A DNA stretch of 64,000 bases. Source: Nitrospira sp. (lineage in GTDB: Bacteria; Nitrospirota; Nitrospiria; Nitrospirales; Nitrospiraceae). Of the stretch, positions 1 to 64,000 are shown in pieces. The notes under the pieces were generated by a model that was given only the letters and a program-made list of their open reading frames with translations, searched no databases and had not been told where the DNA came from. The translations under genes were made by a program, and so were the position numbers. The stretch is taken from contig JAVYIN010000005.1 of the NCBI GenBank assembly GCA_035968315.1, positions 310,001 through 374,000 on the forward strand, written 5' to 3'. Each line of letters opens with the position of its first letter. Position 1 is the first letter of the stretch.

Positions 1-150
1 CTCGTCCGTGTCGTGGAAGAGCTCTGTGCCGATGCCAATGGCCATTGCGCCGAACTCAAAGTTGTGGCGATTCCCGACGGGGTGCAGTGGCAGATCGGCA
101 AGACGGACGGGGTTGAGCATGTGAGCGAAGTGCATCGGATCTGGGAGTAA
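1..150 (+). CDS. C-terminal end of an unidentified protein (partial)
   Basis: Frame 1 is open from the first base to a TAA at 148-150, giving the last 49 residues of a protein whose start lies outside the window. The piece has a beta-rich look (ELKVVAIPDGVQWQIGKTDG) and ends HRIWE. Small bacterial proteins of unknown function with a similar ending (valine/isoleucine-rich strand, IPD, W, then HRxW near the C-terminus) exist, but I cannot name the family. GC-rich codon use matches the neighbours. No function is proposed. Confidence 0.6.
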   Translation, partial: LVRVVEELCADANGHCAELKVVAIPDGVQWQIGKTDGVEHVSEVHRIWE

Positions 151-191
151 GGCCATTCAACGGTAGCGGGTTGCTGCGCAAGGATAGACCA

Positions 192-374
192 ATGCAAGAG
201 ACATCCAAGAGTCCACGAGATGAGAAGACGGCGAAGAAAATCGATCCGGTGATGCCCATTCGGGATTCCGATGATCTCACATGCAACGAAGGACAGGTTG
301 AAGATCTGCTCTCGCAAGGGGAGTCGTCGGAAGCGGACCGGCCGAAGAAGCCGAAGCGGCCTACCGGTAAATAA
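192..374 (+). CDS. small hydrophilic hypothetical protein
   Basis: A 60-residue charged protein beginning MQETSKSPRD and ending KKPKRPTGK. It has no membrane segment, cysteine or recognisable domain. A TTG 21 bases upstream (171) is in frame, but the ATG at 192 is the better start because an AAGGA-like sequence sits about 10 bases before it. It follows the partial gene by 41 bases and could be co-transcribed with it. Low complexity and high charge suggest a disordered protein. Function unknown. Confidence 0.5.
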   Translation: MQETSKSPRDEKTAKKIDPVMPIRDSDDLTCNEGQVEDLLSQGESSEADRPKKPKRPTGK

Positions 375-528
375 GCGCGCTCCCGTTTTATCCCGTCATT
401 CCTGAGGCCGGCTATCTTCGAATGGCCGGTCTCAGTGCTGGTTCAGTAGAGCACCCCAGGACAGAATTCATCGGAAGCGTCTGAGAGCCGCGCGCCGCGT
501 TGTGCGCGCCGCAGACGCGGCTGCGGTG

Positions 529-1386
529 TTATGTGTTGGGCGCCGTGCGAAGGGAGGAGGCTAAGCCGAGTTTGGACAGGGTATAGATCAACCATTTTGA
601 CGGGTCGAAGTTGTACCACCGGGGGCCGTTGCGGTAGTCGCTTTGATGGGTGTGGTGATAGTTATGGTAGCCTTCGCCGAATGTCAGCAGCGAGACCAGC
701 CAGCTGTCGCGGCTGGAGTCGGCTTGGCCGTGCGGCTGGTTTCCCCAGAGATGGCAGACCGAGTTGATGCAAAAGGTTGAATTCAGCACGGCAAAGGTTC
801 GTCCCACCCCGGCCAGCAGGAAACATCCCAGGCCGCCGATCCACCCGTTGTGAAGAAAGCCCACGACAAACGTGAGCGCGAGGCCCGAGAGGACGATGAG
901 CAGATAGTGCCGATGCTGCCACATGACGACAGGGTCCTGCCGAAGGCGTGAGGCATATTTTTCGTTGGCGTTCAGATCTTTGAAAAACAGCCATCCGCAG
1001 TGGCTATACCAAAACCCGCGCTGCGCATTATACGGATCGGCTTCTTGGTCGCAGCAGGCATGGTGGCGGATATGATCGGCCGCCCATTTGAGCGCGGAGT
1101 TTTCAAGCGCCCATCCGCCGGCGATTAAGAACCCCGCCTTGACCCAATCGGGGCAATCGAAGCTGCGGTGCGCCATTAGGCGATGGTAGCCGACCGTAAT
1201 GCCCAACCCCGTCATGACATACAGCAGTCCGAACATCGTCCAGTCTACCCACGTGTATCCATACCAGTAGGCGAAGGCTGGGACGCCGATGACCGTTCCC
1301 AATGAGACGAGTGCAAACAAGGCCATTGTCAGGTAATTGGGCCTGCTGCGGGTGCATGTTGGCGAGGATTCGGAGGCTGAGGTCAT
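529..1386 (-). CDS. acyl-lipid/acyl-CoA delta-9-type fatty acid desaturase (copy 1)
   Basis: A 285-residue integral membrane di-iron desaturase that would introduce a double bond into saturated acyl chains to adjust membrane fluidity. The three histidine boxes are visible: HRLMAH near residue 70, HIRHH near 105 and HNYHH near 240. Hydrophobic stretches lie before box 1 and between boxes 2 and 3. The C-terminus keeps the NGPRWYNFDPSKW motif of this family. The start has an AGAGGAT ribosome site. It lies 71 bases downstream of the RRM gene on the same strand, with a strong hairpin between them. A close paralogue lies at 15783-16661. Electron donor and substrate (acyl-CoA or lipid-bound) cannot be read from the sequence. 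Confidence 0.93.
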   Translation of the reverse strand: MTSASESSPTCTRSRPNYLTMALFALVSLGTVIGVPAFAYWYGYTWVDWTMFGLLYVMTGLGITVGYHRLMAHRSFDCPDWVKAGFLIAGGWALENSALKWAADHIRHHACCDQEADPYNAQRGFWYSHCGWLFFKDLNANEKYASRLRQDPVVMWQHRHYLLIVLSGLALTFVVGFLHNGWIGGLGCFLLAGVGRTFAVLNSTFCINSVCHLWGNQPHGQADSSRDSWLVSLLTFGEGYHNYHHTHQSDYRNGPRWYNFDPSKWLIYTLSKLGLASSLRTAPNT

Positions 1387-1410
1387 CGCAGAGATCCTCT
1401 GAGAGGTGAG

Positions 1411-1439
1411 AGAGGGGCGCCTCGGTGAGGCGCCCCTCT
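1411..1439 (-). other. strong intercistronic hairpin
   Basis: A perfect 13-base inverted repeat (arm AGAGGGGCGCCTC) with a 3-base loop lies between the RRM gene and desaturase copy 1. No T-run follows on either strand, so it is not a classical intrinsic terminator. It may stabilise or process the two-gene transcript so that the genes are expressed at different levels. Confidence 0.6.
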
Positions 1440-1457
1440 GCGATCCGCCGTGTGGCG

Positions 1458-1796
1458 TTAGAACCGGCTGCGGCTGCCGAAATCGTTCCCGCGTCCACCG
1501 CCGCCGCCGCTGAACCGTCCGCCGCCGCCACCGCCGCCGGTGCGGGGTTCTTGGGGCTTGGCTTCGTTCACGGTCAAGGAGCGGCCGTCCATCTGGGATC
1601 CGTTCAAGGCTGCAATGGCTGCCTTGGCTTCTTCAGGGGTCGACATTTCGACGAAGCCGAAGCCCCGCGATTGTCCGGTGAACTTGTCCGCAATCACGCG
1701 CGCCGACTCAACGGTGCCGTGCGTGGCAAACAAAGTGGTGAGCTGCGTTTCGGTCGCCGAGTAGGGCAAGCCGCCGACATACAATTTTGAACCCAT
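1458..1796 (-). CDS. glycine-rich RRM RNA-binding protein (copy 1)
   Basis: A 112-residue single-RRM protein. RNP2 is KLYVGGLPY (residues about 4-12) and RNP1 is RGFGFVEM (about 43-50), followed by a Gly-rich tail with Arg/Phe (about residues 86-112), like cyanobacterial Rbp and plant GRP proteins that bind RNA and are often cold-induced. The ATG at 1796 is preceded by AGAAGGAGGAA; an upstream in-frame ATG lacks such a site. It is the first gene of a likely two-gene unit with the desaturase. A second RRM protein, without the glycine tail, is at 14473-14736. Confidence 0.92.
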   Translation of the reverse strand: MGSKLYVGGLPYSATETQLTTLFATHGTVESARVIADKFTGQSRGFGFVEMSTPEEAKAAIAALNGSQMDGRSLTVNEAKPQEPRTGGGGGGGRFSGGGGGRGNDFGSRSRF

Positions 1797-2053
1797 GGGG
1801 GTTCCTCCTTCTGAGAATGATATTGTCTGAGACTCGAGCAGGAGAGGGGAGGAATGGGCCAAAGACGCAATCATGAAGGCGGCTTAGGTCAGACTTCCGA
1901 TCAGATTCTCGGTGACAACAACATCGGTGATGGGCCGTTCGATGAGATGTTCCATGCGAGGCCCGCCGCGTTGAAACAGGTATATCCTAGCACGCCTTCC
2001 GGGAATAAGCGAATGTCTCGGCGAATTCCGCATGCGGGCGGCCGTCTGTGCGG

Positions 2054-2245
2054 TTAGGGCTCGTTGTTGTCGGGCGGCCGCTGCGGACCTGGCACCATGC
2101 CTTTGAGATCCGGGTCCTCCTCACCGGCGACCCGGATGAGGGCCGGCTTTTCCTGTTTCCGTTGGTCGCGGCGCAACGCCTTGGCCTGCTGCCGTTCCTG
2201 TTGTGTGTGTTGCCGATGCCGTTTTTTGAGTGAGGTGTGGCCCAT
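2054..2245 (-). CDS. small basic mini-protein, GEEDPDL motif
   Basis: A 63-residue protein: a Lys/Arg/Gln-rich helical first half (MGHTSLKKRHRQHTQQ onward) and a C-terminal GEEDPDLKGMVPGPQ motif. The ATG at 2245 follows GGGAGGAT at good spacing. The mini-protein at 18705-18869 has the same architecture (basic helix, then GEDPDLAGLRWGPQ), so this is probably a real small family, perhaps RNA- or ribosome-associated given its charge and its RRM and helicase neighbours (inference). Its 5' end overlaps the 3' part of the gene at 2121-2492 in another frame. Confidence 0.65.
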   Translation of the reverse strand: MGHTSLKKRHRQHTQQERQQAKALRRDQRKQEKPALIRVAGEEDPDLKGMVPGPQRPPDNNEP

Positions 2246-2492
2246 GAGATCCTCCCGGGATGCGGTTATTCGCACCCTCTATCACGGAGTCGATGGCCCG
2301 CTTGGCTGCTTCGTATGCGGCTGTCTTGGCCTCCCATTCGGACTTGTAGCCATCAGGGGAGTTCTTGCCGGATTCGCGGGGAGGGGCCTCCACTAGTCCC
2401 GGAATCGTAAAACGGCAGAACCAGATTCCCTGCCTGTTTTGTTCCGGAAGAAGAATAATCTTTTTCCCCTTGGAATAGCAGATCTCAGTCAT
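2121..2492 (-). CDS. hypothetical protein overlapping the next gene
   Basis: 123 residues starting MTEICYSKGKKIILLPEQ after a GAGGGAG ribosome site. The first 73 residues, through the helix KTAAYEAAKRAIDSVIEG, look like a compact folded domain. The last 50 residues are low-complexity (Gly/Thr/Pro/Arg) and lie over the coding frame of the mini-protein at 2054-2245. That suggests the original stop was lost or a frameshift occurred near 2270. Function unknown. Confidence 0.5.
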   Translation of the reverse strand: MTEICYSKGKKIILLPEQNRQGIWFCRFTIPGLVEAPPRESGKNSPDGYKSEWEAKTAAYEAAKRAIDSVIEGANNRIPGGSHGPHLTQKTASATHTTGTAAGQGVAPRPTETGKAGPHPGRR

Positions 2493-2542
2493 GCTCCCTC
2501 GTTGGGTGACGGCCTCTATTCGGCCGCGAGGCCCGCCCTGAA

Positions 2543-2881
2543 TCAGGCGGACCGTACAAAACGGTCGTCGGCGAATGCGCTCCGCAGGTGTGCGGTCACA
2601 GAGCGGCGATAGGGTTCTTTCTGCCGCGCCATGATGATCAGGTTCTCTTTGTCGAGCAGAATGGAAAGGTCGTGTTCCGTGACCAGTTGCCGGGTCGGAG
2701 AGCCGACATTGAGCCGGTATTGCGTTTTTCCGTCAGGATTCCGCTCAGGCCCCGAAACGAATTCTGTCAGGCCATCGATGATGCCGTCATGTCCTTCCTG
2801 GCGATGCCGAACCATGGTCCCATCGGGAATGCGGACCCAGGGCTTCTCTGTGCGTGCGGGATGGGGTGATACAGTCGTCAT
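2543..2881 (-). CDS. IPDGT-motif hypothetical protein (copy 1)
   Basis: A 112-residue protein with the core motif WVRIPDGTMVRHRQEGHDG, then GLTEFVSGPERNPDGKTQY, a strand-rich middle (LVTEHDLSILLD) and a C-terminal FADDRFVR. The paralogue at 18316-18654 matches along its whole length. The ATG at 2881 was chosen because TAAGGAGA precedes it and because the paralogue starts at the same point; the longer reading begins in low-quality sequence. The short beta-barrel-like pattern could bind nucleic acid, but that is a guess. It lies on the same strand as the RRM and desaturase genes. Confidence 0.75.
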   Translation of the reverse strand: MTTVSPHPARTEKPWVRIPDGTMVRHRQEGHDGIIDGLTEFVSGPERNPDGKTQYRLNVGSPTRQLVTEHDLSILLDKENLIIMARQKEPYRRSVTAHLRSAFADDRFVRSA

Positions 2882-2950
2882 GCGGGGTCTCCTTATGCCT
2901 TCATCCTGATCTTCCGCCTTCGGCTGAAGGGCGGGCCACTTCGATAACCA

Positions 2951-2975
2951 GGCGCATGCCACTCTGGCATGCGCC
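2951..2975. other. perfect hairpin in the 2882-3530 gene-free stretch
   Basis: An 11-base perfect inverted repeat (arm GGCGCATGCCA, 3-base loop) lies 70 bases upstream of the IPDGT gene start. It has no T-run. It could be an operator or a 5'-leader structure. The rest of 2882-3530 holds an AT-rich Fur-like box at 3253 and a short palindrome at 3445. I see no convincing gene there. Confidence 0.5.
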
Positions 2976-3252
2976 GCAAGCGATGACGGAGGAACGGTGC
3001 AGACTGTCAGAACGATCGCGCGCCGGCGCAGAGGGAACGGACGGAATGATGAGGGAGTACGAGCATGCGGGATGCACTGATGCAGTCACTGTACCACGCA
3101 CTTGGGTAAATAGCGAACGCGGAGCAGTACTATTGCCGCGATGATAGAGATGGTGGAATGGAGTATGGGCAACGGGCGTCATGTCTCGCTCAATATCCGA
3201 TTCTTTGTTTGCAAGGACGCATGTTGCCGGTTCTTTCGGTGGCTTGTAGAAT

Positions 3253-3271
3253 GATAATGAAAATTATGGTA
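3253..3271. promoter_or_regulatory. possible Fur-like box
   Basis: GATAATGAAAATTATGGTA matches about 14 of 19 positions of the E. coli Fur consensus and sits in an unusually AT-rich spot of a GC-rich region. It is about 260 bases before the secreted-protein gene at 3531. It may simply be an AT-rich promoter. Confidence 0.3.
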
Positions 3272-3444
3272 TTGTAAACTCTGTCGATTCTCCCATCTCT
3301 CGCGCATCCCCATCTTCCTCAGCGCGTCTGATCCCTCGGTCTCCGTCGTCCTCTCGAACTCCGTGCGCCCGCAGCGCCTTCAATTGTGTGCGAGTGAATT
3401 GAACGGTATCAGGGTCTGGTCCGCGGTGCATCTTTGATCTCGGA

Positions 3445-3458
3445 GAACGTGCACGTTC
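3445..3458. other. 14-base perfect palindrome
   Basis: GAACGTGCACGTTC is a perfect palindrome 73 bases before the ATG of the secreted protein at 3531. Size and symmetry suit a dimeric repressor site, but no cognate regulator gene is adjacent. Confidence 0.35.
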
Positions 3459-3530
3459 GCATGCGCTTCATGGAATGGGTCCATCCTGAAGTGCCAACTG
3501 TGGACCCGATGTGAAATGAGGAGGAGCGCG

Positions 3531-3824
3531 ATGACAACCAAATGGTTCGCGACACAAGTCCTGGGGCTCTCGGTCGTGCTGGCGATGGGGCCGTGGATGG
3601 CGCTGTCAAGCGATGCGGCTGATCAGGTGGAGAAAGGCGCGCGGGTGTCTGTGCAAGCGAACGCGCTGAGCCAGGTTGCAACGGGCGCAGTAGAGGATAC
3701 GCTCAAGGCCTGCTTGGCAAGAATTCCCGCGGTGGCGACGGTTGGACAACGCCTGTTGGCTGAACGGAGCTGTACGCATGAGGAGGGGGCCCGCACGCTG
3801 AGCGCAGATGCGTTGAAGTTCTGA
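3531..3824 (+). CDS. small secreted hypothetical protein
   Basis: 97 residues with a clear Sec signal peptide: MTTKW, a hydrophobic stretch (VLGLSVVLAMGPWMAL), and a likely cut near SSDAA (about residue 30). The mature part, about 65 residues, contains two cysteines (ACLARIP and RSCTHEE) that could form a disulfide. A GAGGAGG ribosome site lies just before ATG 3531. No domain is recognised. It is probably periplasmic. A GGCCAGCC inverted repeat follows the gene. Confidence 0.75.
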   Translation: MTTKWFATQVLGLSVVLAMGPWMALSSDAADQVEKGARVSVQANALSQVATGAVEDTLKACLARIPAVATVGQRLLAERSCTHEEGARTLSADALKF

Positions 3825-3849
3825 GTCTGTGCAGCACCGTATCTGATGT

Positions 3850-3879
3850 GGCCAGCCATCCCGGAAGGAACGGCTGGCC
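3850..3879 (+). other. hairpin downstream of secreted-protein gene
   Basis: Arms GGCCAGCC/GGCTGGCC with a 14-base loop, 26 bases after the stop at 3824. There is no T-tract, so termination is uncertain. Confidence 0.35.
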
Positions 3880-3955
3880 CTGAAGATGTCCTGGCTCCTC
3901 CCAGCAATGGAGCAATCGAGACGGCAACATCATTAAAAGAAGGTAGGGCGCGTGT

Positions 3956-4204
3956 ATGAAGTGTTTACGATGCCAAGGGCTGATGATGGCCATCGAGCTG
4001 AGAGATGCGTCGAGTCAGGATGCCGTGGGAGGCTGGCGGTGTCTGCTCTGTGGTGAGACGACGGATCCCGGCATTCAAGCCAATCGAGCGAGCCACCAGT
4101 CTCCGCCTCGGAGCCGGGCCAGGGTTCCCGGGGCTCCTCCCGTGCATCCAGGCAAAGGGAGGCCGAAGAGCGGCGCCCGGGTTCTTGGCAGGGCCACGGA
4201 GTGA
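3956..4204 (+). CDS. small zinc-ribbon-like protein
   Basis: 82 residues. An N-terminal pair of knuckles, CLRC (residues 3-6) and CLLC (about 29-32), would hold one zinc ion. A Pro/Arg/Gly-rich basic tail follows. The ATG at 3956 is preceded by AGAAGG. Such one-ribbon proteins with a 'DPGI' sequence after the second knuckle are common small proteins of unknown role, possibly nucleic acid- or protein-binding. The tail is low-complexity and its exact end is less certain. Confidence 0.65.
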   Translation: MKCLRCQGLMMAIELRDASSQDAVGGWRCLLCGETTDPGIQANRASHQSPPRSRARVPGAPPVHPGKGRPKSGARVLGRATE

Positions 4205-4231
4205 TGGGGGCTGGCGCCGCTGGAAGGGAGC

Positions 4232-4339
4232 ATGACGGTGTGGAACTGGGAGGCGATCTGGCCGGCGGGCCTCGTGATGGGTTCGGTGATCCTTGCGATC
4301 ATCGATGCCCTCAGGAGAGCCGTGGCCTCGAAACGCTGA
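4232..4339 (+). CDS. 35-residue single-pass membrane mini-protein
   Basis: ATG at 4232 follows GGAAGGGAG. The product starts MTVWNWEAIW, has one hydrophobic helix (PAGLVMGSVILAIIDAL) and ends in basic residues RRAVASKR, which predicts N-out/C-in topology. It sits 27 bases after the zinc-ribbon gene and before another small gene, so the three may form an operon. Function unknown. Confidence 0.55.
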   Translation: MTVWNWEAIWPAGLVMGSVILAIIDALRRAVASKR

Positions 4340-4388
4340 TCCCCAGGGAGGCCAGTGAGGCAGTGCTATCAACACAACGGAGGACGGT

Positions 4389-4601
4389 ATGAAACAGACA
4401 CAACGGACCTATGTGCTGACATTGAATGGTTCCCCGCAAAAGGGCCTTCGGCTATGGACGGGGAAGAGCCTTCATGCCTTGCGTCATTGCTCGGCCAAAC
4501 AGATCGCTCAGGCCTTGCGTGAACTGCAACAGACCGTGGACAGCGTGCATGCTCCCGTCTTGCCGTCGAGCGGATCCTATTCGCTGAACCGGGGGCGATA
4601 G
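4389..4601 (+). CDS. small hypothetical protein
   Basis: 70 residues starting MKQTQRTYVLTLNG after a GGAGG ribosome site. It is basic, with a helical centre (HCSAKQIAQALRELQQTVDSV). There is no signal peptide and no known domain. It lies 128 bases upstream of the giant glucan synthase gene. Function unknown. Confidence 0.6.
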   Translation: MKQTQRTYVLTLNGSPQKGLRLWTGKSLHALRHCSAKQIAQALRELQQTVDSVHAPVLPSSGSYSLNRGR

Positions 4602-4729
4602 CTCACCCTGCCGATTCTTCGATCTCTGTCGCGTGCGTCCCTTCCCATCGAGCCGCGCGATCGCACACTTCTTGCGTCCGCTTGTGCAGCGGATTGCTCC
4701 CGAAGCATCAGGATCGAACAGGGAGACCC

Positions 4730-7700
4730 ATGGATACAGTGCCTTCATTTGTTCCTTTGAGTGCAGAGCTGAACGAGCCGATACGCGCCGAGTTGTTTGG
4801 CGCCGAGCGCCTTGAACAGCATGCGGAGAGTCTGGCGGTGGCGCAGGTTGTGACGGACGACTCCCGGCGGGGCGGACTCCTCATGCCCCGCGTCCTGGAG
4901 AATGGACGGGTGTTGGTGGATTCCTACCGGACGATCGCCCGCGCGATTCGTGATGAGAAGGCCATTACCCCTGCCGCGGAGTGGCTGGTCGATAATTTCC
5001 ACATTGTGGATGAACAGCTTCGCGAGATTGTCGATGATTTGCCCCCTGGGTATTACCGGCAATTGCCGAAGCTGGCATCCGGGCATTTGCAGCAGTATCC
5101 ACGGGTATTCGGGGTCGCCTGGGCATTCGTCGCGCACACCGACAGCCGGTTCGATCCCGACATGCTGCGCCGGTTTGTTGTGGCCTATCAGCGTGTGCAA
5201 CCGCTGACGATGGGGGAATTATGGGCCGTGGCGATTTCGCTGCGTGTCGTGCTCGTCGAAAACCTTCGCCGGCTGGCTGAACGGATGGTGCAGAGCCGCG
5301 CCGCCAGGCTGGAAGCCGACGAACTGGCAGACAGCCTGCTGGGGAGCGGGGCGGTGGCCCCTGAGTCTCCGGCCACGGCGTTGCGCCGGTTTGAACACAG
5401 GCCATTGGCCACGGCGTTTGCCGTGCAGCTGGTCCAGCGGCTTCGCGACCTGGATCCCAAGGTGCGTCCTGTGCTGCGGTGGCTGGACGAACGGCTGGCC
5501 GCGCAGGGGACGACCGCCGACGACATGGTGCATGCCGAGCATCAGCAACAGGCGGCCATGAGTGTGACCGTGCGCAATGTCATTACCAGCATGCGGCTGA
5601 CCTCGGCTTTCGACTGGGCGGAGTTTGTCGAGCACGTCAGCCTGGTGGATGCGATGTTGCGGCGTGCTTCCGGTTATGCCGAGATGGATTTTGTCACCCG
5701 AGACACCTACCGGCATGGCGTTGAAGATCTCTCGCGCGGCACGGGGCTTTCTGAAATCGACGTGGCCACGCGTGTGGTGCAGCGCGCTCTGCAGGCGGGG
5801 GCTGAGGCTCATGCGTCGGCACAGCCGGAGCGGGAACGGCAGCGGGATCCCGGCTATTACCTCATCTCACAAGGCCGCCGGGCCTTTGAACGCGAACTGG
5901 GCTACCGGGAGTCCTGGAAGCAGCGGCTGGTGCGGTGGTATGTCCAGGCGTCGGCGCCTGGCTATTTGGGATCGCTGGCCGTTGTGACCGCCATGGTTCT
6001 GGCCTTGCCGCTGTGGTACGCGGATCACACGGGTGTGGGCATCGCGGGTCTCGCCTTGCTCGGTCTTCTGGCCCTCGTCCCTGCATCGGATGTCGCGATG
6101 GCGCTGATCAATCGGACCGTGATGACGATTCTCGGTCCGCGGCCTTTGCCCCGCATGGCGTTGCGCAACGGCATCCCGAAAGAGTTGCGGACGATCGTCG
6201 TGGTGCCCACGCTGCTGACGGATCCACAGGGCATTGAGGAGCACGTCGAGCGGTTGGAAGTGCACTATCTGGCGAATGCGGATGAGGACTTGCGCTTCGT
6301 GCTGCTTTCTGACTGGCGAGATGCGCCGAGTGAATGCCTGCCGGGCGATGCCGAGCTGCTGGCGAGCGCGGGCGAGGGGATCGCGCGTCTGAACCGGCGG
6401 TATGGCCCCGCGGCCGGAGGCGGATCGCGTTTTGTGCTGTTGCATCGCCGTCGCCTCTGGAACGAGTCCGAGCATCTCTGGATGGGATGGGAACGGAAGC
6501 GCGGCAAGCTGCACGAGTTGAATCAATTGCTGCGCGGTTCGGCAAGCACGACGTTCATATCCGTCTGCGGGCATCCTCCCGAAGTCATTCCATCGGTCCG
6601 GTTTGTCATCACGCTGGATGCCGATACACGGCTGCCGCGAGGAGCTGCGCACCGCTTGATCGGCACTATGGCCCATCCGCTGAACCGGCCCCGGTTCGAC
6701 CCGCGCGCCGGTCGTGTGCTCGATGGCTATGGAGTCGTGCAGCCGCGCATTACGCCGTCGCTGCCGGGCAGCGGCGAGGGGTCCTATTTTCAACAAACGT
6801 TTTCCGGCCCCAGCGGGGTCGATCCCTACGCCTCGGCCGTGTCCGATGTCTACCAGGATTTGTTTCGGGAAGGATCGTACACCGGCAAGGGCATTTATGA
6901 GATCGACGCGTTCGAGGCGGCGCTGGCCGGGAAGGTGCCGGATAATACGATGCTCAGTCACGATCTCTTTGAAGGGCTGTTCGCGCGCGCGGCCCTGGCG
7001 ACCGACATCGAACTGTTCGAAGCCTTTCCCGCCCATTATGAAGCGGCGGCCGCCAGACAGCATCGCTGGGCGCGCGGCGATTGGCAGTTGCTGCCCTGGC
7101 TGTTCGGTCGCGGACACACCGGTTCAATGCCTGCTCGACCGGTCACGATTCCCGCGATCGGCCGCTGGAAGATGGCCGATAATCTTCGCCGTACGTTGTC
7201 GGCTCCCACGGCCTGTCTGACATTGATCGCCGGGTGGCTGCTGCCGAAGGGATCGGCCTGGGTGTGGTCCGGATGTATTCTGAGCGCCATCGCGATTCCC
7301 TCGCTCGTGTCCGTTGTACTCGGGCTCTACCCACGCCGGCCCGGTGTGGCGCTGCGTACTCATTTGCGAGGGGTTGGCGCCGACCTCAAGTTGGCCGCGG
7401 CGCAAATCGGCTTGACGTCCACCTTCCTCGCGCATCAGGCCTGGCTCATGATGGATGCGATTGTTCGGACGCTCGGACGGCTTGCGATCACGCACCGGCC
7501 GATGCTGGAATGGGTGACAGCGGCGCAAGCCGAGCAAGCGTACACGTGCAACTTGACCGGGATGTACCGCCGCATGGCCGGCAGTGTGGCGCTGGCCGTC
7601 CTGGCAGGCGGCGGAGTGGCGGTGTGGGGAGGGGAGGGTTCCTGGGCCGCTGCGGCTCCGTTTCTCCTGCTCTGGGTGGCGGCTCCTGCCGTGGCGCGGT

Positions 7701-10700
7701 GGGTCAGTCTGCCGCCTCCACAGATCGGGGCCGAGCCGGTGTCCCCGGCGGATGCCAGAGCCCTGCGATTGATTGCGCGCCGGACCTGGCGGTTCTTCGA
7801 GACGTTCGTCTCCTCGGAGGACCATGCACTGCCCCCCGATAACTTTCAGGAAGATCCGAAACCCGTCGTCGCGCATCGCACATCTCCGACGAATATCGGG
7901 CTCTATCTGCTCTCCACCCTGGCCGCCCGTGATCTGGGCTGGCTGGGGACGGTCGAGGCGGCCGAACGGCTGGACGCCACGCTGGCCACCATGCACCGTC
8001 TCGAGCGGTGCCACGGACATTTTTACAACTGGTACGACACGCGTACGCTGTGCCCGCTGGATCCCAAGTATGTGTCCTCGGTCGATAGCGGGAATCTCGC
8101 GGGACATTTGGTGGCCGTGAGCAATGGATGCCGCGAACTGATTCAGTCCTCCTCTATCGACGGCAATCTGTTGGCCGGCATCGATGATGCCATCCAGTTA
8201 TTACGCGAGGCACTCGCAGAGATACCGGATCAGCGACAGACACACACGGTGACTCGCAAACAGTTGAGCCAGGCGGTCGATCTGGTGGCGGCCGCGTTAC
8301 GGTCGCGGCCGGGCGATGCCGCAGGGTGGACGAGCCGGATTGGCCACCTGCATACCGTCTCCCGTACGGTGGCCGATATGGCGCAGGCCCTCTCGCAGGA
8401 GCGGGGAGAAGGGCCGGACGGGGAGTTGCGCATCTGGGCCGAGGCGATCCGCGTCTGCGTCGAGAGCCATGTTCGGGACGCGGCGCTGGTGCTTCCCTGG
8501 ATCCGCTTCAGTGACAAAGACCTTGCGGCTCTGTTCGATGGACCTTCTGGGCCGTCCCCGGAGTGGGCGGTCATTGCGCCGCACTTCCATCCCGTTCCCA
8601 CGCTGGCCAGCGCGCCGGAACGGTGTGAGGCCGCGCTCCGTGCGCTCGACTCCCTGCGGAGCGAACGGCTCAGCACTCCCGCGCCGCACCGGGTCAGTTT
8701 GGGGCGGATTGCGGCCTTGGCTGACGCGCTGCGGCAATCGGCTGCCGATGTCACGCTGTTGACCCGGCGTCTCGCGGCAATGGCGGACGACGCGGAACGT
8801 CTGGTGCGCGCCATGGATTTCGCCTTCTTGTTCGATCCGACGCGCAAGCTGCTTTCCATCGGCTATCGTGTGGCGGACAACAGTTTGGATCCCAGCTGCT
8901 ACGACTTATTGGCGTCGGAGGCCAGGCTGGCGAGCTTTCTGGCTATCGCGAAGGGGGATGTGCCGGCCTCGCACTGGTTTCACTTGGGCCGGGCGTTGAC
9001 GCCGGTGGGGACGGGTTCCGCGCTGGTGTCCTGGTCTGGTTCGATCTTCGAATATCTGATGCCCGCGCTGGTGATGCGGTGCCCGCCTGGCAGCTTGCTG
9101 AGCCGGACCTATGACCTGATTGTGCATCGGCAGATTCAGTATGGGGCGGAACGCGGCGTGCCCTGGGGGGTGTCGGAGTCGGCCTACAATGCCAGAGATC
9201 TGGATTTGACCTACCAGTATTCCAGCTTCGGGGTGCCGGGTCTTGGCCTCAAGCGCGGTCTGATCGACGATGTCGTCGTGGCCCCTTATGCGACGGCGCT
9301 CGCGGCCATGATCGATCCCGCCGCGGCGGTGCAAGGATTCGCTCGACTGGCCGAGGCCGGCGGACGGGGCGCATATGGCTATTATGAGGCGCTGGATTAT
9401 ACCGGCACACGCGTTCCTGACGGGGCATCGGTGACGGTCATCCAGGCCTATATGTCGCATCATCAGGGCATGACGCTCATTGCCATCGCAAATGTGCTGA
9501 ACGGCGGGGCGATGCGAAGCCGCTTTCACGCCGAGCCGATGGTCCGGGCGGCGGAGCTCCTGCTCCAGGAACGCACGCCGCGCGATGTGCCGGTGACGAG
9601 GCCGCGAGCGGACGAGGTATCTGCCGTGGCGCAGGTCCGCGATCTCATTCCGCCGGTCGTGCGGCGATTGACGTCGCCGCATGAGGAGACACCGCGCACC
9701 CATCTGCTCTCGAATGGGCAGTATGCCGTGATGGTGACGGCGGCAGGCTCGGGCTATAGCCGATGGCGGGATATGGCTGTGACGCGCTGGCGGGAGGATG
9801 CGACGCGGGATAATTGGGGCGCCTATGTATTTCTCCGCGACATGACGACGGGGGGTGTCTGGTCCGCGGGGTATCAGCCCAGCGGCGTCGAGCCTGACGA
9901 CTATGAGGTGACGTTTTGCGAAGAACGCGCGGAGATTATCCGGCGGGATGGCAAGTGGAGCACCACGCTCGAGGTGGTGGTGTCATCAGAGGATGATGCC
10001 GAAGTCCGGCGCCTTTCGATCAGCAATCTGGGCGCCAGCGCCCGCGATCTGCAAGTCACCTCCTATGCCGAACTGGCTCTGGCTCCGCAGGCGGCCGATG
10101 TCGCCCATCCGGCTTTTGGCAATCTCTTTGTGCAGACGGAATTCGTGCAGGAGGTGGGGGCATTGCTCGCCACTCGGCGCAGACGGTCAGACGAGGAACC
10201 GGCGGTCTGGCTCGCTCATGTGGTGGTGGTCGAAGGGGAGACGGTGGGGGCCTTGGAATATGAAACGGATCGTGCCCGATTTTTGGGCCGCGGGCATCAT
10301 GTCCGTACGGCCGTCTCGATGATGGACGGCCGGCCGCTGTCGAATACAGCCGGGTCCGTCCTCGATCCTATGATGAGTCTGCGCCGCACGGTGCGTGTGC
10401 CAGCTGGAGGGACGGTGCATGTCGTGTTTTCAACTATTGCCGGGTCCACTCGCGAGCAGGTGCTGGACCTGGCGGATAAGTATTGCGATGCGAGGGTATT
10501 TGAGCGGGCCGTGTCGCTGGCCTGGACGCAGGCGCACGTCCAACTGCATCATCTCGGCATTGAGACCGGTGAAGCGCAGCTCTTTCAGCGATTGGCGAAT
10601 GCGGTGTTATATGCCGATGCCTCCCTGCGGCCCTCTGCAGAGACGCTGGCCGACAGTACGCTGGATCGTACGGCACTCTGGGCCCATGGCATCTCCGGTG

Positions 10701-13531
10701 ATTTGCCCATCGTCTTAGCCTCGGTTGATAAGGCGGAGGATGTCGATCTCGTCCGGCAATTGCTTCGGGCCCATGAATATTGGCGCATGAGACAGCTGGC
10801 GGCCGATGTGGTCATCCTGAACGAGAAGGCGTCGTCATACGAGCAGGGCCTGCAAGGCTCGCTGGAGGCGCTGGTGAAAGGCAGCCGATTGCGCCTCTGT
10901 CCTGATACCGGAGCGCCACGGGGCGGCATTTATCTCCTGCGGACCGATCTGCTCTCTGCGCAAGACCGGCTGCTCTTGCAGCAAGCGGCCCGGGTTGTGC
11001 TGTTGAGCCGGCGGGGCTCGTTGGCGGAGCAGGTGACCCGATTACAGCGCCGGCAGAGCCCCCCGCCACCCACGGCGCCAATCCGGCGTGTTCAGAAACG
11101 GCTGGATGTGCCCTTGCCTGACCGGAACCTCGAATTTTTTAACGGACTGGGCGGTTTTGCCGATGAGGGCCGTGAGTATGTCACGATGCTTGGTGAAGGG
11201 CTGAGGACGCCGCGCCCGTGGGTCAACGTGATTGCGAACCCATCGTTCGGCTTTCTGGTTTCGGAATCTGGCTCGGGGTTCACCTGGTCGTTGAATAGCC
11301 ACGAGAATCAGCTGACGCCCTGGTCGAATGATCCGGTAACCGATCTATCCGGAGAGGCGTTCTATATCCGCGATGACGAGTCACAGGAGGTATGGAGTCC
11401 CACGGCCCTTCCGATTCGCGATGACCCGGCACCCTATGTCGCCTGTCACGGACAGGGCTATAGCCGGTTCCATCATGGGTCGCATGGCATTCTGGCCGAA
11501 CTGCTGCAATGTGTGCCGCCTGAAGACCCGATCAAGATTTCGAGACTGACGCTGCAGAATCTGTCCGGCCGTTCCCGGCGCTTGTCCATTACGGCCTATG
11601 CGGAGTGGGTGTTGGGGAGTTCCCGCAGCGACTCCGCGCCGTATCTCGTGACGGAGATGGATCCCGAGACCGGTGCGCTGTTTGCGCGGAATGCCTGGAG
11701 CGGTGAATTCGGCGGCCGCATCGCGTTTTCCGATCTCGCAGGGAAGCAGACGTCCTGGACCGGCGATCGTGCGGAATTCCTTGGCCGCAATGGCACTCCC
11801 GAGCGCCCGCTGGCGCTTGCGCTTGGAGGAACATTGTCTGGCCGTGTCGGCGCCGGCCTCGATCCCTGTGCCGCGCTCCAATTGACGATTGAGCTGGCGG
11901 CGGACGAACGGGCTGAGATCGTCTGGTTTCTTGGCCAGACGGAGGGACGGGAGCAGTCGCGTCTCTTGGTCGAGCGGTATCGCGGTATGGATATGAACGC
12001 GCTCCTGGGCGACGTGATCCGTCGGTGGGATGACGTGTTGGGTGCGGTGCAGGTCCGCACGCCTGAGCGGGCCACGGATGTCATGTTGAACCGCTGGGCC
12101 CTCTATCAGACGCTGGTGTGCCGCGTCTGGGCGCGGGCGGCGTTTTATCAGTTGAGCGGGGCCTACGGGTTTCGTGACCAGCTTCAGGATGTCATGGCCC
12201 TGAGTGTGGCGGCGCGCGATGTGACCCGTGAGCATCTGCTGCGGGCCGCCGCCCGGCAATTCGTCGAGGGCGATGTGCAGCACTGGTGGCATCCTCCGTC
12301 AGGTCGTGGTGTGCGGACCCGTATTTCCGACGACCTGCTCTGGTTGCCGTATGCGGTCGTTCAATTTCTTGAGGTCACGGGCGACATGACCGTGCTCGAT
12401 GAGCTGGTGCCTTTTTTGGAAGGCGAGAGGTTGGCGGAGGGGCAACAGGAATCCTATTTTCAGCCAAGGGTGTCCGAGACGCGCGCCACGCTCTTTGAAC
12501 ATTGTGCGCGGGCCTTGGACCGGAGTCTGGCTGTTGGCCGTCACGGCCTCCCGCTTATGGGCGCCGGAGACTGGAATGACGGGATGAATCGTGTCGGCCA
12601 GGAGGGCAGGGGGGAAAGTGTCTGGCTCGGCTGGTTCCTGCATACGGTGCTCTGGGAGTTTGCCAAAGTGGCCGCCTCCCGAGGCGAGCATGTGCGGGCA
12701 GAAGCCTGGCGGCTTCATGTGAGCGCGTTGAAGGCCGCGATCGAGCGGGAGGGGTGGGACGGAGAATGGTACCGGCGCGCGTATTGTGACGATGGGACGC
12801 CCCTTGGATCTGCGGCGGGCCAGGAATGCCGGATCGATTCGATCGCGCAGTCTTGGGGTGTGATCAGCGGCGCAGCGGACCCGGCCCGCGGTGCGCGCGC
12901 CATGGCGGCGGTGGATCAGTACCTGGTCAACCGGCGAGACGGGCTGATCAGGTTATTGACGCCACCTTTTGACCAGACGGCAATGGATCCCGGATATATC
13001 AAAGGCTATCTCCCGGGCATTCGCGAAAACGGAGGCCAATACACGCATGCGGCCGTCTGGACGGTGCTGGCATTCGTGGCACTGGGTGATGGAGATAAGG
13101 CCGGCGAATTGTTCCGCCTGTTAAATCCTGTTCAACGCATTGCCTCGCGCGCAAACGTGCAACGGTACAAAGTCGAGCCCTATGTGGTCGCCGGGGATGT
13201 GTATGCCGAGCCTCCGCACGTCGGGCGGGGAGGATGGACCTGGTACAGCGGGGCGGCCGGCTGGTTCTATCGGGCCGGTGTGGAAGGAATGCTTGGCTTT
13301 CGCTTACGGGGCGCGACTCTCTGCATCGATCCGTGTATTCCACATAACTGGCCCGGGTATTCCATTCAGTTCCGGTATCATTCAGCGGTCTATGACATCT
13401 CGGTCGAAAATCCGCACCATGTGAGCCGTGGCGTGACGCTGACAGAGTTGGACGGGCAGCCGGTGACTGGCCGGGAAGGGATTCCGCTTGTTTTCGACGG
13501 CGCGCATCGCATTCGGATCGTGTTGGGGTGA
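4730..13531 (+). CDS. ndvB: cyclic beta-1,2-glucan synthase-like protein (NdvB/Cgs family, GT84-GH94)
   Basis: 2933 residues, about the usual length of the family. These inner-membrane enzymes build, elongate and cyclise periplasmic beta-1,2-glucans, which serve in osmoadaptation. Order seen: N-terminal cytoplasmic region; membrane helices near 410-465; GT84 transferase with DADT near 630 and the HRWARGDW acceptor motif near 778; more helices near 825-870 and 950-995; a glycoamylase-like domain (DNFQEDPKP near 1037 to SHHQGMTL near 1570); then two GH94 carbohydrate-binding/phosphorylase repeats from about 1600 and 2137. The second repeat contains GDWNDGM (2613-2619), whose Asp is catalytic in GH94 phosphorylases and helps set glucan length. 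Start 4730 has AGGGAGA. No exporter (NdvA) or glycosyl-phosphate-modifying gene is nearby. Confidence 0.93.
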   Translation: MDTVPSFVPLSAELNEPIRAELFGAERLEQHAESLAVAQVVTDDSRRGGLLMPRVLENGRVLVDSYRTIARAIRDEKAITPAAEWLVDNFHIVDEQLREIVDDLPPGYYRQLPKLASGHLQQYPRVFGVAWAFVAHTDSRFDPDMLRRFVVAYQRVQPLTMGELWAVAISLRVVLVENLRRLAERMVQSRAARLEADELADSLLGSGAVAPESPATALRRFEHRPLATAFAVQLVQRLRDLDPKVRPVLRWLDERLAAQGTTADDMVHAEHQQQAAMSVTVRNVITSMRLTSAFDWAEFVEHVSLVDAMLRRASGYAEMDFVTRDTYRHGVEDLSRGTGLSEIDVATRVVQRALQAGAEAHASAQPERERQRDPGYYLISQGRRAFERELGYRESWKQRLVRWYVQASAPGYLGSLAVVTAMVLALPLWYADHTGVGIAGLALLGLLALVPASDVAMALINRTVMTILGPRPLPRMALRNGIPKELRTIVVVPTLLTDPQGIEEHVERLEVHYLANADEDLRFVLLSDWRDAPSECLPGDAELLASAGEGIARLNRRYGPAAGGGSRFVLLHRRRLWNESEHLWMGWERKRGKLHELNQLLRGSASTTFISVCGHPPEVIPSVRFVITLDADTRLPRGAAHRLIGTMAHPLNRPRFDPRAGRVLDGYGVVQPRITPSLPGSGEGSYFQQTFSGPSGVDPYASAVSDVYQDLFREGSYTGKGIYEIDAFEAALAGKVPDNTMLSHDLFEGLFARAALATDIELFEAFPAHYEAAAARQHRWARGDWQLLPWLFGRGHTGSMPARPVTIPAIGRWKMADNLRRTLSAPTACLTLIAGWLLPKGSAWVWSGCILSAIAIPSLVSVVLGLYPRRPGVALRTHLRGVGADLKLAAAQIGLTSTFLAHQAWLMMDAIVRTLGRLAITHRPMLEWVTAAQAEQAYTCNLTGMYRRMAGSVALAVLAGGGVAVWGGEGSWAAAAPFLLLWVAAPAVARWVSLPPPQIGAEPVSPADARALRLIARRTWRFFETFVSSEDHALPPDNFQEDPKPVVAHRTSPTNIGLYLLSTLAARDLGWLGTVEAAERLDATLATMHRLERCHGHFYNWYDTRTLCPLDPKYVSSVDSGNLAGHLVAVSNGCRELIQSSSIDGNLLAGIDDAIQLLREALAEIPDQRQTHTVTRKQLSQAVDLVAAALRSRPGDAAGWTSRIGHLHTVSRTVADMAQALSQERGEGPDGELRIWAEAIRVCVESHVRDAALVLPWIRFSDKDLAALFDGPSGPSPEWAVIAPHFHPVPTLASAPERCEAALRALDSLRSERLSTPAPHRVSLGRIAALADALRQSAADVTLLTRRLAAMADDAERLVRAMDFAFLFDPTRKLLSIGYRVADNSLDPSCYDLLASEARLASFLAIAKGDVPASHWFHLGRALTPVGTGSALVSWSGSIFEYLMPALVMRCPPGSLLSRTYDLIVHRQIQYGAERGVPWGVSESAYNARDLDLTYQYSSFGVPGLGLKRGLIDDVVVAPYATALAAMIDPAAAVQGFARLAEAGGRGAYGYYEALDYTGTRVPDGASVTVIQAYMSHHQGMTLIAIANVLNGGAMRSRFHAEPMVRAAELLLQERTPRDVPVTRPRADEVSAVAQVRDLIPPVVRRLTSPHEETPRTHLLSNGQYAVMVTAAGSGYSRWRDMAVTRWREDATRDNWGAYVFLRDMTTGGVWSAGYQPSGVEPDDYEVTFCEERAEIIRRDGKWSTTLEVVVSSEDDAEVRRLSISNLGASARDLQVTSYAELALAPQAADVAHPAFGNLFVQTEFVQEVGALLATRRRRSDEEPAVWLAHVVVVEGETVGALEYETDRARFLGRGHHVRTAVSMMDGRPLSNTAGSVLDPMMSLRRTVRVPAGGTVHVVFSTIAGSTREQVLDLADKYCDARVFERAVSLAWTQAHVQLHHLGIETGEAQLFQRLANAVLYADASLRPSAETLADSTLDRTALWAHGISGDLPIVLASVDKAEDVDLVRQLLRAHEYWRMRQLAADVVILNEKASSYEQGLQGSLEALVKGSRLRLCPDTGAPRGGIYLLRTDLLSAQDRLLLQQAARVVLLSRRGSLAEQVTRLQRRQSPPPPTAPIRRVQKRLDVPLPDRNLEFFNGLGGFADEGREYVTMLGEGLRTPRPWVNVIANPSFGFLVSESGSGFTWSLNSHENQLTPWSNDPVTDLSGEAFYIRDDESQEVWSPTALPIRDDPAPYVACHGQGYSRFHHGSHGILAELLQCVPPEDPIKISRLTLQNLSGRSRRLSITAYAEWVLGSSRSDSAPYLVTEMDPETGALFARNAWSGEFGGRIAFSDLAGKQTSWTGDRAEFLGRNGTPERPLALALGGTLSGRVGAGLDPCAALQLTIELAADERAEIVWFLGQTEGREQSRLLVERYRGMDMNALLGDVIRRWDDVLGAVQVRTPERATDVMLNRWALYQTLVCRVWARAAFYQLSGAYGFRDQLQDVMALSVAARDVTREHLLRAAARQFVEGDVQHWWHPPSGRGVRTRISDDLLWLPYAVVQFLEVTGDMTVLDELVPFLEGERLAEGQQESYFQPRVSETRATLFEHCARALDRSLAVGRHGLPLMGAGDWNDGMNRVGQEGRGESVWLGWFLHTVLWEFAKVAASRGEHVRAEAWRLHVSALKAAIEREGWDGEWYRRAYCDDGTPLGSAAGQECRIDSIAQSWGVISGAADPARGARAMAAVDQYLVNRRDGLIRLLTPPFDQTAMDPGYIKGYLPGIRENGGQYTHAAVWTVLAFVALGDGDKAGELFRLLNPVQRIASRANVQRYKVEPYVVAGDVYAEPPHVGRGGWTWYSGAAGWFYRAGVEGMLGFRLRGATLCIDPCIPHNWPGYSIQFRYHSAVYDISVENPHHVSRGVTLTELDGQPVTGREGIPLVFDGAHRIRIVLG

Positions 13532-13612
13532 TGCGCACGGGGTGGTGTCGTACCGTATCCATTGTGTCTGCTTCGCAGGCAGGGGAGACGGCGTGTACTG
13601 AAAGGAGGACTG

Positions 13613-13906
13613 ATGATGGGACGCAATGTCCACTCAATGACAACCAGCAATCGGTGGGCTGAGGCGATTGCCGCAAAGGTGTACCTGATTGCCGACGAGT
13701 TGGGGCTTCAGACGTACAAATTGACGGATATTAATTGTGCGACGTCCAAACGGCTTCAATCTCTGAACGGCAGCGGAGTGTTGTGCGCCAAGAAGATCGT
13801 ACAGGGTCGGCCCTATCAGCGGACAGAGGATCTGGTGACAAGGCACGTGCTGTCGCAGGATGTCTATGACGGGATGAAGGATCAGATCATGGTGATGCAA
13901 CCATGA
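13613..13906 (+). CDS. helix-hairpin-helix (ComEA-like) small protein
   Basis: 97 residues (or 96 if the second of two tandem ATGs, 13616, is used). A perfect AAGGAGG lies just upstream. The centre reads LTDINCATSKRLQSLNGSG then AKKIVQGRPYQRTEDL, the pattern of a ComEA/PsbU-type helix-hairpin-helix (DINxA...L..L.G.G...A..I...RP). Such domains bind DNA backbone or mediate protein contact. There is no signal peptide, so it is probably cytoplasmic. It sits 81 bases after ndvB and 52 bases before another tiny gene. Confidence 0.75.
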   Translation: MMGRNVHSMTTSNRWAEAIAAKVYLIADELGLQTYKLTDINCATSKRLQSLNGSGVLCAKKIVQGRPYQRTEDLVTRHVLSQDVYDGMKDQIMVMQP

Positions 13907-13958
13907 TAGGAGAGGCGGGAATGGGTGTGGGCAAGTAAATTGACGAAGGGAGATGGGC

Positions 13959-14123
13959 ATGACAGCGGACGAACAAATTGTGAAGATGACGGCAGCTATC
14001 AAGCAGGCGATCAAGGTGATGGGGGACCGGTTTGGATCGACGGAGGCGGATGTTGCGAGGGCGATTGAAGGGTTGAAACTCTCAACGCAGGCCGACGTGC
14101 CGCCGCACCTGCCGTTCTCCTAG
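13959..14123 (+). CDS. 54-residue helical hypothetical protein
   Basis: ATG at 13959 is preceded by GAAGGGAG at proper spacing; an in-frame ATG at 13953 is too close to that site. The product (MTADEQIVKMTAAIKQAIKV, then FGSTEADVARAIEGLKLS) is a compact, alpha-helical, charged protein. It is probably co-transcribed with the helix-hairpin-helix gene. Function unknown. Confidence 0.55.
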   Translation: MTADEQIVKMTAAIKQAIKVMGDRFGSTEADVARAIEGLKLSTQADVPPHLPFS

Positions 14124-14141
14124 TCTTGGCTGGGGGCGCGA

Positions 14142-14438
14142 TTACTGATTCAGTGTTGCTCGGGGACCGGACCAGATGAGGTACGGGGGCTTTTTCAACA
14201 GGCCGTTCGCCTGAGGAAAGTGCCGCAGCGCGTAGTCATAGGCATGCGATTGCGCGTGCAGGCTGGTCGAGGCCGACAGATGGTTGGAGACGATCTGAAA
14301 AGTAGCCTGATCGTCTTTCCCGAGCGTGGCGGTATAGAGCACGCAGGAAAACTCTTTCTCTTTCGAGCATTGCGTGCTGATGACCAGGTGTGAACCGTCG
14401 GGAAATGTCATCAGAAGGTCAAGATTGGTGCGGCTCAT
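14142..14438 (-). CDS. hypothetical protein
   Basis: 98 residues: MSRTNLDLLMTFPDGSHLVI, two cysteines (ISTQCSKEKEFSCVLY), then a helical C-terminus ending LIWSGPRATLNQ. No signal peptide or known domain. An AGGAG lies about 10 bases before the start. It is convergent with the tiny gene ending at 14123 and lies 34 bases downstream of the RRM gene at 14473-14736, on the same strand. Confidence 0.6.
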   Translation of the reverse strand: MSRTNLDLLMTFPDGSHLVISTQCSKEKEFSCVLYTATLGKDDQATFQIVSNHLSASTSLHAQSHAYDYALRHFPQANGLLKKPPYLIWSGPRATLNQ

Positions 14439-14472
14439 CAGTGCCTGCTCCTGTCAAGGTGGTGTTGCGTGC

Positions 14473-14736
14473 TCATGTCGTGTGCGTGATATGCGGAGTG
14501 ACGTATAGCCGCAGCGATTGGCCGGCGAATTGCGTGCCCTCCAGCGCGAGGGCCGCGGTCAAGGCTTGCTCGCCGGAGCCCATTTCCACAAAACCGTATC
14601 CCGCCGATTTGCCGCTGTGTTTGTGCCGGACGATGGTGGCGCGTGCCACGGCTCCGTATTTCCTGAACAGGTCGCACAGCTCGATGTCCGAGATGCCTTC
14701 CGATAGTCCACCGACATAGAGAACCCGTTTCCCCAT
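14473..14736 (-). CDS. RRM RNA-binding protein (copy 2, no glycine tail)
   Basis: An 87-residue single RRM. RNP2 is VLYVGGLSE (residues 5-13) and RNP1 is AGYGFVEM (about 45-52); LEGTQFAGQSLRL is the usual last strand. Compared with copy 1 at 1458-1796 it lacks the Gly/Arg-rich tail. An AGGGAG lies upstream at slightly long spacing. Proteins of this class bind single-stranded RNA and are frequently cold- or stress-induced in bacteria (known for cyanobacterial Rbps). It sits in the same neighbourhood as a desaturase and a DEAD-box helicase. Confidence 0.9.
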   Translation of the reverse strand: MGKRVLYVGGLSEGISDIELCDLFRKYGAVARATIVRHKHSGKSAGYGFVEMGSGEQALTAALALEGTQFAGQSLRLYVTPHITHTT

Positions 14737-14780
14737 CGATATTCATATGCTCCCTGGCATGACCTGTTGGGCCTCCGGCG

Positions 14781-14909
14781 CTATCGTGGATCTCTGGGCT
14801 CAAAATAGCCATAGACCAGCACGCCGCACACACTGGTGATATAGACGACGGTGGCCGCACCCAGCGGGTTATGGCTGAACCACTGAAGAAGGTTGTGGAA
14901 TACGAGCAT
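14781..14909 (-). CDS. 42-residue membrane mini-protein
   Basis: Minus-strand frame from the ATG at 14909 to the stop at 14781. Product starts MLVFHNLLQWFSHNPLG, has one hydrophobic helix (AATVVYITSVCGVLVYGYF) and a short tail EPRDPR. The ribosome site is weak (AAAGG about 12 bases upstream). It lies 44 bases upstream of the RRM gene on the same strand. Codon choice and clear helix support a real gene. Function unknown. Confidence 0.5.
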   Translation of the reverse strand: MLVFHNLLQWFSHNPLGAATVVYITSVCGVLVYGYFEPRDPR

Positions 14910-15077
14910 GCTACGGACGGCCTTTCTTTCATGCCAGTTGCGCCAGGAGCGCAGTGCGTGGGGTCTCTAATCCCGTGATGTCTGTGAACGAGGCGTCTGA
15001 ATTATCTGGCGTGTCGATCCGGCTGCGCCTCAGCGCGGCCGAAACACTGCCTGTCACGGCATCAGGAACCGTTTGCC

Positions 15078-15272
15078 GTGCAACGCATGGAAAGAGACGA
15101 GTTGGGGCGGGTGGTATGCCGTCGTCCCGCTCACGCAGCGGATTTACGGGACGCCGGCACTCCGGCCGCCAAGCCGCTCTCCCGGCTCTACTCGGCGGCG
15201 CCGGTTGCGCCGCGGCGGCTGGTTCTGCTTGCCGCTGATGGATGGTTTCGTCCCAAGGACTTACTTTCCTGA
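15078..15272 (+). CDS. possible small protein (conflicts with minus-strand gene)
   Basis: 64 residues from a GTG at 15078 with AGGAA nine bases upstream. The C-terminal RRLVLLAADGWFRPKDLLS and MERDELGRVV look protein-like. Its 3' 85 bases overlap the minus-strand frame ending at 15188, whose tail there is low-complexity, so at that place the plus strand is the likelier coding one. No homology recognised. Confidence 0.4.
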   Translation: MQRMERDELGRVVCRRPAHAADLRDAGTPAAKPLSRLYSAAPVAPRRLVLLAADGWFRPKDLLS

Positions 15273-15478
15273 GCCGCGACGCGTGAGCGCGTGTCCGGTC
15301 CAATGCCGAATCGGGCCATAGACGACACTTCGAGTCTGATGGTTTCGATGGAAGGGGAATTGTCCACAAGATTGGGATCGGTCAGCCCCAGCATTTCCCA
15401 GCGGATCTTCGGTTTATGGACGGATCGGTTCTTCTTCTTGGTCGTCTTGCCGCTTTTCCAGACGGACGAAATCTTCAT
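15188..15478 (-). CDS. small basic hypothetical protein
   Basis: 96 residues starting MKISSVWKSGKTTKKKNRSV, strongly basic, followed by KIRWEMLGLTDPNLVDNSPS. The ATG at 15478 has AGAAGGAG seven bases upstream, which argues for translation. The last 35 residues are low-complexity Ser/Arg/Ala and overlap a plus-strand candidate. Either this gene is shorter in its relatives or the two genes really overlap tail to tail. Between 15479 and the desaturase end at 15783 (304 bases) I see nothing certain. Confidence 0.45.
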   Translation of the reverse strand: MKISSVWKSGKTTKKKNRSVHKPKIRWEMLGLTDPNLVDNSPSIETIRLEVSSMARFGIGPDTRSRVAAQESKSLGRNHPSAASRTSRRGATGAAE

Positions 15479-15782
15479 GGACATGCTCCTTCTACAGGGC
15501 CGTAAGATATGCGCCAGGGTGATCCCTGGGCACACGACGGAGAAACCGGAGTCGATCACCATGCAGGATGCCTCCTCGCGTGAATGGCACGAATAACCAT
15601 TCAACAGGAGTCGGCATAAGCGCCGCTACACTACGGCGACTGTCGCGCAGAGACTGGGAGTGACAAGGGAGAGCGCGAAGGGAGGAATCTCGCTCGTACG
15701 AAGCCATACCCTATCATGGGCCTGGGTTGGAGTCAAACCGAGGCCGTGGGGGCTGCGGTTCTTGCGTGATGCCGGCGGCGGC

Positions 15783-16661
15783 TTACGAAGGCCGCGCGGA
15801 TGTGGTTCCGGAATAGGAGGCCGTGCGCAGTCCAGAGGCGAGGCCCAGCAGATACAGACTGTAAATGAGCCATTTGGAAGGGTCGAAGTCGTACCAGTGA
15901 GGGCCGTTGCGATAGTCGCTGGGATACATGTGGTGGTAATTGTGGTAGCCCTCTCCGAAGGTAATCAGTGAAACCAGCCAGCTATCCCGGCTGGAATCTT
16001 TCGATCCATGCGGCTGACTCCCCCAGAGGTGGCAGATGGAGTTGATGCAAAAGGTGGAGTTCAAGACGGCGAACGTCCGGCCCACTCCCGCGAGAAGAAA
16101 GCAGCCGATGCCGCCGATGAGCCCGTTGGCCATGAATCCGATGAGGAAGGTCATCGCGAGTCCGGCCAGGACGATGAGGGCATAGTACTTGTGTTGCCAG
16201 ATGGCGACAGGATCTTGCGCGACGCGCGAGGCATACTGGATATCATCATGCTTTCGCTCCGCGAAGAGCCAGCCGCAGTGGCTGTGCCAGAATCCGAGCT
16301 GGGCGTTGTACGGATCGGCTTCTTGATCGCACTGGGCGTGATGGCGGAGATGGTCGGCGGTCCATTTGATGGCGCTGTTTTGCAGAGCCCAGGCTCCGGC
16401 GATGAGGAGGGCCCCTTTGACCCAGTTCGGGCAGTCGAAACTGCGATGGGACATGAGCCGGTGATAGCCGACTGTGATGCCGAGCCCGCTGACCATGTAC
16501 AGAATGCCGAAGAGCGTCCAGTCGAGCCAGGAGTAGTCGTAGAAATAGGCGTAAGTCGGAATGGCCAGCAAGGCGCCGGCCACAATGGAGAGAAAGAGCA
16601 CCACGGTCCAGCCGACGTGATAACGGCGGGCCAATCGAATGGGAACTGCAGTGGTGGTCAT
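15783..16661 (-). CDS. acyl-lipid/acyl-CoA delta-9-type fatty acid desaturase (copy 2)
   Basis: 292 residues, closely similar to the protein at 529-1386 along its whole length. Histidine boxes are HRLMSH, HLRHH and HNYHH; hydrophobic segments lie before box 1 and between boxes 2 and 3; the C-terminal NGPHWYDFDPSKW is shared. It would be a membrane di-iron enzyme making monounsaturated acyl chains. AAAGGGA precedes the ATG. The differences cluster at the ends and in the loop around residue 140 (AERKHDD versus FKDLNAN). It is divergent from the DEAD-box helicase, with a 319-base region between them. Confidence 0.93.
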   Translation of the reverse strand: MTTTAVPIRLARRYHVGWTVVLFLSIVAGALLAIPTYAYFYDYSWLDWTLFGILYMVSGLGITVGYHRLMSHRSFDCPNWVKGALLIAGAWALQNSAIKWTADHLRHHAQCDQEADPYNAQLGFWHSHCGWLFAERKHDDIQYASRVAQDPVAIWQHKYYALIVLAGLAMTFLIGFMANGLIGGIGCFLLAGVGRTFAVLNSTFCINSICHLWGSQPHGSKDSSRDSWLVSLITFGEGYHNYHHMYPSDYRNGPHWYDFDPSKWLIYSLYLLGLASGLRTASYSGTTSARPS

Positions 16662-16783
16662 CGTGATGTGTCCCTTTATATTTCCCGATTACGATAGCAC
16701 AGACGGATACAGATGGCGACTACTCTAGCGCGTGATCCGTTGTGAAGAGCGGAGCACGTTCTTTTTTCAAACTGTGCAAGAGG

Positions 16784-16812
16784 TTGACGGCTGAACGGTC
16801 ATGCTGTATGTT
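16784..16812 (+). promoter_or_regulatory. sigma70-type promoter for the DEAD-box helicase gene
   Basis: TTGACG, 17-base spacer, TATGTT. This would start transcription near 16820 and leave a leader of about 160 bases before the GTG at 16981. The leader contains a hairpin with 7-base arms (TCGCGAT/ATCGCGA, 16870-16886). The 16662-16980 stretch holds no gene. Long structured leaders are typical of cold-shock mRNAs, including those of helicases (known); its role here is inference. Confidence 0.55.
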
Positions 16813-16980
16813 GTGGATACATTGGTTTCGCAGTAGTCCGGCGAGGCAATGTTCACACCATAACGGACTTCGCGATCGCATCGCGACCAGGTCCAGTCTG
16901 GAGTTGCACCCTTCGTCGGTTGTTTCTCCCCTCGGTTCTCTGATCCCGTCATAATGCGATCAAACTGAAAGGATAGTGCA

Positions 16981-18255
16981 GTGGATACGTCTGTTCACGA
17001 GAATTTTCATGCTCTGGGCTTGTCTGAGGCGTTATTGGGCGACCTCGTCAAGGCCGGGTACACCTCCCCAACTCCCATTCAAACCCAGGCCATTCCGCCT
17101 GCAATGGCCGGCCGGGATGTCATCGGCTGCGCGCAGACCGGAACGGGAAAGACGGCGGCGTTCGTCATCCCGATTATCGAGCGATTGGCGGTCTTGCCGA
17201 AAGGCCAGCCGCAAGCGTTGATTCTCGCGCCGACGCGCGAACTGGCGCTGCAGATTCTGGCCACCATCGAGAAGCTTGGCGCCGGCCGCCGCATTTCCGC
17301 TACCGCGATTATGGGTGGCGCCGATATGCAGGCCCAGGTGCGCGGACTCCGGCAGCGGCCGGACATTATCGTGGCCACACCGGGCCGGTTGCTCGATCAT
17401 ATGTGGAACGGCACGGTCAATCTGGCGCCGATCAAGATCCTCGTCTTGGACGAAGCGGACCGGATGCTGGATATGGGCTTTGCGCCGCAGATCAATCAGA
17501 TTCTCGATGCGCTTCCGGAAGAACGGCAGACCTTGCTGTTCTCGGCCACGCTGCCGGCGGATCTCACCCGCCTCGTGCAGGCGAGCGTGAATAATCCGGT
17601 CAAGGTGATGGTCACGCCTTCTGCCACGACGGCGGACGGCGTCACGCAGGCCTTGCACCATACGACCCATGACGGCAAAGCCGATTTGCTGGTGGCGCTG
17701 CTGGGGCAGGAGCAGGATACGGTGCTGGTCTTCACGCGCACGAAGCATCGCGCCGACAAGCTGGGCCGGGTTTTGGACCGGGTCGGGCACAAGGTGGCGG
17801 TGTTGCATGGCGATCGGAGCCTCTCGCAGCGCCGGGCTGCGCTGGAAGGCTTCAAGCGCGGGACCTTTCGGGTCCTGGTGGCGACCGATATCGCGGCCCG
17901 AGGCATCGATGTGGCCAATATCGGCCATGTGATCAATTTCGATTTGCCGAATTCTCCGGAAGACTATGTGCATCGCATCGGACGGACCGCCCGGATGAAG
18001 ACGACCGGACGGGCCACGAGCTTTGTGACGGCGGAAGATTCGCTGCAACTGCGGGCCATCGAGCAGCTGCTGGGGCATGCGGTTCCGCTTGCGCCGGGGA
18101 GTGCGAGTCCATCGTTGAGCTCCCATGCGCCGAGGGGGCTGCAGCGCTCGGGCCGGCCGGCGCAGGGGCGTCCGTCTGGGCAGCGAGACCGCCGGTACGC
18201 CGGGCATGGCGCGCCGCGAGGCGAGCAGCCCGTTCAGCGCACGACGGGAAATTAG
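16981..18255 (+). CDS. rhlE: DEAD-box ATP-dependent RNA helicase, RhlE type
   Basis: 424 residues. Q-motif region GYTSPTPIQTQAIP (26-39), Walker A AQTGTGKT (51-58), PTREL, DEAD (157-160) followed by RMLDMGF, SAT (about 187), then the second RecA domain with RGID (about 307) and HRIGRTAR (about 331). The basic tail rich in Gly/Pro/Arg/Gln is typical of RhlE relatives and helps RNA binding. The enzyme would unwind short RNA duplexes in ribosome assembly, mRNA decay or cold adaptation. Start codon is GTG with AAAGGA upstream. The IPDGT-motif gene follows 60 bases later and is probably co-transcribed. Confidence 0.93.
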   Translation: MDTSVHENFHALGLSEALLGDLVKAGYTSPTPIQTQAIPPAMAGRDVIGCAQTGTGKTAAFVIPIIERLAVLPKGQPQALILAPTRELALQILATIEKLGAGRRISATAIMGGADMQAQVRGLRQRPDIIVATPGRLLDHMWNGTVNLAPIKILVLDEADRMLDMGFAPQINQILDALPEERQTLLFSATLPADLTRLVQASVNNPVKVMVTPSATTADGVTQALHHTTHDGKADLLVALLGQEQDTVLVFTRTKHRADKLGRVLDRVGHKVAVLHGDRSLSQRRAALEGFKRGTFRVLVATDIAARGIDVANIGHVINFDLPNSPEDYVHRIGRTARMKTTGRATSFVTAEDSLQLRAIEQLLGHAVPLAPGSASPSLSSHAPRGLQRSGRPAQGRPSGQRDRRYAGHGAPRGEQPVQRTTGN

Positions 18256-18315
18256 CGAGGGGCCTCGAGATGGATCGCTCGCTCGCTCATTCATTTACTT
18301 TTAGAAGAGGATGTT

Positions 18316-18654
18316 ATGCCTGAGACGCAAAGCCCATCGGCCACTAAAGGAACCTCATGGATCAGGATCCCGGATGGGACCAAAGTGCGGTTGCGGACGG
18401 ACAATCAGGAAGGTGTCGTTGATGGGCTGACCGAGCTGGTCAATGGCCCCGGTCGAAATCCCGACGGGCGTACGCAGTACCGGATCAACCTGGGCGATCA
18501 AGCGCGGACGCTGGTCGTCGAGGACGATCTGTTCGTGCTGGTGGATGCCGAGGGATTGGTCTTGATGCTCAAGCAGAAAGTGGAATTTCGCCGTTTTATC
18601 ACGCAACGGCTGCGCGGCGCGTTTGGGGCGGATCGGTTTGTGCGTCCTGCGTAA
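18316..18654 (+). CDS. IPDGT-motif hypothetical protein (copy 2)
   Basis: 112 residues with SWIRIPDGTKVRLRTDNQEG, GLTELVNGPGRNPDGRTQY, a strand-rich middle (LVVEDDLFVLVD) and GADRFVRPA at the end. It aligns from end to end with the protein at 2543-2881. GAGG precedes the ATG. Location directly behind the DEAD-box helicase and the duplication beside a second desaturase/RRM pair suggest a role in the same response, possibly RNA-related (inference). Confidence 0.78.
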   Translation: MPETQSPSATKGTSWIRIPDGTKVRLRTDNQEGVVDGLTELVNGPGRNPDGRTQYRINLGDQARTLVVEDDLFVLVDAEGLVLMLKQKVEFRRFITQRLRGAFGADRFVRPA

Positions 18655-18665
18655 TCACGCATGAG

Positions 18666-18692
18666 GAGGGGGCCGATGATCTCGGTCCCCTC
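18666..18692. other. hairpin between convergent genes
   Basis: Arms GAGGGGGCCGA and TCGGTCCCCTC (one G-T pair), 5-base loop, between the IPDGT gene end (18654) and the mini-protein end (18705). It lacks a T-tract but is well placed to limit read-through in both directions. Confidence 0.45.
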
Positions 18693-18704
18693 GTCGGCGT
18701 CTGG

Positions 18705-18869
18705 CTAAAAGAGAGGGGCTTGCGGCCCCCATCGGAGTCCTGCCAAATCGGGGTCTTCCCCTTCGGGCGTCGTCCCACGGACATCTTTTTCGTTCTTGCG
18801 AATAATCCGCTTTTCTTCCTTTTCTTTCCGCTTGGCCTGAATCGATTTTTCGCGATCCCGCTTGGCCAT
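18705..18869 (-). CDS. lysine/glutamate-rich mini-protein, GEDPDL motif
   Basis: 54 residues: a highly charged helix (MAKRDREKSIQAKRKEKEEK, then RIIRKNEK) followed by EGEDPDLAGLRWGPQAPLF. Same architecture as the product of 2054-2245. The ATG at 18869 has no good ribosome site next to it. A near-perfect AAGGAGGT lies 27 bases upstream (18898-18905, minus), and the frame stays open there (VTIARPGKTT before the Met) without ATG, GTG or TTG. The true start may therefore be a non-standard codon such as ATC at 18893. A single charged helix suggests nucleic-acid or ribosome association (inference). Confidence 0.6.
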   Translation of the reverse strand: MAKRDREKSIQAKRKEKEEKRIIRKNEKDVRGTTPEGEDPDLAGLRWGPQAPLF

Positions 18870-19045
18870 GGTCGTTTTGCCTGGACGTGCGATGGTGACC
18901 TCCTTGGTGATCTCGTGAATGCCGGCCCTGTGGCGTCTTGCTCGAATCCCCGTCGGCTTGCGGCGGTCTTTCCTAACGGCTCTGATGCAGGAATCTCACG
19001 TGCATCAGTGTGATGCGGATGGCGGCTGCATCATTACGTCGGTCA

Positions 19046-19116
19046 TGTGAAACAACACGCGGAAGACCTGGAGCGGGGCGAGAGGGATATTCCCGTTGCG
19101 TGATTGTTGTTTCACA
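19046..19116. repeat. 11-base perfect inverted repeat in the 18870-19233 stretch
   Basis: Arms TGTGAAACAAC (19046-19056) and GTTGTTTCACA (19106-19116) are separated by 49 bases. No T-tract. I see no gene in 18870-19233. The repeat could be paired operator half-sites or a long-loop RNA structure downstream of the ZorB-like gene. Confidence 0.45.
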
Positions 19117-19233
19117 GTACCATGAAGGGCTGGTTCAGTCAAAGCGGCACCGAGCCTCTTGGGCCGATGGGAACGACGACCGATCGGCCGATGCGCAGGT
19201 CTGGCAGAGAACAAAGAGGCGAGACGTCGGTTG

Positions 19234-19980
19234 CTAGAAAGCCGCGGAGCCCCGATGGGCAGGCTTCTGCAGGGAAGGGTGCGCCGCTTCCGCCAGCTGG
19301 CGCCGCTGTTCGTCCGATCGGAGGCGAATTTTGAAGATCACTCGCCGGCTCTTGCCGCGGTCAACGCCTGTGGCCGGATCGTAAATGAGGTCTTGCTTCC
19401 CGCGTCCGCTGGCCGATGTCATACGCTGGAAGCAGGCGGCGACCGACGGAGCGTCACGCTCGATCACGTCGAGTCCTTTCACCATCACCCGGAAAGACCG
19501 CTCCTGGCTCAGCCGTAAATTCACGGTGTCCTGGCCAAGGTCATCGGTGTGTCCTTCGATCACCACCGAATCGACGTGGCCGCGGAGCGAACCGCACAGT
19601 GCGGCGGCGTACCGGGGCATCATTTCCTGAAGAAAGCGTTCGGCGCTCTTGGTGAGCGTGCTCTGGCCGAATTCGAAGTTGAGCAGATCGTCGGGTATCA
19701 CGATGTGCATCAGCAGCGGGTCGTGCGGATCGGCGTCTACGGACAATCCGAAGGGCTGCAAATGCCTGTGCAGGGCACTGCGGACATCCGGCTCCAGGAC
19801 TGTGGCACGGGCCGGTGTCGTGACCGTTTCCGCTCGCGGGCCATCAGCATCCGATGGCGGCGCGAGGGAGGCCGCCAGGAGCAGGATGAAGATGATGGCA
19901 AGCGAGGTCATCAAGTCCATGAGGCCGTTAGTCGTGGTGTGCGAGACGACGGACTTGTGCGAAGTTTCGTTAAACGGCAT
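19234..19980 (-). CDS. ZorB/MotB-like protein with OmpA peptidoglycan-binding domain
   Basis: 248 residues. One N-terminal membrane helix (GLMDLMTSLAIIFILLLAA, about 19-37) carries an Asp (D22) in the position of the proton-conducting Asp of MotB. A periplasmic OmpA-like domain spans about 105-225, with NFEFGQSTL and VVIEGHTDDLGQDTVNLRL. An AGGAG precedes the ATG at 19980. The gene follows the MotA-like gene by 48 bases on the same strand. Together they match the stator half (ZorA/ZorB) of Zorya anti-phage systems or a TolQ/R-, MotA/B-like energy-transducing pair. No ZorC, ZorD or ZorE gene follows. Confidence 0.8.
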   Translation of the reverse strand: MPFNETSHKSVVSHTTTNGLMDLMTSLAIIFILLLAASLAPPSDADGPRAETVTTPARATVLEPDVRSALHRHLQPFGLSVDADPHDPLLMHIVIPDDLLNFEFGQSTLTKSAERFLQEMMPRYAAALCGSLRGHVDSVVIEGHTDDLGQDTVNLRLSQERSFRVMVKGLDVIERDAPSVAACFQRMTSASGRGKQDLIYDPATGVDRGKSRRVIFKIRLRSDEQRRQLAEAAHPSLQKPAHRGSAAF

Positions 19981-20028
19981 CTCGACGCTCCTGGCGGCCG
20001 ATGCGCGCATCGGCCTGATGATCGAGTC

Positions 20029-21246
20029 TCATGGGCGAAGCCCTCGTCCGGCGGCGTGGATTTTTCTGAACCATCCTGGCTGTGGAGTGGGAGACGGAGC
20101 GTGGGTGAGCTCGCGCTCGCTGTTGAGCCGTCCCGTCAGTTGATCGATCAGGTGGTTCACCTGGGTCGTGGAGGCATAGTGCTGCTGTTGCTGCGTATTC
20201 AAAATGTCGGTGAGCCGTTCGACGGTGCCGGTGAGGCCTTGTATCAGCGGAGCTAAGTTGTCTGACAGGATCTGCACAGGATCGGACTCGCGCGAGGGCT
20301 GCGTCGAGAGCAGGTGCGTGCGAAGGTCCTGGGTCAGCGTGTGCATCGCGTCCGTCATGGTCCGGATCGGCTGCGTCAGAGCGTCCGTTGGTAGGGACGA
20401 TTCCGCGGAGTGTCGGACGAATTGGTTCGCGTGCGGTTCTCCCTGGGAGAGGCCGTGCAATCCTTCCAACAGTTGTTCCAGTGTTTTTCGCGGGAAGAGT
20501 TCATCGAGGTGGTGCATACAGGTCTGGTGAGCCGCGAGCAGCCGGAACATCGCCGGTTTTTCAATGAAGGTGAACAGGTTGGCGCACAGCAGCCCGATAA
20601 TGGAGGTCAGAAATTTTCCAGCCAGGCCATTGATCAATCCTTGAATGCCGACGATGGTGTGTCCGTCCGTATGGAGCTGGAGCTTGCTGAGCCCGATCAG
20701 GAGGGCGACAAAGGTCAAGAGCAGGCCGAAACCGGTCAGGAGCGCGGGAACCTGGCCATACCACGCGAGGTTGATGCGGCTGCTGAAGAGTGCGTCCAGC
20801 GCGAAGAGGTCCTGCGCGGCGCGGGAACTGAATATGCGCGGTTCGACATACCAGGGTACCTGTTCGGTGACCAGGGTTTGCCGATACCGGTTCCAGGCTT
20901 GCGCGAGGAGGGGCTCTTGCCGAAAGGCGGTATCGACTCGTTGAAGGTCTTGCCCATCACGATGATTGAGCTCGGCAACCGGCCCGTTGGCGCTCATCGT
21001 TCGGCGATGGTGCGGGAAGCGGGACGTGGCTTGGCGCTGGCGTTCTTGCACCAAGGGCGCCAGCGTCTCACCGAGCCGTTGAAATGGCTGCCGGGCCTGT
21101 GCGGTGTGGCGGGAGAGCTGGATGATGTGCCAGGCAAAAAAGATGAGGAGGCCGATCGAGCCGAGCCAGCTGAGCAGCGGCGCGTGCAAGGTTCCGAGCG
21201 GGGCGACGTCTTGGGTGAGCCGGTCGAAGAATGAGGAGGTGTTCAT
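20029..21246 (-). CDS. ZorA/MotA-like proton-channel subunit
   Basis: 405 residues. Predicted helices near 24-44 (LLSWLGSIGLLIFFAWHII), 165-187 (VPALLTGFGLLLTFVALLIGL) and 207-230 (LTSIIGLLCANLFTFI); a conserved-looking INGLAGKF between the last two resembles the MotA/TolQ/ExbB channel core. A long, probably coiled C-terminal tail follows (residues 240-405, Gln/Leu-rich). The tail distinguishes ZorA from plain MotA. ATG 21246 is inside a longer frame; no strong ribosome site is seen, but the N-terminus fits. It should assemble with the ZorB-like product into an inner-membrane stator. Anti-phage function is inferred, not shown. Confidence 0.75.
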   Translation of the reverse strand: MNTSSFFDRLTQDVAPLGTLHAPLLSWLGSIGLLIFFAWHIIQLSRHTAQARQPFQRLGETLAPLVQERQRQATSRFPHHRRTMSANGPVAELNHRDGQDLQRVDTAFRQEPLLAQAWNRYRQTLVTEQVPWYVEPRIFSSRAAQDLFALDALFSSRINLAWYGQVPALLTGFGLLLTFVALLIGLSKLQLHTDGHTIVGIQGLINGLAGKFLTSIIGLLCANLFTFIEKPAMFRLLAAHQTCMHHLDELFPRKTLEQLLEGLHGLSQGEPHANQFVRHSAESSLPTDALTQPIRTMTDAMHTLTQDLRTHLLSTQPSRESDPVQILSDNLAPLIQGLTGTVERLTDILNTQQQQHYASTTQVNHLIDQLTGRLNSERELTHAPSPTPQPGWFRKIHAAGRGLRP

Positions 21247-21498
21247 TCCCGCTGTGATGTCCAACTTTCGTGCCACCGATGGCGCGCTCAAATAGTACGC
21301 CGAATGGGCTATGTGTCTTCAGCGCCGATTCTCTGCTTGTGTGGGCGGGAAGAATGTGCCGGGCACTGGGCACCGAATGCCAGGGGAAAAGGCGGTGGGA
21401 GTGGCCTGCATCTATTGGCGCATGGATTACGGGATGGTACTGGCAAAGAGGATGCGAGGCCAGAGGCTGGCTGATGTAGAGGGAAGAGGAAAAGGGGT

Positions 21499-21529
21499 GG
21501 CGTGGAATAGCCAGAGGCTATCCCACGCC
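21499..21529 (-). terminator. probable terminator of the OmpA-lipoprotein gene
   Basis: A 14-base stem with one G-T pair (GGCGTGGGATAGCC/GGCTATTCCACGCC on the minus strand) and a 3-base loop starts 14 bases after the stop at 21543. It is followed on the minus strand by ACCCCTTTTCC. The T-run is short, so efficiency is uncertain. The stretch 21247-21498 upstream of the ZorA-like gene contains nothing else I can identify. Confidence 0.6.
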
Positions 21530-21542
21530 GAGCTTGTGTTGC

Positions 21543-22238
21543 TTACTTGGGCGGCGCGAATGCGGCGGCTTCTTGGCCTTCGACGACGGGTTTCAGGTAG
21601 ATTTCGACCCGCCGGTTCTGGCTGCGGCCCTCCGGTGTCGTGTTGGCGGCTTTCGGCTGAGATTCTCCACGGCCCTCCGTCAGGACGCGGGTTTGATGGA
21701 CGCCGGCGCTCAACAGCTGTGCGGCGACGGCCTGCGCCCGTTGTTCCGAGAGCTGTTGGTTAAAGGCGGCGGTTCCCTGATCGTCGGTGTGGCCGATGAC
21801 ATGGACGGCGGTGCTGTCATACTGCGTGACCACACCGCCAAGTTTTGCCAAGACGTCGTGAAAGGAGGATTTTATCTCTGTGCTGCCCATGGCGAAGGAG
21901 GCTTCGCTTTTGACGTCAACCTGGATGCTGTTGTCAGGAAGCTTCTTGAGCTCGACGTCGTGGGATTGGAGTTCCTTGGCAAGCTTCTCCTCGATGGCCT
22001 TCTTCTGTTTGTCCATGTAAAGACCGACCCCACCGCCGGCCAGCACTCCCACCGCCGCGCCAATCGCCGCTCCACGCCCCCGATTCTTCTTGTCGATGGC
22101 GGCTCCTGCCCCTGCGCCGACTACCGCGCCGATCGCCGCCCCGATCTTCGTCTTCATATAGGGGTCCTCTTCCGCGCAGCCGGTTAGGATCAGGCCGCTT
22201 GATACACTGAGTGCAATGATTCGATGGACGTTCGTCAT
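21543..22238 (-). CDS. OmpA-family outer-membrane lipoprotein with glycine zipper
   Basis: 231 residues. Signal peptide with lipobox LTGC (Cys 21). A glycine-zipper segment (IGAAIGAVVGAGAGAAID and AAIGAAVGVLAGGG, about 30-75) resembles YMGG/SlyB-type membrane-inserting repeats. A C-terminal OmpA domain (about 105-225) has VIGHTDDQG and RGESQPKAANTTPEG...NRRVEIYL, and binds peptidoglycan. Similar to E. coli YiaD. ATG 22238 has GAGAGGAT directly upstream; the longer frame is not supported. It probably anchors the outer membrane to the cell wall. It is on the same strand as the ZorAB-like pair but separated from it by a likely terminator. Confidence 0.88.
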   Translation of the reverse strand: MTNVHRIIALSVSSGLILTGCAEEDPYMKTKIGAAIGAVVGAGAGAAIDKKNRGRGAAIGAAVGVLAGGGVGLYMDKQKKAIEEKLAKELQSHDVELKKLPDNSIQVDVKSEASFAMGSTEIKSSFHDVLAKLGGVVTQYDSTAVHVIGHTDDQGTAAFNQQLSEQRAQAVAAQLLSAGVHQTRVLTEGRGESQPKAANTTPEGRSQNRRVEIYLKPVVEGQEAAAFAPPK

Positions 22239-22387
22239 ATCCTCTCTTCTCCTCTTGGCTTGTGCGAGACTGACTGGATCGTCGGTCTCGCGGGTAGAAT
22301 AATACACTCGGCTATGCGGAGCTAGTCGTAGAGGCCTCTCACTGTCAACTTTCGTCATAGGAGGGTTATATTGGGAGGGTCCATGCG

Positions 22388-22424
22388 TCAAGGCCCGGGT
22401 TCCTTGGAGGAGTCCGGGCCTTGA
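22388..22424. other. hairpin between PilB-like and OmpA-lipoprotein genes
   Basis: Perfect 11-base arms (TCAAGGCCCGG/CCGGGCCTTGA) with a 15-base loop lie 31 bases after the PilB-like stop. There is no T-tract on either strand. It may be a weak terminator or an mRNA 3'-end stabiliser. Confidence 0.45.
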
Positions 22425-22455
22425 GGGAAGGTCTATCCAGTTCGTCGGAGAATAG

Positions 22456-24762
22456 TTACTTGATCGCCACCGCCTTGACTTCTTTAAAGGTGGTGTGACC
22501 CTGTAGAACTTTCTGAATCCCGTCTTGCATCAAGGTCGTCATCCCTTCTTCGAGGGCCGCTCGCAACATATCTTCGGTCCGGGCCTTTTCTTGGATCATC
22601 CGTTTCATCTTATCCGATCCGAGCAGGAGCTCATGCAACGCAACCCGCCCTTTGAATCCTGATCGGTTACAGGTCTCGCATCCTTTTCCTCGGGTCAAGC
22701 GGAAGGTATTGTCCTGTTTGATGCCGAGTTTGTCCCAATATTCTGGCCCATAGCCTTGCCGGATTTCCTCATACTCTACCGGACTGCCCACATATTGTTC
22801 CTTGCAGTCTTTGCAGACCCGGCGGGCCAACCGTTGCGCGAGGACGCCGAGCATGGCATCGGCAAAACTGAAGGGATCGCAGCCCATGTCCAGAAGACGG
22901 GTGACCGTTTCCACCGCGCTATTGGTGTGCAAGGTGCTGAGCACCAAGTGGCCGGTCAGCGAAGCCTCAATGCCGGTATCGGCGGTTTCCTTGTCTCGCA
23001 TTTCACCGACCATGATGACGTCCGGGTCGGCGCGGAGAAAGGCGCGCATCGCGGCCGCGAACGTGAAGCCGATTTTGGGCTGGACTTGGACCTGGCGCAG
23101 TCCGTATTGCGTGATTTCGACGGGGTCTTCCGCGGTCCAAATTTTAATGTCCGGAGTATTGATGTTGCCCAGCACGGAATGCAGCGTGGTCGTTTTCCCT
23201 GATCCGGTCGGTCCGACACACAAAATGATGCCGTAGGGTTTTGTGGAAATGTCCTTGATGCCTTTGAGGTTGCGATCCGAGAACCCCATCTTGTCGAGCG
23301 GCAGAGGTTCGCTGGCCGCCAGGATACGCATGACCACGTCTTCGTTGAAGCCCGCGGTGGGCAGCGTGGCGACGCGGAGTTCGATCTCCTTGGTTTCATT
23401 CAGCTTGAATTTGATCTTGCCGTCCTGCGGTTTCCGCCGCTCGGCAATATCCAAACTCGCCATAATTTTGAGGCGGGAGACAATGGCGCGCCGGTAGCTT
23501 TGCGGAATCTTCATGTATTCGAAACAGTCGCCGTCGACCCGGAACCTGACCAGTGTTTCGCGCTTTTCTCCATAGGGTTCGATGTGAATATCCGAAGCGT
23601 TCTGGCGATAGGCGTCGGCGATGATTTGGTTGGCCAGACGCACGATCGCACTGTCATTTTCATCCAGGCCGCTTCCCCCAGACGCATCCTCCATCGCCTC
23701 AGCCTGGGCCTCGGTGACAAGTTCGCCGAGAATGTCGGAGACATTTTCGTCAAGTTTGCGGCCCCCCCCTGTATCGCTCTGCCCTGTGGCGGAGGCGAGG
23801 AATTGGGCGATGTCGCGGCGCAGGCTGACGGCAAAGCGGATATTGAGCCCGGGGAACGTGCGTTTGATGTCCTGGACGCGGTCCAGATCGCCAGGGTCAT
23901 CGGTCAGAATTTCAATCGCCGTGCGATCCCGCTTGAGCGGCATCCAGTGGTTCTTTTTCAAGTAATCGACGTTCAGATTTTTGAGCAGCTCAATATCGAC
24001 GAGGGTGCGTTCGCTGTATTCGATGTAGGGACATTTGAAAAATTGGGCGAGCGATTTCCCCAGGTCGAGTTTGGGGACCTTGTACTTTTCGATCAGAATG
24101 CTTTCGAGGTCACTCATCCCTTTGCGGGACTCCGCGAGGGCGTTCTCAAGATCATTTTGGGCGATGCGGTTATTTGTGACGAGGAGGTCGAACTTGGTCG
24201 GATTCTTTTTGGTGACTTTTCGGAGGTTGAAAAAGGCGATGCCCAGGGCTTTGGCGATTTCGGCGACCGACTCCTCATCCTTCCTGGTAAAGCGGCTGCC
24301 GCTTTTCTTGTTCAGGAGCTGGAGGACGCCCATCAGATATTTATTGTCGGCAACGATCGGATAGGTCAGGACCTGTTTGGTCTTAAACCCGGTGCTTTTG
24401 TCATAGGAGGTGTCATGAAGCAGGGCTGGATGGATGCTTTGGAGCTCGGCCAGATTATAGGCATCGGCGATATTGACGGGGCGCAGGTATTTGGCGCAAA
24501 AACCGGCGAGGCTTTGCTCCGAGATGGGAATACGGACTTCTTGGACACCATCGACTTGCAGGACTTTGGAAAAGATTTCTTTTTTTTCTGAGTCGAAGGC
24601 AAAGAGTGTCAGGTCTTCGGCGTCGAATAAGCCAAGAATCTCTTTATGCAGGTCGAGCAGAATGTGATCGAGGTCGGTGGCCGCGTTGATTTGAGTCGTA
24701 ATCCGTTTGACGTGCTCGGCATGCTCGGCTTTTGGCTGCAGTTCTTGAAGGTTTGGCGTCAT
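22456..24762 (-). CDS. GspE/PilB-family ATPase with N-terminal GAF domain
   Basis: 768 residues. A GAF-like sensor domain (about 15-170) is followed by a T2SSE/MshE N-terminal domain (about 195-330) and the secretion ATPase core with Walker A GPTGSGKTTT (near 513), an Asp-rich EDPVE, Walker B PDVIMVGEMRD and His box GHLVLSTLHTN. Two Cys pairs (VCKDC near 649, CETC near 694) form the zinc element of the family. It would power assembly of a type IV pilus or type II secretion pseudopilus. The GAF domain suggests ligand or redox control of the motor. No other pilus gene is in the window. It lies 219 bases downstream of proS on the same strand. Confidence 0.9.
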   Translation of the reverse strand: MTPNLQELQPKAEHAEHVKRITTQINAATDLDHILLDLHKEILGLFDAEDLTLFAFDSEKKEIFSKVLQVDGVQEVRIPISEQSLAGFCAKYLRPVNIADAYNLAELQSIHPALLHDTSYDKSTGFKTKQVLTYPIVADNKYLMGVLQLLNKKSGSRFTRKDEESVAEIAKALGIAFFNLRKVTKKNPTKFDLLVTNNRIAQNDLENALAESRKGMSDLESILIEKYKVPKLDLGKSLAQFFKCPYIEYSERTLVDIELLKNLNVDYLKKNHWMPLKRDRTAIEILTDDPGDLDRVQDIKRTFPGLNIRFAVSLRRDIAQFLASATGQSDTGGGRKLDENVSDILGELVTEAQAEAMEDASGGSGLDENDSAIVRLANQIIADAYRQNASDIHIEPYGEKRETLVRFRVDGDCFEYMKIPQSYRRAIVSRLKIMASLDIAERRKPQDGKIKFKLNETKEIELRVATLPTAGFNEDVVMRILAASEPLPLDKMGFSDRNLKGIKDISTKPYGIILCVGPTGSGKTTTLHSVLGNINTPDIKIWTAEDPVEITQYGLRQVQVQPKIGFTFAAAMRAFLRADPDVIMVGEMRDKETADTGIEASLTGHLVLSTLHTNSAVETVTRLLDMGCDPFSFADAMLGVLAQRLARRVCKDCKEQYVGSPVEYEEIRQGYGPEYWDKLGIKQDNTFRLTRGKGCETCNRSGFKGRVALHELLLGSDKMKRMIQEKARTEDMLRAALEEGMTTLMQDGIQKVLQGHTTFKEVKAVAIK

Positions 24763-24981
24763 TGGATTGCCTGCGTCCCGGCAGTTCTGTTTCGCTCAGC
24801 GTTGTGAACCAAATGGGCGCGTGGTTCGCGTCATGAGCAGCCGGCTTCCCGAAGAAGCGGCGCAGATTGCTCAATGAAGGTCAGTCTAGCCCAATGGCAT
24901 GGGAAGGCAAGGAAAAGACAAGTTTATTCAAGCAGGAATAGGACGGTGCACGAAGGACTCACCGGAAGAGCGGGCGGATAA

Positions 24982-26697
24982 TTATGGCTGGGGATTGGTC
25001 GCAGGGATTGCGGCGCGGAGATGCGGCAGCAGTTCAGCCGGCGCGATGCGAGTTTTGATTCCGGATCGACGGATTTTGACTTCCACGACGCCTTCCGCCA
25101 ATCCTTTGTCGCCAACCACGACTTGGAAGGGGGCGCCGATGAGATCGGCATCGTTGAACTTGACGCCGGCGCGGTCTTCCCGGTCGTCCCAGAGCACTTC
25201 GAATCCGCCCGCCACAAGGTCCGCATAGATCGCGGCGGTGGCTTCTGCGGTCTTGTCCGATTGGCTGACCGGGATCAGATGGACATGGAACGGAGCGATG
25301 GGGAAAGGCCAGATGATGCCGCGCTCGTCGTGATTTTGCTCGATCGAGGCGGCCGCGGACCGGCTGACCCCGATGCCGTAGCAGCCCATGACGGCCAGAC
25401 ATTCCTTGCCCTGCGGATCCAGGAACGTGGCGTTCATGGCCTTGCTGTACTTTGTGCCGAGCATGAACACGTGCCCGACCTCGATGCCTTTGGTCGCTTT
25501 CAGCGTGCCGTCCTGTCGAGGGGAGGGATCGCCGGCCTGTGCGTTGCGGAGGTCGAGGACCTGGTCGGCCTTGAAGTCGCGCTCCCAGTTGGCATCGACA
25601 TAATGCGTGTCGAGGCGGTTGGCGCCGACGACCACATTACGCAAGGCGGGAACGGCATGGTCGGCAAACATTCGAATGCCTTGTAACCCGACAGGGCCGG
25701 CAAACCCGACCGGGGCTCCGGTGGATTTCTCAACGGTGGCCGGACCGGCCAGTTCGATGTCCGTCACGCCCAGCACTTTCTTGAGCTTGATTTCGTTGAC
25801 CGTATGATCGCCTCGCACGAGGACGGCCACGGTCTCTTTTCCCGTTGTATAGAGCAGCGTTTTGACGAGGCGGGCCGGGGAGATCTTGAGAAAGGCTGTG
25901 ACCTCTTCAATGCTGCGGCAATTCGGCGTGGAGACGGTGTGCAGGGGCTTGAGGGCATCCTGTTCGGTCTGACTTGGAGGCAGGACTTCCGCCCGTTCGA
26001 CGTTGGCGGCGTAGGTGCCCTGGTCGCTGTAGACGACGGTTTCCTCGCCGGTATCGGCCAAGACCATGAATTCGTGCGATGAGCTGCCGCCGATGAGTCC
26101 GGTGTCCGCCTCCACGGCGCGGAATGTCAGGCCGCAGCGGGTAAAGATCCGGTGATAGGCGTCATACATCTTCTGATAGTTCAGCCTGGCGCCGGCGTCA
26201 TCGCGATCGAAGCTATACGCGTCCTTCATGAGGAATTCTCGTCCGCGCATGAGGCCGAACCGCGGGCGGATCTCGTCTCTGAACTTCGTTTGGATCTGAT
26301 AGAAGTTCATCGGCAGTTGCCGATAGGATTTCACTTCCCGGCGGAAGAGGTCGGTGATGACTTCTTCGTGCGTGGGCCCCAGGCAAAAATCCCGCTCGTG
26401 CCGGTCTTTAAACCGCAACAGCTCTTTCCCGTAAAAATCCCAACGGCCTGTTTCGCGCCAGAGTTCGGCGGGAGAGGCCATCGGCATGAGCACTTCCTGG
26501 GCGCCGGCCTGATTCATCTCCTCGCGGATAATCTGTTCGACCTTGCGAATCACGCGCAGGCCGAGGGGGAGATAGGTGTAGATGCCGGCGGCGACTTTCC
26601 GGATCATGCCGGCGCGCAGCATCAGTTTGTGGCTGACAGTTTCAGCCTCACCGGGAACTTCCCGTAATGTGGGGATCAGGAGCTGGGATGTTTTCAT
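24982..26697 (-). CDS. proS: prolyl-tRNA synthetase (bacterial type, with editing domain)
   Basis: 571 residues, the normal length for the bacterial class II enzyme that charges tRNA-Pro. N-terminal catalytic core begins MKTSQLLIPTLREVPGEAE, with motif 2 (FRDEIRPRFGLMRGREF) and motif 3 near GCYGIGVSRSAAA. The YbaK-like insertion (about 230-390) for hydrolysing mischarged Ala-tRNA-Pro includes VLVRGDHTVNEIKLKK. The C-terminal anticodon-binding domain starts near 460 (VHLIPVSQSDK). ATG 26697 was chosen because all family members start here; it lies 5 bases after rseP. Last gene of the uppS-cdsA-dxr-rseP-proS operon. Confidence 0.97.
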   Translation of the reverse strand: MKTSQLLIPTLREVPGEAETVSHKLMLRAGMIRKVAAGIYTYLPLGLRVIRKVEQIIREEMNQAGAQEVLMPMASPAELWRETGRWDFYGKELLRFKDRHERDFCLGPTHEEVITDLFRREVKSYRQLPMNFYQIQTKFRDEIRPRFGLMRGREFLMKDAYSFDRDDAGARLNYQKMYDAYHRIFTRCGLTFRAVEADTGLIGGSSSHEFMVLADTGEETVVYSDQGTYAANVERAEVLPPSQTEQDALKPLHTVSTPNCRSIEEVTAFLKISPARLVKTLLYTTGKETVAVLVRGDHTVNEIKLKKVLGVTDIELAGPATVEKSTGAPVGFAGPVGLQGIRMFADHAVPALRNVVVGANRLDTHYVDANWERDFKADQVLDLRNAQAGDPSPRQDGTLKATKGIEVGHVFMLGTKYSKAMNATFLDPQGKECLAVMGCYGIGVSRSAAASIEQNHDERGIIWPFPIAPFHVHLIPVSQSDKTAEATAAIYADLVAGGFEVLWDDREDRAGVKFNDADLIGAPFQVVVGDKGLAEGVVEVKIRRSGIKTRIAPAELLPHLRAAIPATNPQP

Positions 26698-26702
26698 GGG
26701 TG

Positions 26703-28094
26703 TTAGCGAAGGAAGAGTCGTTCGATGTCGTTCCAAAAAGCGAAAATCATGACGCCGACCAGCAAGACCAACCCGACTTGTTGGGCGATTTCCCGCTGCC
26801 GGTCGCCGAGTGGTTTCCGCAGGATGCCTTCAATGAGGAAAAAGAGCAAGTGCCCCCCGTCCAAAATCGGAATGGGAAGGAGATTGAGCACCCCGAGATT
26901 GATGCTGAGGATGGCAATCAGGAAGACCACGCTGGAGGCGCCTTGTGAGGCGGCTTCTCCGGAGATGTTCGCGATCGTCAGCGGTCCGCCGATATTCTTG
27001 CTCGAAATATCGCCCACGACCATTTTATAGAGCCCGACCGCCGTCAATTCCGTCCAGCCCCACGTCGCATCGAGTCCCTGATAGACCGCTTGCAGCGGGT
27101 TGTTCGCGTGCATCAGCGAGCGGCCTGGGCCGGAAATGCCGATTTTCCCCACCTCGATGGATTGCCCGTTGACGGTGGCTTTTTCGGCTGACGGCGTCAC
27201 GCTGAGGCGAATGCGCTGTCCGTCGCGAAGGATATCCACTTGCAAGGGTTTGGCAGGATTATCCCGCACAATGGTCGTCATTTGGAGCCAGGTATAGATC
27301 GGCTGGCCTTCAATGGCCACGACACGGTCTCCGGCCTGGAACCCGGCGGTCGCGGCAGGCAATCCATGCATCACGGACGTGACCAGGGGGGGCGTTTCTT
27401 CGACGCCGATGGTGTAGGCGGTGTCAGCCGTTTCTGAAGGCTGGCCCTGCACCGGCACCGGAGTGACGGTCAGGGGCTTGACCTGGGCATCGCGCTTGAC
27501 TTCGATCGTGAGGGGTTGGCCCTTGCTTTGCGCGACGGCGTCCAGCAATTCCGTTCTGGTCGAGATGTCTTTCCCGTTGACCTTGGTGATGCGATCGCCG
27601 ATTTCCATGCCAGCCGATGCGGCCGGTGAGCCGGGAACGAGCGCTTCGATATCGGGACTCAGGTCGCGGAACGTGGGCACGAACAAGGGCGCGCCCGTCG
27701 AGAGCCAGCCGGCAAAAATCAGATAGGCGAGGATGAAATTGAAGCCTGGGCCGGCGGCGACAATCAGGACTTTGCCCCATAAGCCCTGATGGGCAAAGGA
27801 CCGGCGCCGGTCTTCCTGCGTGGTCGCTTCGGTTTCATCTTCGCCGAAGAGTTTCACGTAGCCACCCAAGGGGATGGCGGAGAGCAGATATTCGGTTTCC
27901 CCCACTTGCCGGCCAAAAATTTTTGGGCCGAATCCCAGAGAGAATTTCAAGACTTTGACGCCGACCCAGCGGGCGGCCAGAAAGTGCCCCAGTTCGTGGA
28001 AGGCGACGAGGACGCCGAGCACGACGAGGAACCACCAGGCTTTTTGCATCAAGATCCAGAGCGTATCGGGGGACCAGGTAAAGGCGGATATCAT
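26703..28094 (-). CDS. rseP: RseP/S2P site-2 zinc metalloprotease
   Basis: 463 residues, an inner-membrane intramembrane protease that cleaves anti-sigma factors and signal-peptide remnants. HELGH (near residue 34) in the first helix and PILDGGH near 400 supply the zinc ligands. Two tandem PDZ-like domains lie between (about 115-200 and 210-290; PGSPAASAGMEIGDRI and GLPAATAGFQAGDRV). Membrane helices are at both ends and near 100. The annotated start lacks a strong ribosome site; a second in-frame ATG (MQKAWWF) is possible. It sits between dxr (73-base gap) and proS, the usual order. Confidence 0.96.
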   Translation of the reverse strand: MISAFTWSPDTLWILMQKAWWFLVVLGVLVAFHELGHFLAARWVGVKVLKFSLGFGPKIFGRQVGETEYLLSAIPLGGYVKLFGEDETEATTQEDRRRSFAHQGLWGKVLIVAAGPGFNFILAYLIFAGWLSTGAPLFVPTFRDLSPDIEALVPGSPAASAGMEIGDRITKVNGKDISTRTELLDAVAQSKGQPLTIEVKRDAQVKPLTVTPVPVQGQPSETADTAYTIGVEETPPLVTSVMHGLPAATAGFQAGDRVVAIEGQPIYTWLQMTTIVRDNPAKPLQVDILRDGQRIRLSVTPSAEKATVNGQSIEVGKIGISGPGRSLMHANNPLQAVYQGLDATWGWTELTAVGLYKMVVGDISSKNIGGPLTIANISGEAASQGASSVVFLIAILSINLGVLNLLPIPILDGGHLLFFLIEGILRKPLGDRQREIAQQVGLVLLVGVMIFAFWNDIERLFLR

Positions 28095-28167
28095 AATAGT
28101 TGGTGCTCAGTGTGAAAGGTTCAGGATCTTAATCTAACATTCATCCGGTAAAAGTCAAAATGACCGG

Positions 28168-29328
28168 TCAGCGCGGCAAGGCGTGAACCAGCGATTCGGC
28201 TTTGTCTCTCGCCCACCGATCCGCATCGAGCGCGTCTTCCAAGGAGTGGATTTCTTTGGGGGCATGCGCGTCCATGGTCTGTCGAATGACCTCGGCGATT
28301 TCGAGAAACCGGATGCCTTTTTGAAGGAAGGCCTCGACCGCGATCTCGTTGGCGGCATTCATCGCCGCCGGCATCGTGCCGCCGATCCGCAGCGATTCAT
28401 AGCCGAGCTGGAGGCAGGGGAATCGTTCGTGATCGGGCTTGCAGAACGTCAATTTCCCCACTTCGGCCAGGTCCAAGGAGGGCAGATCCAGGGGGAGCCG
28501 CTCCGGATAGCGCATGGCATAGGAAATGGGCGTGCGCATATCCGGCAATCCGAGCTGGGCGATCATGGAGCGGTCTTCGTATTCCACCAGCGAGTGAATG
28601 ATGCTTTCCCGATGGACCAGCACCTCGATGCGTGATTCTGGAATGTCGAACAGCCAGCGGGCTTCGACGACTTCCAGCCCTTTGTTCATCAGCGTGGCGG
28701 AATCGATCGTGATCTTGGAGCCCATCTTCCAGTTCGGATGCTGCAAGGCCCGCTCGGGCGTGACATCGCGCAGCTGCTCTTTCGTCAAGGTCCAGAGCGC
28801 CCCGCCGGAAGCGGTGAGGATCAAGCGGCGGACGTCCTGGAGGCGATGCCCGACCAGGGATTGAAAAATGGCGCTGTGTTCGCTGTCGACGGGGAAGATG
28901 TTGACGCCGTGTTTGCGGGCTTCCTCCTGCATGAGTTTACCCGCCATGACCATGGGCTCTTTATTCGCGAGGGCGATGTGTTTGCCGGTGCGAATCGCGG
29001 CGAGGGTGGGGACCAGCCCCGCTGCGCCGACGATGGCGGAAATCACCATTTCGGCTTCCGGCAAAGATGCGACGTCCGCGATGCCTTTTTCGCCGGCGAG
29101 GATGTCGACCGGGATGCCGGCACAGCGTTGCCGAAGCGTCGCGGCGGCCGCATCATTGGAGACGGCGACGACTCTGGGCTTGAAGATCCGAATCTGTTCT
29201 TCGAGTTTGTCGATGTTGTTGCCGGCAGTGAGGCCGGCGACACGGAACTCTTCAGGAAATCGCTGGACGATGTCCAGCGTATTGGTGCCGATCGATCCGG
29301 TCGAGCCTAAAATGATGATGGTTTTCAT
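28168..29328 (-). CDS. dxr: 1-deoxy-D-xylulose 5-phosphate reductoisomerase
   Basis: 386 residues, full length. Converts DXP to MEP with NADPH, the committed step of the MEP isoprenoid pathway. The NADPH loop GSTGSIGTNTLD is at 8-19; the metal and substrate region contains PVDSEHSAIFQ (about 145-155) and ITIDSATLMNKGLE (about 205-220); a flexible-loop WTL... and the C-terminal helical domain (GTMPAAMNAANE) follow. It lies 12 bases after cdsA on the same strand. The product feeds undecaprenyl-diphosphate made by uppS in the same operon. Confidence 0.97.
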   Translation of the reverse strand: MKTIIILGSTGSIGTNTLDIVQRFPEEFRVAGLTAGNNIDKLEEQIRIFKPRVVAVSNDAAAATLRQRCAGIPVDILAGEKGIADVASLPEAEMVISAIVGAAGLVPTLAAIRTGKHIALANKEPMVMAGKLMQEEARKHGVNIFPVDSEHSAIFQSLVGHRLQDVRRLILTASGGALWTLTKEQLRDVTPERALQHPNWKMGSKITIDSATLMNKGLEVVEARWLFDIPESRIEVLVHRESIIHSLVEYEDRSMIAQLGLPDMRTPISYAMRYPERLPLDLPSLDLAEVGKLTFCKPDHERFPCLQLGYESLRIGGTMPAAMNAANEIAVEAFLQKGIRFLEIAEVIRQTMDAHAPKEIHSLEDALDADRWARDKAESLVHALPR

Positions 29329-29340
29329 AGCGTCTCCTGC

Positions 29341-30231
29341 CTAGGGCAGCGGCGAGAGGCCGCGGACCAGCGTGACATAGTAGTAGAAGGTGGGGGCGGT
29401 GAACAAGAGACTATCCAGGCGATCGAGCATGCCGCCGTGACCGGGAAGCAAGCCGCCGGAATCTTTGACGCCGACGCTGCGCTTGATGGCTGATTCACAG
29501 AGGTCTCCGAGGAGGCCGGTTCCGGTCATGAGGAGGCCCAGGATCAGCGCATCCGCAACGGTCAATTGCGGAACCAGCCAGAACTGCGCGAGCAGGGCGA
29601 CAAGCAGAGAGAGCGCGAGCCCTCCCGCCAATCCTTCCCAGGACTTTTTCGGACTGATCGAGGGGGCCAGCGGATGTCGTCCCCACAAGGTGCCGGCATA
29701 GTAGGCGCCGATGTCGCCGGCCCAGGTGACGAGGGCGATGCACACAATCAGCCATTCTCCCCCGGGCAAGGTGCGTGTTGAGACCAGCGTGCTCAGGGTC
29801 AGCCCAACATAGAGCGAGCCAAATACGGCGACGGTCGTGTCTCGAAAACGCGATTCAAGCGGGTTCGAGGACAACAGCATGGCCAGCAGCGCGAGCAGCA
29901 TGCCCGGCAAGACTATCGCGATGACGGGAACTGTGCCGTGGGGGCTGGCAATGAGCAAGGCGGTCAGGCCGAGAGCGATGCCGAGCAATGCCCGGTTGCG
30001 CCGGTCGCCGAAACACATCCGGGTCAATTCGAGCAGGGCCAGCAGGCCGCCGCATACGGCCAGAGCGGTCACGCCCCAGGCGGGCAGGTAGCGGATAATG
30101 CCGTAGACAATGGGGATGCCGATGAGGGCGGTATAGACCCGTCGAATGTCGAATCGTTTGGCCGCGGCGGGCGCAGACGGAGCCGGTGTCGGCCGATCGG
30201 CAGGGGGATCTACGGTTCCGAGATTGCCCAC
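29341..30231 (-). CDS. cdsA: phosphatidate cytidylyltransferase
   Basis: 296 residues, a polytopic membrane enzyme that makes CDP-diacylglycerol from phosphatidate and CTP. About eight hydrophobic segments. The family signature is visible at the C-terminus (SAIKRSVGVKDSGGLLPGHG then MLDRLDS), with SISPKKSWEGLAGG upstream. The first 25 residues are a Pro/Ala-rich extension of unknown role. Start 30231 lies 5 bases after uppS. Conserved place between uppS and dxr. Confidence 0.95.
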   Translation of the reverse strand: MGNLGTVDPPADRPTPAPSAPAAAKRFDIRRVYTALIGIPIVYGIIRYLPAWGVTALAVCGGLLALLELTRMCFGDRRNRALLGIALGLTALLIASPHGTVPVIAIVLPGMLLALLAMLLSSNPLESRFRDTTVAVFGSLYVGLTLSTLVSTRTLPGGEWLIVCIALVTWAGDIGAYYAGTLWGRHPLAPSISPKKSWEGLAGGLALSLLVALLAQFWLVPQLTVADALILGLLMTGTGLLGDLCESAIKRSVGVKDSGGLLPGHGGMLDRLDSLLFTAPTFYYYVTLVRGLSPLP

Positions 30232-30236
30232 GGGAA

Positions 30237-31025
30237 TTATGATGACACCGCGCTCAGGACCCGGCCGAACCGGCGCTCACGCCGCTGGTACTCGATCAGC
30301 GCCAGGAGAAATTCGCGCCGGCGGAAGTCTGGCCAGGGCGTGGCGGTGAAATAGAGCTCGGTATAGGCGAGTTGCCAGAGCAGGAAATTGCTAATGCGTG
30401 TTTCGCCGCTGGTTCTGATCAGGAGATCCGGATCAGGAAGCGGGTGGGTATACAGATACTGCTGCACCAGGGATTCGTCCAGCCGATCCGGCCTGATTTT
30501 TCCACTCTGGGTGTCGGCGACGATGCCACGCACGGCATCGACGATTTCCGCGCGTCCTCCGTAGCTGAGGGCGACGGTCAGGTGCATTTTGTCCAAATGG
30601 GCTGTTTCTTGTTCTGTGGTTTTCACCCAGTGCCGGGCCGACTCGGGAAGCGCCTCAAGGCGTCCGATTGCGCGGAAGCGGATGCGTTGCTCGATCAGGC
30701 TGGCCCGTTCGGTGGAGAGATAATGTTCCAGCAGACCCATGAGGGCTGAGATCTCCTGCATGGGCCGGTTCCAGTTTTCCTGGGAGAAGGCATAGATCGT
30801 CAGGTGTTGGATGCCCAGTTCGAGGCAGAGCGTAATCATTTCACGGACGGAATTGATCCCCTCCCGGTGACCGGCGATGCGGGGGAGGCCCTGCAGTTCC
30901 GCCCAACGGCCGTTGCCATCCATGATGACTGCGACATGTTTCGGGAGCAGTTCCGGCTCCAATTTGGCGGTCAAATCCTGTTCAGAAAGCTGTTCCAAAC
31001 CGGGGGATGAAGATGACGGTTGCAT
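30237..31025 (-). CDS. uppS: undecaprenyl-diphosphate synthase (cis-prenyltransferase)
   Basis: 262 residues. Adds isopentenyl units in cis to farnesyl-PP to give C55-PP, the lipid carrier for peptidoglycan and other glycans. Motifs: AVIMDGNGRWA (catalytic D36), GHREGINSVREM, YAFSQENWNRP, LLIRTSGETRISNFLLWQ and the C-terminal WPDFRRREFLLAL. A 28-residue low-complexity N-terminus precedes the fold; ATG 31025 is the reasonable start because upstream residues do not look coding. First gene of the isoprenoid/lipid/protease/proS operon, read from the promoters at 31077-31137. Confidence 0.97.
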   Translation of the reverse strand: MQPSSSSPGLEQLSEQDLTAKLEPELLPKHVAVIMDGNGRWAELQGLPRIAGHREGINSVREMITLCLELGIQHLTIYAFSQENWNRPMQEISALMGLLEHYLSTERASLIEQRIRFRAIGRLEALPESARHWVKTTEQETAHLDKMHLTVALSYGGRAEIVDAVRGIVADTQSGKIRPDRLDESLVQQYLYTHPLPDPDLLIRTSGETRISNFLLWQLAYTELYFTATPWPDFRRREFLLALIEYQRRERRFGRVLSAVSS

Positions 31026-31076
31026 GGGAATCGAGTCGGTGTCCTTTCTTGTACAGACACAAGGGCAGGTGAGCAA

Positions 31077-31105
31077 AGTCTACTGGCGGGGGTACACAAT
31101 GTCAA
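31077..31105 (-). promoter_or_regulatory. sigma70-type promoter for the uppS operon
   Basis: On the minus strand: TTGACA (31105-31100), 17-base spacer, TAGACT (31082-31077). A second candidate just upstream reads TTGACA (31137-31132), 17 bases, AAATAT (31114-31109). Tandem promoters fit an essential housekeeping operon. Confidence 0.6.
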
Positions 31106-31155
31106 ACCATATTTAGTAAAAGCCCTATATCTGTCAATGGTTAATAGACGTCGCA

Positions 31156-31185
31156 TTGCGGCTGCGGAAATGAATCAGCTATACT
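31156..31185 (+). promoter_or_regulatory. sigma70-type promoter for tldD-pmbA
   Basis: TTGCGG, 18-base spacer, TATACT, 39 bases before the tldD ATG at 31225. Divergent from the uppS promoters in the same 200-base gap. Confidence 0.5.
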
Positions 31186-31224
31186 CGGCGCTTGTCCGTC
31201 CTTACTCGATGAAGGAACCGATCG

Positions 31225-32655
31225 ATGTCCGATTCCGTTCAGCTTGCCAGATTCGGCATGACAGACCTGGAGGTCCGCCATGCGCTCGACCGGTTGAATG
31301 TCCGCGATGTCGATTATGCCGATCTCTACTTCGAGTCACGGGTATCCGAATCCGTGTCCATGGAAGAAGGCATCGTCAAGCGGGCGGCCAAGAGCATTTC
31401 TCAGGGCGTTGGGGTGCGGGCCACTGCCGGTGAAAAAACGGGTTTTGCCTATTCCGATGAACTGACCAAAAAAGATTTGGAAATTGCCGCCGATACGGCG
31501 CGCTATATTGCGAACTCTCCCAAAGGCGATCGGGGGCTGCCGGTGCCGGTGCAGCGGCGCCCTACGCGGGATCTCTATCCCATCGAGCGGGCCAAGGCGG
31601 AAGTGGCCACGGCCGACCGGGTGGCGCTGCTCAATGCCATCGATGCGGAGGCGCGCCGCTACGATCCGCGGATCAAGAATGTGCTGGCGTCCTTTAATAC
31701 CGAATATAAGATTGTTGTGGTGGCCACGTCCGATGGCACGCTGATCGGCGATGTGCAGCCGCTCTCGCGGCTCCAAGTGACTTGTATTGCCGAAGAGAAT
31801 GGCAATCGGCAGGTGGGGTCGTTCGGCGGGGGCGGACGGGTCGGGTTCGAGTTCTATCGCGATGAGAGCCGGTATGTGGAATACGCGAGAGAAGCGGCGC
31901 GCGAGGCGATTCTCAACTTGTCGGCGGTGGATGCGCCGGCCGGTGTCATGCCGGTGGTGCTGGGCGGAGGATGGCCCGGCATTTTGCTGCATGAAGCCAT
32001 CGGCCACGGCCTGGAAGCCGACTTCAACCGCAAGAAAACCTCCGCCTTTTCAAGCCTGATCGGCAAACGCGTGGCGTCCGATGTCTGTACGATCGTGGAT
32101 GATGGGACCTTGCCCTTCCGCCGCGGCTCATTGAACATGGATGACGAGGGCACGCCGACGGGCCGGACGGTTTTGATCGAGAAGGGCATTCTGCGCGGCT
32201 ATATCACGGATAAGCTCAATGCGCGGCTGATGGGCATTCCGCTGACCGGCAACGGCCGGCGTGAAAGCTATCAAAGCGTCGTGCTGCCTCGGATGACGAA
32301 CACCTTCATGCTCGCGGGCGAGTCGGACCCCGCTGAGATTCTCAAATCGGTGAAGCGGGGCCTCTATGCCGTCACGTTCGGCGGTGGGCAGGTGGATATC
32401 ACCAGCGGCAAATTCGTGTTCTCCGCGAGCGAGGCCTATCTCATCGAGGACGGCAAGATTACGAAGCCGGTCAAAGGGGCGACGTTGATCGGCAACGGCC
32501 CGGAAATATTGACGAAGGTGTCCATGGTTGGACACGATCTCAAGTTGGATAACGGCATCGGCACCTGTGGCAAGGATGGACAGTCCGTGCCGGTGGGCGT
32601 CGGATTGCCGACCCTCAAAATCGATGAAATCACCGTTGGCGGGACGCAACGGTAA
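31225..32655 (+). CDS. tldD: TldD metalloprotease subunit
   Basis: 476 residues, normal length. TldD carries the zinc site of the TldD/TldE heterodimer, a processive peptidase that trims unfolded peptides such as the microcin B17 leader and the CcdA antitoxin. The HEAIGHGLEAD motif (H256, E257, H261) is present. C-terminal glycine-rich domain with GKFVFSASEAYLIEDGKIT and a conserved Cys near GTCGKDGQ. AAGGAA precedes the ATG. pmbA begins 4 bases after the stop, so the partners are co-translated. No RiPP precursor peptide was recognised nearby. Confidence 0.96.
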   Translation: MSDSVQLARFGMTDLEVRHALDRLNVRDVDYADLYFESRVSESVSMEEGIVKRAAKSISQGVGVRATAGEKTGFAYSDELTKKDLEIAADTARYIANSPKGDRGLPVPVQRRPTRDLYPIERAKAEVATADRVALLNAIDAEARRYDPRIKNVLASFNTEYKIVVVATSDGTLIGDVQPLSRLQVTCIAEENGNRQVGSFGGGGRVGFEFYRDESRYVEYAREAAREAILNLSAVDAPAGVMPVVLGGGWPGILLHEAIGHGLEADFNRKKTSAFSSLIGKRVASDVCTIVDDGTLPFRRGSLNMDDEGTPTGRTVLIEKGILRGYITDKLNARLMGIPLTGNGRRESYQSVVLPRMTNTFMLAGESDPAEILKSVKRGLYAVTFGGGQVDITSGKFVFSASEAYLIEDGKITKPVKGATLIGNGPEILTKVSMVGHDLKLDNGIGTCGKDGQSVPVGVGLPTLKIDEITVGGTQR

Positions 32656-32659
32656 GACG

Positions 32660-34027
32660 ATGAGCGACACCCTCCAACAGACGAACGGATATGCGCAGCT
32701 GGCTGCCGATGTGCTGGCTCGTGCGAAAGCGTGCGGCGCAACGGAAGCGGATATCGTGGTCGCGGACGGCGAAACCTTTTCCGTGCAAGTGCGGGTGGGC
32801 GTCGTCGATCGCTTGAGCAAGGCCCGGGAAAAGCGGCTGGGGTTGCGGGTGTTTGTGGGCAAGCACTCGGCCTGCACCTCGACCTCCGATTTTTCGACCG
32901 AGTCGCTGCATCGGCTGGTCGATGAAACCTGTACGCTGGCCAAGGCGGTGGTGCCGGACGAGGTGTCCGGGTTGCCGGATGCGTCGCAGATGGCGGCCGC
33001 ATGGCCCGATCTCGATCTCTACGATGCGACGAAACTCAATCCCGATCATCAGATCGAGCTGGCCAAGCGGGCGGAGGCTGCCGCGATGGCGGCGGACCAG
33101 CGGATCACGAATTCCGAAGGCGCCGATTTCGATTCATCGTCCGGCCGCGTGGTGCTGGGGAACAGTCACGGATTCATCGGGGAGTACCGCAGTTCCAGTT
33201 TTTCGCTGGCGGTGTCGCCGATCGCGACGGATCCGGTGAGCGGCGGCATGCAGCGGGACTCCTGGTATGAAGTGCAGCGCAAATTTCTTAAGCTCTCTAC
33301 GCCGGAATCGATCGGCCAGGAAGCCGCACGGCGCACCTTGCGCCGCCTGGGTGGCCGCAAGGTGGCGACCAAGCGCGTGCCGGTGATTTTCGACCAAGAA
33401 ACGGCCGGGAGCCTGCTCGGCAACCTCTGTAGCGCCGTGTCCGGCTACGGCCTCTACAAGCGGGCGTCATTTCTGCTCGATCAACTGGGCAACCGCATCG
33501 CATCCGATCTCATTACGGTCTATGACGATGGGCGGATGGACGGGGGGCTCGGGTCCCGGCCGTTCGATGGAGAAGGATTGGCGACGCGCAAGAACATGAT
33601 CGTCGAACGCGGAGTCTTGAAGAGCTATCTGCTCGATACCTATTCGGGCAAGAAACTGGGGATGGCCTCGACGGGGAATGCGTCACGGAGTGTGGGGGAA
33701 AGCCCGTCGGTTGGCCCGACCAATTTCTATCTGGTTCCCGGATCGAAAAGTCCGCAAGAGATGATTGCGTCCGTGAAAGACGGGCTCTATGTCACCGAGT
33801 TGATCGGGTTTGGCATCAATATGGTGACGGGCGATTACTCCCGCGGGGCCTGCGGCTACTGGATTGAAAATGGCGAGCTGGCCTATCCGGTCGAAGAGAT
33901 CACGATTGCCGGTAATCTGAAACAGATGTTCCAGGACATCGAGATGGTGGGGAACGATCTGGTCTTCCGCAGCAGGGTAGCCAGCCCGACCCTCAAATTG
34001 GCCGAACTGATGGTGGCGGGAAACTAG
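32660..34027 (+). CDS. pmbA: TldE/PmbA, partner subunit of TldD
   Basis: 455 residues. Homologous fold to TldD but without the HEXXXH zinc motif, as expected for the non-catalytic subunit that shapes the proteolytic chamber. Recognisable blocks: GLRVFVGKHSACTSTSDF, the RVPVIFDQETAGSLLG stretch replacing the TldD active-site segment, and GACGYWIENGELAYPVEEIT near the C-terminus. ATG 32660 is chosen; the frame upstream overlaps tldD and is not conserved. Forms an operon with tldD. Confidence 0.95.
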   Translation: MSDTLQQTNGYAQLAADVLARAKACGATEADIVVADGETFSVQVRVGVVDRLSKAREKRLGLRVFVGKHSACTSTSDFSTESLHRLVDETCTLAKAVVPDEVSGLPDASQMAAAWPDLDLYDATKLNPDHQIELAKRAEAAAMAADQRITNSEGADFDSSSGRVVLGNSHGFIGEYRSSSFSLAVSPIATDPVSGGMQRDSWYEVQRKFLKLSTPESIGQEAARRTLRRLGGRKVATKRVPVIFDQETAGSLLGNLCSAVSGYGLYKRASFLLDQLGNRIASDLITVYDDGRMDGGLGSRPFDGEGLATRKNMIVERGVLKSYLLDTYSGKKLGMASTGNASRSVGESPSVGPTNFYLVPGSKSPQEMIASVKDGLYVTELIGFGINMVTGDYSRGACGYWIENGELAYPVEEITIAGNLKQMFQDIEMVGNDLVFRSRVASPTLKLAELMVAGN

Positions 34028-34102
34028 GGCGAATGGCGGCTAGTCTATGGCTGATGGTTCGGATGCAGGGATGAAATGCGTGCAGGTGTAGCAAGGTGAA
34101 AT

Positions 34103-34816
34103 ATGGCTGAACCGATCAGAGAGACCATGGTGCAGTATCCGAGCGGTGACGTCACGGTGCGCGCCTATGTGACCGCGCCGCAGACGAAGGAGCGCCGCCC
34201 CACGATCATCGTGATTCAGGAATGGTGGGGGCTGAACGAGCATGTGAAGGATATTGCCAAGCGCTTTGCGGCGGAAGGCTATGTGGCGATTGCGCCGGAT
34301 CTGTACTCGCGGCTTCAGAACGAAGTGGTCCCGATGAGCAATTCCAATCGGGCGGGCGAACTCATGGGCTTGCTCAAACAAGAAGATGGGTTGAAGGATT
34401 TGAATGCCACGGTGGCCTATCTCAAGACTGTGCCGGAAGTCGATCCGGCCCGTATCGGGGTCACAGGGTTCTGCATGGGCGGTTCCTATGCCTTGATGCT
34501 GCCTTGTGTGAACGGAGACATTAAGGCCGCGGTTCCATTCTATGGGCAAGTGCCGAATCCCGATGCACCGTTAGCGCAACTCTCGGCGCCGGTCCTCTAT
34601 ATCTATGGAGAAGACGACGGCTGGATTACCAAAGCCGATGTGCAGCGACTGGTGACAGCGCTGAAAAAGTACAAGAAGCCCGGTGAGATCAAGACCTATC
34701 CGGGTGCCCCGCATGCGTTCTTCAATGATCTGCGGAAAGATGTGTATCGGGCTGCTGAAGCGAAAGATGCCTGGGGCAGAACCCTCGCATTTTTCCAGCA
34801 GCATCTCAAAATGTAA
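34103..34816 (+). CDS. dienelactone hydrolase family protein (intact active site)
   Basis: 237 residues, cytoplasmic alpha/beta hydrolase. Nucleophile elbow GFCMGG with Cys 124, acid in YGEDDGW and histidine in PGAPHAFF form the Cys-Asp-His triad; the Glu that holds the Cys in dienelactone hydrolases is present in VIQEWWGL. The family opens lactones or esters (carboxymethylenebutenolidase is the type enzyme), but the real substrate here is unknown. AAGGTG precedes ATG 34103. It lies 75 bases after pmbA. A paralogue lacking the nucleophile lies at 42114-42914. Confidence 0.88.
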   Translation: MAEPIRETMVQYPSGDVTVRAYVTAPQTKERRPTIIVIQEWWGLNEHVKDIAKRFAAEGYVAIAPDLYSRLQNEVVPMSNSNRAGELMGLLKQEDGLKDLNATVAYLKTVPEVDPARIGVTGFCMGGSYALMLPCVNGDIKAAVPFYGQVPNPDAPLAQLSAPVLYIYGEDDGWITKADVQRLVTALKKYKKPGEIKTYPGAPHAFFNDLRKDVYRAAEAKDAWGRTLAFFQQHLKM

Positions 34817-34903
34817 GATGGGCAAGAGGCGAGGGGCCAGTGGCGAGAGACCCAGGCGTCCCTCTTACCTCTAGCCGCGTGCCTCTAGCCACTAGGAGTT
34901 TCC

Positions 34904-35365
34904 ATGCCGCTTGATGCCGAACTCGGAAAGAAAATGCTCCAGCTGGTCACGTCGCGCTATGACGACCGGCACTGGCGCAAGAAAATTGAAAAGACGCTCA
35001 GCCTGCCCCAGTCCGGCGTGCTGGATCCGGTCCAGCAGCAGATCTTCATGTATTTGAAGATCGAGTTGAAGGCCTACAAATCGCGCCGGGCCGATCCGGA
35101 TGCCTGGATCATCGGCGGCTATGCCACCAAAGAAGTCATCGATCGCGCGAAGTTCCAGCCCCATTTGGTAGGTCCTGACGTCAAGAAAGATGAGGTTGCG
35201 TTTCTCGGCACCGATCCCGGCGACGACGTGACCGAAGGCTGGTGGGATGAGATGCTGGTGCAATGGTTCGATATGCCGGAAGAAGAGAAGCCGGCCGAAG
35301 AAGAAGGCGGCGAAGCCGCTGATTCAGCGTCAGACTCATCCACCAAGGTCGAATCGAAAGCGTAA
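34904..35365 (+). CDS. hypothetical protein with acidic tail
   Basis: 153 residues. N-terminal helical part (MPLDAELGKKMLQLVTSRYD, KIEKTLSLPQSG, IFMYLKIELKAYKSR), then DDVTEGWWDEMLVQWFDMPE and a strongly acidic Glu/Ala/Ser tail. No signal peptide or known domain. The stretch 34817-34903 before it is low-complexity intergenic sequence (runs of GAGGCGAGGGG and CCTCTAGCC types). A degraded copy of the TEGWWDEMLVQWFDMPE segment is at 36354-36440, so the 3' end of this gene was duplicated when the accessory block arrived. Confidence 0.75.
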   Translation: MPLDAELGKKMLQLVTSRYDDRHWRKKIEKTLSLPQSGVLDPVQQQIFMYLKIELKAYKSRRADPDAWIIGGYATKEVIDRAKFQPHLVGPDVKKDEVAFLGTDPGDDVTEGWWDEMLVQWFDMPEEEKPAEEEGGEAADSASDSSTKVESKA

Positions 35366-35411
35366 GCTCTGCTGCGAACAAGTCTCGCCGGTGGACCGAT
35401 AGCAAAGCATC

Positions 35412-35441
35412 GGACTGTCATGGGTCGAGGATTGACAGTCC
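35412..35441. other. hairpin between convergent genes
   Basis: Perfect 9-base arms GGACTGTCA/TGACAGTCC with a 12-base loop between the stop at 35365 (plus) and the hepT stop at 35452 (minus). No T-tract. Confidence 0.4.
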
Positions 35442-35451
35442 TGATTCCCGG

Positions 35452-35796
35452 CTAGGATCGACTGCCTAGGTCTTCCAGAAGTTGCGCAATCTTGCCCTTC
35501 AGAATAGGCAAGTCGCGCTCAACAACATCCCATACGAGCTGAAGGTTGACGCCGAAATAATCGTGCGCCAGCTTGTCTCGCATTCCGGCGATGGGTTTCC
35601 AAGAAATGTCGGGATGAGCCTCTTTGAGGGGGGCCGATATGCGTTTGGTCGCCTCGCCAATAATTTCCAGATTTCTGACGACGGCATCCTGTGTTTTTCT
35701 GTCCGTGAAGAAACGATCCTTGCCGGCGGCAGTGTATTCCAGAATATATTGGATCGCGTCGCGAACGTGGAGCAGGTAGATGCGGTCATCCTTCAT
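35452..35796 (-). CDS. hepT: HepT-like HEPN toxin
   Basis: 114 residues, all-helical HEPN domain. The RNase motif R-x4-H-x-Y is intact (R73, H78, Y80 in MRDKLAHDY). The family cleaves RNA and is silenced by its MntA partner, which adds AMP groups to the tyrosine of the motif (established for MntA/HepT). Its ATG overlaps the stop of mntA by 4 bases, so it is translationally coupled. Type VII toxin-antitoxin module. Confidence 0.9.
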   Translation of the reverse strand: MKDDRIYLLHVRDAIQYILEYTAAGKDRFFTDRKTQDAVVRNLEIIGEATKRISAPLKEAHPDISWKPIAGMRDKLAHDYFGVNLQLVWDVVERDLPILKGKIAQLLEDLGSRS

Positions 35797-36083
35797 AGCG
35801 GAACGGCTTCGTCAAGGATGCGCTGTTCAAGGTAAGGACTCAGGCCCTCGTCGGTAAGGATATCCACTTTACGGTGCAGGACGGACTCTAGTTCCTGGCT
35901 CAGTTCGATCAAGTCCAGCAAGCTCCGTCCACGGTCCATCCGGACCAATAAATCGATGTCGCTGGCCGGGCCTGCCTCTCCGCGCGCCGCCGATCCGAAC
36001 ACACGCACATGGCGGGCGCCGTGTTGTGCCGCAAGCCGGAGAATATCGTTGCGCTTGGATTTCAGGACATCATCGGTCGTCAT
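35793..36083 (-). CDS. mntA: MntA-like nucleotidyltransferase antitoxin
   Basis: 96 residues, minimal nucleotidyltransferase. GS (30-31) followed by DID (42-44) gives the GSx10DxD motif (VFGSAARGEAGPASDIDLLV). It would neutralise HepT by AMPylation. AAGGA lies upstream of ATG 36083. First gene of the pair, read from the promoter at 36110-36138. Confidence 0.9.
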   Translation of the reverse strand: MTTDDVLKSKRNDILRLAAQHGARHVRVFGSAARGEAGPASDIDLLVRMDRGRSLLDLIELSQELESVLHRKVDILTDEGLSPYLEQRILDEAVPL

Positions 36084-36109
36084 CGCGTCTCTCTGCTTTC
36101 CTTGTGGGG

Positions 36110-36138
36110 AGAATACTCATTTCGCGTAAATATGACAA
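36110..36138 (-). promoter_or_regulatory. sigma70-type promoter for mntA-hepT
   Basis: Minus strand: TTGTCA (36138-36133), 17-base spacer, TATTCT (36115-36110), 27 bases before the mntA ATG. Confidence 0.6.
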
Positions 36139-36353
36139 GCAATCCAGCCTTCTGGCGAGGTGGAGGGTCGTCGAGTAGGTTTTGGGGGAGGGAGGAGGGT
36201 GGCGGTGGCGTGAGTGTCTCTCGTGAAACGCGAAGCGAATTTTGCAAGCAGGGATGAACCCTCGTTCTATTCGCCAAGAGACGAGCGACGTTTCACAAAT
36301 TCAAGACGGTCATGTGCTGGGAAATGTTGAGTTGGAAAACCCTTATTTCTTTT

Positions 36354-36440
36354 GCGTGACCGAGGGCTGGTGGGACGAGATGCTGGTGCAATGGTTTGAT
36401 ATGCCGGAGAGGAGGAGCCATCCGAAGAGGAAGGCTGCTG
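36354..36440 (+). pseudogene. degraded duplicate of the tail of the 34904-35365 gene
   Basis: In frame it reads VTEGWWDEMLVQWFDMPE, identical to residues of the 34904 product, then shifts frame where the original has its acidic repeats. The nucleotide match to 35230-35300 is strong with a few substitutions and a small indel. No start or ribosome site. It marks the far edge of the inserted mntA-hepT block. Confidence 0.7.
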
Positions 36441-36459
36441 CCCTGCCGCTGGGAAGAGC

Positions 36460-36546
36460 GACTTGCTGTCGGTGCTGATGCACGAGCTGGGGCATGGGAT
36501 GGGTCTCGAGCATGTGAGCTCGGCGGTCGATGGATCCCGCTTATAA
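36460..36546 (+). pseudogene. metalloprotease-motif fragment of a large secreted protein
   Basis: 28 codons reading DLLSVLMHELGHGMGLEH then VSSAVDGSRL and stop. HELGHxxGLEH is a metzincin-type zinc motif of the kind found near the C-terminus of giant secreted proteins in several bacteria. There is no start. The matching upstream half of such a domain (ADLADGYLALTTGTTITLD, AAGYGLFVDPTP) is found 2.5 kb away at 39013-39294, in reversed order relative to an intact gene. Confidence 0.55.
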
Positions 36547-36573
36547 GTCAATAGTAATGCCTGACCCCATTTC
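36546..36573. repeat. REP/transposon-end-like junction
   Basis: AGTAATGCCTGACCCCATTT lies exactly between two gene fragments. Related sequences of the form GGGGTCAGGC(n)TTACTATT are familiar beside REP-associated tyrosine transposases in other genomes (recalled, not checked). No transposase is present here. Confidence 0.35.
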
Positions 36574-36579
36574 CTGAAG

Positions 36580-38292
36580 TTGAATCAGGATCTTAGTGGA
36601 AAGGTTTTCTCCTCTCCGATGCACTTCATTGCTCATAGCCGTGGGACAGTCGTGAATAGTGAAATCGTGCAGAGATTGGGCACCGAAGTTCCATCCACGC
36701 TAGTACGGATGACGACCCTTGATCCGCATGACTTCAATCAGCCATCGCTCAAGGTTGATCGCGGGACCTTTACCAAAGATTTTATTCTTCTTGCAGGTGG
36801 GGCGATTGTAAATGGTCTAAAGAACCCAACTTTTGTCCAGCCTGCGGCTATCTTTGATGCAATCTTCAAAGGCATACCCAGTAACATCTTCTACGATGAA
36901 TTCTATGATCCCGATGTCACGCGATGGAGCAATGTCATTTTTGCGGATAATTACTTTCAGGAAGCAGCAAAGGAAAGAGATGCACTAACCTTTACTCCAA
37001 ACGGACGGGCACTATCTGGTTTTGAGATCAATGCTGCGCTGAGCGGGATTAAAAATGGGACACCAGGGAGAGCTCTATTTACTCAAGATGACTTTTCGAG
37101 CATACCGCTGCTGAGTCTGGAGGGTATCGGAGGTCCCCACAGCCGGGTGTGGAGATGGTATGCAGGAACGGTCGATCTCAGCCTTCCTACATTTGAATTC
37201 ACATCCGCAAAAGGAGAGCCGATTTTCAGAAATCTCTACAATAATGTTTCAAGTTTTGTTGTTGCGCCAGGGGGAGCTCTGGGCACGAACGTTTCGGATC
37301 CATTTAAAGGATCAAAGATCCCCTGGTATGTCGCGCATGAGTATCCCCACAATGGCTTATTAACATTCCCGTTTGACCGTCCAGATTCGGTATGGGAGGG
37401 GATCGGTGAAGGATGGGCGTTTTCTCCTGGCGGTGGTGTGCAGTTCCTTGATTCTTCGTTAGTTGGGCGGGGGGTACAGTTTGACAACACTGATGGACCT
37501 ATGAAGGCGATTGTTCATCCAAATGGTGAGGCCATTGAGACAATCTTTAACGGGAACTTTGAACACGGAAACTTACATCGTGCAGAGCGGTTCCCATCAT
37601 ATGAGACTAGCACTCCAGGATGGTCGCTACATCAGAGTCTCAGCGCTCAACTGACCACTAGCTTGAGACCCGTTGTCGTTGTTCCGAAAGTGAATGCATC
37701 TGGACAGGCGATAATTGAATCCAATGGATTGCAAGGCCATGCGGCATTCCTTGATGACTTGTTCGATTCTCAAATTGTGCATAACCGGTTATTCATTTCG
37801 CCCACAGCTCAGGCACTGCAGTTTGATTTTATGCTGTCGGCTGAATTGGGCGGGGATGGTCAAGGTGGGCAATCGACCCGTACGCCTGATGTGCGAATTT
37901 TTGCTCGTATCGACGGACAAGATTATGAACTTGGGCCGAAGGTAACGCCAACGCCTATAGCCGGTCAGTCAGGCTGGTTCCATACGGAGGTGTCGCTCAT
38001 AGCCAGGCAGGATTTAGGAAATCCACAGAGCCCAAGTGTGGATTTGCACGGCAAGGTCACATCTCTTAGCTTCCGCTTGTCGATGACAGGCACCCTGCCT
38101 ATCGTACGAGAACGTCCCGCGAGTCTGCTGCTTGATAACATCGCATTGCGATTACCAGGCTCACCAATCATGGCGGAGGCTGCCGCGCAGCCTAACATCA
38201 GCTCTGAAGTCCAGATTGCTCAGTCAGTGATAAATCCGTTTCTGGCAGTGGCCGCTGCTCAGTGGTCGGGGCTGTCAACGGGAACAAGTAAC
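36580..38292 (+). pseudogene. N-truncated secreted serine-hydrolase-like gene remnant
   Basis: The frame is open from a TTG at 36580 through to 39402, but only the part to about 38290 looks coding in this direction. It starts inside a hydrolase domain: HFIAHSRGTVVN has the nucleophile-elbow look (HSRG) of alpha/beta hydrolases, followed by LDPHDFNQ, NVIFADNYFQ and SRVWRWYAGTVDL. Later beta-rich stretches (NGNFEHGN, TSTPGWSLHQ, DFMLSAELGGDGQ, LDNIALRLPG) resemble a carbohydrate-binding or adhesin-like module. There is no signal peptide or good start. Base composition is visibly richer in A/T than the neighbours, a sign of transfer. Confidence 0.55.
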
Positions 38293-38922
38293 CTAATAGA
38301 GTTTCCAGATGGGATCGCTGGAAGTACGGCGGGGCTCTTCATGGTCTCGGCACCCGACTTCTCGTTCGATCATGTAGCGGCTAGTGGGAAAGTGAATGGC
38401 TCTCAGCAGGGTGGGCACACAGGAAGCTGTCAGGGTAGCCTCGACAATCAGCGTATCTTTGCGGACATCCGCCCCTCCATAGCCGGGGATGCTCTTGACG
38501 AGCGGTCCAGTGTCAACCAATCTGGGCTGAATGGTAATGCGTCGCTTGCCTCCAACAGCCATGCCGTTTATTCCCAGCCAGATACCGACTTGACTACTGT
38601 TCAAAGCTCCACTCTTTTGGGTTGCGTTATACATGAAGACGCTTCCCTCAAAGCCGACATCGTCGAATATAGATCCTTCATAGATAACGGTGTCGTCAGT
38701 ATAATGGACTTCAATGTTGGCCTTGATTCTTCGGCCCCAAGCGGCAAGGGGGCCATCGCCAATTCTGAGATCTTCGATGTTCAGAAATTCTCGCTTGAGC
38801 CCTTCCAATTGGTCCCGGTTATCGTTGGTCATGGGTGTAGGTCTGTAAGGTCCAACCCCCTCTTCAACGCTGCACCCCACTTGAGCAACAGCGACAGCGA
38901 GAATCAAGGCCAACTTCAGCAT
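38293..38922 (-). CDS. FKBP-type peptidyl-prolyl isomerase-like lipoprotein
   Basis: 209 residues. Signal peptide with lipobox QVGC (Cys 17). The middle resembles an FKBP fold: NIEVHYTDDTVIYEGSIFDD, GIWLGINGMAVGGKRRITI, then GYGGADVRKDTLIVEATL, matching the VHYTG...G..FD, G..GM..G.KR...IP and TL.F.V.L blocks. It would be a periplasmic lipid-anchored prolyl isomerase; some active-site aromatics are changed, so activity is uncertain. ATG 38922 has a perfect AAGGAGGG. It lies antisense within the long plus-strand frame of the exoprotein remnant and is the only intact gene of that stretch. Confidence 0.75.
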   Translation of the reverse strand: MLKLALILAVAVAQVGCSVEEGVGPYRPTPMTNDNRDQLEGLKREFLNIEDLRIGDGPLAAWGRRIKANIEVHYTDDTVIYEGSIFDDVGFEGSVFMYNATQKSGALNSSQVGIWLGINGMAVGGKRRITIQPRLVDTGPLVKSIPGYGGADVRKDTLIVEATLTASCVPTLLRAIHFPTSRYMIEREVGCRDHEEPRRTSSDPIWKLY

Positions 38923-38978
38923 AGTCCCTCCTTCGGTAGCCAAACTGTACCGACTGATCGGAATTTGGTCAACAATTC

Positions 38979-39016
38979 CGAAGCTATCAGCTCTCAGCCA
39001 TCAGCTCTCAGCTTCG
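38979..39016. repeat. short tandem repeat bounded by inverted ends
   Basis: Two-and-a-half copies of a CAGCTCTCAGC/CATCAGC-type unit are framed by CGAAGCT and AGCTTCG (perfect 7-base inverted repeat). It lies at the border between the FKBP gene region and the next exoprotein fragment, and looks like a small inserted element. Confidence 0.55.
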
Positions 39017-39294
39017 ATCAACTCGCGCTGCTCAGTAAGGCCACCATTACAATAGCCGATCTGGCTGATGGGTACCTCGCGCTCACGACCGGCACCACGA
39101 TCACGTTGGATACCGACGCCGCCGGCTATGGGTTGTTCGTGGATCCGACGCCATTCCTTAATGAGGAATGGCGTCCTCGTGAAACGTCAAACGTGAAAGG
39201 TGAAACGTCCGAAACGAATGGCGGGGCGTGGGAGTTCACAGCGCTGGATGTCAGTGCTGCCGTGTTGCTAGGCGGAGTGCACAATACAAGATCC
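39013..39294 (+). pseudogene. second fragment of the large secreted protein
   Basis: Reads FDQLALLSKATITIADLADG, then LTTGTTITLDTDAAGYGLFV and DPTP. The next segment is interrupted by an inserted hairpin and GTGAAACGT repeats, then AWEFTALDVSAAVLL. In intact large exoproteins of this type the DAAGYGWFVDPTP block precedes a HELGH zinc motif; here that motif is in the fragment at 36460-36546 instead. No start; the frame ends inside the antisense uracil-DNA glycosylase gene. Confidence 0.5.
39147..39216. repeat. inserted hairpin plus GTGAAACGT-type direct repeats
   Basis: A perfect 12-base inverted repeat (arms GACGCCATTCCT/AGGAATGGCGTC, 5-base loop, 39147-39175) is followed directly by three or four degenerate copies of GTGAAACGT. 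Similar short copies occur at 36223 (CGTGAAACGCG) and 36290 (GACGTTTCAC). It interrupts the protein-like frame of the exoprotein fragment and so was inserted after that sequence was coding. Confidence 0.55.
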
Positions 39295-39357
39295 GACCCT
39301 AATGGGCTCATTCAAGATATGCGAAGAACATGTGCCGGGCGTTTGCGAGGGGACGAT

Positions 39358-40008
39358 TCAGAACAGGCTGGTCTGTTCCGGAGTCGGCGAGTCGATTTGT
39401 AGGGTCGGGCCTGTTGCTGGCTTGCCGGGTGCTGGTTCAGCCGGTTTCGTGTGTTTGTCGAGAAACTCCTTCAACTTCTTGAAATCTTCTTTCAAGGTCG
39501 GCAGCAGATTCCCTTGGTGCAGCGCCGCCGCCGGGTGCAGCAGCGGGAAGAGCACGAAGTCTTTCAGATAAAAGGCCTGGGCCTTCACCTTGGTAATCCC
39601 CACTTTTCGTTCCAGCAAGGTCTGCGTGGCCCAATTGCCGAGCGTGCAGACCAACTTGGGCCGGATCAACTGAATCTGCTGGAGCAAAAACGGCTTGCAG
39701 GTCTCGACTTCATCCGGCTCCGGATCGCGGTTATTCGGCGGACGGCACTTGATGACGTTGGCGATGTAGATCTGATCGCGCGACAAGTTCGCAGATTGCA
39801 GGAGATCGTTTAAGAGCTTTCCCGCCGCGCCGACGAAGGGCTCGCCCTTCTGATCCTCGTTGAATCCCGGCGCTTCCCCCACGAACATAATGTCGGCGTG
39901 TGGATTGCCGACGCCGAATACCACCTGGCTGCGCCCCAGTTTGGCCAGTTTGCAGCGCTGGCAATCGTGAAGGGAGGCGGCAAGATCTTGTAGTGGAGTG
40001 GTGGCCAT
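39358..40008 (-). CDS. uracil-DNA glycosylase, family 4 (Fe-S type)
   Basis: 216 residues. Removes uracil from DNA, starting base-excision repair. Motif A GEAPGFNEDQKGEPFVG (about 44-60), motif B HPAA (near 158) and four Cys for the 4Fe-4S cluster (CQRC near 16-19, one in VIKCRPP near 88, one in VETCKPF near 103) are all visible. The last 35 residues are a Pro/Thr-rich tail. The 3' end overlaps the plus-strand exoprotein frame, which is a shadow there. Confidence 0.93.
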   Translation of the reverse strand: MATTPLQDLAASLHDCQRCKLAKLGRSQVVFGVGNPHADIMFVGEAPGFNEDQKGEPFVGAAGKLLNDLLQSANLSRDQIYIANVIKCRPPNNRDPEPDEVETCKPFLLQQIQLIRPKLVCTLGNWATQTLLERKVGITKVKAQAFYLKDFVLFPLLHPAAALHQGNLLPTLKEDFKKLKEFLDKHTKPAEPAPGKPATGPTLQIDSPTPEQTSLF

Positions 40009-40140
40009 GGGCGGTTTCCGTAAATGAGCTCGGGCATAGTAGGGAGGTGGAAAGGCGAAGTCAATTGATCGGTTCAGATAAAGGAATGCAGATAAAGAGG
40101 GGGAAGAGTGAGGGCCGGGGGTAGGAGTGCCCTTTTTTTT

Positions 40141-40600
40141 GAAATTTGTCGGTTTGGATCTTGACGTTTTTAATCGCCTGTTATGATGCAGGATTGCGTC
40201 ACTTTTTCTCAGAAAACCATTGCCCCTGTGGATATTTCTTTTTTTGAGGCTCTCGAACTCGCACTAGGAGCGGAAAAATAATGTTGTCAAGCCAGTATTT
40301 CTTGGGAATGTATAAAAAACTATGGAATAAGAGGTCTGTCCACTACATATTGTGGTGCGGGTGACATGGCATCAATGCCTAATTCTTAGGCAATGTGGTC
40401 TCAACGCATCACAGTTCATGCATTCCTGTATGTAAAAAGGAACTTACACACAGGATTATCCACAGAAGGTGGGGACCGAGCGGTTCCATGCCAAAATAGG
40501 GGCGAATCGAAAAAAGTTGAGAGTTTTTCTTTTCTGCCAACTGGTATCGGCCAGCCATTCTAAGCTGCCGTTTAGAACATGATGAAAAAATAGAGTGGAG
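40141..40600. other. AT-rich gene-free region with DnaA boxes (candidate replication origin)
   Basis: The 700-base gap 40009-40708 is the longest intergenic stretch and clearly richer in A/T than its surroundings, with an 8-T run at 40133-40140 and several A/T tracts. It contains a perfect DnaA box TTATCCACA (40456-40464), a near box TTACACACA (40444-40452) and a reverse one TGTGGATAT (40227-40235), plus a small hairpin (TGCCTAA/TTAGGCA, 40376-40392). No gene or known RNA is recognised. A plain promoter region is the alternative; dnaA, dnaN or gyrB are not in the window. Confidence 0.35.
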
Positions 40601-40708
40601 CCGTTTGATCTCTCAACGGATCACTCGCATATCGTCTTGGTGTGGAGTTTGCTAAAATACGCCGCCGGTTCACTCGGCGCGATCGATTCACCAGTTTGTG
40701 AGCATGTC

Positions 40709-41110
40709 ATGGCATCATCACGGTCGTTGCAGTCTGTCACCGCGCTGGGGTGTCTCTTGGCCGGGCTGTCCGTGGCCGCAGGCGCCTTTGGCGCGCATAT
40801 GCTGAAGAATATGCTGGAGCCGCCGATGCTGGCGGTCTTTGAAACCGCGGCGCGCTATCAGATGTACCATTCGCTTGGGATGGTGGCCGCGGGTGTGGCC
40901 GGACGGGCGTTCGATTGCCCAGGCGTGGCGCGGGCGGGTTGGTGTTTTGCCGCAGGGATGCTCCTGTTTTGCGGGAGCCTCTACGGCGTCTCGTTGTTGG
41001 GCATTCGCTGGCTTGGTGCGATCACGCCGATCGGGGGCCTGGCCTTTATCACCGGCTGGAGTCTTTTGGGCTGGTCTGTCTGGCGTGGGACGGTGGTCTC
41101 GCAAGAGTGA
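40709..41110 (+). CDS. DUF423 family membrane protein
   Basis: 133 residues with four hydrophobic segments, the usual size of DUF423 (E. coli YgdD-like). Family marks: GAFGAHML near residue 28, FETAARYQMYHSLGM near 50, FCGSLYGVSLLGIRWLGAIT PIGG near 95-115. ATG 40709 is the likely start; earlier in-frame residues are not hydrophobic and lie in the AT-rich gap. Inner-membrane protein of unknown function. Confidence 0.88.
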   Translation: MASSRSLQSVTALGCLLAGLSVAAGAFGAHMLKNMLEPPMLAVFETAARYQMYHSLGMVAAGVAGRAFDCPGVARAGWCFAAGMLLFCGSLYGVSLLGIRWLGAITPIGGLAFITGWSLLGWSVWRGTVVSQE

Positions 41111-41130
41111 GGGCGCGCTCGGTCGTCGCG

Positions 41131-42063
41131 TTACGGTTTGCAGTCGCTGGTCCGTTTTCCGCTAATTGATCCCCATCCCCCTTGCGAGTTCACGAAGGTG
41201 CCTTCGAGGCCTCTTCCTTCCTTGGTGAACTGGAGGCTGTCTTCCTGAACTAGGCCGTTGCTTTCCCATCGGAGATAGACGTTCTCTCCCAGTACGATGA
41301 CTTCGGTCAGCCCGGACGCGAGGGGATAGTCTGGCCCCGGAGGAGGGAAGAGCAGGGGGAATTTTTGTTCCTGATGATGCTGCTGGTGATTGTGAATGAT
41401 CCATTGCCAGGTTCCGCAGAGCCGGCTGCGTCCGCGCACCGTCCGAACCCGGTCTTTCCAGGTCTTGAGCTGCCACCATTCCGCCATGGCGCGCTGTTGC
41501 GCGTCGAGCGCCAGCCGTCCTGCTGCCAGGGCTAGAGGCGTGCGGTCGGCCGCGGTTGCCTCCGGCTTTTCCCCGGCCAGCTGCGACAATTCCTTGGTCA
41601 TCTGCGTGAGAACGGGCAGGGGCGAAGAGGTTTGGATCCAGTCCATCAGCGCCGGTGGAGGTGTAAAGACGGGGGTGGCCCGTTCGCTCAGGGATTGCGA
41701 CAGGCGGTCGGCAATCTGCCACGCGGCAAGGTTGGCGATGAGCCGTTGGGCGGAACCCGTCAGCTCTTGGACTCCCAGCTCTTTGGCGACTTTAGCCGGA
41801 ATCGTTTTGGCGGCCAGCGTCGTGGCGACGTCGTGCAGACCCAGCGCCGGGCCGACCTGCGTGACGAAGAGCCCCACAGCCTGTGCCTCTCCGGTGACGG
41901 CGCCGAGCTGCTCGCCGTATTTCTGCATGACGGGCAAGAGATCGGCTGGTCCTGCGGGAGATTCCGCTGCCTGTGCCGGCGGCAGAGCGCTCAGCGCACC
42001 GGGCAGCAATGTCAGAGTCAGTAGCAGCGTGGCGGCGGCAATCGAGTGTATTGAAAGGCGCAT
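41131..42063 (-). CDS. secreted hypothetical protein
   Basis: 310 residues. Sec signal peptide (MRLSIHSIAAATLLLTLTLL, cut near AQAAES). The mature part has a helical first half (about 35-200) and a C-terminal beta-rich domain from about 220 (RLCGTWQWIIHNHQQHH, VIVLGENVYLRWESNG, LEGTFVNSQGGWGSISGKR) that resembles small lipocalin-like or 'GxW' domains. The His/Gln-rich HNHQQHHQEQK stretch could bind metal, but this is a guess. ATG 42063 chosen for the signal peptide. Family not recognised. Confidence 0.7.
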   Translation of the reverse strand: MRLSIHSIAAATLLLTLTLLPGALSALPPAQAAESPAGPADLLPVMQKYGEQLGAVTGEAQAVGLFVTQVGPALGLHDVATTLAAKTIPAKVAKELGVQELTGSAQRLIANLAAWQIADRLSQSLSERATPVFTPPPALMDWIQTSSPLPVLTQMTKELSQLAGEKPEATAADRTPLALAAGRLALDAQQRAMAEWWQLKTWKDRVRTVRGRSRLCGTWQWIIHNHQQHHQEQKFPLLFPPPGPDYPLASGLTEVIVLGENVYLRWESNGLVQEDSLQFTKEGRGLEGTFVNSQGGWGSISGKRTSDCKP

Positions 42064-42113
42064 AGTGTGGCGTCTCAGCGGATTGGGTAAGAATCGGCGG
42101 ATGGCGATCCGAA

Positions 42114-42914
42114 TCACGTTCCTTGGAAACAGGTTTTGAGAAAGAGGGCGGTCCGTTCCCATGCGGCCGCGGTCGGCTCAGGCCGGTAGCTGTCGCGCTT
42201 CATCTCGTTGCAGAAGGCATGGGGCGCATCCGGATAGGTCTGGATCTCGACTTTCTTGCCGTATTCCGCGGCGGCGGCGCGCAGTTGCTCGGCATCGTCG
42301 GCGGTGGCCCAGGTGTCTTGTCCCGCTTGATGGTAGAGGATCGGGGATTGGACGTCCTTCATCAGCTCGCGCGGCTGGGGCGCTTTTCCGTAATAGGCGA
42401 CGGTGGCGCGCAGGCGCTTCCGCTGCGCGGCAAAGCGCAGGGCGAGGGAGCCGCCCATGCCGTAGCCGACGACTCCGTGAATGTTCCGTTTGGCAAAGTC
42501 GCGTGTATTGAGATATTCGCAGCAGGAGTTGATGTCCTGCAGCACCAGGGTATCGTTGATTTTGGCCCTCAAGGCTTCAGCCACTTCGTCGTTGGCCGTG
42601 ACCATGCCGCCCAGGCGGCCGTAGAGGTTGGGGATCACGACGACATAGCCTTCGCAGGCCAGGCGTGCGCCCAAATCCTTCATCTGTCCGGTCAGCCCCC
42701 ATTGGTCATGGAGGAGCACGAGTCCGGGATAGATGTTTTTGTCTTGCGGCCAGAACAGAAGACTGTCGATTTGGTGCTCTTTGGGCATCCGCGTTTTGAA
42801 ATAGGGATCGACCATCTGATCCGAATGGGTTGGGATCGGCACGCCACTTGGGAAGCGGGCGGCCCCGGTTCCGATTTGTTCCAGCGTAAAGGGGGCCGAA
42901 TGTGTGGTCGTCAT
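42114..42914 (-). CDS. dienelactone hydrolase-like protein without the catalytic cysteine
   Basis: 266 residues, alpha/beta hydrolase of the dienelactone hydrolase family. Compared with the protein at 34103-34816 the nucleophile elbow reads GYGMGG instead of GFCMGG: Gly 152 replaces Cys. The Glu of the loop is also changed (LLHDQWGL versus VIQEWWGL). The acid/His region is kept (AGQDTWA, PDAPHAFC). It is therefore unlikely to act as a normal Cys hydrolase and may be a binding protein or use another mechanism. ATG 42914 has AAAGG about 12 bases upstream. Confidence 0.85.
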   Translation of the reverse strand: MTTTHSAPFTLEQIGTGAARFPSGVPIPTHSDQMVDPYFKTRMPKEHQIDSLLFWPQDKNIYPGLVLLHDQWGLTGQMKDLGARLACEGYVVVIPNLYGRLGGMVTANDEVAEALRAKINDTLVLQDINSCCEYLNTRDFAKRNIHGVVGYGMGGSLALRFAAQRKRLRATVAYYGKAPQPRELMKDVQSPILYHQAGQDTWATADDAEQLRAAAAEYGKKVEIQTYPDAPHAFCNEMKRDSYRPEPTAAAWERTALFLKTCFQGT

Positions 42915-43104
42915 GGCGCTCGAACCTTTCTCAGCGGTCTCTGGTGCGAAGAATATGAAGCTGCGTCTCGTGAGTGGCCGACTATAGGCAACCGTTTGCG
43001 GGAATGTCAACGGAGCGGTGTCATGGTGGCGTGCGGGGAAGATTGTACGGAGACATTGACCCGTTTTCACATCCTGTCTAGAGTGTGCGGAGCTGGGAGG
43101 AGAC

Positions 43105-44094
43105 ATGTCGTCAACGCATTCGATCGGTCTTGGGCTCATCGGCGCCGGCCGCCATGGCATTCGCTATGCCCGCCACATCCTCCAGGATATTCCAGATGCC
43201 AGGCTGCACGCAGTCTGCCGGCAGCATCCTGCTCAGGGACTGGATCTTTCCGGCAGCGAGTCTGTCAGGATGTATGGATCGGTCAAGGAATTGATCGCCG
43301 ACCCGCAGGTTCAGGCGGTCATCGTCGTGACGCCGCCGATTCTGCACAAGGAAATCTGTCTGGCGGCGGTGGCGGCGGGCAAGCCGGTGCTGATCGAGAA
43401 ACCGCTGGCGACGACCTATCAAGACGCCTGCACGATGGTCGAGGCGGCGGTGAAGGCCGGCGTTCCGCTCATGACGGCGCAGACGCTGCGGTTTGATCAG
43501 ACGATTCAATGGCTGCGGGCGGCCAAGCCCACGATCGGCCGTTCCCATCATCTTGTGCTGACGAGCCGGATTGAAACAAAGGGGCGCGATGCCACGCATG
43601 CCGATGGGTATGGCAAGCGGGGGGCGTTGCTGGAGTTCGGCGTGCATCTGCTGGATTTGGTCCGCTATGTGACGGGGGAGGAGATCCGTGCCGTGCGCTG
43701 TCTGATGGACCGGCTTCCGCCGGCCGCTCCGGAGACCTTGGCCATGGTGCATCTTCTCACGGACGGTGGCACGCAATGCGCCATCGAGGTGGCTCGTGTG
43801 GCCGCCGGACGTGTGGGACGCGTGGAATGGATTGGGTCAGAGGGGCAGCTGACGGCTGATTGGAGCAACCGCCAGCTGCGCTCGATTGTGCCGGCCGCCG
43901 CCGGTGAGGAGCAGACGGTCCCCCCGAGCCAGACCGTACTGGTCACGATCAGGGAGTTTCTGCGGGCGTTGGAACAGCACAGGCCTATGCCGATTACCGG
44001 CGAAGACGGGTGCCGTGCCGTGGAACTGGCAGAAGCCTGCTACCGGTCCGCAGAGGCCGGAGGAAGTCCGGTGACCTTGCCGCTGGCCAGCTAG
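43105..44094 (+). CDS. Gfo/Idh/MocA family NAD(P)-dependent oxidoreductase
   Basis: 329 residues. N-terminal Rossmann fold with GLIGAGRHG (near 10-18) and the family's EKP (near 97) where Lys is catalytic. C-terminal substrate domain has GALLEFGVHLLDLVRY (near 175-190) with the conserved His and Asp. The family oxidises or reduces sugars, inositols or biliverdin-like substrates; the specific one cannot be told. GGGAGGAGAC just before the ATG. Divergent from the hydrolase-like gene; its stop overlaps the end of the Lrp-domain gene by 4 bases. Confidence 0.92.
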   Translation: MSSTHSIGLGLIGAGRHGIRYARHILQDIPDARLHAVCRQHPAQGLDLSGSESVRMYGSVKELIADPQVQAVIVVTPPILHKEICLAAVAAGKPVLIEKPLATTYQDACTMVEAAVKAGVPLMTAQTLRFDQTIQWLRAAKPTIGRSHHLVLTSRIETKGRDATHADGYGKRGALLEFGVHLLDLVRYVTGEEIRAVRCLMDRLPPAAPETLAMVHLLTDGGTQCAIEVARVAAGRVGRVEWIGSEGQLTADWSNRQLRSIVPAAAGEEQTVPPSQTVLVTIREFLRALEQHRPMPITGEDGCRAVELAEACYRSAEAGGSPVTLPLAS

Positions 44095-44327
44095 CCTTCC
44101 GCGACGATATGGGTATCGGTCTCTTCGACCCCGTCAATGGAATGGACCTTGGTAATAACCACGTCCGACAGTGACCGCTCGTCTTGGACACTGATGAACA
44201 CAAAGATGTCCGGCCGGCCGAAGCAGGAATGGGCCTGTTCAACGCCGGGGATCTTTTTCAACGCCTGCACGACGTCTTTCGTTTTTCCCGCCTTCACCTT
44301 GATCAGAATGTACGCCCTGGTTGCCAT
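44091..44327 (-). CDS. stand-alone Lrp/AsnC ligand-binding (RAM) domain protein
   Basis: 78 residues, the ACT-like effector domain of Lrp/AsnC regulators without the DNA-binding HTH: AYILIKVKAGKTKDVVQALK, IPGVEQAHSCFGRPDIFVFI, then VITKVHSIDGVEETDTHIV. Such proteins form dimers or octamers and bind amino acids; they may modulate full-length Lrp proteins. AAGGAGG lies upstream of the ATG. Convergent with the oxidoreductase gene. Confidence 0.9.
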   Translation of the reverse strand: MATRAYILIKVKAGKTKDVVQALKKIPGVEQAHSCFGRPDIFVFISVQDERSLSDVVITKVHSIDGVEETDTHIVAEG

Positions 44328-44382
44328 AGAAACCTCCTTGTGTCACATCGGACATGCGATGTCGTTGAACGGTGCACTTCCT

Positions 44383-45045
44383 TTAATAATTTGAACCGGC
44401 TCCCGGCATCTCCTTTCTGCGTGTGGCGAACACGGTCTTGAACTCCAGCCCGCGCCGGGTGAATGACTCCCGTGCCTCGCGCACCAGTTGCGTAAAACGG
44501 TGAAAGTCTTCCACGGAGAGATTGAATTGGCCGAACCCGGGAGCGAGGAGTTGTCGGGCCTCTTCCGCCGTACGGGCTTCCTCTTCGGCGAGCGCCTCAA
44601 GGATCTCCGCCGTCCATCCGGTCGCGCGAAGCGACGCCAGCCTCTCAGGCGCCTGTTCTCCATCGGAGGGCGCCAGGGCTTGGAGGGCAAAGGTTCGGAC
44701 CGCCGCATCGTCGCTTTTCATAAAGACCGATTGAAATTGAATCGTCCACTTAATGATGTGTGTCGCTTCGCGTGAGTCTTCCGGGGGCAGCACGCCGGCA
44801 TCCTGCAAGGTGGCCAGCGCAGCCATCACGGCGCCGATCTGGGGCGAAGACGCTTTTCCCGATCGCGGGGCTTGGACAAGGTGTGGCGTGGCCTGGCTTG
44901 GCGCGGGGGAGATGCCAATGAAGAATAGGCCGGCCAGCGCGATCAGCATTACCCTCGCAGCAGGGGACGGCTGTCTGGCCCTGGCGGCTTGCTGATCGAG
45001 ACGAGAATCCCCTGGGGGAGTGGGCCAGAGGTGCATGCGGCTCAT
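44383..45045 (-). CDS. exported hypothetical protein
   Basis: 220 residues. One hydrophobic helix at about 32-50 (VMLIALAGLFFIGISPAPSQA) with a possible signal-peptidase site after SQA, then a helical, charged mature part. The first 32 residues are polar; an in-frame ATG at 44949 (MLIALAGLFF), with GAGGG upstream, could be the true start. No domain recognised. Probably periplasmic. Confidence 0.65.
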   Translation of the reverse strand: MSRMHLWPTPPGDSRLDQQAARARQPSPAARVMLIALAGLFFIGISPAPSQATPHLVQAPRSGKASSPQIGAVMAALATLQDAGVLPPEDSREATHIIKWTIQFQSVFMKSDDAAVRTFALQALAPSDGEQAPERLASLRATGWTAEILEALAEEEARTAEEARQLLAPGFGQFNLSVEDFHRFTQLVREARESFTRRGLEFKTVFATRRKEMPGAGSNY

Positions 45046-45099
45046 TATACAGAGTTGCCGGGAGCGGAGCTACCGCACGAGCAGGGTGCGCCGGTTCTC

Positions 45100-45128
45100 T
45101 TGAAACCGATGCCAGGACTTTCTATAAT
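45100..45128 (+). promoter_or_regulatory. consensus sigma70 promoter for comM
   Basis: TTGAAA, 17-base spacer, perfect TATAAT. Transcription would begin near 45135, about 30 bases before the comM ATG. Confidence 0.75.
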
Positions 45129-45163
45129 TCCGCGTCTCCCGGGCACAGAAAGGCTGTGAATGC

Positions 45164-46693
45164 ATGCTGGCCAAGGTCGCGAGCGCTGCGCTCGTTGGTC
45201 TCGATGCCCATTTGGTTGACGTCGAAGTCGATATCTCCGGAGGGCTCCCGCAATTTTCCGTGGTGGGCCTGCCGGACGCGACGGTCCGGGAGAGCCGGGA
45301 TCGTGTCCGCGCCGCGCTGAAGAATACCGGGTTTCATTTTCCCGCCAAACGCATCACCGTCAATCTCGCTCCTGCCGGAATCAAAAAAGAAGGCTCCGGC
45401 CTGGATCTGGCCATCGCCATCGGCATCTTGGTGGCGGAGGACATCATTCCGCAAGCTGCGCTCGACCGGCGGGTCCTGCTGGGGGAGCTCTCGCTCGATG
45501 GCCGGATCAAGCCGATTGTGGGGGCCTTGTCGTTTGGGTTGGCGTGCCGCAAGGGCTATGAGCTTCTGCTGCCGGCGGAGAATGGGCCTGAGGCGGCGCT
45601 CGTCGAGGGGGTGACGGCCTATCCCATCCATACCCTTCCTGAGGCGGTCGAGTTTCTGAAAGGGGCGCACGCGTTGTTGCCGTCCGTCTCGAATCGGATG
45701 CATCTGGAGTCGCTTCGCCCGGCGGAGGATGAAGACTATGCCGATGTGCGGGGGCAGGATCATGCCAAGCGGGCGTTGGAAGTGGCGGCGGCCGGCGGCC
45801 ACAATCTGCTGATGATCGGCCCGCCGGGATCCGGCAAGACGATGCTGGCGAGGCGGCTGCCATCCATCTTGCCCATCATGGAATTGGATGAAGCGATTGA
45901 AACGACGCGAGTGCACAGTGTGGCGGGGCAACTGGCGCCGGAGCGGCCCCTGCTCATGGTGCGGCCCTTTCGGGCGCCGCACCACAGTATTTCCGATGCG
46001 GGCCTGGTCGGCGGGGGAGCCGTTCCCAAACCGGGTGAAGTGTCGTTGGCCCACAATGGGGTGCTGTTCCTCGATGAATCGCCTGAGTTCAAGCGGCCGG
46101 TGCTGGAGGGCTTGCGGCAGCCCCTCGAAGACGGGCATGTGACTCTGACGAGAGCCAGCGGGTCCTTGCGCTATCCCGCCCGGTTTATGCTGATCGCCGC
46201 GATGAATCCCTGTCCCTGCGGGTATTACGGCGACCGGTCGCGCCCCTGCGTCTGCACCGTGCCGCAGATCCGCCGCTACCGGGCGAAACTCTCCGGTCCC
46301 TTGTTAGACCGGCTGGATCTTCATTTAGAGGTGCCGCCGGTGCCGGTGCGGGAGCTGCGGACTGAACAGCCGCCCAGCGAAAGCTCCGCCGCCATTCGCG
46401 CGCGCGTACTGGCCGCCCGCGAGCGCCAGCGGGCCCGCTACACGTCCGATGGCATCTATACAAATGCCCAGTTGAAGCCCAGACTCGTGAAGCGGTATTG
46501 TGGACTGTCCACCGCGCCCCAGGAACTCCTGGAACAGGCCATGGCGAGGCTGCATTTGTCCGCGCGCGCGCACGGACGGATTTTGCGGGTGGCCAGGACG
46601 ATTGCCGATCTCGCGGCCGCGGAGAAGATCGAGGTCGCGCATATCGCCGAAGCGATTCAATATCGGGCGCTCGATCGGACCATTGAGGGATAA
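45164..46693 (+). CDS. comM: YifB/ComM-family Mg chelatase-like AAA+ ATPase
   Basis: 509 residues, full length. N-terminal Lon-protease-like domain (LVDVEVDISGGLPQFSVVGL, about 15-35), AAA+ core with Walker A GPPGSGKT (near 222) and Walker B LFLDESPEF, a cysteine-rich loop (NPCPCGYYGD...RPCVC) that may bind zinc, and a C-terminal helical domain. ComM is a hexameric helicase promoting branch migration in natural transformation and recombination. AAAGG upstream of ATG; a consensus promoter precedes it. The next gene starts 8 bases later. Confidence 0.95.
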   Translation: MLAKVASAALVGLDAHLVDVEVDISGGLPQFSVVGLPDATVRESRDRVRAALKNTGFHFPAKRITVNLAPAGIKKEGSGLDLAIAIGILVAEDIIPQAALDRRVLLGELSLDGRIKPIVGALSFGLACRKGYELLLPAENGPEAALVEGVTAYPIHTLPEAVEFLKGAHALLPSVSNRMHLESLRPAEDEDYADVRGQDHAKRALEVAAAGGHNLLMIGPPGSGKTMLARRLPSILPIMELDEAIETTRVHSVAGQLAPERPLLMVRPFRAPHHSISDAGLVGGGAVPKPGEVSLAHNGVLFLDESPEFKRPVLEGLRQPLEDGHVTLTRASGSLRYPARFMLIAAMNPCPCGYYGDRSRPCVCTVPQIRRYRAKLSGPLLDRLDLHLEVPPVPVRELRTEQPPSESSAAIRARVLAARERQRARYTSDGIYTNAQLKPRLVKRYCGLSTAPQELLEQAMARLHLSARAHGRILRVARTIADLAAAEKIEVAHIAEAIQYRALDRTIEG

Positions 46694-46701
46694 GACCAGC
46701 C

Positions 46702-46917
46702 GTGTTTCCCACAATTAAAGTATTTCTCTGGTGGTTCGTGGTGGGGGCGACGATGGCGTTGTCGGTGCTCATGCTCCAGGGCGGGATTCGCGATGTCATG
46801 CAGGCGCAGGGGTCGGTGTGGACGCTCAAGCTCGCGGAGCTCTTGACGACGGTGATCGGCGGCGGGCTCTTGGGCGGCTGTATCGCCTTGATCCTCGATC
46901 GGATTAAGAAATCATAG
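46702..46917 (+). CDS. small two-helix membrane protein
   Basis: 71 residues from a GTG at 46702. Two hydrophobic segments (VFLWWFVVGATMALSVLML and LLTTVIGGGLLGGCIALIL) with a basic end DRIKKS, so both termini should be cytoplasmic. It follows comM by 8 bases and is likely in its operon. Function unknown. Confidence 0.7.
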   Translation: MFPTIKVFLWWFVVGATMALSVLMLQGGIRDVMQAQGSVWTLKLAELLTTVIGGGLLGGCIALILDRIKKS

Positions 46918-46963
46918 CGCAGGGTTCGGTGCACCCCGAACCCGCATCAGGTAAAGGGGAATC

Positions 46964-47389
46964 ATGGATCTTCAAATCGGGTCGAATCTCTATCGCAATA
47001 CGGACGGGACGATCGAAGTCGAAGGCGTGCCGCTCATGCAAGTGGCGCAGCATCCCTCCACCGGCGCGTTGCTGGTGAGCTTCGCCTTGTTCGATCAGAC
47101 GGGGAAAATGCTGGTGAAGATGGTCGATAGCAATATTACGTTCAATGAACGGCGGGCGTACGATGTCACGAAGACTCCCAAGACGGTCCTGCTGAAGGAA
47201 ACGGCGACGGGGAAAGTGCTGCTTCAGGTCGAGGCCAAGGCGCCCAACGTCGTGATTTTCTCCAAAGGCGAATTTCTCACGATGAAAGGGCACACCCTCG
47301 AAGTGTCGGCGAAGGAGTGGCGGCTCGACAAGCTCAAGACCAGCGGTGTGACGCAGGATCAAAAAGGCGGGTCGATTGTGATCGGCTAG
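46964..47389 (+). CDS. beta-rich hypothetical protein
   Basis: 141 residues, mainly alternating strands (MDLQIGSNLYRNTDGTIEVE, ALLVSFALFDQTGKMLVKMV, ATGKVLLQVEAKAPNVVIFS). No signal peptide. AAAGGGGA precedes the ATG. It ends 10 bases before the clpB stop on the other strand, with a small hairpin between. Not recognised as a known family. Confidence 0.65.
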   Translation: MDLQIGSNLYRNTDGTIEVEGVPLMQVAQHPSTGALLVSFALFDQTGKMLVKMVDSNITFNERRAYDVTKTPKTVLLKETATGKVLLQVEAKAPNVVIFSKGEFLTMKGHTLEVSAKEWRLDKLKTSGVTQDQKGGSIVIG

Positions 47390-47390
47390 G

Positions 47391-47409
47391 GGAGGGCGAT
47401 CAGCCCTCC
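47391..47409. other. hairpin at the convergent gene junction
   Basis: Arms GGAGGGC/GCCCTCC with a 5-base loop, covering the clpB stop codon. Possible shared weak terminator; no T-tract. Confidence 0.35.
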
Positions 47410-50000
47410 GCCGTCACCGTCGGGATAATGACCAGCCCCTGTTCTTTCATATCCACGGACGCCGTATCGCCGTCGCGCAATTCCCCCTTGACCAAGAGCC
47501 GGGCCAGGGGTGTTTCGAGTTCCTGCTGAATGAGCCGCTTCAGCGGCCGCGCGCCGTACACCGGATCGTAGCCTCGTTCTCCCAAATGGGCCAGCGCCGC
47601 CGCCGAGATCGCCAGCGTAATGCGGCGTTCGGCAAGCCGGGCTTTCAACCGTTCCAACTGAATCCCGACAATCTTCACCAGCTGGGCGGATGCCAGCGGA
47701 TGGAAGACGACCGCCTCATCGACCCGGTTCAGAAACTCCGGCCGGAAATGCTGCCGGAGCTCGCCCATGACGACCTCCCGCATCTGCTCATAGGTGGCGC
47801 CGGTTTGTTGCGATTCCAAGATCTGCGGGCTGCCGATATTCGAGGTCATGATGAGGACCGTATTCTTGAAATCGACGGTCCGGCCTTGGGAATCGGTCAA
47901 GCGCCCGTCATCGAGCACCTGGAGGAGGACGTTGAAGACATCGTGGTGCGCTTTTTCGATTTCATCGAAGAGCACGACGCAGAAGGGCCGGCGCCGCACC
48001 GCTTCGGTCAGCTGGCCGCCTTCCTCGAAGCCCACATAGCCGGGAGGGGCCCCGATCAAGCGGGCGACGGTATGCTTCTCCATATATTCGGACATATCGA
48101 TCCGAATGAGGTTGTTTTCATCATCGAAGAGGACCGAGGCCAGCGCGCGGGCGAGTTCGGTTTTGCCCACGCCGGTCGGGCCCAGAAACAGAAAGGAGCC
48201 GATCGGCCGGTTGGGATCCTTGATGCCGGATCTGGCGCGCAGCACGGCATCGGCCACCGCCCGGACGCCTTCATCCTGCCCCACCACCCGTTGATGCAGC
48301 AGGTCTTCGAGCTTGAGCAGTTTGTCCGATTCGCCTTCCATCAGTCGTGACACGGGGATGCCGGTCCACCGGCTGACGACGGCGGCAATCTCATCCTCAT
48401 CGACTTCTTCCTTCAGCAAGCGGTTCTCATGCTGCTTCTTGCCCAGCGAGGTTTGTTCGACCGCCAGTTCCCGCTCCAAACGGGGGAGTTCGCCATAGCG
48501 GAGTTCCGCCACGCGATTCAGATCATAGGCGCGCTCCGCCTGCTCGATCTTCAGTTTCACCGCTTCAATCGCCTCACGGATTTTCCGCAGGTGTCCCACG
48601 GAAGCCTTCTCCGATTCCCACTGCGTTTTGAGCGCCTGTCCGGTCCGTTGTTTGTCGGCGAGCTCGCTTTCCAGTGCCGTCAAACGGGCCGCGCTGGCCT
48701 GATCCTTTTCTTTTTTGAGCGCTTCGCGTTCGATTTCCAGCTGGAGTACTTTGCGCGAGACTTCGTCCAATTCAGCCGGCAGGCTGTCGATTTCCGTCCG
48801 GAGCCTGGCCGCCGCTTCATCGACCAGGTCGATGGCTTTGTCCGGGAGGAACCGGTCCGCGATATAGCGATGCGACAGCTTCGCGGCGGCGACGAGGGCG
48901 CCGTCCTTGATGCGCACGCCGTGGTGGATTTCGTAACGTTCTTTGAGGCCGCGGAGAATGGACACCGTATCCTCAACGGACGGTTGATCGACCAAGACCG
49001 TTTGGAACCGCCGTTCGAGCGCCGCATCTTTTTCGATATGTTTGCGATATTCGTCGAGCGTGGTGGCCCCGATCAGGTGCAGCTCGCCGCGGGCGAGCAT
49101 CGGCTTCAACAGATTGGCCGCATCCATGGACCCTTCGGCCGCGCCGGCGCCCACGACGGTATGCAGCTCGTCGATGAACAGGAGGATTTGTCCCTGTGAC
49201 GATTGGATTTCCTTCAAGACGGCTTTGAGCCGTTCTTCAAACTCGCCCCGGAATTTTGCGCCCGCGACCAACGCGCCCATGTCGAGCGCGATGACCCGCT
49301 TGTGTTTCAAGCCTTCCGGCACATCGCCTTTAATAATGCGGATGGCCAGCCCTTCGACGATGGCGGTTTTGCCGACGCCCGGTTCGCCGATCAGGACCGG
49401 ATTGTTTTTCGTTCGGCGGGAGAGAATTTGGATCACCCGGCGGATTTCGTCGTCCCGGCCGATCACGGGATCGAGTTTCCCTTGCCCCGCCAGCTTGGTC
49501 AGGTCGCGGCCGTATTTTTCGAGCGATTGGTAGGTGCTTTCCGGATCCTGGCTGGTCACGCGCTGATTGCCGCGCACCTGTTGCAGTCCGGCTAACAGAC
49601 GGTCTCTGGTCACACCCAGCTTCTTGAAGATGCCGCCTTCCTGCACCATGGCGAGCAGGAGATGTTCCACGCTGAGATAGTCGTCTTTCAACGCGGTGCG
49701 CTCGTCTTCCGCCTTCGCGAGGACCTGGCTGAGCCGGCTGGTGACATGGATTTGCCCCGGGCTGCCGGTGGCGCCTTGTACCTGGGGCAGTTTATTCAGC
49801 GCCTGCTCGGCCGCTTGCCGCGCGGCAGATACGGCAACCCCTGCTTGTTCCAACAAGGCGGATGTCGTTCCCCCTTCCTGCTCCAGCAAGGCGAGTAACA
49901 CATGTTCGACATCAATTCCTTGATGGTTGCGCCGCATGGCATGGGAAGACGCGGCCTGTAAGGCGTCCTGCAGCTTCACCGTCATCCGATTCATATCCAT
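47400..50000 (-). CDS. clpB: ClpB disaggregase chaperone
   Basis: 866 residues, full length. N domain (about 1-145, two Clp repeats), NBD1 with GEPGVGKT (near 205), a long coiled-coil middle domain (about 400-525) that contacts DnaK, NBD2 with GPTGVGKT (near 605), and a C-terminal small domain. Resolubilises aggregated protein with DnaK/DnaJ/GrpE after heat stress. ATG 50000 chosen because family members start [14 protein letters not shown] and GGGAG precedes it. A sigma70-type promoter is at 50045-50072. No CIRCE element or clear heat-shock promoter was seen. Confidence 0.97.
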
Positions 50001-50044
50001 GGGGCTATTCTCCCGGTTCGTTTCAATAATTGTCTGGTACTTGT

Positions 50045-50072
50045 TCAATAAGCACGGGCTGGAACGAGTCAA
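50045..50072 (-). promoter_or_regulatory. candidate promoter of clpB
   Basis: Minus strand: TTGACT (50072-50067), 16-base spacer, TATTGA (50050-50045). A reasonable vegetative promoter 45 bases before the ATG. Confidence 0.45.
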
Positions 50073-50182
50073 GCCATGGGGGCAGGAGATTCTGGCTGTC
50101 CGCAATGGAATCTTGACCGTCAGGGCGATCCAGACTATGGTGCGCATTCGGATTTTGATCGAACCACGTGGGATGACGAGAT

Positions 50183-51013
50183 ATGACAAACCCGCTGACG
50201 TCGCTGATCGCGCTCTATCGAGACGCACTCCATTCGACCGGACAGTCTTTGCGCCGTGGGTGGATCGCCATGCTGGCGCTGGTCGGATTTGCCGCCTTGT
50301 TTGTGGGCATTTCCCGGATCGCCGGTCCCTTGGGAATGGCCGGCGGTTTTATGCTCGGCGCCGCCAATGCCCTGCTGGTCGGGGCCACCTTGCATTTGAT
50401 CGAACAATCGCTCAGCCGGGCGCGGACGCTTCAATTTCAGGACATTCTCGACAGCTTCGGGCATTATTTCTGGGATGTCATTGGCGTGGGATTTGTGCTC
50501 TGGCTTCCTATCATGGCGCTCGATATGGGCACGCAGGCCAATCCCTACGGCCAGTTTCTCTCGTCCGCCTGCCTCGTGCTCCTCTTTATCCTGCTCAACC
50601 CGGCGCTCGAGGTTATTTACCAAGTCCGGCACGATTCCCCCCTCGATGTGTTCAAGACCTCCTATGAGTTTGTGCTGGAAAATTGGATTGAATGGTTTCT
50701 GCCTTTCGGCCTGTTGATGCTTCCCGTCGTGCTTTCGCCAACCGGGCTGCGGGAGTTTGTCTCGTTGTCGAGCCGGCTTGGCCGTGGGGCAGGGCTCGAT
50801 TTCTTTCAATTGCTGATTTTGCCCTTTACGGTGCTCGGCGGATGGTTTTCCTACCTGGGGTTTTCCGCCGACGCCTATTGGATTCTCGCCATCCTCCTCA
50901 CTCCTCCTGTCGCCATGAGCATTCTCCTCTTTCGTGGCCATCTCTTTGCATTACTACATGGATCATCTCGCCGTCAGCGCCTCTTTGCCCGTGGGTTCGA
51001 CCCGGGGCGTTAG
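50183..51013 (+). CDS. polytopic membrane protein of unknown function
   Basis: 276 residues with about six hydrophobic segments ([122 protein letters not shown]). Gly/Ala-rich second helix. No transporter or enzyme motif recognised. Divergent from clpB; it precedes the two-component operon by about 200 bases. Confidence 0.75.
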
Positions 51014-51222
51014 GGGATCGGCGAGAGCAGTGGCTCTCAGAATGTCCTTATCCATTGCGGCAATGCAGTAGTGGGCCTTTCACCCCAACGTCCCGTGACG
51101 ATCACCCGCTCAGCGAGCTGAGGCAGGACGCGCGCTTGAGTCGAGAAGTGAAATAGTGTATGGGTTTTCCTACACCTGGATCAGGTTTTCCCTTTTCTCC
51201 GCGGACGGAAGGTTCCCGAGGC

Positions 51223-52695
51223 GTGCAGTTATCGATTTTCTGGCGGCTGGTTCTGACCTGCCTGGTCATCATTGTCGTGATGGCCGGCGTGAATTTGTAT
51301 GCGCTGTTTCAGCTCCGGCAATTGACGGCGCTGAGCACCGATATGGTGCTGTCCCATTATCCGGCGGTCGATGCGGCAAAGCGCCTTCAAGCGGGGCTGT
51401 ATGAACAGTTGAACAGCGAAAAGAAGTATCTGGCGACTAAAGACCAGACGTTTCTGAAGAATTTCAACGAAGAGGTGGAAGAGTTTCAACGAAGCCTCCA
51501 GCAGTTGCGGGCACAAGAAACCGTGTCGCCGGGGGTCTCGCGGTTGCAGGAAACCGGCCGTCTGTTTCAGGAGCGGCTGGTGCTGGCGCATGAGGAGTTT
51601 TCGCGTGTCATCGAACAGTCCGCCTCGGGGTCGCCGGCTTATGAAGCCCGCCGCGATCTCCTGATGGACCAGATGACGGCCTCCATTCAGGGCTACATGG
51701 ATCTGCACGAAGCGCGCATCAGTGCGGGGGTGAGCGAGTCGCGTGCGCGCGCCGCGCAGGCCGAGGCGGCGACGGAGCAGCTGGTGCTGGTGGCCTTGGT
51801 GTTCGGTCTCGGATTGGCGGGGATTGCCAGTTACAGCATTCTCTTCCCGCTGCGCCAGCTGCAGGGCCATATCAAGCAGATCGGACAGGGCCATTTCGGC
51901 ACGCCGCTTCAGATTTCCGCGCCGCCGGAATTGCGGGACCTCGTGGATACGGTGAACTGGATGGGCGAGAAGCTGCAAGAGCTGGATGATATGAAAGCGG
52001 AGTTTCTGGCGCACGTCTCGCACGAATTGCGCACGCCGATGGCGTCGATCCAGGAGGGGACGCATTTGTTGCTCGACGAAATCCCCGGCCCATTAAAGGC
52101 GGACCAGCGCACCACGCTGCTGATCATGGCGGACAGCAGCCGGCGTCTGATTCATCTGATCTCGACGATACTTGACCTCTCCAAGATGGAAGCCGGTATG
52201 ATGGAGTACCGTATCGTGCCGACCGAATTGCGCCGGGTGGCCGATATTTCCGTCAAAAAGGTGCAGTTGCTGGCGGATTCCAAGCATGTGCAGGTGTTTG
52301 TCGAGCATCCGGAGGAACGGCTGTGGGTGAAGGCCGATACCGCGCGCATTGAGCAGGTGCTGGATAACCTCCTGTCCAATGCTTTGAAGTTCAGCCCGGA
52401 AGGCAGTGCCGTCAAGATTCAGATCACGCCGGACTTCAAGGGCGGCACGCTGGAGGTCGCGGTGTCGGATTCCGGTCCCGGTATTGCGACGGAAGATCTC
52501 CCGCATATTTTTGAACGGTTCTATCAGGGCAAGAATAAGCCGAAGCATGCCTTGGCCGGCAGTGGATTAGGATTGGCGCTGGCCAAAAAGGTGGTGGAGG
52601 CGCACGGGGGGCGAATTTGGATCGAGAGCGAGGCCGGGAAGGATACGACGGTGCGTTTTGTTCTGCGGCTGACCAAGCCTGGGGGAGCAAATTGA
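51223..52695 (+). CDS. GlrK/QseE-like sensor histidine kinase
   Basis: 490 residues from the GTG at 51223 (GGAAGG ten bases upstream); an ATG at 51160 would add 21 low-complexity residues. Membrane helix near 5-30, periplasmic four-helix sensor (about 35-195), second helix near 205-225, HAMP (about 225-275), HisKA with HVSHELRTP (H267), and HATPase with DNLLSNALKFSPEG (near 380), DSGPGI and GSGLGLALAK. The next two genes are a QseG-like lipoprotein and a sigma54 response regulator, the glrK-qseG-glrR gene order known from enterobacteria, where the system answers envelope stress. Confidence 0.88.
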   Translation: MQLSIFWRLVLTCLVIIVVMAGVNLYALFQLRQLTALSTDMVLSHYPAVDAAKRLQAGLYEQLNSEKKYLATKDQTFLKNFNEEVEEFQRSLQQLRAQETVSPGVSRLQETGRLFQERLVLAHEEFSRVIEQSASGSPAYEARRDLLMDQMTASIQGYMDLHEARISAGVSESRARAAQAEAATEQLVLVALVFGLGLAGIASYSILFPLRQLQGHIKQIGQGHFGTPLQISAPPELRDLVDTVNWMGEKLQELDDMKAEFLAHVSHELRTPMASIQEGTHLLLDEIPGPLKADQRTTLLIMADSSRRLIHLISTILDLSKMEAGMMEYRIVPTELRRVADISVKKVQLLADSKHVQVFVEHPEERLWVKADTARIEQVLDNLLSNALKFSPEGSAVKIQITPDFKGGTLEVAVSDSGPGIATEDLPHIFERFYQGKNKPKHALAGSGLGLALAKKVVEAHGGRIWIESEAGKDTTVRFVLRLTKPGGAN

Positions 52696-52697
52696 GC

Positions 52698-53471
52698 ATG
52701 TCCAGGATGAGAGCCGCAGGATGGACGATTCCCCTGGCGATGGTCTTCAGCGGGTGCGCGCTGTGGACATCCCCCTTGCCGAGCCACCAGCCCTATTTCA
52801 CTGTGGACCCGGTAGACGCCAAGGCCTATCAAGCCCTGATTAGGAAACAAGACGGTTTAGCGGCAAAATGCAATGAAACCAGCTCCTGCGATCATGTGTA
52901 CTTTACCCGCGCGCTCTTGGGACTCTATGAAAGCCGCGACGTCGCGGAGAAATACTTTGGGCGGGTGCTGGCCGTAGCCCCCAAGAGCCGTCTGGCGGCC
53001 TCCAGTCAAGCCTGGCTGCAGTTGCTGCAGGAGCGGACCGTGCAAAAAGAGCAATCCTGGGCCCAAGCGGTCCTCATCGCGCCGGCGCTGGCTGAGGCGC
53101 ATGCGTCGCTCAATCATGTTGCGAACCGGCTTGTGCGGGATTTGCTGGACCGGGAAATCGTCACGCAACAATTGCGCGTGCTGAAAGAAACCGATGCCCA
53201 AACGGTCGAGTCGTTACAGCGGGAGCTGGCCGACCTTGAGCGGAAAATCGAGTTGCTGACGTCGAGGAAGGACCGGGACAGTCAAAAGTCCGAGCCGGTT
53301 TCCGTGCACGCGCTGCAAAAGCAATTGCAGGAGCGGGACAAGAAGATCGAGGAATTGTCTGCCCAGCTGGAGGCGCTGAAGCGGATCGATCAAGAGATGC
53401 GGGAGAAGGTTCGTCCGATCCGTCCCTCTGTGGGCGGTCTCCCGGTGCCAAATCCTGACCTAACCCCATAA
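52698..53471 (+). CDS. QseG-like lipoprotein
   Basis: 257 residues. Signal peptide with lipobox VFSGC (Cys 20). The mature part has a helical repeat region (about 50-155: YFTRALLGLYES, FGRVLAVAPKSR) and a long coiled coil (about 160-235: LQRELADLERKIELL, LQKQLQERDKKIEELSAQ). In E. coli the outer-membrane lipoprotein QseG activates the adjacent kinase; the same position between kinase and regulator suggests that job here. Starts 2 bases after the kinase stop. Confidence 0.78.
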   Translation: MSRMRAAGWTIPLAMVFSGCALWTSPLPSHQPYFTVDPVDAKAYQALIRKQDGLAAKCNETSSCDHVYFTRALLGLYESRDVAEKYFGRVLAVAPKSRLAASSQAWLQLLQERTVQKEQSWAQAVLIAPALAEAHASLNHVANRLVRDLLDREIVTQQLRVLKETDAQTVESLQRELADLERKIELLTSRKDRDSQKSEPVSVHALQKQLQERDKKIEELSAQLEALKRIDQEMREKVRPIRPSVGGLPVPNPDLTP

Positions 53472-53479
53472 GGAACACC

Positions 53480-54895
53480 ATGGAGCACGAACATATTTTA
53501 GTCGTTGACGATGACGAGGGCTTGCTGCACCTCCTGAAAATGCGCCTGTCGGCCATGGGGTTTGCCGTCACGCCCTGCACGACCGGGAAGGCGGCGCTGG
53601 CAGAGGCGAAAAAAATGATGTTTAACCTCGCCATTACCGATTTGCGCCTCAATGGAGAAAACGGGCTGGAAGTGACCGAAGAGTTGCTTCGCCTTCATCC
53701 GGAACTGCCCGTGATTATCCTGACCGCGCATGGGAGCATTCCCAATGCGGTCGAGGCCATGCAGCGGGGTGCCTTCGGGTATCTCACCAAGCCGTTCGAT
53801 GACAAGGAATTGAAAGCGACGATCGAGAAAGCGCTGTCCCAACAGCGCATGAGCCTGGAAATCCAGCGGCTCAAATCCCTGGTCAAGGAGCTGTACGGAC
53901 TTGAAAACGTGGTGGCCCGCAGCCCCGCCATGCAGCAGCTGTTTCAGCAGGTCGCGCAAGTGGCCGATTCGGATGCGACGATTCTGCTCTATGGCGAGAC
54001 TGGCACCGGCAAGGAGGTGATGGCGCGGGTCATCCACACCAATAGCCGGCGCAGCAAGGGGCCCTTTGTCGCGTTGAACTGTGCGGCCATCCCGGAAATG
54101 CTGTTTGAAAGTGAGTTGTTTGGACATGTCCGCGGCGCCTTCACCAGCGCGCATGGCCCGAAGAAAGGGCTTTTTCAAAGCGCGAACGGCGGCACGCTGT
54201 TTCTTGACGAAATCGGGGAGATGCCGCTCTCGATGCAGGTGAAATTGCTGCGCGCCGTGCAGGAGCGGGAGGTGCGCGAGGTGGGGTCCGAACTTTCCAC
54301 AAAGATCGACGTCCGCATCATTGCCGCCACCAATAAAGATCTTGGGGAAGCGGTCAAGAACGGCAGCTTCCGAAACGATTTGTACTACCGTCTTTCGGTG
54401 GTCCCGCTGTTCATTCCACCGCTTCGCGACCGGCGTGATGACATTCCGCTCTTGGCGCAGCATTTTCTGAAGATGAGCGTCAAGCGGGCCAATAAGGATG
54501 TGCGCGGGTTTACTCCTGCGGCGCTCCACCGGCTGATGATCAATCCCTGGGCCGGCAATGTTCGAGAGCTGGAGAATGCCATCGAAAAAGCCGTCGTGCT
54601 GTCCCGTCAGGACATGATTACGCCGGATCTGCTCCCGTCGGTGAGCGCGTCCGCTGACACGCCGTTGAAGCCGCTCACGGAGGCGAAAGAGGAATTTGAG
54701 CGCACCTACCTCAAGAACGTCTTGCAGCTGACGGGGGGGAATATCTCGCGGGCGGCTCAGTTTGCGGGCCGGTATCGGGCGGATTTCTATAAAATGCTGC
54801 GAAAATATGGCCTGCACCCATCGACGACCAAAGGGATGGCGGCCGAGGAAGAAATAGAGGAGCTAGAGGGGGATCCGAAGCTCATTGAGTCTTAA
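53480..54895 (+). CDS. GlrR-like sigma54-dependent response regulator
   Basis: 471 residues. Receiver with phospho-acceptor D54 (NLAITDLRL) and KPFDD, AAA+ domain with GETGTGKE (near 171), Walker B LFLDEIGEM, and a Fis-type HTH at the C-terminus (GGNISRAAQFAGRYRADFY). The sigma54-contact loop reads GAFTSA (near 219) instead of GAFTGA, keeping the essential Thr. Last gene of the kinase-lipoprotein-regulator operon; 8 bases after the lipoprotein stop. Targets unknown. Confidence 0.92.
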   Translation: MEHEHILVVDDDEGLLHLLKMRLSAMGFAVTPCTTGKAALAEAKKMMFNLAITDLRLNGENGLEVTEELLRLHPELPVIILTAHGSIPNAVEAMQRGAFGYLTKPFDDKELKATIEKALSQQRMSLEIQRLKSLVKELYGLENVVARSPAMQQLFQQVAQVADSDATILLYGETGTGKEVMARVIHTNSRRSKGPFVALNCAAIPEMLFESELFGHVRGAFTSAHGPKKGLFQSANGGTLFLDEIGEMPLSMQVKLLRAVQEREVREVGSELSTKIDVRIIAATNKDLGEAVKNGSFRNDLYYRLSVVPLFIPPLRDRRDDIPLLAQHFLKMSVKRANKDVRGFTPAALHRLMINPWAGNVRELENAIEKAVVLSRQDMITPDLLPSVSASADTPLKPLTEAKEEFERTYLKNVLQLTGGNISRAAQFAGRYRADFYKMLRKYGLHPSTTKGMAAEEEIEELEGDPKLIES

Positions 54896-54971
54896 GGGAT
54901 TAGTGAGATCTGTCGCGTAAGTGCCAGAATTTTCAGGAAATGTGCTGATTTTGCTGCTATGTCGTAAAGTG

Positions 54972-55046
54972 TGGAGCTGGCGAGAGGAATTGAACCTCCA
55001 ACCAGCGGTTTACAAAACCGCTGCTCTGCCATTGAGCTACGCCAGC
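54972..55046 (-). tRNA. tRNA-Thr (anticodon TGT)
   Basis: 75 bases on the minus strand. Acceptor arms GCTGGCG/CGCCAGC pair perfectly; D arm GCTC/GAGC; anticodon stem GCGGT/ACCGC with loop TTTGTAA (anticodon TGT, reads ACA); T arm GGAGG...CCTCT around TTCAATT (one mismatch). The 3' CCA is encoded (54972-54974). It lies alone between two sigma54 regulator genes. Confidence 0.96.
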
Positions 55047-55086
55047 CCGTCTATATAGATGTGTCGAAGAGACCTGAGAACAGCGC

Positions 55087-55116
55087 ACCCTAACAACTCC
55101 GTAAAGATGCTGTCAA
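55087..55116 (-). promoter_or_regulatory. candidate promoter of tRNA-Thr
   Basis: Minus strand: perfect TTGACA (55116-55111), 18-base spacer, TAGGGT (55092-55087), about 40 bases before the tRNA. The -10 is weak. Confidence 0.4.
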
Positions 55117-55230
55117 GAAATTCCCCCCTCTTTCGTATCGCCTCTAGTGCGATCGTCTCCCTTGCATTGTAGGGCCTCGGCACATTAATCTAAGCCAAAT
55201 TCAGCCTGATCTGCACCGGAACGAAACGCG

Positions 55231-56634
55231 ATGTCTCAGACCCACATTCTCATTATCGACGATGATCAAGCGGTTCGCGAGGTTTTGGAAGAAACCCTCA
55301 CGAATGAGGGCTATGCGGTGTCTGTCGCGGAGGACGCGACCAGCGGTGTCCAAATGGTCAAGGATCACCCTGTCCAGATCGTCATCACGGATTTTCAATT
55401 GCCGGACTTTGATGGTCTTGAAGTCATCGATCGCATCAGCCGAATCGATGCCAAAATCATTCCCATTGTGATGACGGGGTTTGGAACGGTGGAGTGCGCC
55501 GTGCGGGCGATGAAAGCGGGCGTTATCACCAAGCCCTTCGATCCGGATACGGCTATCGTCGTCGTCAAGAAAGCGGTAGAGTTTCAGCGCCTCCGCCAGG
55601 AAAATCATCTCCTTCGAAAAGCGGTCCGCGATCAATACCGGCTGGAACAGTTGATTGGCGTCAGCGAGCCGATTCGCCAGGTGCTCGATTTCGTGGAGAA
55701 GGTGGCGGATAGCGACAGTACCGTGCTGGTCCAGGGAGAAAGCGGAACCGGCAAGGAACTGGTCGCGCGGATGCTCCACTTCAACAGCTCGCGCAAAGAT
55801 CGTCCGCTGGTTCCCGTGAATTGCGGCGCCATTCCTGAAAATCTGCTGGAGTCGGAACTGTTCGGCCATGAGAAGGGCGCCTTTACCGGCGCGGCCCATA
55901 CCAGAATGGGCCGGTTCGAAATGGCCAACGGGGGGACGATTTTTCTCGACGAAATCGGTGAAATGAGCCTTCCGCTGCAGGTTAAGCTGCTGCGCGTGTT
56001 GCAGGAGCGCGCTTTCGAGCGGGTCGGCGGCAACCGGACGATTCAAGTCGATGTGCGCATCGTGGCGGCGACGAATCAGGATCTTGAGAAAATGGTGGAG
56101 GAAAAGCGGTTTCGGCAGGACCTCTATTATCGCCTCAATGTGATTCCGATTGTGACCCCGCCCTTGCGGGACCGGCGCAGCGATATCCCCTTGCTCGTCG
56201 AGCATTTTCTCACGCGTTTCAATCAGACGAAACGCACGCATGTGACGGGTTTTGCGCCAGAGGCGATGGGCTTTCTGGCAGCGTATGATTGGCCCGGTAA
56301 TATTCGGGAGTTGGAGAATATGGTGGAGCGGCTGGTGGTCCTGAAAAAAGAGGGCCTCTTGACCGTGATTGATTTGCCGGAAAAAATTCGCCACAAACCC
56401 GCGCGTCCCGCGGAAATGAAAGAGCAGTTCATTCGCTTCACTGAAGACGGCATTCATCTCTCCAACGAAGTGGAGCAGTATGAAAATCAGCTGATCGTCG
56501 AAGCCTTGCGGAAGGCGAACGGCGTCACGGCGAGAGCCGCGCAGCTGCTCCACGTCAATCGGACAACCCTCGTCGAAAAACTCAAACGCAAAGGCTTTGA
56601 CGCCAAAGCCCAAGTCGACGCGCTCTCGAACTAG
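55231..56634 (+). CDS. FleQ/FlrA-like sigma54-dependent regulator
   Basis: 467 residues. Receiver domain (D54), AAA+ with GESGTGKE (near 170), intact GAFTGA, FLDEIGEM, and a C-terminal HTH containing NRTTLVEKLKRKG, the helix typical of FleQ/FlrA-type flagellar regulators. The receiver is odd: MKAGVITKPF replaces the usual KAGAFDYxTKPF, a loss of three residues before the conserved Lys 101, so phosphorylation switching may be altered. Upstream of the kinase/regulator pair and flagellar genes; probably the master activator of the cascade (inference). A terminator follows. Confidence 0.88.
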   Translation: MSQTHILIIDDDQAVREVLEETLTNEGYAVSVAEDATSGVQMVKDHPVQIVITDFQLPDFDGLEVIDRISRIDAKIIPIVMTGFGTVECAVRAMKAGVITKPFDPDTAIVVVKKAVEFQRLRQENHLLRKAVRDQYRLEQLIGVSEPIRQVLDFVEKVADSDSTVLVQGESGTGKELVARMLHFNSSRKDRPLVPVNCGAIPENLLESELFGHEKGAFTGAAHTRMGRFEMANGGTIFLDEIGEMSLPLQVKLLRVLQERAFERVGGNRTIQVDVRIVAATNQDLEKMVEEKRFRQDLYYRLNVIPIVTPPLRDRRSDIPLLVEHFLTRFNQTKRTHVTGFAPEAMGFLAAYDWPGNIRELENMVERLVVLKKEGLLTVIDLPEKIRHKPARPAEMKEQFIRFTEDGIHLSNEVEQYENQLIVEALRKANGVTARAAQLLHVNRTTLVEKLKRKGFDAKAQVDALSN

Positions 56635-56713
56635 CCATCCCCCCGTTGTCAATTCATTGACTGTCTCATCTTCTGTGCTGTCGAGAGTTTTGACGGCGCC
56701 AGGGGAATGGTCA

Positions 56714-56742
56714 CGGCCGCAACCCGCCAGGCGGCCGTTTTT
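56714..56742 (+). terminator. intrinsic terminator after the FleQ-like gene
   Basis: Stem CGGCCGC/GCGGCCG with a 10-base loop followed by TTTTT, 80 bases after the stop at 56634. Confidence 0.75.
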
Positions 56743-56798
56743 GCCCAGTAAATCAAATGCGATAGGGAGGGCATGGTCTTTGCTGAATAAGCCAATCC

Positions 56799-58967
56799 GT
56801 GAAGTCATCACGATTGGTTTGGACACAATTGATCCTCGCGCTGCTTGTGTGGTGTGTCGAGCGTTCCCTCGCGTTCGGTGAATCGCCAACCGCTCAACCT
56901 GCCGCCTCCTCGACGATACTGCCGTCTGCTGCGGGGCAGCCGGAGCAGATCGAGTTGCCGGGCCAGCCTCTGCCCGATGACGGGCCTCGGCTGGAAGGCC
57001 ATTCACAGGGGATGGATAGTCTGGCCTTGCAGGAGGGCATCAGCGCGTATAAGAAAGAAGACTGGACGCAGGCGCGCCGCCACTTCGAAAAAGTGTTGGC
57101 GCAGCAGCCCTCCAGCTCCTTGGCTCCCTCGGCCCTCGCGTTTCTGGCGGAATCGTTTCTTCTCGAAGGCGCCTCTAACACGCATCGCCTGAATGCCATC
57201 AACCAGTATAAGACGTTGGTGCTGGAGTATCCGCAATCGGATAATGCGCTTCGCGCCGAGTGGCGCATCGCCGATCTCTATCTGCAGCAAGCCTGGTATC
57301 ACGAGGCCCAATCGATGTATGAGCGGGCCATGGCTCATAGCCCCAACACGCCGGATGGCCACCGGGCGTTGCTGGGGCTCGGGTATACCTTTCTGGCATT
57401 GAAGAAATGGACCGAGGCCGGACAGGCCTTTGAGAATGTCCGGAAGCAGAGCCGGTATGAACAGGTGCTCATGCCGGCAACGGTTGGCTTGGCCCACAGC
57501 CTGTTTCGGCAGCGGCGCTTTCGTGACGCGCGTGTGCTGTATGACTTGAGCTATCGGCGATGGCCTGCGGCCGTTCGGATCGACCCGATGGTGCTGCAGC
57601 GATATGCCGCGATTGAAATGGACGCGCAGCATGGCGGGCTCGGGAGAGAGCTTCTCCTGCAGTTTTATAATGTGATCCCTCGCCATCCCGATGCGCCGGG
57701 CGCTCTGTTGCGTCTTGCCGATAGTTTGCTGGCATCGGATCATCGCCCTTCGGCCGAACTCTTTCTTGATTTTGTGGCGGGCCACTATCGCGGTTCGGAA
57801 GCCGGGGATTTGGCGCAGGTTCGGCTGGCGGCATTGGTCTCCGAGCGCCTGCATCAGGCCGGGGGGCAGCGGCTCGGCTTGAATGTATTCGAAACGATTC
57901 ATCATGGATCTGAGGAAGGGTTTGCCGCGCTCGATTTTGAAACCCGCATGCGAGCGGTGGCCAAGCAATACGACCGCCATGCGATCGGGAGCGAAGCGCT
58001 GTTGTATTTGGCCCGGTATCATGAACGCCGCGACGAGATTCCGCAGGCGCTCTCCGTGTACAAGGAAATCGTAGAGCGCGGGGAGAGGGCTCCGGAAGAT
58101 CCCTGGCCGATAACAGCGTCGAGGCGGCTGGCTACGCTGTTGCAGCCCTGGATGGAAGCGGCCGCCCGCTCGCAGGACGATGTCACCTTGATCAGCCTCT
58201 TTCAGCGTCATGGGCCCGCTGGCGAGCGGCACTATCTCGCCTCTCCGCTCCTGCTCACGATTGCCGATGCGCATCGGCGCCTGGGGTTTATCGGCGAAGC
58301 CGGGCGGCTCTATCAGGCGTTGGTGAAGGCGAACAAGCTGCCGGCGCTCACAGAGGAGGCCTTGGTCAGTCTCGGCAAAACCTATCTTGATCAGCACGAT
58401 CCGGCCGCGGCGAGAGGCGTGCTGGAGCGGGCACGCCTCCAGTTTCCCGATGGCCGCTTTCAGTCCGAAGGGTTGCGGCTGCTCGTGACCGCGATGATGG
58501 AAGAGCAGGACACGGCCGGGTTGTTGCACTTCTGCCGCCAGTGGATTCTCCGCCATCCACGCCATCCGGAACGGCCCTGGATGTATCAGCAACTGGCGGC
58601 CGTCCTTCTCCAGATGAAGAAGCCCGACGAAGCGGTGCTGGCGGTTGAGGAAGCGTTTAAAGCGGGCGCGCCGAAATCCGTGGCCGCCCTGATGGCCTAT
58701 GCCGATCTGTTGTCACAATTAAAACGCCATGAACAAGCGAACGAGGTGTACCACACGGTCATCGAGAAGAAACCGTCCCCCGCGCAGATCGACTGGGCCA
58801 GGCTCCAGATCGCGCGCGGGTGGCGGGCCTTGAAACAGTACGATCGCGCCACGGTCGCCTTGGCGGAATTGGGGCAGAGCGAGGATCAATTGCTCACGCG
58901 CTTTTCGGCTCACTATTACGACGTCATCCGGCAGGCGCGGCAGCAGCCGAAGGAGGAGGGACTATGA
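56799..58967 (+). CDS. exported TPR-repeat protein
   Basis: 722 residues from a GTG at 56799. Signal peptide (LVWTQLILALLVWCVERSLA, cut near AFGES) and a low-complexity linker to about 75, then TPR-like helical pairs through to the end (for example ISAYKKEDWTQARRHFEKVL, LGYTFLALKKWTEAGQAF, LYLARYHERRDEIPQALSVY). It would be a periplasmic scaffold. Its stop overlaps the start of the following kinase gene (ATGA), so it belongs to the flagellar regulatory operon. A tiny frame with a strong GGGAGG (56773-56790) precedes it. Specific role unknown. Confidence 0.82.
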   Translation: MKSSRLVWTQLILALLVWCVERSLAFGESPTAQPAASSTILPSAAGQPEQIELPGQPLPDDGPRLEGHSQGMDSLALQEGISAYKKEDWTQARRHFEKVLAQQPSSSLAPSALAFLAESFLLEGASNTHRLNAINQYKTLVLEYPQSDNALRAEWRIADLYLQQAWYHEAQSMYERAMAHSPNTPDGHRALLGLGYTFLALKKWTEAGQAFENVRKQSRYEQVLMPATVGLAHSLFRQRRFRDARVLYDLSYRRWPAAVRIDPMVLQRYAAIEMDAQHGGLGRELLLQFYNVIPRHPDAPGALLRLADSLLASDHRPSAELFLDFVAGHYRGSEAGDLAQVRLAALVSERLHQAGGQRLGLNVFETIHHGSEEGFAALDFETRMRAVAKQYDRHAIGSEALLYLARYHERRDEIPQALSVYKEIVERGERAPEDPWPITASRRLATLLQPWMEAAARSQDDVTLISLFQRHGPAGERHYLASPLLLTIADAHRRLGFIGEAGRLYQALVKANKLPALTEEALVSLGKTYLDQHDPAAARGVLERARLQFPDGRFQSEGLRLLVTAMMEEQDTAGLLHFCRQWILRHPRHPERPWMYQQLAAVLLQMKKPDEAVLAVEEAFKAGAPKSVAALMAYADLLSQLKRHEQANEVYHTVIEKKPSPAQIDWARLQIARGWRALKQYDRATVALAELGQSEDQLLTRFSAHYYDVIRQARQQPKEEGL

Positions 58968-60253
58968 CGCCACCGTCCGCGGCGCATCCGGCCGAACGCG
59001 ATCTCTTGCAACAAGCCTTTCAGACCTTCGATCAAGCCGCCCATACGCTCCAGCAATCCTATTCGACGCTGACGCAGCGGATCGAGCAAATGGATGTGGA
59101 ACTCGCGCAGAGCAACGACGCGTTGCGGGCCCAGTTGCGCGAGAATGAGGCCATGCGGCTGCATCTCAGCGGCATTCTCAACTCCCTGACAACCGGCGTG
59201 CTGGTGTTGGACGATGCGGGGAAGATTACCCGGGCGAATGCCGCGGCGGTGACGCTATTGGGTGTCACGCAGGAGGCTCTTCTGGAGCAGCCGGTCGCGC
59301 AGGTGTTGGAGCGCCTGCATGTCTGCGTCAGCGGGCATCCTCAACGTGTCGGGCAGAGACTGCTCACGCTGTCGCGGAGTGCGATGGAGGCCTCTTCAGG
59401 GAGTCCCTCCGGAAGCCTCTTGCTGGTGCATGACGTATCGCAGATGTGTGAATTGGAAGAGCGCCTTCAGCGGCAGCACCGTCTTGCCGCCATGGGGGAA
59501 ATGGTCGGGCGCATTGCGCATGAGATTCGGAATCCCCTCGGCAGCGTGGAATTGTTCGCGTCGATGTTGCGCCGTGACCTGCACGAGATGCCGAGGAGTC
59601 TGGGGTACGCGGAACAGATCTCACAGGCCGTGCATGGGCTCGACCGGTTGTTGTCAAATTTGCTGCTGTATACGAGGCCGGAACGATCCTCCCGCGCCTG
59701 GCACCGGATTGAACCGCTGGTTCTCGATGCCTTGTCGCTGGCCTCACACGCCATGGCCAAGAGCGCGGTCGATATCCGGTTGAATCTGGATCCTCGGATT
59801 CCCTCACTCTGGTGCAACGAGGGCCAGCTCAAGCAGGTGCTGCTCAATCTGATTCTCAATGCCGTCCAGGCGATGCCGGCAGGAGGCCGGTTGACGCTGG
59901 CCCTTACCGGGATGGCCGATCAACCGCTCGGAGAGCCGTCGATTCGCATGACCGTCACGGATTCGGGCCAAGGGATCGATCCGGCCAACCGGCAGCGCAT
60001 TTTCGACCCCTTCTTCACGACCAAGGATGAGGGAACCGGCCTGGGCCTGGCCATTGTGCATGCCATTATCGATGCCCATCACGGGCGCATCGATGTGGAG
60101 AGCCGGGTCGGTGAAGGCACCACGTTCACCATCCTGCTCCCGCAACCGGCGGGCGGCGATGATGTGACGACTGATCGTTGCGAGATGGCCGGCGTGACGG
60201 CTGTCTCACCCACCCCTGACGCCCGCAAGATGGAGGATCGCCGCCATGACTGA
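58964..60253 (+). CDS. FlrB/FleS-like soluble histidine kinase
   Basis: 429 residues, no membrane helices. Coiled-coil start (about 15-70), PAS domain (about 70-170: [20 protein letters not shown]), HisKA with [13 protein letters not shown] (H186), and HATPase with [34 protein letters not shown]. The cytoplasmic PAS kinase type and the partner regulator overlapping its 3' end by 8 bases match the FlrBC/FleSR pairs that control middle flagellar genes. ATG 58964, with AGGAGGAGG upstream, is the start; the longer frame is not supported. Confidence 0.9.
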
Positions 60254-61655
60254 CCGAGAGTTGCTGACAGATGCCCCTGAGACCATTGAGCGGGTGCTGA
60301 TCGTTGATGATGAGCCGTCGATGCGCACGGCGCTCATGGAAACGGTTCGCCGTCTTGGCTATGAGGTGCAGGGCGCGGTCGACGGCGCCGATGCGCTGGA
60401 CCGGCTTGTCCGGTTCAAGCCCTGGCTGGTTCTCACGGATCTGAAGATGCCCCGCATGACCGGCTTGGACCTGATCAAGGAGATCAAGGCGCGCGCGCCC
60501 CAGACGATGATCGTGCTCATGACCGCCTATGGCACGGTGGAGACGGCGGTTGAGGCCATGAAGTACGGAGCCAGCGATTATATCCTCAAACCGTTCTCGA
60601 TGGATTTGCTGGAGCGTATCATTCTGAATTTGAAAGACGGCCGCGAAACCGAATCGCCCACCTCGCCCGTGGCGGTCGAAGGCCGGGCGATCCTTACGCA
60701 AGATCCCGGCATGGTCCGGCTCTTGAGCACGGTGGAAGGGGTGGCGGCCAGTCAAGCCACGGTCTTGATCAATGGCGAAAGCGGGACCGGAAAGGAGTTG
60801 CTGGCAAGATTTATCCACGCCCGCAGCCCTCGCGCCCATCGCCCCTTTATCGCGGTGAATTGCGCCGCCTTGCCGGACGGGTTGCTGGAGAGCGAGCTGT
60901 TCGGCCATGAGCGGGGCGCCTTTACGGGGGCGATGCTGAAGAAAATCGGAAAATTCGAAATGGCCCATACCGGCACCATCTTGCTGGACGAAATCAGCGA
61001 GATGAACCTGGGGTTGCAGGCCAAGCTCTTGCGCGTGTTGCAGGAGCGTGAAGTCGATCGCATTGGCGGACGGGATCCGATTCCCGTCAATATCCGGGTC
61101 ATTGCCACCACGAACCGCACGCTGTATCGCGAAGTGGAGCAGGGGCGGTTTCGGGAGGATCTGTACTATCGGTTGAACGTATTTCCCATCACGGTGCCGC
61201 CCTTGCGCGAACGGCCTGCCGACATCGCCTTGCTGGCCCGGCATTTTTCCGGGACGGCAGCCACGCGCAACGGGCTTCCGCAGCCTAGTCTTTCCGACGC
61301 GGCGCTCGCGCATCTCCAGACGCTCCCCTGGAAAGGCAACGTGCGTGAACTGGAAAATGTGATGGAGCGGGCCGTGCTTTTGGCCGGGCAGGGGACGATC
61401 CTTCCGGCCCATCTCCCGTCAGGACAGCCGGATCAGATGGCGATGCCCGCACAGGCCCCGGCGTCAGCCGCGCCTCCGGTGCAGACGCTCATCAACGGAT
61501 CTCTCTGGGAAATGGAGCGGGAGTTGATATTCAAAACTTTGGCGCGTGTCAAAGATAACCGCACGCATGCGGCCAAAGAATTGGGCATCAGCATTCGCAC
61601 CTTACGCAATAAGTTGCGCGAATACCGGGAGACGGAGCGTCCGCTGTCGGTGTGA
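60246..61655 (+). CDS. FlrC/FleR-like sigma54-dependent response regulator
   Basis: 469 residues. Receiver with D65 (LVLTDLKMP) and normal GASDYILKPF, AAA+ with GESGTGKE (near 178), intact GAFTGA, ILLDEISEM, and a C-terminal Fis HTH (RTHAAKELGISIRTLRNKLR). Expected to be phosphorylated by the overlapping kinase and to activate sigma54 promoters of basal-body genes. The flgB gene starts 146 bases downstream behind a good -24/-12 element. Confidence 0.92.
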   Translation: MTDRELLTDAPETIERVLIVDDEPSMRTALMETVRRLGYEVQGAVDGADALDRLVRFKPWLVLTDLKMPRMTGLDLIKEIKARAPQTMIVLMTAYGTVETAVEAMKYGASDYILKPFSMDLLERIILNLKDGRETESPTSPVAVEGRAILTQDPGMVRLLSTVEGVAASQATVLINGESGTGKELLARFIHARSPRAHRPFIAVNCAALPDGLLESELFGHERGAFTGAMLKKIGKFEMAHTGTILLDEISEMNLGLQAKLLRVLQEREVDRIGGRDPIPVNIRVIATTNRTLYREVEQGRFREDLYYRLNVFPITVPPLRERPADIALLARHFSGTAATRNGLPQPSLSDAALAHLQTLPWKGNVRELENVMERAVLLAGQGTILPAHLPSGQPDQMAMPAQAPASAAPPVQTLINGSLWEMERELIFKTLARVKDNRTHAAKELGISIRTLRNKLREYRETERPLSV

Positions 61656-61757
61656 CGGGGCTAAATAAAGGGAAATCCTTGCCGGGCGGAGTGATCGGGC
61701 CTGGGCAACTCTTGCCGGGTCAAGGCTGCCGGGTCCTCGATGCCGCGAGGAAAATCC

Positions 61758-61773
61758 GGGCACCAAGGTTGCA
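61758..61773 (+). promoter_or_regulatory. sigma54 (-24/-12) promoter of the flgB operon
   Basis: GGGCACCAAGGTTGCA: GG and GC elements with the exact 10-base interval, matching TGGCACG-N4-TTGCA except at two positions. Transcription start near 61784; flgB ATG at 61802 follows AGGAGG. Confidence 0.8.
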
Positions 61774-61801
61774 ATCGTGAGTTGAGGGGAGGAGGTGCGC
61801 G

Positions 61802-62212
61802 ATGAACATTATCGATAACACCATGCAATTGCTCCATCGGAATATGGATCTGCGGAGCGCCAGGCAGCGGGTGATCTCCTCCAACCTTGCCAACGAGGAA
61901 ACGCCCGGCTATCGCGCGTCGGATCTGCAGTTTGTCGAACAATTACAGGCGGCCCACAAGGGACGCTTTCCGCTGACATTGGCGGTCACGCAGGGCCAGC
62001 ATATCGGTCCGCATGGCGCGCAGGGGTATCAGACCGTGACGGGAAAATTGGCGGAAGTGCCTGCCGGGGATCTGCCCTTGGACGCCAACTCCGTCAATCT
62101 GGAACTGGAGATGGCCAAGCTGTCCGACAACGCCATGCAATACAACGCCGCCGCGAGCATTACGGCGATGCGGTTTCACCAATTGCTGAGTGCCATTCGG
62201 GATGCCCGGTAA
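61802..62212 (+). CDS. flgB: flagellar basal-body rod protein FlgB
   Basis: 136 residues, normal length. N-terminal rod signature ARQRVISSNLANEETPGYRA (about 21-40) and C-terminal amphipathic helix (YNAAASITAMRFHQLLSAIR) typical of rod proteins that polymerise in the proximal rod. GGAGGAGG precedes the ATG. First structural gene behind the sigma54 promoter; flgC follows by 29 bases. Confidence 0.96.
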   Translation: MNIIDNTMQLLHRNMDLRSARQRVISSNLANEETPGYRASDLQFVEQLQAAHKGRFPLTLAVTQGQHIGPHGAQGYQTVTGKLAEVPAGDLPLDANSVNLELEMAKLSDNAMQYNAAASITAMRFHQLLSAIRDAR

Positions 62213-62241
62213 GCCGGGAGTAGAGATGAGGAGGACCGACC

Positions 62242-62691
62242 ATGGACATGACTGATTCGATGGCGATTTCGGTGTCGGGGCTTGACGCGCAGCGGCGCCG
62301 CTTGAATGTCATCGCGAGCAATCTGGCCAACGCGCAATCCACTAGAACTGCCAGCGGAGGGCCGTATAAACGCCGCGATGTGGTCTTTCGCTCGACCGCC
62401 GTGCCGAGTGCGTTTCAGAAGGCGTTCCGGCAGGTGGCGATCGGCCAGGCGGCGCATGCGCTGGAAGGCGTGTCCGTGTCGCGCGTGGTGGAGGACCCGA
62501 AGCCGGGACAGATGATCTACGATCCGCACCATCCGGACGCCGATCCCAAAGGGTTTGTGCGGCTGCCGAACGTCAATGTCATGGAGGAAATGGTGAACAT
62601 GATCGGCGCGTCACGGGCCTATGAAGCCAACGTGCAAGCCATCAATGCCACCCGCGCCATGTGGAACAAGGCGCTAGAAATTGGACGATAA
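62242..62691 (+). CDS. flgC: flagellar basal-body rod protein FlgC
   Basis: 149 residues. Starts with the rod motif MAISVSGLDAQRRRLNVIAS then NLANAQST; the C-terminus VNVMEEMVNMIGASRAYEAN is the standard FlgC ending helix. GAGGAGG upstream. Proximal rod subunit, exported by the flagellar type III apparatus. In operon with flgB and fliE. Confidence 0.96.
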   Translation: MDMTDSMAISVSGLDAQRRRLNVIASNLANAQSTRTASGGPYKRRDVVFRSTAVPSAFQKAFRQVAIGQAAHALEGVSVSRVVEDPKPGQMIYDPHHPDADPKGFVRLPNVNVMEEMVNMIGASRAYEANVQAINATRAMWNKALEIGR

Positions 62692-62722
62692 CCAATGATG
62701 GTATTGTTCCGTGTCGTAATGA

Positions 62723-62746
62723 GCAATGTTCCATGTGGAACATTGC
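62723..62746. promoter_or_regulatory. parS-like palindrome between flgC and fliE
   Basis: Arms of 11 bases (GCAATGTTCCA/TGGAACATTGC) around a 2-base centre. The 16-base core TGTTCCATGTGGAACA (62727-62742) differs from the ParB site form TGTTCCACGTGGAACA at one central position. A long DNA palindrome with almost no loop suits protein binding rather than a terminator. Confidence 0.45.
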
Positions 62747-62768
62747 CTGAGAGTGTGGGAGGTAAGCC

Positions 62769-63074
62769 ATGACGCCAATTCAGGGAATCTCTCCAGCCAT
62801 TCAACCGATCTCTGACAAGATCGTCAGCCCGGGGCAGGGCGACTCCGGCGCGTCCGGCACCTTTGTGGATTCGCTGAAGTCGGCCATCGGCAAAGCCAAC
62901 GACGTGCAGTTGCAGGCCAATCAGGCCGTCGATGCCCTCATGACCGGGCAAACCCAGGATCTCCATCGGACGATGGTGGCCTTGCAGCAAGCCGATGCCT
63001 CGTTTCAGCTGATGATGCAGATCCGCAATAAACTGGTGGGCGCCTACGAAGAAATTCAGCGGATGCAGATTTAA
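62769..63074 (+). CDS. fliE: flagellar hook-basal body protein FliE
   Basis: 101 residues, normal size. Family motif GTFVDSLKSAIGKANDVQLQ (about 30-50) and C-terminal LMMQIRNKLVGAYEEIQRMQ. Forms the junction between the MS ring (FliF) and the rod. GGGAGG upstream. fliF starts 36 bases later. Confidence 0.95.
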   Translation: MTPIQGISPAIQPISDKIVSPGQGDSGASGTFVDSLKSAIGKANDVQLQANQAVDALMTGQTQDLHRTMVALQQADASFQLMMQIRNKLVGAYEEIQRMQI

Positions 63075-63110
63075 CCGCCGATGGCGGCATGAACAAGGTA
63101 AACACCCAGC

Positions 63111-64000
63111 ATGTTTTCGAAATTCTCGATCAATCAACGCCTGATCATTCTTGTCGCGCTGGCCGGATCCGTGGCCGGGCTGATCGCCCTGGCGCTCTGG
63201 ACGCAGCAGCCGGATATGCAAGTGCTCTTCACGAACGTGAACAGTGAAGACGCGGCGGCCATCATCGACAAGTTGAAAGAAGCGAAAACGCCGTACGAAA
63301 CAACCGGCGGCGGCGCGACGATTCTCGTGCCCTCGGCCCAGGTGCATGAGTTGCGGCTGCAGCTCGCCACGCAAGGCATTCCGCGGGGAGGCGGCGTCGG
63401 GTATGAGATTTTCGACCGCACCTCCATCGGCATGTCGGACTTCGTGCAAAAGCTGAATTACCGGCGCGCGTTGCAGGGGGAGCTGGCCCGGACGATCGCG
63501 CAGATGCCGGAAGTCGAGCGGGCGCGCGTGCACCTGGCCATTCCCGAGCGGCGGCTCTTTGCCAACGAGCAGGATCGTGCCCGGGCGTCGGTTGTCGTGT
63601 CGTTGCGCAATAGTCTGACCTTGTCCAAATCCCAAGTGCAGGGCGTCGTCCATCTGGTGGCCAGCAGTGTGGAGGGGCTTCAGGCGCGCGATGTCACTGT
63701 TGTGGACGGACACGGACTGTTGCTGTCCTCCACGGCTGCGGATGAAACGGTGGGCTTGAGCAGCACGCAGCTGGAATATCAGCACACGGTCGAAAAGGAC
63801 ATCGAGACCAGAGTGCAAAGCATGCTCGAGCGGATTGTCGGTGTGAACAAGGCCGTGGTCCGCGTCTCCGGCCTGATCGATTTTCGCAAAGTCGAAACGA
63901 CGGAAGAGCGCTACGATCCGAACGGGCAGGTGGTGCGCAGCGAACAGCGCGGCCAGGAAAAGTCGAGCGGCGTGAACGGTGTGTCTGGCGGGGTGCCCGG
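63111..64000 (+). CDS. fliF: flagellar MS-ring protein FliF (partial, runs off the window)
   Basis: 296 residues visible, open at the window end. N-terminal membrane helix (LIILVALAGSVAGLIALALW), then the ring-building domains: VLFTNVNSEDAAAIIDKLKE, PRGGGVGYEIFDRTSIGMSD, LARTIAQMPEVERARVHLAI and the start of the region YDPNGQVVRSEQ typical of FliF. About half of a normal FliF (530-570 residues) is present. AAGGT lies about 11 bases before the ATG. Confidence 0.96.
   Translation, partial: MFSKFSINQRLIILVALAGSVAGLIALALWTQQPDMQVLFTNVNSEDAAAIIDKLKEAKTPYETTGGGATILVPSAQVHELRLQLATQGIPRGGGVGYEIFDRTSIGMSDFVQKLNYRRALQGELARTIAQMPEVERARVHLAIPERRLFANEQDRARASVVVSLRNSLTLSKSQVQGVVHLVASSVEGLQARDVTVVDGHGLLLSSTAADETVGLSSTQLEYQHTVEKDIETRVQSMLERIVGVNKAVVRVSGLIDFRKVETTEERYDPNGQVVRSEQRGQEKSSGVNGVSGGVP

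What the first reader, a model, noticed from the sequence alone, without database searches (positions are those of the whole stretch)
19234..21246. ZorAB-like stator without Zorya effectors
A MotA-like protein with a long C-terminal tail and a MotB/OmpA-like partner with a channel Asp form a two-gene unit resembling ZorA/ZorB. ZorC, ZorD or ZorE, needed in known Zorya systems, are absent on both sides. It may be a minimal or new defence or energy-transducing system, perhaps working with a neighbouring gene such as the OmpA lipoprotein.
Basis: partly seen in the sequence, partly recalled or inferred. Interest (0 to 1): 0.6.

Follow-up and report, generated by a model that had tools for sequence, protein, structure and literature searches.

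The report
Orphan Zorya motor of nitrite oxidisers
Nitrite-oxidising Nitrospirales bacteria keep, as a resident chromosomal gene pair, a shortened version of the ion-driven motor of the Zorya anti-phage system without any of its DNA-attacking partners, which suggests that a defence engine was kept for another, still unknown, task.

Summary
In detail: window 20029-21246(-) and 19234-19980(-) encode a ZorA-like and a ZorB-like protein, with no ZorC, ZorD or ZorE beside them. Best profile, sequence and fold matches are ZorA/ZorB, not MotAB, TolQR or ExbBD. But the pair is not a loose defence module. It is a syntenic, purifying-selected pair, almost always single-copy, in 121 of 196 genomes sampled from its order (Nitrospirales), one clade (100/99), always two genes. 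ZorC occurs in only 3 of the 196, exactly those that also have a long ZorA; two (G144, G149) carry both. The "long tail" is short for ZorA: 148-172 residues after the core, against 381-595 in ZorAs of full systems. The nearest long relatives belong to ZorABCD loci, and rooting on TolQ/ExbB nests the short clade inside long ZorA. Best reading: a 5:2 peptidoglycan-anchored ion motor that lost ZorC/ZorD and most of the ZorA tail and became a resident pair, probably doing a non-Zorya envelope or energy-transducing job; its load is unknown. Stand-alone defence is unlikely (published: ZorAB alone does not protect) but not excluded. The OmpA lipoprotein is not a conserved partner. New variant of a known kind.

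The parts
20029..21246 (-). orphan ZorA-like protein (405 aa from ATG 21246; 420 aa if TTG 21291): membrane core plus short helical tail (about 150 aa after the core)
   Evidence: PADLOC ZorA1 6.9e-25; A1 alignment; AlphaFold2 model, best PDB fold matches ZorA Z 17.3 against about 10 for TolQ/ExbB; T193 and S230 (420-aa numbering) align with ZorA T147 and S184 of 8qyd
19234..19980 (-). orphan ZorB-like protein (248 aa from ATG 19980 behind AGGAG; 258 aa if ATG 20010): one TM helix with channel Asp and a periplasmic OmpA-like peptidoglycan-binding domain
   Evidence: PADLOC ZorB1 7.1e-35; Pfam OmpA 4.6e-9; A2 alignment with invariant D32 and TD...N..LS..R motif; fold Z 15.3 to ZorB 8vvn and 8vvi
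21543..22391 (-). neighbour, NOT part of the unit: YiaD-type Gly-zipper/OmpA lipoprotein (282-aa ORF; start probably downstream)
   Evidence: NCBIfam YiaD_Gzip_OmpA 1.3e-65, above cut-off; a relative is near the pair only in the window and L034
16981..18255 (+). neighbour, NOT part of the unit: DEAD-box RNA helicase, opposite strand
   Evidence: Pfam DEAD 2.1e-53
22456..24762 (-). neighbour, NOT part of the unit: PilB/GspE-type ATPase with GAF and MshEN domains
   Evidence: Pfam T2SSE 4.4e-123

Best explanation
The two genes encode a ZorA5B2-type ion-driven motor unit: five A subunits around two B helices whose Asp is the ion carrier, with the B OmpA-like domains anchored on peptidoglycan. The unit descends from a Zorya type I ancestor that lost ZorC and ZorD and more than half of the ZorA tail, and has since been inherited as a resident chromosomal pair in the order Nitrospirales. 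Ion flow would turn the A ring and its short cytoplasmic stub against the wall-anchored B. I think it most likely that this serves a normal envelope-linked task (passing force, or a wall-state signal, to a cytoplasmic or membrane partner encoded elsewhere) and not complete Zorya immunity. Shown here: homology, fold, conserved channel residues, short tail, absence of ZorC, clade, gene order, purifying selection. Inferred: 5:2 assembly, ion flow, peptidoglycan binding, loss of the defence role, and the load, which is unknown.
For: ZorA/ZorB are the best matches by profile, PDB sequence and fold (A Z 17.3 to 8qyh against 10.8 for TolQ; B Z 15.3). Channel residues invariant. Short pair in 121 of 196 order genomes, nearly always one copy (122 matches, one of them, G123, is a long ZorA). 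Phylum-wide search: short form only in this order; the four matches in other families of the phylum are long. ZorC in only 3 of 196, all with a long ZorA. B follows A in the loci read except at contig ends. No third conserved gene; neighbours differ between clades and are constant within them. Tails 148-172 against 381-595 aa; rooted on TolQ/ExbB the short clade is nested; short clade 100/99 on A+B. Sister long forms are ABCD loci. dN/dS 0.07-0.25; tail 0.18 in one pair. Literature: ZorAB not sufficient (PMC8565338); deleting the ZorA extension, ZorAB alone, or Asp-to-Asn gives no defence (PMC11890865).
Against: No experiment and no partner found; a trans-acting nuclease cannot be excluded. 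The pair is missing from many genera of the order, so it is not essential. The rooting uses a distant two-sequence outgroup and about 155 columns; whether L051 or L154-157 is the closest long relative is unresolved (56/32). Some defence systems are also stably inherited. A laboratory deletion of the whole tail is not the same as a natural shorter tail.
Confidence: 0.6

Rival explanations
1. Minimal or split Zorya defence: the pair senses envelope damage at phage entry and triggers a trans-encoded effector, or acts by itself (for instance by depolarising the membrane).
For: Clear kinship with ZorABCD systems; all motor and wall-anchoring features kept. The own genome has SNF2-helicase and HNH relatives elsewhere, though these are generic domains.
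Against: ZorC absent from 193 of 196 order genomes; stable chromosomal position with ordinary neighbours; coexistence with complete Zorya in G144 and G149; published ZorAB alone does not defend and the ZorA extension is required (PMC8565338, PMC11890865).
Confidence: 0.2
2. Ancestral state: the short stand-alone pair is the older form, and Zorya arose when a lineage gained the long tail and ZorC/ZorD.
For: The unrooted tree alone allows it; short and long forms are each one side of a branch.
Against: With TolQ/ExbB as outgroup the root falls among canonical long ZorA and the short clade is nested; the short form is confined almost wholly to one order.
Confidence: 0.1
3. A second stator or a Tol/Ton-like unit: the pair powers flagella, gliding or outer-membrane energy transfer as MotAB, TolQR or ExbBD do.
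For: Same superfamily fold; the genome has flagellar FliM/FliN relatives.
Against: No Pfam MotA_ExbB match, while the genome has three other proteins that do match, including a 256-aa MotA-like one; not beside flagellar or Tol genes in the loci read; ZorA fold score far above TolQ/ExbB.
Confidence: 0.1

Closest known systems
Zorya type I (ZorA, ZorB, ZorC, ZorD)
   Same: ZorA and ZorB core sequence, fold, gene order A-B, channel Asp and Ser/Thr, OmpA-like peptidoglycan-binding domain; nearest relatives of A and B come from ABCD loci of the same phylum
   Different: no ZorC or ZorD next to the pair, and no ZorC in the genome; ZorA tail about 150 instead of 380-600 aa; resident vertical pair instead of patchy defence locus
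Zorya type II (ZorA, ZorB, ZorE)
   Same: motor pair; smaller ZorA
   Different: profile scores lower than for type I; the N-terminal part before the channel helices is long as in type I; only a 48-position HNH-type match to ZorE elsewhere in the genome
MotAB, TolQR, ExbBD and 'generic ion transporter' pairs (PMC12505986)
   Same: ion-motor superfamily of 5:2 complexes; OmpA-like wall anchor as in MotB
   Different: not matched by Pfam MotA_ExbB; fold Z about 10 against 17 for ZorA; not linked to flagellar, Tol or Ton genes in the loci read

Membership tests
ZorA/ZorB protein families | best match to ZorA and ZorB profiles and structures over other ion-motor families | tested here: met
   (NCBIfam ZorA_2 below its cut-off: 65.7 of 100 bits; for B, NCBIfam OmpA-lipoprotein models score slightly better than ZorB2/ZorB1, while PADLOC ZorB is far better)
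ZorA/ZorB protein families | conserved channel Asp in B and Ser/Thr in A | tested here: met
   B D32 invariant; A T193 and S230 invariant in short and long forms
ZorA/ZorB protein families | 5:2 ion-conducting complex bound to peptidoglycan | not testable with these tools
   fold and residues compatible; no complex was modelled
Zorya defence system (types I, II, III) | effector genes ZorC+ZorD, ZorE or ZorF+ZorG in the locus | tested here: not met
   no third gene shared by the short-pair loci; flanking window genes are of other families. ZorF/ZorG profiles were not searched genome-wide
Zorya type I defence system | ZorC anywhere in the genome | tested here: not met
   own genome none; 3 of 196 order genomes, all with a long ZorA
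Zorya defence system (type I) | long ZorA cytoplasmic tail required for defence (PMC11890865) | tested here: not met
   tail 148-172 aa against 381-595 aa in effector-linked ZorA
Zorya defence system | protects against phage | not tested
   needs an experiment
MotAB / TolQR / ExbBD | match to Pfam MotA_ExbB (PF01618) | tested here: not met
MotAB / TolQR / ExbBD | linkage to flagellar, Tol or Ton genes | tested here: not met
   mixed neighbours such as dimethyladenosine transferase-like, PdxA-like, PilB-like and prolyl-tRNA synthetase-like genes (named by eye from sequence, except PilB)

The most novel reading that the evidence does not exclude
A Zorya motor was domesticated: an order of nitrite oxidisers turned the defence engine into a resident two-gene rotary machine with a new cytoplasmic load, the reverse of the usual story in which a housekeeping motor is recruited for defence.
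Probability: 0.45. Interest if true: 0.75.

Novelty: new variant of a known kind. Interest (0 to 1): 0.55.

Why it matters
It gives a natural ZorAB motor uncoupled from its nucleases, normally in single copy and, in two genomes, side by side with complete Zorya. That makes two open questions testable: what ZorAB does by itself, and what the length of the ZorA tail is for. It also warns annotation pipelines: profile hits to ZorA/ZorB alone do not mean a defence system, since they would mark a large part of Nitrospirales genomes.

Tried and rejected
Viral contigs: no relative of the A protein. Plasmids: only one weak match to the A protein, so no sign of the pair on plasmids. OmpA lipoprotein as partner: rejected by neighbourhood. 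ZorD in trans: one SNF2 hit in the own genome over the helicase core only (positions 440-877 of 1071), and the same profile rings in 11 of 14 control genomes, so not evidence. ZorE in trans: 25.6 bits over 48 positions, HNH-type part only. Promoter and terminator scans: nothing above shuffles. The first rooted tree used a wrong-strand outgroup sequence and two very long branches; repeated without them. NCBIfam ZorA_2 in 14 control genomes: none. PHROGs: nothing useful. Literature search for orphan ZorAB or Zorya in Nitrospira: no paper found that treats it among the open-licence papers held; subscription papers are not held.

Full report
WHAT IS THERE. On the minus strand the window holds two adjacent genes: A (20029-21246, 405 aa from ATG; the open frame reaches back to a TTG at 21291) and B (19234-19980, 248 aa from an ATG behind AGGAG; an earlier ATG at 20010 gives 258 aa). 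A matches ZorA1 profiles (6.9e-25) and B ZorB1 profiles (7.1e-35) of PADLOC. NCBIfam gives ZorA for A, below the curated cut-offs (ZorA_2 65.7 of 100 bits); for B it gives OmpA-type lipoprotein and ZorB models, all far below cut-off. Pfam MotA_ExbB does not match A at all, although the genome has three other proteins that do match it. In the PDB the best sequence matches are ZorA of E. coli and Shewanella and ZorB.

ANATOMY. A aligns best with ZorA structures (Z 17.3, 17.2, 17.2, 16.6; the first three rows have large rmsd because part of the tail is included; 8qyy 3.7 A over 223 residues, 8vvn 2.5 A over 202), then TolQ/ExbB at about 10. B aligns with ZorB (8vvn Z 15.3, 8vvi 15.3, 8qyd 14.3), with MotS, PA0833 and PomB close behind, so for B the PADLOC profile is the better discriminator. 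T193 and S230 of A align with T147 and S184 of 8qyd ZorA (counted from the alignment) and are invariant in short and long forms. D32 of B is invariant in 15 relatives, as is an OmpA-type TD...N..LS..R motif. That these residues carry ions and bind peptidoglycan is taken from published Zorya work (PMC11890865: Asp D24/D21 with a ring of Ser/Thr; peptidoglycan binding by ZorB), not shown here.

THE TAIL IS SHORT. After the membrane core the short A proteins have 148-172 residues, predicted as helices of about 26 and 58 residues in the window protein, at low confidence. ZorA proteins of the long group have 381-595. Published deletion of the whole extension abolishes defence, and ZorAB alone does not protect (PMC11890865; PMC8565338).

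DISTRIBUTION. A search of 196 genomes of the order found A in 122. One of these, G123, is a long form in a ZorABCD locus, leaving 121 with the short form (one, G026, lies near a contig end and is a long branch). A phylum-wide search found the short form only in this order; four genomes of other families carry long forms of 636-703 aa. Named records in the public genome collection are nearly all Nitrospira and other Nitrospirales, including Candidatus Nitrospira defluvii; one high-GC contig filed as Rokuibacteriota also carries a pair, with an even shorter tail. B follows A in the loci read except where a contig ends; in the closest relative (L034) B is split by an in-frame stop.

NO EFFECTORS. 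ZorC is found in 3 of the 196 genomes: G123, G144 and G149, exactly those with a long ZorA. G144 and G149 also have the short pair, elsewhere in the genome. This is an internal positive control: the method does find Zorya where it exists. In the own genome ZorC is absent, and ZorD and ZorE profiles find only generic helicase and HNH-type parts. ZorF and ZorG were not searched genome-wide.

NEIGHBOURS. Over 41 loci (of which L051 and L070-L072 are complete Zorya systems) only A and B are conserved; other genes are shared within clades and differ between them. The OmpA lipoprotein next door has a relative only in L034. A fixed place within a clade and ordinary neighbours is the pattern of a vertically inherited resident pair and not of a defence island.

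HISTORY. On A core plus B the short clade has support 100/99; the closest long sequences are L051 and L154-L157, and this joint group is separated from canonical type I at 100/100. L051, L154 and L155 lie in loci with ZorC and ZorD; L156 and L157 are cut by stretch ends and no ZorC was recognised in the fragments. Rooted on the genome's own TolQ/ExbB-type proteins the short clade (95/98) is nested among long ZorA. The simplest history is loss of ZorC, ZorD and most of the tail. The outgroup is distant, so this is likely, not proven. dN/dS of 0.07-0.25 for A and B, and 0.18 for the tail in one pair, shows that both proteins and the short tail are under purifying selection.

HOW IT MOST LIKELY WORKS. 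An ion-driven A5B2 unit, wall-anchored by B, turning the A ring with a short helical stub (inferred from Zorya structures). With neither effectors nor a full tail, Zorya-type DNA attack is unlikely; a resident envelope-linked role with a partner elsewhere is my first choice (0.6). Defence in a split or minimal form (0.2), the ancestral-state reading (0.1) and a second stator or Tol/Ton role (0.1) remain. The load is not identified.

LIMITS. No complex was modelled, no partner was found, no phenotype is known. The literature held is open-licence only; no paper found there treats this pair.

Noticed in passing
L051 2981-10418, L154 769-7850, L155 9661-17295: Divergent ZorABCD loci in this phylum whose ZorC (446-523 aa) is recognised only weakly (E about 1e-12 to 1e-18) while ZorD is clear: a distinct subgroup of Zorya type I.
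   Followed up: partly
L034 10228-10974: In the closest relative (G174, a metagenome bin) the B gene is interrupted by an in-frame stop with no indel against the window; a real pseudogene or a sequencing error.
   Followed up: partly
L130 6982-8639: A 71% GC contig filed as Candidatus Rokuibacteriota carries the short pair with a tail shorter still, and no ZorC/ZorD-like gene directly after it by eye: horizontal transfer or binning error.
   Followed up: partly
window 4682-13531: A 2949-aa ORF on the plus strand that looks like a giant cyclic beta-glucan synthase-type protein (by eye).
   Followed up: no
G144:C48, G144:C114, G149:C96 (L070-L072): Complete Zorya type I systems in Nitrospirales genomes that also keep the orphan pair; G144 has two of them.
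   Followed up: yes
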